Source: JAFGIT01 sp016929465 [NCBI: Candidatus Coatesbacteria bacterium] | GTDB lineage: Bacteria; B130-G9 | DNA length: 9,812 nt | Direction: 5' to 3' | Assembly: GCA_016929465.1 (NCBI GenBank) | Contig: JAFGIT010000353.1 | Span: 1 to 9,812 of the forward strand | In this document: in pieces, positions 1 through 9,812 of the stretch | Layout: every line of letters begins with the position of its first letter | Position numbering within the stretch: the first letter of the stretch is position 1 | Notes under the pieces: model-generated | The model's input: the letters and a program-made list of their open reading frames with translations, nothing else | Told to the model about the DNA's origin: nothing | The model's database searches: none | Position numbers and translations under genes: made by a program

Positions 1-2
1 TC

Positions 3-1946
3 GGCCTCACGATGGTGAGAAGCAGACTCATCGGACGGTTTGAGCCCATCAATGAGCGTTTTGGTTTCGTGATTCCACTTACTCCAGGCGCTGAAGATAT
101 TTTCGTCAACTCGAGATGCTGGGGCGGCGCAATCGACGGTGACATTGTCGAGGTTTCATTCACGAAGAAGCGGCGCGGGCGAACAAGTGGCCAGATCGTC
201 CGCATCGTCAAGCAGACCAGACGTGAGATAGCTGGCAAGGTTCTGAAGACAAGGCATGGGATGTTTCTCGAGCCTCTTTCCGCGAAGCTCTTCTTCGATG
301 TCGTCGTGGTAGGAAATGAAGCCGGGCGGATGGATGACGGCTTGGTTGTGAATACGAAGATCGAGCGAATCGATGCCAGGGCCGGCCAGGTACACGTCAC
401 GATTACGGAGGTATGGGGCAAGCCGGATGATCCGGAGGTCCTTTGCAGGATAATCATAGCCAAATACGACATCCCGACGAATTTTTCGGAAGAAGCACTC
501 AGGCAAGCCAAGTTGACCCCGAAGACAGTCGAGGAATCGGAGATTGAGAAGAGAACAGACCACCGTGGCCTGGTGACGTTCACTATCGACGGCGAGCAGG
601 CGAAGGACTTCGACGACGCGGTCAGCATTAGGCGTCTTGATGAATCGTATCGGCTCTGGGTTCATATCGCGGATGTCGGCCATTATGTAGAGGAGGGGTC
701 TGCTCTCGATGAGGACGCCCTCGATAGAGCGAATAGCGTCTATTTTCCGGGCAGCGTAATACCGATGCTGCCATTTGAACTCTCGAACGAGATATGCAGT
801 CTAAAGCCGAATGAGGACAGGCTGACAATGACCGTCCAAATGGACTTCGACAAGACAGGGCAGATCATCAAGTCGAAGGTCTATGAGAGTGTGATAAGGA
901 GCAATGCCAGACTGACCTACACAGAGGTCGGTGTGATTCTCGAGCAAAAGAGAGACGACTTGCGCGAAGGGGATACTGTCCCGGGTTTTACGGAAGACCT
1001 TCTTCTAATGGGAGAGCTTGCCGGTCTGATAACCCAGCAGAGGATGAGTCGGGGCAGCTTGGACTTCGACCTTCCCGATCCGGTGATCATTCTGGACCTT
1101 CAGGGCGATCCCGAAGATGTGGTCCGGGAGGAGCGTAACCTCGCTCATCGGCTTATCGAGGAGTTCATGATCGCGGCCAATGAATCGGTCGCCTGTTTCC
1201 TGACCACGTCCGGTTCGAAGTGCCCATATCGAATCCATGAGCCTCCCGACGAGGAGGGTCTGATTGGCTTGTCCAGAGTTCTCAAGGCGATTGGATTCAG
1301 TACATCTTTTTCTGGCGGCGACATCTCCGAGAAATTCCAGAAGCTCGTCGAGAAGGTTCGAGGCAAGCGGATTGAGCGGCTGATCTCGTACTTGATCCTA
1401 CGGGCACTCAAGATCGCCAAGTACTCGCCCGAGAATATCGGTCATTTCGGTCTTGCCTCGGAGTGCTATGCACACTTCACTTCACCCATAAGACGTTATC
1501 CTGATCTGATGGTTCACAGGTACGTGAAGCAGCAAATCAAGGGCAAGTCGAAATTCAATGTTGGGATGGGCGCTGAGGCCCTCAAAGAGGCTTCATACCA
1601 TTGCTCCGTTCGCGAACGGGCGGCGATGTCAGCGGAGAGGGAGATCGTCAAGATGCGTCAGGCGCAGTTCATGGCAGACAAAGTGGGTGAGAAGTTCTCG
1701 GGCATAGTCTCTGGTATGAACGCGAGGGGCTTTTATGTTGAGCTCGACCGGTATTTTGTGGAGGGATTCGTGTCGGTCATTTCGCTGACTGATGATAGCT
1801 ACTCGTTCAATGAGGAGAAGCAGCGCATCGTTGGCCTCAAGAACGGGAGACAATTCAGGATGGGGGACCCTGTGGAGATTGCTGTACGGTCCGTGCAGAT
1901 TCCACTTGGTAGGATTGATCTTAAGTTGATTGCTTCAAAGGCTTAA
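3..1946 (+). CDS. rnr: Ribonuclease R (RNB-family 3'-5' exoribonuclease), 5' end outside the window
   Basis: Processive 3'-to-5' hydrolytic exoribonuclease of the RNase II/R family, acting in the cytoplasm on structured RNA. Counting from the ATG at 12, the order is cold-shock-like OB domains (about 1-140, with the RNA-binding stretch RFGFV), the RNB catalytic domain (about 180-500) and a C-terminal S1 domain (about 557-641). The metal-binding acidic cluster is intact in IDGEQAKDFDDAVS: D193, D199, D201 and D202. Other family motifs are LWVHIADVGHYV, YRIHEPPDEE and HFTSPIRRYPDL. The frame is already open before the ATG (Gly-Leu-Thr from position 3), and the first visible residues align with the middle of the usual first cold-shock domain, so the N-terminal helix-turn-helix region and true start probably lie upstream. 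The S1 domain ends without the lysine-rich tail of enterobacterial RNase R. The DUF401 gene starts 14 nt downstream, so co-transcription is likely. The family call is very secure. Confidence 0.96.
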   Translation, partial: GLTMVRSRLIGRFEPINERFGFVIPLTPGAEDIFVNSRCWGGAIDGDIVEVSFTKKRRGRTSGQIVRIVKQTRREIAGKVLKTRHGMFLEPLSAKLFFDVVVVGNEAGRMDDGLVVNTKIERIDARAGQVHVTITEVWGKPDDPEVLCRIIIAKYDIPTNFSEEALRQAKLTPKTVEESEIEKRTDHRGLVTFTIDGEQAKDFDDAVSIRRLDESYRLWVHIADVGHYVEEGSALDEDALDRANSVYFPGSVIPMLPFELSNEICSLKPNEDRLTMTVQMDFDKTGQIIKSKVYESVIRSNARLTYTEVGVILEQKRDDLREGDTVPGFTEDLLLMGELAGLITQQRMSRGSLDFDLPDPVIILDLQGDPEDVVREERNLAHRLIEEFMIAANESVACFLTTSGSKCPYRIHEPPDEEGLIGLSRVLKAIGFSTSFSGGDISEKFQKLVEKVRGKRIERLISYLILRALKIAKYSPENIGHFGLASECYAHFTSPIRRYPDLMVHRYVKQQIKGKSKFNVGMGAEALKEASYHCSVRERAAMSAEREIVKMRQAQFMADKVGEKFSGIVSGMNARGFYVELDRYFVEGFVSVISLTDDSYSFNEEKQRIVGLKNGRQFRMGDPVEIAVRSVQIPLGRIDLKLIASKA

Positions 1947-1960
1947 GATATATAGCGCTT

Positions 1961-3241
1961 ATGTCTTCTGTAACAAAGATCATCATAATTTTCGTCGCGG
2001 TTGTATTCAGCCTGAAGGTGAAGTCACCGCTCGGTGTTTCTCTTTTTGTGGGCTCTATTGCCCTTGGCCTTTGGCTCGGAATGCCACTCGATGCGCTCGG
2101 TTTCAGCCTAGTCGCGGGGGTATTCGATCCACCTAACCTGGTGCTCCTTCTGATTATCGCCGAAATCATTCTCTTGTCGGCGGTGATGCAGGAGACTAAG
2201 CAGCTTCGCAAGATGGTCGCGGCGGTTCGCGAGGTCATTCGGAATCCCAGGTTTGCGGTGCCGACAATGACGGCGATCATAGGGTTGTTGCCGATGCCGG
2301 GGGGCGCGAGGTTCTCTGCTCCATTAGTTGATGAAGCTTCGCAGGACCTGGATACAGACAATGTGCATAGGGCTACAATCAACTATTGGTTTCGGCATAT
2401 ATGGGAGTACTGGTGGCCCTTCTACCCGTCCGTGATATTGATATGCGCGATTACCGGTTTCAGCATCGGCAAGATAGTTGTGGTGTTTTTCCCCGCTTCG
2501 ATAGTGATGGTCACGGTCGGTTACTTCTTTTATTTGCGGCGCTTCCCGAAGTTCAAGGCGTCCGACGTTGGGAAGCCGAAGGGCTCTCTGCTTCGCCTCC
2601 TGAGCGTAAGTCGAGCCATTATAGCGGTGATTGTGCTCAATTTCGCCTTGGTTCAGCTTCGGGCTGGACTTGAGTCCCTTGGCGTCCCTCTGCAGGGGCT
2701 TCCGACACGTTTCCCCCTTGTGCTGGCACTCATTGTGGGGATCATGATGGCCTGGCGGGGGACGGGGCTGACATCTCGAGCGGTGGCTAAGATGGTCTTC
2801 AACATGCGGGTTGCGATGAACATGTTGACAGTTGGCTCGATACTGATTTTCAGCCGAGTTCTGGAGGACGCAGGAGCAATCAAGGATATGACCGAGACGC
2901 TAAAGAGCCATGACGCGCCACTGCTTCTCTTGGCGATTGCCGTGCCCTTCCTGGTGAGTTTCGTTACTGGCATAGTCGTGGCGTATGTCGGTATTGCGTT
3001 ACCGATCCTGTATCCGGTCTTCGTCGCCTCCCTGCCAGCATCGGAGATCCCAGCGTACTTGTTCATGTTCTCGGTCTCGGGCTTTATAGCGGTTATGCTG
3101 ACGCCGGTGCACCTCTGCCTAATTCTCTCCAATGAGTATTTCGAGGTTAGATTCACGCAGGTTGCACGCTACCTCATAGCGCCTTGCGCCTTGTCGATGG
3201 TAATTTACCTCGGCATCTTCTTCGTCTACCGAATGCTCTGA
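1961..3241 (+). CDS. DUF401-family polytopic membrane protein
   Basis: Inner-membrane protein of 426 residues, the normal size for the DUF401 family (PF04165). Function is unassigned; its many hydrophobic helices with reentrant-looking Gly/Pro segments resemble carboxylate-type transporters, but that is inference. About ten or more hydrophobic segments are visible, beginning at residues 5-19 and 26-40 and ending at the C-terminus. The best markers are PMPGGARFSAPLV at 111-123, the aromatic segment NYWFRHIWEYWWPFYPSVIL at 141-160, and a late Gly/Pro-rich stretch (SFVTGIVVAYVGIALPILYP) typical of transporter cores. ATG 1961 is the first start codon in this frame after the in-frame stop at 1922, although no good Shine-Dalgarno sequence precedes it; translation may be coupled to rnr, which ends 14 nt upstream. 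lspA follows after 100 nt. Family call is good, substrate unknown. Confidence 0.88.
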   Translation: MSSVTKIIIIFVAVVFSLKVKSPLGVSLFVGSIALGLWLGMPLDALGFSLVAGVFDPPNLVLLLIIAEIILLSAVMQETKQLRKMVAAVREVIRNPRFAVPTMTAIIGLLPMPGGARFSAPLVDEASQDLDTDNVHRATINYWFRHIWEYWWPFYPSVILICAITGFSIGKIVVVFFPASIVMVTVGYFFYLRRFPKFKASDVGKPKGSLLRLLSVSRAIIAVIVLNFALVQLRAGLESLGVPLQGLPTRFPLVLALIVGIMMAWRGTGLTSRAVAKMVFNMRVAMNMLTVGSILIFSRVLEDAGAIKDMTETLKSHDAPLLLLAIAVPFLVSFVTGIVVAYVGIALPILYPVFVASLPASEIPAYLFMFSVSGFIAVMLTPVHLCLILSNEYFEVRFTQVARYLIAPCALSMVIYLGIFFVYRML

Positions 3242-3279
3242 TCGACAATCCCGAATTGCCCAGATCCGCTATCGCGAAA

Positions 3280-3308
3280 TTGACTTCTTTATGCTCCAGG
3301 GTTAGTTT
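3280..3308 (+). promoter_or_regulatory. Possible sigma70-type promoter for lspA
   Basis: TTGACT (3280-3285) matches the -35 consensus at five of six bases and lies 17 nt from TAGTTT (3303-3308), which keeps the first, second and last bases of the -10 consensus. Transcription would begin near 3315 and give a leader of under 30 nt before the TTG start at 3342. The -10 is weak, and transcription from upstream is equally possible. Confidence 0.28.
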
Positions 3309-3331
3309 CTCCAACATCGGAATCCACATTT

Positions 3332-3337
3332 GGAGGG
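3332..3337 (+). promoter_or_regulatory. Ribosome binding site that fixes a TTG start for lspA
   Basis: GGAGGG lies 4 nt before an in-frame TTG at 3342. A longer reading from TTG 3330 would place this site inside the coding sequence, and the later TTG at 3354 is 16 nt away, too far. There is no in-frame ATG before the first transmembrane helix, so TTG 3342 is the best-supported start. Confidence 0.65.
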
Positions 3338-3341
3338 TCTC

Positions 3342-3956
3342 TTGTCTTTAGAGTTGCGGTCTCAGGTTTGTTCACTGAGATCATTTTTCAGATTTTGTCT
3401 GTCTTCCTGGCTGTTCCCGGTCGCCTTGTTGGTCGTGCTTTTGTCTGACCAGGCGACGAAGCTCTGGATTCGCAGCAGCCTCGTTTTCGGAGAACAGCGG
3501 CCGATAATAGACGGATTTCTGAATATGATTCATACGATGAATCGTGGGATCGCGTTTGGCTTCCTCTCCGGCAACGACCACCCGCACAAGACGGTGATGC
3601 TGTCGATTGGCGCGTTGATTGCTGTTGTTGCCTTTTCCTGGTTCGCGGCCTATTACGGTGGCAAGCGACGGTCAGTCGCCTTTGCGGTGGCGCTGCTCAT
3701 CGGAGGGACGCTCGGGAACTTGATTGATCGAATGTCCTACGGCGGGGTAATCGACTTCATAGACGTTCATTACAAGAACACATATCACTGGCCTGCCTTC
3801 AATATAGCTGACGCGGCGGTTTCATTCGCAACCTTGCTGATCCTGGTCCGCATCGCCAAGCATGGTTTCAAGGAGAACGCTTCACTCACTAAGGAATCCT
3901 GCTCTTCAGACCAGGTCCTTCAGCCATCTTCTGAGCGCGAACTTACCGAGGGATAG
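3342..3956 (+). CDS. lspA: Lipoprotein signal peptidase II (prolipoprotein signal peptidase)
   Basis: Inner-membrane aspartyl protease (family A8) that removes the signal peptide from diacylated prolipoproteins after Lgt and before Lnt. From the TTG at 3342 it has 204 residues with four hydrophobic helices (about 23-35, 84-104, 111-121, 155-171). Family motifs are all present: SDQATKLW with D36, NRGIAFGF near 67-74, GNLIDR with catalytic D129, and FNIADAAV with catalytic D157. It is longer than the usual 150-170 residues because of about 22 extra N-terminal residues and a hydrophilic tail of roughly 30 residues after the last helix. The last 51 nt of that tail overlap, on the opposite strand, the 3' end of the HPP-family gene. 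It lies 100 nt after the DUF401 gene on the same strand and may share its transcript or use the candidate promoter at 3280. Identification is secure; only the start is uncertain. Confidence 0.95.
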   Translation: MSLELRSQVCSLRSFFRFCLSSWLFPVALLVVLLSDQATKLWIRSSLVFGEQRPIIDGFLNMIHTMNRGIAFGFLSGNDHPHKTVMLSIGALIAVVAFSWFAAYYGGKRRSVAFAVALLIGGTLGNLIDRMSYGGVIDFIDVHYKNTYHWPAFNIADAAVSFATLLILVRIAKHGFKENASLTKESCSSDQVLQPSSERELTEG

Positions 3957-4451
3957 CAGTGTAGCGCCGAGCACGACACTGAAAGCCATCTCATAGGAGA
4001 ACGGCGCGATGGATGAGCCGACAGCGGTGCCAGCGGCTGGCGGGTGCTCTGTATCAGTCGCGACCATGACGAACAAAGAGGCTCCCACCGCCAGGCTGCA
4101 CGCCAGAATGCTCTCGATGTCGGGATCGATCTTGATTGCCTGGAATACCCATCCATGCATGATCAACCTTATCAGCGATCCGGTCAGAAGGCACAGGACG
4201 TGGCCGCCGACAATATAGCGAGGATTTGAGCGAATCTTGTGGGGCATCGCGAACACGACGAATGCCGAGGAACCCAGGGCCGCCACGATCACCAGATGTC
4301 CCAGCTTCAGCAGAAGGAGCAGCAACACAGCGACGCACGCGGTCGCGATGGCAGTCTGTGCTATGTAATGCCCCCACATGCCCTTCTTCAATTTTGGATC
4401 GAAGGCATGCCAATTGTGTGGCTTCTGTCTTTGCTCAGAATTATCTGACAT
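3906..4451 (-). CDS. HPP-family integral membrane protein
   Basis: Small polytopic inner-membrane protein of 181 residues. The family is named for the His-Pro-Pro motif, here at residues 136-138 in DTEHPPAAGTAVG. About five hydrophobic segments are visible (roughly 29-49, 51-69, 79-99, 112-131, 154-172), preceded by a charged N-terminal tail. A second marker is the SSAFVVFAMPHKIRSNPRYI region (61-80), also typical of the family. Plant and cyanobacterial members have been linked to nitrite transport, but nothing here indicates the substrate. The frame can be opened 24 nt further upstream, but ATG 4451 has a perfect GGAGG six bases before it, so I chose that start. It lies 47 nt downstream of the radical SAM gene on the same strand and its 3' end runs 51 nt into the end of lspA, which is convergent. 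Confidence 0.88.
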   Translation of the reverse strand: MSDNSEQRQKPHNWHAFDPKLKKGMWGHYIAQTAIATACVAVLLLLLLKLGHLVIVAALGSSAFVVFAMPHKIRSNPRYIVGGHVLCLLTGSLIRLIMHGWVFQAIKIDPDIESILACSLAVGASLFVMVATDTEHPPAAGTAVGSSIAPFSYEMAFSVVLGATLLSLGKFALRRWLKDLV

Positions 4452-4457
4452 AAATCG

Positions 4458-4462
4458 CCTCC
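4458..4462 (-). promoter_or_regulatory. Ribosome binding site of the HPP-family gene
   Basis: On the - strand GGAGG reads from 4462 to 4458, six bases before ATG 4451. It decides the start: the longer reading from 4475 would add eight residues and would place this site inside the coding region. Confidence 0.8.
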
Positions 4463-4498
4463 GTAGGTTAATCAAAGCGTCGACGCGGTGGGCGCTTC

Positions 4499-5449
4499 CT
4501 ATTCGAGCTCCCGTATCTTCTGTCCCCTGCCGCCCACATAGAAGATTTTACCCTTATGCATATAGGTCGCAATCTTATCTTTCGCTGATAATTCCCTGAT
4601 CTCGCCCAGTAATATAGGCCGCTTTCCACCTACGGCGCTTTCGATATCCTCGATCGTGCAGGGCCTTCTTGAAACTAGTGCGAGAATGTCGGAGGCGATG
4701 TCTCTGCCGGTATCCTCGGAGAATGTTCTCTTGGGGCCTCCTATAACCATCGCATTCGGCCCGATTCTGGAAGCGAGCATTTTCAAAACCTCGAATGAGA
4801 CTGGTTTAGCCCATTCTTCCGACCCGGGTCTTTCCACTGTGCCCACCTGAACGAGTAATGGATTGATTCGGTTTACCGCCTCGGTCAGGGCGATCAAGTC
4901 GTCCTCCGAGTCATTCAAGTCCTCGACTATCAGTATTTCGAGCCAAACATCTCCATCGAACGCCCGGACGAAATCCCTCTGCGCCTCGATTATTTCGGCA
5001 ACCAGGATACCTTTTGCTGGGAGATTGACCTTCTCAAACGATGCCTGCCTGGCAGAGTCGAGGGAGGGCACAACCAGGTCCGCGTTGAGTAATTCCTGAA
5101 ATACTCCCTTGTCTGTTATTAGAGAGCCATTTGTCAGGACCGCGACCTTAACATCTGTGAGTCTTTTTATCTCACGTATGGTCTCCCCGAGTTCCAAATT
5201 CAATGTTGGCTCTCCACTTCCGCCGAGAGTGATGTAGTCGATCTGTCGTCCTGTCTTCAGGGCCGAGCTGATTTCATCGAGCACATCAGCAATAGAATCG
5301 AAATATCTGCGCCGCGTTTTCTCGTGGACAGTTGTATGACCACATTCGCAATAGACGCAGTCGAAAGAACAGGTCTTGTATGGAACCATATCCACGCCGA
5401 GAGACATCCCCAGCCTTCTCGACGGGACCGGCCCGAAAATATATCGCAT
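4499..5449 (-). CDS. Radical SAM protein of the COG0731 / TYW1-Taw1-like group
   Basis: Cytoplasmic [4Fe-4S] enzyme of 316 residues that would cleave S-adenosylmethionine to make a 5'-deoxyadenosyl radical. The cluster motif is CSFDCVYC (C27, C31, C34; spacing CX3CX2C), with a further cysteine at C36. The SAM-binding GGSGEPTLN lies at 76-84. The N-terminus (YIFGPVPSRRLGMSLGVD) is characteristic of proteins annotated as wyosine synthetase-like radical SAM. TYW1/Taw1 makes the tricyclic base imG-14 at tRNA-Phe position 37 in archaea and eukaryotes; bacterial homologues of this group are mostly uncharacterised, so the reaction here is unknown. The last 70 or so residues (CTIEDIESAVGG onward, with a REL helix and a GKIFYVGG strand) look like a winged-helix domain. 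The frame extends ten residues further, but ATG 5449 is preceded by GGAGG at a 5-nt spacing. The HPP gene follows after 47 nt, probably in one operon. Confidence 0.88.
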   Translation of the reverse strand: MRYIFGPVPSRRLGMSLGVDMVPYKTCSFDCVYCECGHTTVHEKTRRRYFDSIADVLDEISSALKTGRQIDYITLGGSGEPTLNLELGETIREIKRLTDVKVAVLTNGSLITDKGVFQELLNADLVVPSLDSARQASFEKVNLPAKGILVAEIIEAQRDFVRAFDGDVWLEILIVEDLNDSEDDLIALTEAVNRINPLLVQVGTVERPGSEEWAKPVSFEVLKMLASRIGPNAMVIGGPKRTFSEDTGRDIASDILALVSRRPCTIEDIESAVGGKRPILLGEIRELSAKDKIATYMHKGKIFYVGGRGQKIRELE

Positions 5450-5454
5450 ATCAA

Positions 5455-5459
5455 CCTCC
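5455..5459 (-). promoter_or_regulatory. Ribosome binding site of the radical SAM gene
   Basis: On the - strand GGAGG (5459 to 5455) lies five bases before ATG 5449. This favours the start that gives MRYIFGPVPS over the one ten residues upstream, and agrees with where similarity to this family normally begins. Confidence 0.8.
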
Positions 5460-5481
5460 AAAGAAAAAAGCCAGCTCAAAG

Positions 5482-5575
5482 CAATGGGAGCATATCAGAG
5501 CTTCTGATTATTGTAAGCCCTTGGGGTCTCGTTCTTTCCCAGAAAAAATGAGCTTGACGCTGATGCTCCCAATTG
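5482..5575. repeat. Interrupted inverted repeat around the candidate - strand promoter
   Basis: The left arm (5482-5498) and right arm (5560-5575) are reverse complements over a 9-nt perfect core, TGGGAGCAT and ATGCTCCCA, with extra matches (CTGAT and TTG) on either side if a 2-nt and a 1-nt gap are allowed. The arms are separated by 61 nt. This could be a paired operator or a long-range stem; chance cannot be excluded. Confidence 0.4.
5510..5515 (-). promoter_or_regulatory. Possible -10 box for the radical SAM/HPP operon
   Basis: Read on the - strand this is TACAAT, five of six bases of the sigma70 -10 consensus. It would start transcription near 5503, leaving a leader of about 50 nt. No good -35 is visible at the usual distance, so the call is weak. 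It lies between the two arms of the inverted repeat at 5482-5575. Confidence 0.25.
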
Positions 5576-5630
5576 ATATTTTCATAGTCGCCCGCCTGGC
5601 AAGTTCGGTGGGGAAGCTGATTGCGATACT

Positions 5631-5684
5631 GCGGGTTTTGGCCCGCTTTATGGCCCAATTTGGGCCGATTGGCAGAGCATCGGC
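5631..5684. repeat. Cluster of three short palindromes upstream of the protease
   Basis: Three dyads lie nearly end to end: GCGGG/CCCGC (5631-5635 with 5642-5646, 6-nt loop), the odd-centred palindrome GGCCCAATTTGGGCC (5652-5666, 7-bp arms), and GCCGAT/ATCGGC (5664-5669 with 5679-5684). None has a T-run long enough for a convincing intrinsic terminator. They lie about 70-120 nt before the protease start, where an operator or leader structure could be. Confidence 0.45.
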
Positions 5685-5739
5685 AGTCCCACTATCTGAG
5701 ATAGATCCACTCAGGGCAGCCGCCTGAATAAATCTTGCT

Positions 5740-5744
5740 GGGAG
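5740..5744 (+). promoter_or_regulatory. Ribosome binding site of the secreted subtilase
   Basis: GGGAG lies seven bases before ATG 5752. The product begins with a basic residue and a long hydrophobic stretch, as expected for an export signal, so start and site support each other. Confidence 0.8.
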
Positions 5745-5751
5745 ATGTGCC

Positions 5752-8700
5752 ATGAAATTCGGCTTCGTATTACTACTGGCTTCATTGTTGGGCGTTTTTC
5801 TTTTTGGGATGACCGGACTTTATGCTGCTCCGCTTGGATTTGCCTCATGCAGGTTTGATCCGGCAGTCTCAGGAGAGCCTCATTTCCCCGAAATATTGGT
5901 ATATAGAGATGTCCCAAGCGACGGTGATGTTCATTACATAGCGCAGTTCGGCTCTCCCATATCGAGGGATATGCGGGATTCTCTCCTGAGAACAGGGGCA
6001 CGAATAACTGGGTATGTGCCCGACTTCGCGTTCGCGATTAGTGCTTCCGGGGCACAGATCGCTGCGGTGAAGGAGATTCCTGGGATTGTGTATGTCGGTG
6101 TCTTCCATCCGGCATTTAAATTGCCTCCCGATTTTCAGCCCGAGCGAATTGGGGACTTCCTCTCGTGGGAGGAAGTGGGAGATATAATCGAGGTCAACAT
6201 TCAGGCCTTTCCAGACGCCGAGATCGAGAGTCTGGAGAATGAGATAGAGACAATCCGGGGACATTTTTCGATTGACGGAAGCTGTTGTGGCCATCGCCGG
6301 GCGAGATTCCATGTCTTGATCCCAAGAGAGGAATTCGCAGACACGGTCTATTCGATCGCTCGCATTCAGGATGTCGAGTGGATTGAATACTACAAGCCTC
6401 CCGAGCTATTCAACGATGTTGCGCGTTGGGTCGTGCAATCCTATCAGGATGATTACACGCCGATCTGGGACCATGGTATCAAGGGAGAGAATCAGATCGT
6501 CGGCATAGGGGACACTGGCGTTGACGCGGATATGTGCTTTTTCTACGACGATGAGGAGGGGCTCCCGGACGACAGTGTCAACAATGACCAGAGAAAGATC
6601 ATCGCCTATTATGATCTTGCGGGAAATGGTGACTGGGATGCACACGGTCACGGAACACATACTTCCTGTTCGATAGCAGGCGACAATTCGGCAAATGAGA
6701 ACGCCTATGACGAGAATGACGGAATAGCCTACAATGCGAAGCTAGTCTTCCAGGACATTGGTCGAGGTTCCTCTCTGTCGCTTCCAGACGACCTATATGA
6801 GGATTACTTCCTTCAAGCGTTCGATGCAGGTGCAAAGCTTCATTCGAACAGCTGGGGCTGGAGCTACTGGGATGAATATTCGGTCTATTGCCAGGATTCC
6901 GATGCCTTCATGTGGGATCACAAGGACTTCTTGATCCTGTTCTCGGCAGGCAATGACGGCCCATACGGCTATAGCATAGGTAATCCCGCCTGCGCGAAGA
7001 GCATTCTGACTTCAGGCGCGACGGAGAATGCCTACACATACTATGATCCCGAGAACATGGCGTATTTCAGCAGTCACGGTCCGGTGGCGGACGGCAGGAG
7101 AAAACCGACAGTGAGTGCTCCGGGCTATGAGGTCGACTCCGCCATGTGTGACTACAACATAGGTACTTACAACTGCGACACCTGGAAGAATTCTGGTACC
7201 AGCATGTCCTGCCCGATTCACGCCGGATGCGGCGCGCTTGTTAGGCAGTATTTCGTTGACGGTTTCTATCCCTCGGGTGAGGCTAATGCGTCGGACTCCT
7301 TTATCCCGAGCAATGCCCTATTGAAGGCGGTGCTTGTGAACTGCGCTCAGAATATGACCGGTTATTACACGGACGGTGACATTCCTTCTAACGGGCAAGG
7401 CTGGGGCAGGGTGCGTCTGGATAACACGTTGCACTTCTCAGACGACGACCTACAGCTGATTGTCGTGGACGAGACGACCGGACTCTCGACATCTGAGGAT
7501 ACGATCTTTGAGTATCAGGTGGACGGCTCGAGCAGGTTGGAGGTTACACTCGTTTGGACTGACTATCCGGGTGAGGTCTATTCGAATCCGAGCCTTGTCA
7601 ACGATCTTGACCTAGTCGTATCTGGGCCTTCGGGCACTTTCAAGGGCAGCAACTACGAGAGCGGTCAATCGAAGGAGGGCGGCAGCGCGGACCATCTGAA
7701 TCCCGTCGAATCGGTTCAGATCAACAGCCCTGAGGCCGGGAGCTATACGATTACCGTTACAGGATATAATGTGCCTGAAGGGCCGCAGTCCTTTGCGCTA
7801 GTTGTTATCGGTGCCAGTGAGTTCGTTGGTGGGCCCTGGCCTATGTTCATGCACGACGGAAGTCACACCTGCCAGGGCGAAGGTGACCTGCCCGGATCCG
7901 CCGGGGTGAAGTGGTCCTATCAGGCGGATGGCACAATCAGGTCCTCTGCAATTATTGACGATGATGGAGCAATCTGCTTTGGCAGCGGCGGCGGCAAGCT
8001 GTATTTCCTGGATGAGTATGGCTCGCTGAAGAGCAGCTACAACGCAGGCTCGGCGATAGTATCGACACCGTCGTTCTATTCTGGAGGTGACGTGTTCTTT
8101 GGGGCAGAGAATGGCAAGGTCTATGCGGTTCGCTCGGACGGGACATTGAAGTGGACCTACGACACGGGCTCTTCAATTGCTTCGTCGCCGGTAATCGGCG
8201 ATAGCGGACGGGTATATATTGGTGCTGAGAACGGCAAGCTCTATTCGCTCTCGAACTCCGGTGGGCTCGAATGGAGCCACGTGACGAGCGGCGCCGTAGT
8301 CAGTTCCCCTGCGATTGGCGCGGACGGGCTGATCAGGTTTAGTTCTGGTGATGGGAAACTGAGGGTACTCGATTCGTCCGGAAGTCTCGTCGGGAGCTAT
8401 CAGGCCCCCGATGAGATCAATAGCTCCCCGTCAGTCGCTGAGCAGGGAGTATGCTATTTCGGATGCGACGACGGCTATCTCTACGCTGTAGATTCCGGCG
8501 GTTCCCTCTCATGGTCTAGGTCGATAGGAGCCGCGGCGGGAGCCTGCTCTCCGGCGATCGATGCGGACGGCAACGTCTATATTGGAACGGGAGGGGGCAG
8601 AATCAGCAAGTTCAACTCCTACGGGACATTGCGCTGGTCGTATTCAACGGGGAGCGCCATCTGCGGTGCACCCGCTGTGGGGCAGAATGGGCGCATCTCC

Positions 8701-9812
8701 TTCGGGACCGAAAGCGGCTATCTCTATTGCTTGTCTTCGAGCGGAAGCCTGGTGTGGTCAGCCTACACAGGCTCGGAGATCACGAACTCAGTGACCATCG
8801 GTGAAGGCCTCAACTTCTTTACGGGGCTTTCGAACGGGAAGATGCTCTCGATGACCCGGTCGAACGCAGATCCAAATCTCGAAAATGGTGATGTCAATCC
8901 AGATCGGGGCAATAAGGGCACGACCTTCACATTCACGGTCGATTACTCCGATAGCGACGAGGATGAGCCTGATTTTGTCTATGTCTATATCGACGGTAGC
9001 CCTCACACGATGTCACTCGACTCCGGCAATTCATACGACGGAACCTATAGCTACAGCACCACCCTCTCTGAGGGCGACCACGAATACTACTTCTACTGCG
9101 AGGATGTTTGCGGCGGCATAGGACGCGATCCCGAGTCCGGCACTTACGATGGGCCCTCAGTTAATTATAGCCCGACTCTGACTGACGGTCATGTCACACC
9201 CGAGAGCGGTAAGGAAGATGATACTTTCACGTACTCGGTCTTTTACTATGACTATGAGGAAACCGCACCCATCCAAAAGCTTGTATATATAGACGGTGGA
9301 TCCCACGGAATGACCCTTTATTCGGGCGATGCCGGCAACGGCGAATATCGCTTTGAGACAAGCCTGGGTCAAGGCGGCCACGAGTTTTATTTCTACTTCA
9401 CCGACCAGGACGGTGCGTCGGCACGACTGCCAAAATTTGGCGCCTATGACGGCCCGGATGTAACCGACGACTATGAGCCGGATGACACCTGTGCAGAGTC
9501 GAAATCGCTGCCATCCGATGGATCGAAACAGAACCGCTCAATCCATCCCGCGGAGGATATCGATTGGGCGGAGCTAACTGCAGTCACAGGAGGTCGCTAC
9601 ACGATTGAGACTTCCGAGTTGGACGGATGCAATACTCATCTCTACCTCTATGATGATGACTGTGAGACCCTGATTACCGATGATGACGATAGCGGCGATG
9701 GCTACGGCTCCAAGATCGAATGGAATTGCGGGGCGGGAGGGTCCTACTTCATCAAGGTCATCGATAGCGACGAAGAGGGGACAGGGACCTACAAGCTCTC
9801 GGCGATTGTGAA
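5752..9812 (+). CDS. Large secreted multidomain subtilisin-like (S8, KP-43-type) serine protease, 3' end outside the window
   Basis: Extracytoplasmic serine endopeptidase; 1353 codons are visible with no stop before the window ends. Domain order: signal peptide (about 1-26, h-region FVLLLASLLGVFLFGM); two propeptide-like alpha/beta units (60-124 and 144-220); S8 catalytic domain (about 225-562) with catalytic Asp254 in GIGDTGVD, His300 in HGHGTH, oxyanion Asn401 in SAGNDG and Ser484 in NSGTSMSCP; the C-terminal beta-sandwich of KP-43-like enzymes (about 564-690, marked by VTLVWTDYPG and VNDLDLVV); an eight-unit PQQ/BamB-like propeller (721-1040); two 100-residue Ig-like modules (1045-1237); and a PPC domain (1239 onward) with the acidic DDDDSGDGYG loop. 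Numerous cysteines and an acidic composition fit an exported, calcium-binding protein. Start choice rests on the GGGAG site and the signal peptide. The stop and any anchoring or sorting signal lie beyond the window. The KP-43-type assignment is by motif recall, not search. Confidence 0.95.
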   Translation, partial: MKFGFVLLLASLLGVFLFGMTGLYAAPLGFASCRFDPAVSGEPHFPEILVYRDVPSDGDVHYIAQFGSPISRDMRDSLLRTGARITGYVPDFAFAISASGAQIAAVKEIPGIVYVGVFHPAFKLPPDFQPERIGDFLSWEEVGDIIEVNIQAFPDAEIESLENEIETIRGHFSIDGSCCGHRRARFHVLIPREEFADTVYSIARIQDVEWIEYYKPPELFNDVARWVVQSYQDDYTPIWDHGIKGENQIVGIGDTGVDADMCFFYDDEEGLPDDSVNNDQRKIIAYYDLAGNGDWDAHGHGTHTSCSIAGDNSANENAYDENDGIAYNAKLVFQDIGRGSSLSLPDDLYEDYFLQAFDAGAKLHSNSWGWSYWDEYSVYCQDSDAFMWDHKDFLILFSAGNDGPYGYSIGNPACAKSILTSGATENAYTYYDPENMAYFSSHGPVADGRRKPTVSAPGYEVDSAMCDYNIGTYNCDTWKNSGTSMSCPIHAGCGALVRQYFVDGFYPSGEANASDSFIPSNALLKAVLVNCAQNMTGYYTDGDIPSNGQGWGRVRLDNTLHFSDDDLQLIVVDETTGLSTSEDTIFEYQVDGSSRLEVTLVWTDYPGEVYSNPSLVNDLDLVVSGPSGTFKGSNYESGQSKEGGSADHLNPVESVQINSPEAGSYTITVTGYNVPEGPQSFALVVIGASEFVGGPWPMFMHDGSHTCQGEGDLPGSAGVKWSYQADGTIRSSAIIDDDGAICFGSGGGKLYFLDEYGSLKSSYNAGSAIVSTPSFYSGGDVFFGAENGKVYAVRSDGTLKWTYDTGSSIASSPVIGDSGRVYIGAENGKLYSLSNSGGLEWSHVTSGAVVSSPAIGADGLIRFSSGDGKLRVLDSSGSLVGSYQAPDEINSSPSVAEQGVCYFGCDDGYLYAVDSGGSLSWSRSIGAAAGACSPAIDADGNVYIGTGGGRISKFNSYGTLRWSYSTGSAICGAPAVGQNGRISFGTESGYLYCLSSSGSLVWSAYTGSEITNSVTIGEGLNFFTGLSNGKMLSMTRSNADPNLENGDVNPDRGNKGTTFTFTVDYSDSDEDEPDFVYVYIDGSPHTMSLDSGNSYDGTYSYSTTLSEGDHEYYFYCEDVCGGIGRDPESGTYDGPSVNYSPTLTDGHVTPESGKEDDTFTYSVFYYDYEETAPIQKLVYIDGGSHGMTLYSGDAGNGEYRFETSLGQGGHEFYFYFTDQDGASARLPKFGAYDGPDVTDDYEPDDTCAESKSLPSDGSKQNRSIHPAEDIDWAELTAVTGGRYTIETSELDGCNTHLYLYDDDCETLITDDDDSGDGYGSKIEWNCGAGGSYFIKVIDSDEEGTGTYKLSAIV
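7909..8868 (+). repeat. Eight tandem PQQ-like beta-propeller units within the protease gene
   Basis: Eight consecutive units of 40 residues (one of 41) begin at 7909, 8029, 8149, 8269, 8389, 8509, 8632 and 8752. Each follows the pattern W-S/T-Y, a hydrophobic stretch, SSPAI, DG, VYIG, a small DGKLY strand, then a turn ending in GSL. This is the blade signature of PQQ_2/BamB-type propellers, and eight is the usual blade number for that fold. Unit 8 is the most diverged and unit 2 lacks the tryptophan. The repeat is conserved in protein more than in DNA. Confidence 0.85.
8884..9462 (+). repeat. Two tandem 100-residue Ig-like modules within the protease gene
   Basis: Two copies of an all-beta module align without a gap at a spacing of exactly 300 nt. 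Shared landmarks are P1050/P1150, IDG at 1080/1180, the GHEFYFY-type strand, and YDGP at 1132/1232. Copy 1 carries a cysteine pair (CEDVC) missing from copy 2. Such modules serve as spacers or adhesion domains in secreted proteins. Confidence 0.8.

Follow-up and report, generated by a model that had tools for sequence, protein, structure and literature searches.

Domain organization of the S8-propeller protein

The window analysed here is an entire contig of 9,812 bases (C83), on whose forward strand a frame (positions 5752-9810) stays open for 1353 codons without a stop and runs off the contig end, meaning that the contig is cut inside the gene; the chain hence exceeds 1350 residues and its end lies outside the window, as an earlier note on this DNA had stated. 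The domains and their order given in that note (S8, beta-sandwich, propeller, a pair of Ig-like modules and a PPC) are recovered, the PPC weakly, by Pfam, by alignment with the subtilase KP-43 and by a module profile, and the features are collected in Table 1.

Table 1. Features of the S8-propeller protein encoded in the window
Feature	Residues	Position	Strand	Basis or remark
Signal-peptide-like N-terminus	1-25	5752..5826	+	Hydrophobic stretch, translation read by eye
Prodomain region	34-220	5851..6411	+	Strand/helix pattern in model; aligned with WOR-3 and Eisenbacteria subtilases
Subtilase (S8) catalytic domain	~221-560	6412..7431	+	Pfam, KP-43 alignment, conserved residues
Catalytic Asp	D254	6511-6513	+	Identical in orthologue
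Catalytic His	H300	6649-6651	+	Identical in orthologue
Asn	N401	6952-6954	+	Identical in orthologue
Catalytic Ser	S484	7201-7203	+	Identical in orthologue
KP-43-type C-terminal beta-sandwich	~561-690	7432..7821	+	KP-43 alignment reaches residue 433/434
Eight-bladed PQQ/BamB-like beta-propeller	~691-1038, blades from 719	7822..8865	+	Pfam, repeats, model, structure matches
Ig-like module 1	1041-1137	8872..9162	+	Module profile; Big_13 weakly, 17.5 bits vs cut-off 27
Ig-like module 2	1141-1237	9172..9462	+	Module profile
PPC-like module	1256-1353	9517..9810	+	PF04151 sub-threshold; present in orthologue; second copy downstream in giant frames
Contig end, frame still open		9811..9812	+	Final AA fits orthologue's next residue, Asn

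As the N-terminus is signal-like, the protein is predicted to be extracellular, whereby cleavage of the signal region before AP is a guess. The following prodomain region possibly comprises two I9-like beta-alpha-beta-beta-alpha-beta units, as suggested by the AlphaFold2 model, whose pLDDT is 60-83 in parts of this region and 30-50 in the rest. Subtilases carry an Asp/His/Ser triad within DTG, GHGTH and GTSM motifs, and the window protein follows this rule with D254, H300 and S484 within a Peptidase_S8 match at residues 245-552 (Pfam, E 1.4e-38); the triad is thus intact, as first noticed from the translation, and is kept in the orthologue from genome G002. The modelled S8 catalytic core has a pLDDT of mostly 21-40. 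The whole chain of KP-43 and SubHal (PDB 1wmd and 5fax; catalytic domain plus beta-sandwich) is shared with the window protein (E 4.2e-65 and 2e-63), the alignment of KP-43 residues 1-433 being made from sequence only, and the catalytic domain followed by a predicted C-terminal beta-sandwich corresponds to the KP-43-type subtilase layout, which upholds the KP-43-like sandwich proposed earlier. Two features set the window protein apart, namely that the KP-43 chain stops where the propeller starts and that Pfam returned nothing for residues 1-220 at E 0.01.

For the propeller, domain searches returned Beta-prop_ACSF4 (3.8e-48) and PQQ_2 (6.4e-22), in line with the fold anticipated at about residues 721-1040, and residues 719-1038, laid out by eye, form eight consecutive repeats of 39-41 residues each. 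The closed eight-blade ring for which the earlier note had proposed a structure prediction was obtained in the AlphaFold2 model (pLDDT mostly 83-96 per ten-residue block, with a few blocks at 66-79), where the ring of about 40-residue blades is best matched among solved structures by Cake8 (320 of 320 residues at an rmsd of 1.1 A, Z 50.0). Cake8 (6tjg), v31Bagel8 (8prj), YxaL (7dxn) and BamB have the same fold, blade length and closed ring; unlike these, the window propeller resides on a protease chain, and it misses the threshold of the BamB family (NCBIfam TIGR03300, 88.7 bits vs a cut-off of 285.2). Of the modules assigned behind the propeller, the two Ig-like ones were recognized by a profile built from the genomes under study, whereas PF04151 (PPC) scored 16.7 bits vs a gathering score of 25.9 and the module is therefore termed PPC-like only; the Ig pair claimed before accordingly stands by profile, while the PPC and Big_13 assignments are weakly suggested by sequence. 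A single-sequence model of the Ig-Ig-PPC part was unusable (mean pLDDT 36.5).

The fusion is shared with another genus

The G002 orthologue, which belongs to another genus, aligns gap-free across 1353 residues with 66.9% identity. In all parts downstream of the signal region, the differences between both sequences are concentrated at third codon positions; using NG86, dN of 0.28 and dS of 2.41 were obtained for the propeller, while the S8 part is saturated and yields no dS. These data bear on the idea that a subtilase gene and a propeller gene were fused by misassembly or frameshift, an idea to which the source assembly lends itself as it is a repeat-rich draft of 423 contigs with 86% completeness and 3.5% contamination. 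However, the identical gap-free fusion exists in the orthologue and the third-position bias is found on both sides of the S8/propeller junction; because of the orthologue, this explanation was set aside as extremely improbable.

Search for S8-propeller fusions elsewhere

When every ORF of 120 aa or more in the fetched loci (most with about 1500 bases of flanking sequence) was tested for both profiles, S8 and propeller occurred together in two proteins only, that of the window and its orthologue in G002, which appears as two loci. Likewise, among the matches listed from four genomes of the own phylum and from 147, 47 and 392 others, both parts share one frame in two genomes only, so that the impression of an uncommon arrangement holds among the loci examined. 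The S8-propeller protein is thus known here from two genomes, in a phylum with sparse sampling, and in the two remaining genomes of this phylum (83% and 94% complete) S8 paralogues occur without the fusion. No S8-propeller frame was seen among the matches listed for the WOR-3 phylum (88 of 147 genomes matched at E 1e-18, at most 15 candidates being scored in many genomes), the Eisenbacteria phylum (14 of 47 at 1e-30) or the Planctomycetes phylum (54 of 392 genomes from a larger group at 1e-25, at most five candidates scored per genome); six genomes of relatives were also searched. Listed matches were judged by eye for single or nearby paired rows uniting S8 and propeller parts, a few matches extending past the sandwich being left aside (e.g., G081, to 250/311). 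The search is sensitive to a KP-43-type S8 near a propeller, and a fusion with a long spacer or another subtilase type would escape it. When genomes were scanned for six exact peptide patterns, 17 relatives came up, four with the S8 part, 13 with the propeller part and none with both, and viral contigs gave no match to the patterns. Among 72,556 plasmid records, 150 matched, and none reached 80% coverage of S8 plus propeller, the best 15 of the 150 having been examined. One WOR-3 relative (L067) was considered as a candidate since its match reaches residue 740, but Pfam there points to CARDB/DUF11-like domains below the cut-off. Among the open-licence papers listed by full-text searches, titles and abstract beginnings held no description of an S8 domain with a PQQ-like propeller. 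Taken by themselves the parts are of known kinds; their combination and scale look new.

Probable continuation into a giant chain

The earlier note had advised extension to the stop codon, which G002 probably provides. Here the orthologue lies on contig C3, whose last 46 bases agree with the first 46 of contig C84 (44 of 46 positions, end-to-end and in frame), and the next-best match to the C3 end in this genome has an E of 0.106. C84 continues for 6033 codons to a stop with module types as in C3, and the joined frame amounts to about 7,420-7,480 residues with a mass of about 0.8 MDa and a calculated pI of about 4. Its order is signal-like N-terminus, prodomain, KP-43-type subtilase with beta-sandwich, propeller, two Ig and PPC, followed by two Ig, four propeller-Ig units, three Ig, PPC and four Ig, and finally 30 more Ig-like repeats and two copies of a C-terminal domain; if the join holds, C3 and C84 thus comprise one S8, five propellers, 15 plus 30 Ig-like modules and two PPCs. 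No single contig spans the join, and since both mismatches in the overlap change a residue, the two ends could represent two neighbouring near-identical Ig repeats, which would add one repeat of about 100 residues, or, less likely than this, derive from different genes.

In the window's own genome the extension did not succeed directly, as C83 and its candidate continuation C382 have zero end bases in common, about 290 residues between them are absent, and a search of that genome for the missing stretch hit only different Ig and propeller modules. Two contigs, C382 (4020 codons, both ends open) and C235 (2046 codons, 5' end open, stop at the 3' end), align with C84 at about 57% identity, starting at its residue 255 and reaching its end. 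By the repeat placement of better identity, C382 ends at C84 residue 3986 and C235 starts at 3988; for this placement a second BLAST segment (65% identical) and the repeat count were preferred over the strongest segment, which extends the C382 end to C84 residue 4292, beyond the C235 start. A MAFFT alignment of C382 to C84 misplaced repeats and was replaced by BLAST segments and repeat counts. Both contigs have at most two end bases in common and are out of frame when abutted; they come into frame only if one base overlaps or a small gap is assumed. When the genomes are compared, propellers in the same position share 60-72% identity (for four of the five positions compared) and those in different positions 26-40%, hence the order is old and conserved.

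Considering this, the window probably holds the first fifth, from the N-terminus, of a secreted giant (about 7,500 residues) that carries a protease at the tip of a long module chain. A mid-sized protein was weighed as an alternative, whereby the S8-propeller gene would end a few Ig repeats past the window with a C-terminal domain and C84 as well as C382/C235 would come from a second gene, itself lacking its start. This alternative is favoured by the existence of closed S8 paralogues (1265 and 2507-2585 aa), by a closed giant of 3824 aa without S8 head (G000:C201) and by the two mismatches in the overlap. Yet the overlap is in frame and end-to-end with nothing comparable elsewhere in G002, C84 alone among the G002 matches listed has a match starting in its first 100 bases (contigs being read from the near end), and in both genomes the S8 part has no 3' end and the giant no 5' end, so that we regard the mid-sized protein as unlikely. 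With the giant chain preferred, probably thousands of residues are missing from the window; therefore its propeller would be the first of five and its PPC the first of two, and the former picture of an S8-propeller-PPC enzyme that ends near residue 1350 is probably not correct, the PPC not being the terminus.

C-terminal domain and S8-headed paralogues

Across these genomes, 20 distinct ORFs contain the C-terminal domain, which is their last part in 17 and internal in three. Nine copies gave a best Pfam match of only E 0.19, the two copies of C84 no NCBIfam match at E 0.1, and comparison with the PDB one marginal match (E 0.039); lacking a convincing match, its anchoring role is a guess. The type IX secretion signals Por_Secre_tail and CHU_C were absent from C84 and from nine C-terminal domains. 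In two WOR-3 relatives, L067 and L068, Por_Secre_tail scores above its cut-off. The same plan of S8 head, Ig-like modules and C-terminal domain exists on a small scale in closed paralogues, namely L029, L034 and L035 (2507-2585 aa) and L030 and L031 (1265 aa), which unlike the window protein carry no propeller.

Comparison with known giants

According to excerpts of the respective report, the nanohaloarchaeal SPEARE giants (8,880-9,409 aa) possess a signal peptide, a pI of 4.0-4.1, two propellers with PQQ motifs close to the N-terminus, about 75 Ig-like repeats that are each 100 residues long and a terminal membrane helix with a VirB4/TraG ATPase domain, and a serine protease predicted earlier is argued there to be absent (PMC10266531). 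If the join holds, C3 and C84 resemble these excerpted features in combining propellers with a long Ig-like stalk; unlike SPEARE as excerpted, the window protein has a clear S8 head, and neither half of C84 matched an ATPase family at E 0.01. The abstract on a Mobiluncus adhesin (7651 residues, 51 Ig-like domains; PMC10619420) describes a similar size and tandem Ig-like stalk and mentions neither protease nor propeller, both of which belong to the proposed giant. On balance, we favour one bacterial chain of about 7,400-7,700 residues with a true subtilase as its head, five propellers of eight blades, about 45 Ig-like modules and, at the C-terminus, an anchor typical of the lineage, which chain would act as a single-polypeptide catch-and-cut surface organelle, like the archaeal propeller-Ig giants but with a real protease; we infer that it is a single polypeptide in nature.

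Proposed function and implications

The best reading of the protein is a scaffolded or surface-held predicted protease, most likely one displayed at the surface on a very long stalk. The chain would be exported via Sec, its prodomain would hold the protease folded and inactive until removal, and the C-terminal domain may fasten it to the cell envelope, whereby the acidic Ig repeats would form the long stalk. The tip-proximal propellers may then bind a polymer, another cell or a substrate, and the protease would cut the material thus caught. An alternative compatible with the giant differs in the substrate, as the subtilase would cut the giant itself or neighbouring surface proteins for shedding or maturation rather than captured material; two of three Bergeyella enzymes of the KP-43 subfamily self-cleave their propeptide, as an excerpt states (PMC11982257), and the same genomes encode many large repeat proteins. 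The findings made here fit both readings, self-processing being given the lower probability.

If the join is real, the catch-and-cut chain would be a bacterial protein of very large size whose tip bears a recognisable enzyme, and one could ask whether giant propeller-Ig surface proteins serve, beyond adhesins, as predatory or scavenging tools. Short-, medium- and giant-stalk S8 paralogues within one phylum would turn stalk length and propellers into testable variables, and the shared C-terminal domain, unmatched in the Pfam and NCBIfam scans, offers an approach to the way in which proteins may be attached to the cell surface in this phylum.

Architecture and reality of the protease-propeller fusion

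The domain content of the subtilase frame is compiled in the table, and as the frame stays open up to the contig edge, the end of the protein is invisible in the window, as the earlier note had stated. No Pfam match at E 0.01 was obtained for residues 1-220. The S8 triad proposed from the sequence proved intact, since D254, H300 and S484 are present and, like N401, identical in the orthologue, and the alignment of KP-43 along its whole length bears out the proposed KP-43-like beta-sandwich. The Ig pair was likewise recovered, while the PPC domain claimed next to it stayed weak, its Pfam score lying below the cut-off.

Features of the window protein
Feature	Location	Strand	Evidence
Open subtilase frame	5752-9810	+	1353 codons without stop, ended by contig edge
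Signal-like sequence	extreme N-terminus	+	hydrophobic stretch
Prodomain region	residues 34-220	+	two beta-alpha-beta-beta-alpha-beta units in model, moderate to low confidence
Subtilase catalytic domain and beta-sandwich	after prodomain	+	KP-43 alignment, full KP-43 length, E 4.2e-65
Eight repeats, 39-41 residues each	residues 719-1038	+	
Two Ig-like modules	C-terminal of propeller	+	
PPC-like module	after the two Ig-like modules	+	Pfam score under cut-off

AlphaFold2, supplied with a 14-sequence alignment, modelled the propeller mostly at pLDDT 83-96, the catalytic core of the same protein being left without a usable model. When the predicted propeller was searched with Foldseek and VIA-align, the designed eight-fold ring Cake8 ranked first (TM 0.98 on target; Z 50.0, rmsd 1.1 A, 320 residues), and YxaL and BamB were among the natural PQQ-like propellers that ranked lower. 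The model thus predicts a closed ring of eight blades, which together with the eight repeats agrees with the complete propeller that had been proposed; a BamB identity missed the NCBIfam cut-off.

In a genome of another genus of the phylum (G002) an orthologue was identified that is 66.9% identical over 1353 residues with zero gaps, whereby differences per codon amount to 0.52-0.73 at position three versus 0.07-0.36 at positions one and two. This bias is seen in each part from the prodomain onward; the first 33 residues are less conserved (30% identical) and show little of it. A frameshift or misassembly, named earlier as what would undo the fusion, is made unlikely by this gap-free counterpart with its third-position-biased differences. 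Upstream, window positions 12-5479 hold genes (Pfam) for a ribonuclease R-type RNB protein, a DUF401 protein, signal peptidase II, an HPP membrane protein and a radical SAM protein. Signal peptidase II and the HPP protein have frames that overlap tail-to-tail at 3906-3956; by eye, the frames 5' of the orthologue appear unlike these.

Distribution and relatives

The own-phylum comparison comprised four genomes, all in one family, and the other two (83% and 94% complete) hold S8 paralogues, with no S8 and propeller matches in one frame at E 1e-30. Among the fetched loci, where overlapping ones count separately, there are 72 ORF records with the S8 profile, 56 with the propeller profile and three with both, namely the window frame and two records (L021, L028) of one G002 protein, in line with the suspicion that the arrangement is uncommon. 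In surveys of 147, 47 and 392 genomes from three phyla, no further S8-propeller fusion was found among the matches listed. The combination looks rare and lineage-bound, made of familiar parts. A Planctomycetota ORF (L071, 9818-14083 +) encodes a propeller, PKD and Ig, followed by a Peptidase_C13 match just under the cut-off (22.7 versus 22.8 bits), and is perhaps another protease-propeller pairing, with the propeller first and a protease of another class.

Closed smaller relatives from the same phylum lack a propeller but share the S8 head, the Ig modules and the C-terminal domain (codons stop to stop: L029, 2585; L034, 2507; L035, 2584; L030 and L031, 1265), and a headless giant of the window's own genome (G000:C201, 3824 codons) has two propellers, Ig, PPC and three C-terminal domains. 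Searched against 481 ORFs (minimum 120 aa) from own-phylum loci, an iterated profile of this C-terminal domain, which is about 107 residues long, found 20 distinct ORFs once copies of one gene had been merged by eye; the domain lies at the ORF end in 17 and internally in three. Among 746 ORFs (at least 120 aa) of other-phylum loci it gave 0 matches, these loci being short and chosen for S8 or propeller and hence no census. Its best Pfam match was no better than E 0.19, and the copies on the G002 contig C84 had no NCBIfam match at E 0.1. The domain is a candidate, and possible, surface anchor or sorting signal. Its bearers include L029, L030, L031, L032, L034, L035, L036 and L141, sometimes with two to three copies in tandem, and in nine aligned copies (alignment A3) N, G, D, P, G and Y are invariant.

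Probable continuation of the chain

The orthologue's contig, C3, ends soon after PPC, within a third Ig module, and 44 of its last 46 bases are identical to the first 46 of C84, end to end and in frame, the next-best match for the C3 end within G002 being at E 0.106. C84 adds 6033 codons before a stop, encoding the rest of the third Ig, one Ig, four propeller-Ig units, three Ig, PPC, four Ig, 30 Ig-like repeats of a different type and two C-terminal domains. The joined frame comprises 7479 residues from the first Met (807 kDa, calculated pI 4.05), or 7425 from the GTG aligned with the window's ATG. Both overlap mismatches alter residues, so that C3 and C84 may end in two adjacent Ig-repeat copies, in which case the gene would gain about 100 residues; an origin of the pieces from different genes is considered improbable, though a reading to be reckoned with. 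NCBIfam NF047446 (E 2.3e-58) and Pfam Big_13 both match the late repeats; at residues 2798-5790 of L032 (C84) NCBIfam labels them 'OmpL47-type beta-barrel domain', a family name that may mislead, as they are units of about 98 residues also matched by Big_13.

In the window's own genome the counterpart of this stretch lies on two contigs collinear with C84: C382 from residue 255 and C235 from residue 3988 through the end. The better-identity segment and repeat counts place the C382 end at residue 3986, making C382 and C235 neighbours about one codon apart; they have at most 2 end bases in common, and their frames agree only if the ends overlap by one base or a small gap lies between them. Before the C235 start, C382 has 15 late Ig repeats versus 12 in C84, and stalk length seems to differ between the genera by these three. 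Between the window contig and C382 about 290 residues are missing, and with these counted in, the window's protein would reach a full length of about 7,700 residues. Propellers at equal positions (four compared) are 60-72% identical between the genomes versus 26-40% between different positions, which argues for an old, ordered array and not for recent copying. The 3.2 Mb own genome holds 18 distinct frames of at least 1,000 codons (maximum 4,020) among 81 matches to the window protein, its own frame included; some may be fragments of one gene.

Comparison with SPEARE giants and proposed working

The nearest published design found is a nanohaloarchaeal giant surface protein, described (PMC10266531) as having 8,880-9,409 residues, pI 4.0-4.1, about 75 Ig-like domains and, close to its N-terminus, two PQQ-motif propellers; its earlier name SPEARE derives from a predicted serine protease, which the same paper argues to be absent. 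The window protein differs in its clear S8 head, and C84 gave no VirB4-like ATPase match, hence the plan is as in SPEARE giants but the protein is not a member of that family.

The analysis shows the frame with its domains and triad residues, the ring as predicted, the orthologue, the contig overlap and the collinear pieces; from the families of its parts, it may be proposed that the giant is exported by Sec and its prodomain autoprocessed. Two KP-43 subfamily enzymes of Bergeyella autoprocess their prodomain, the propeptide being unlike I9 (PMC11982257). The acidic Ig repeats would form a stalk, the chain would be anchored through its C-terminal domain, the propellers would serve in binding, and captured protein may be cut at the tip by the S8 head.
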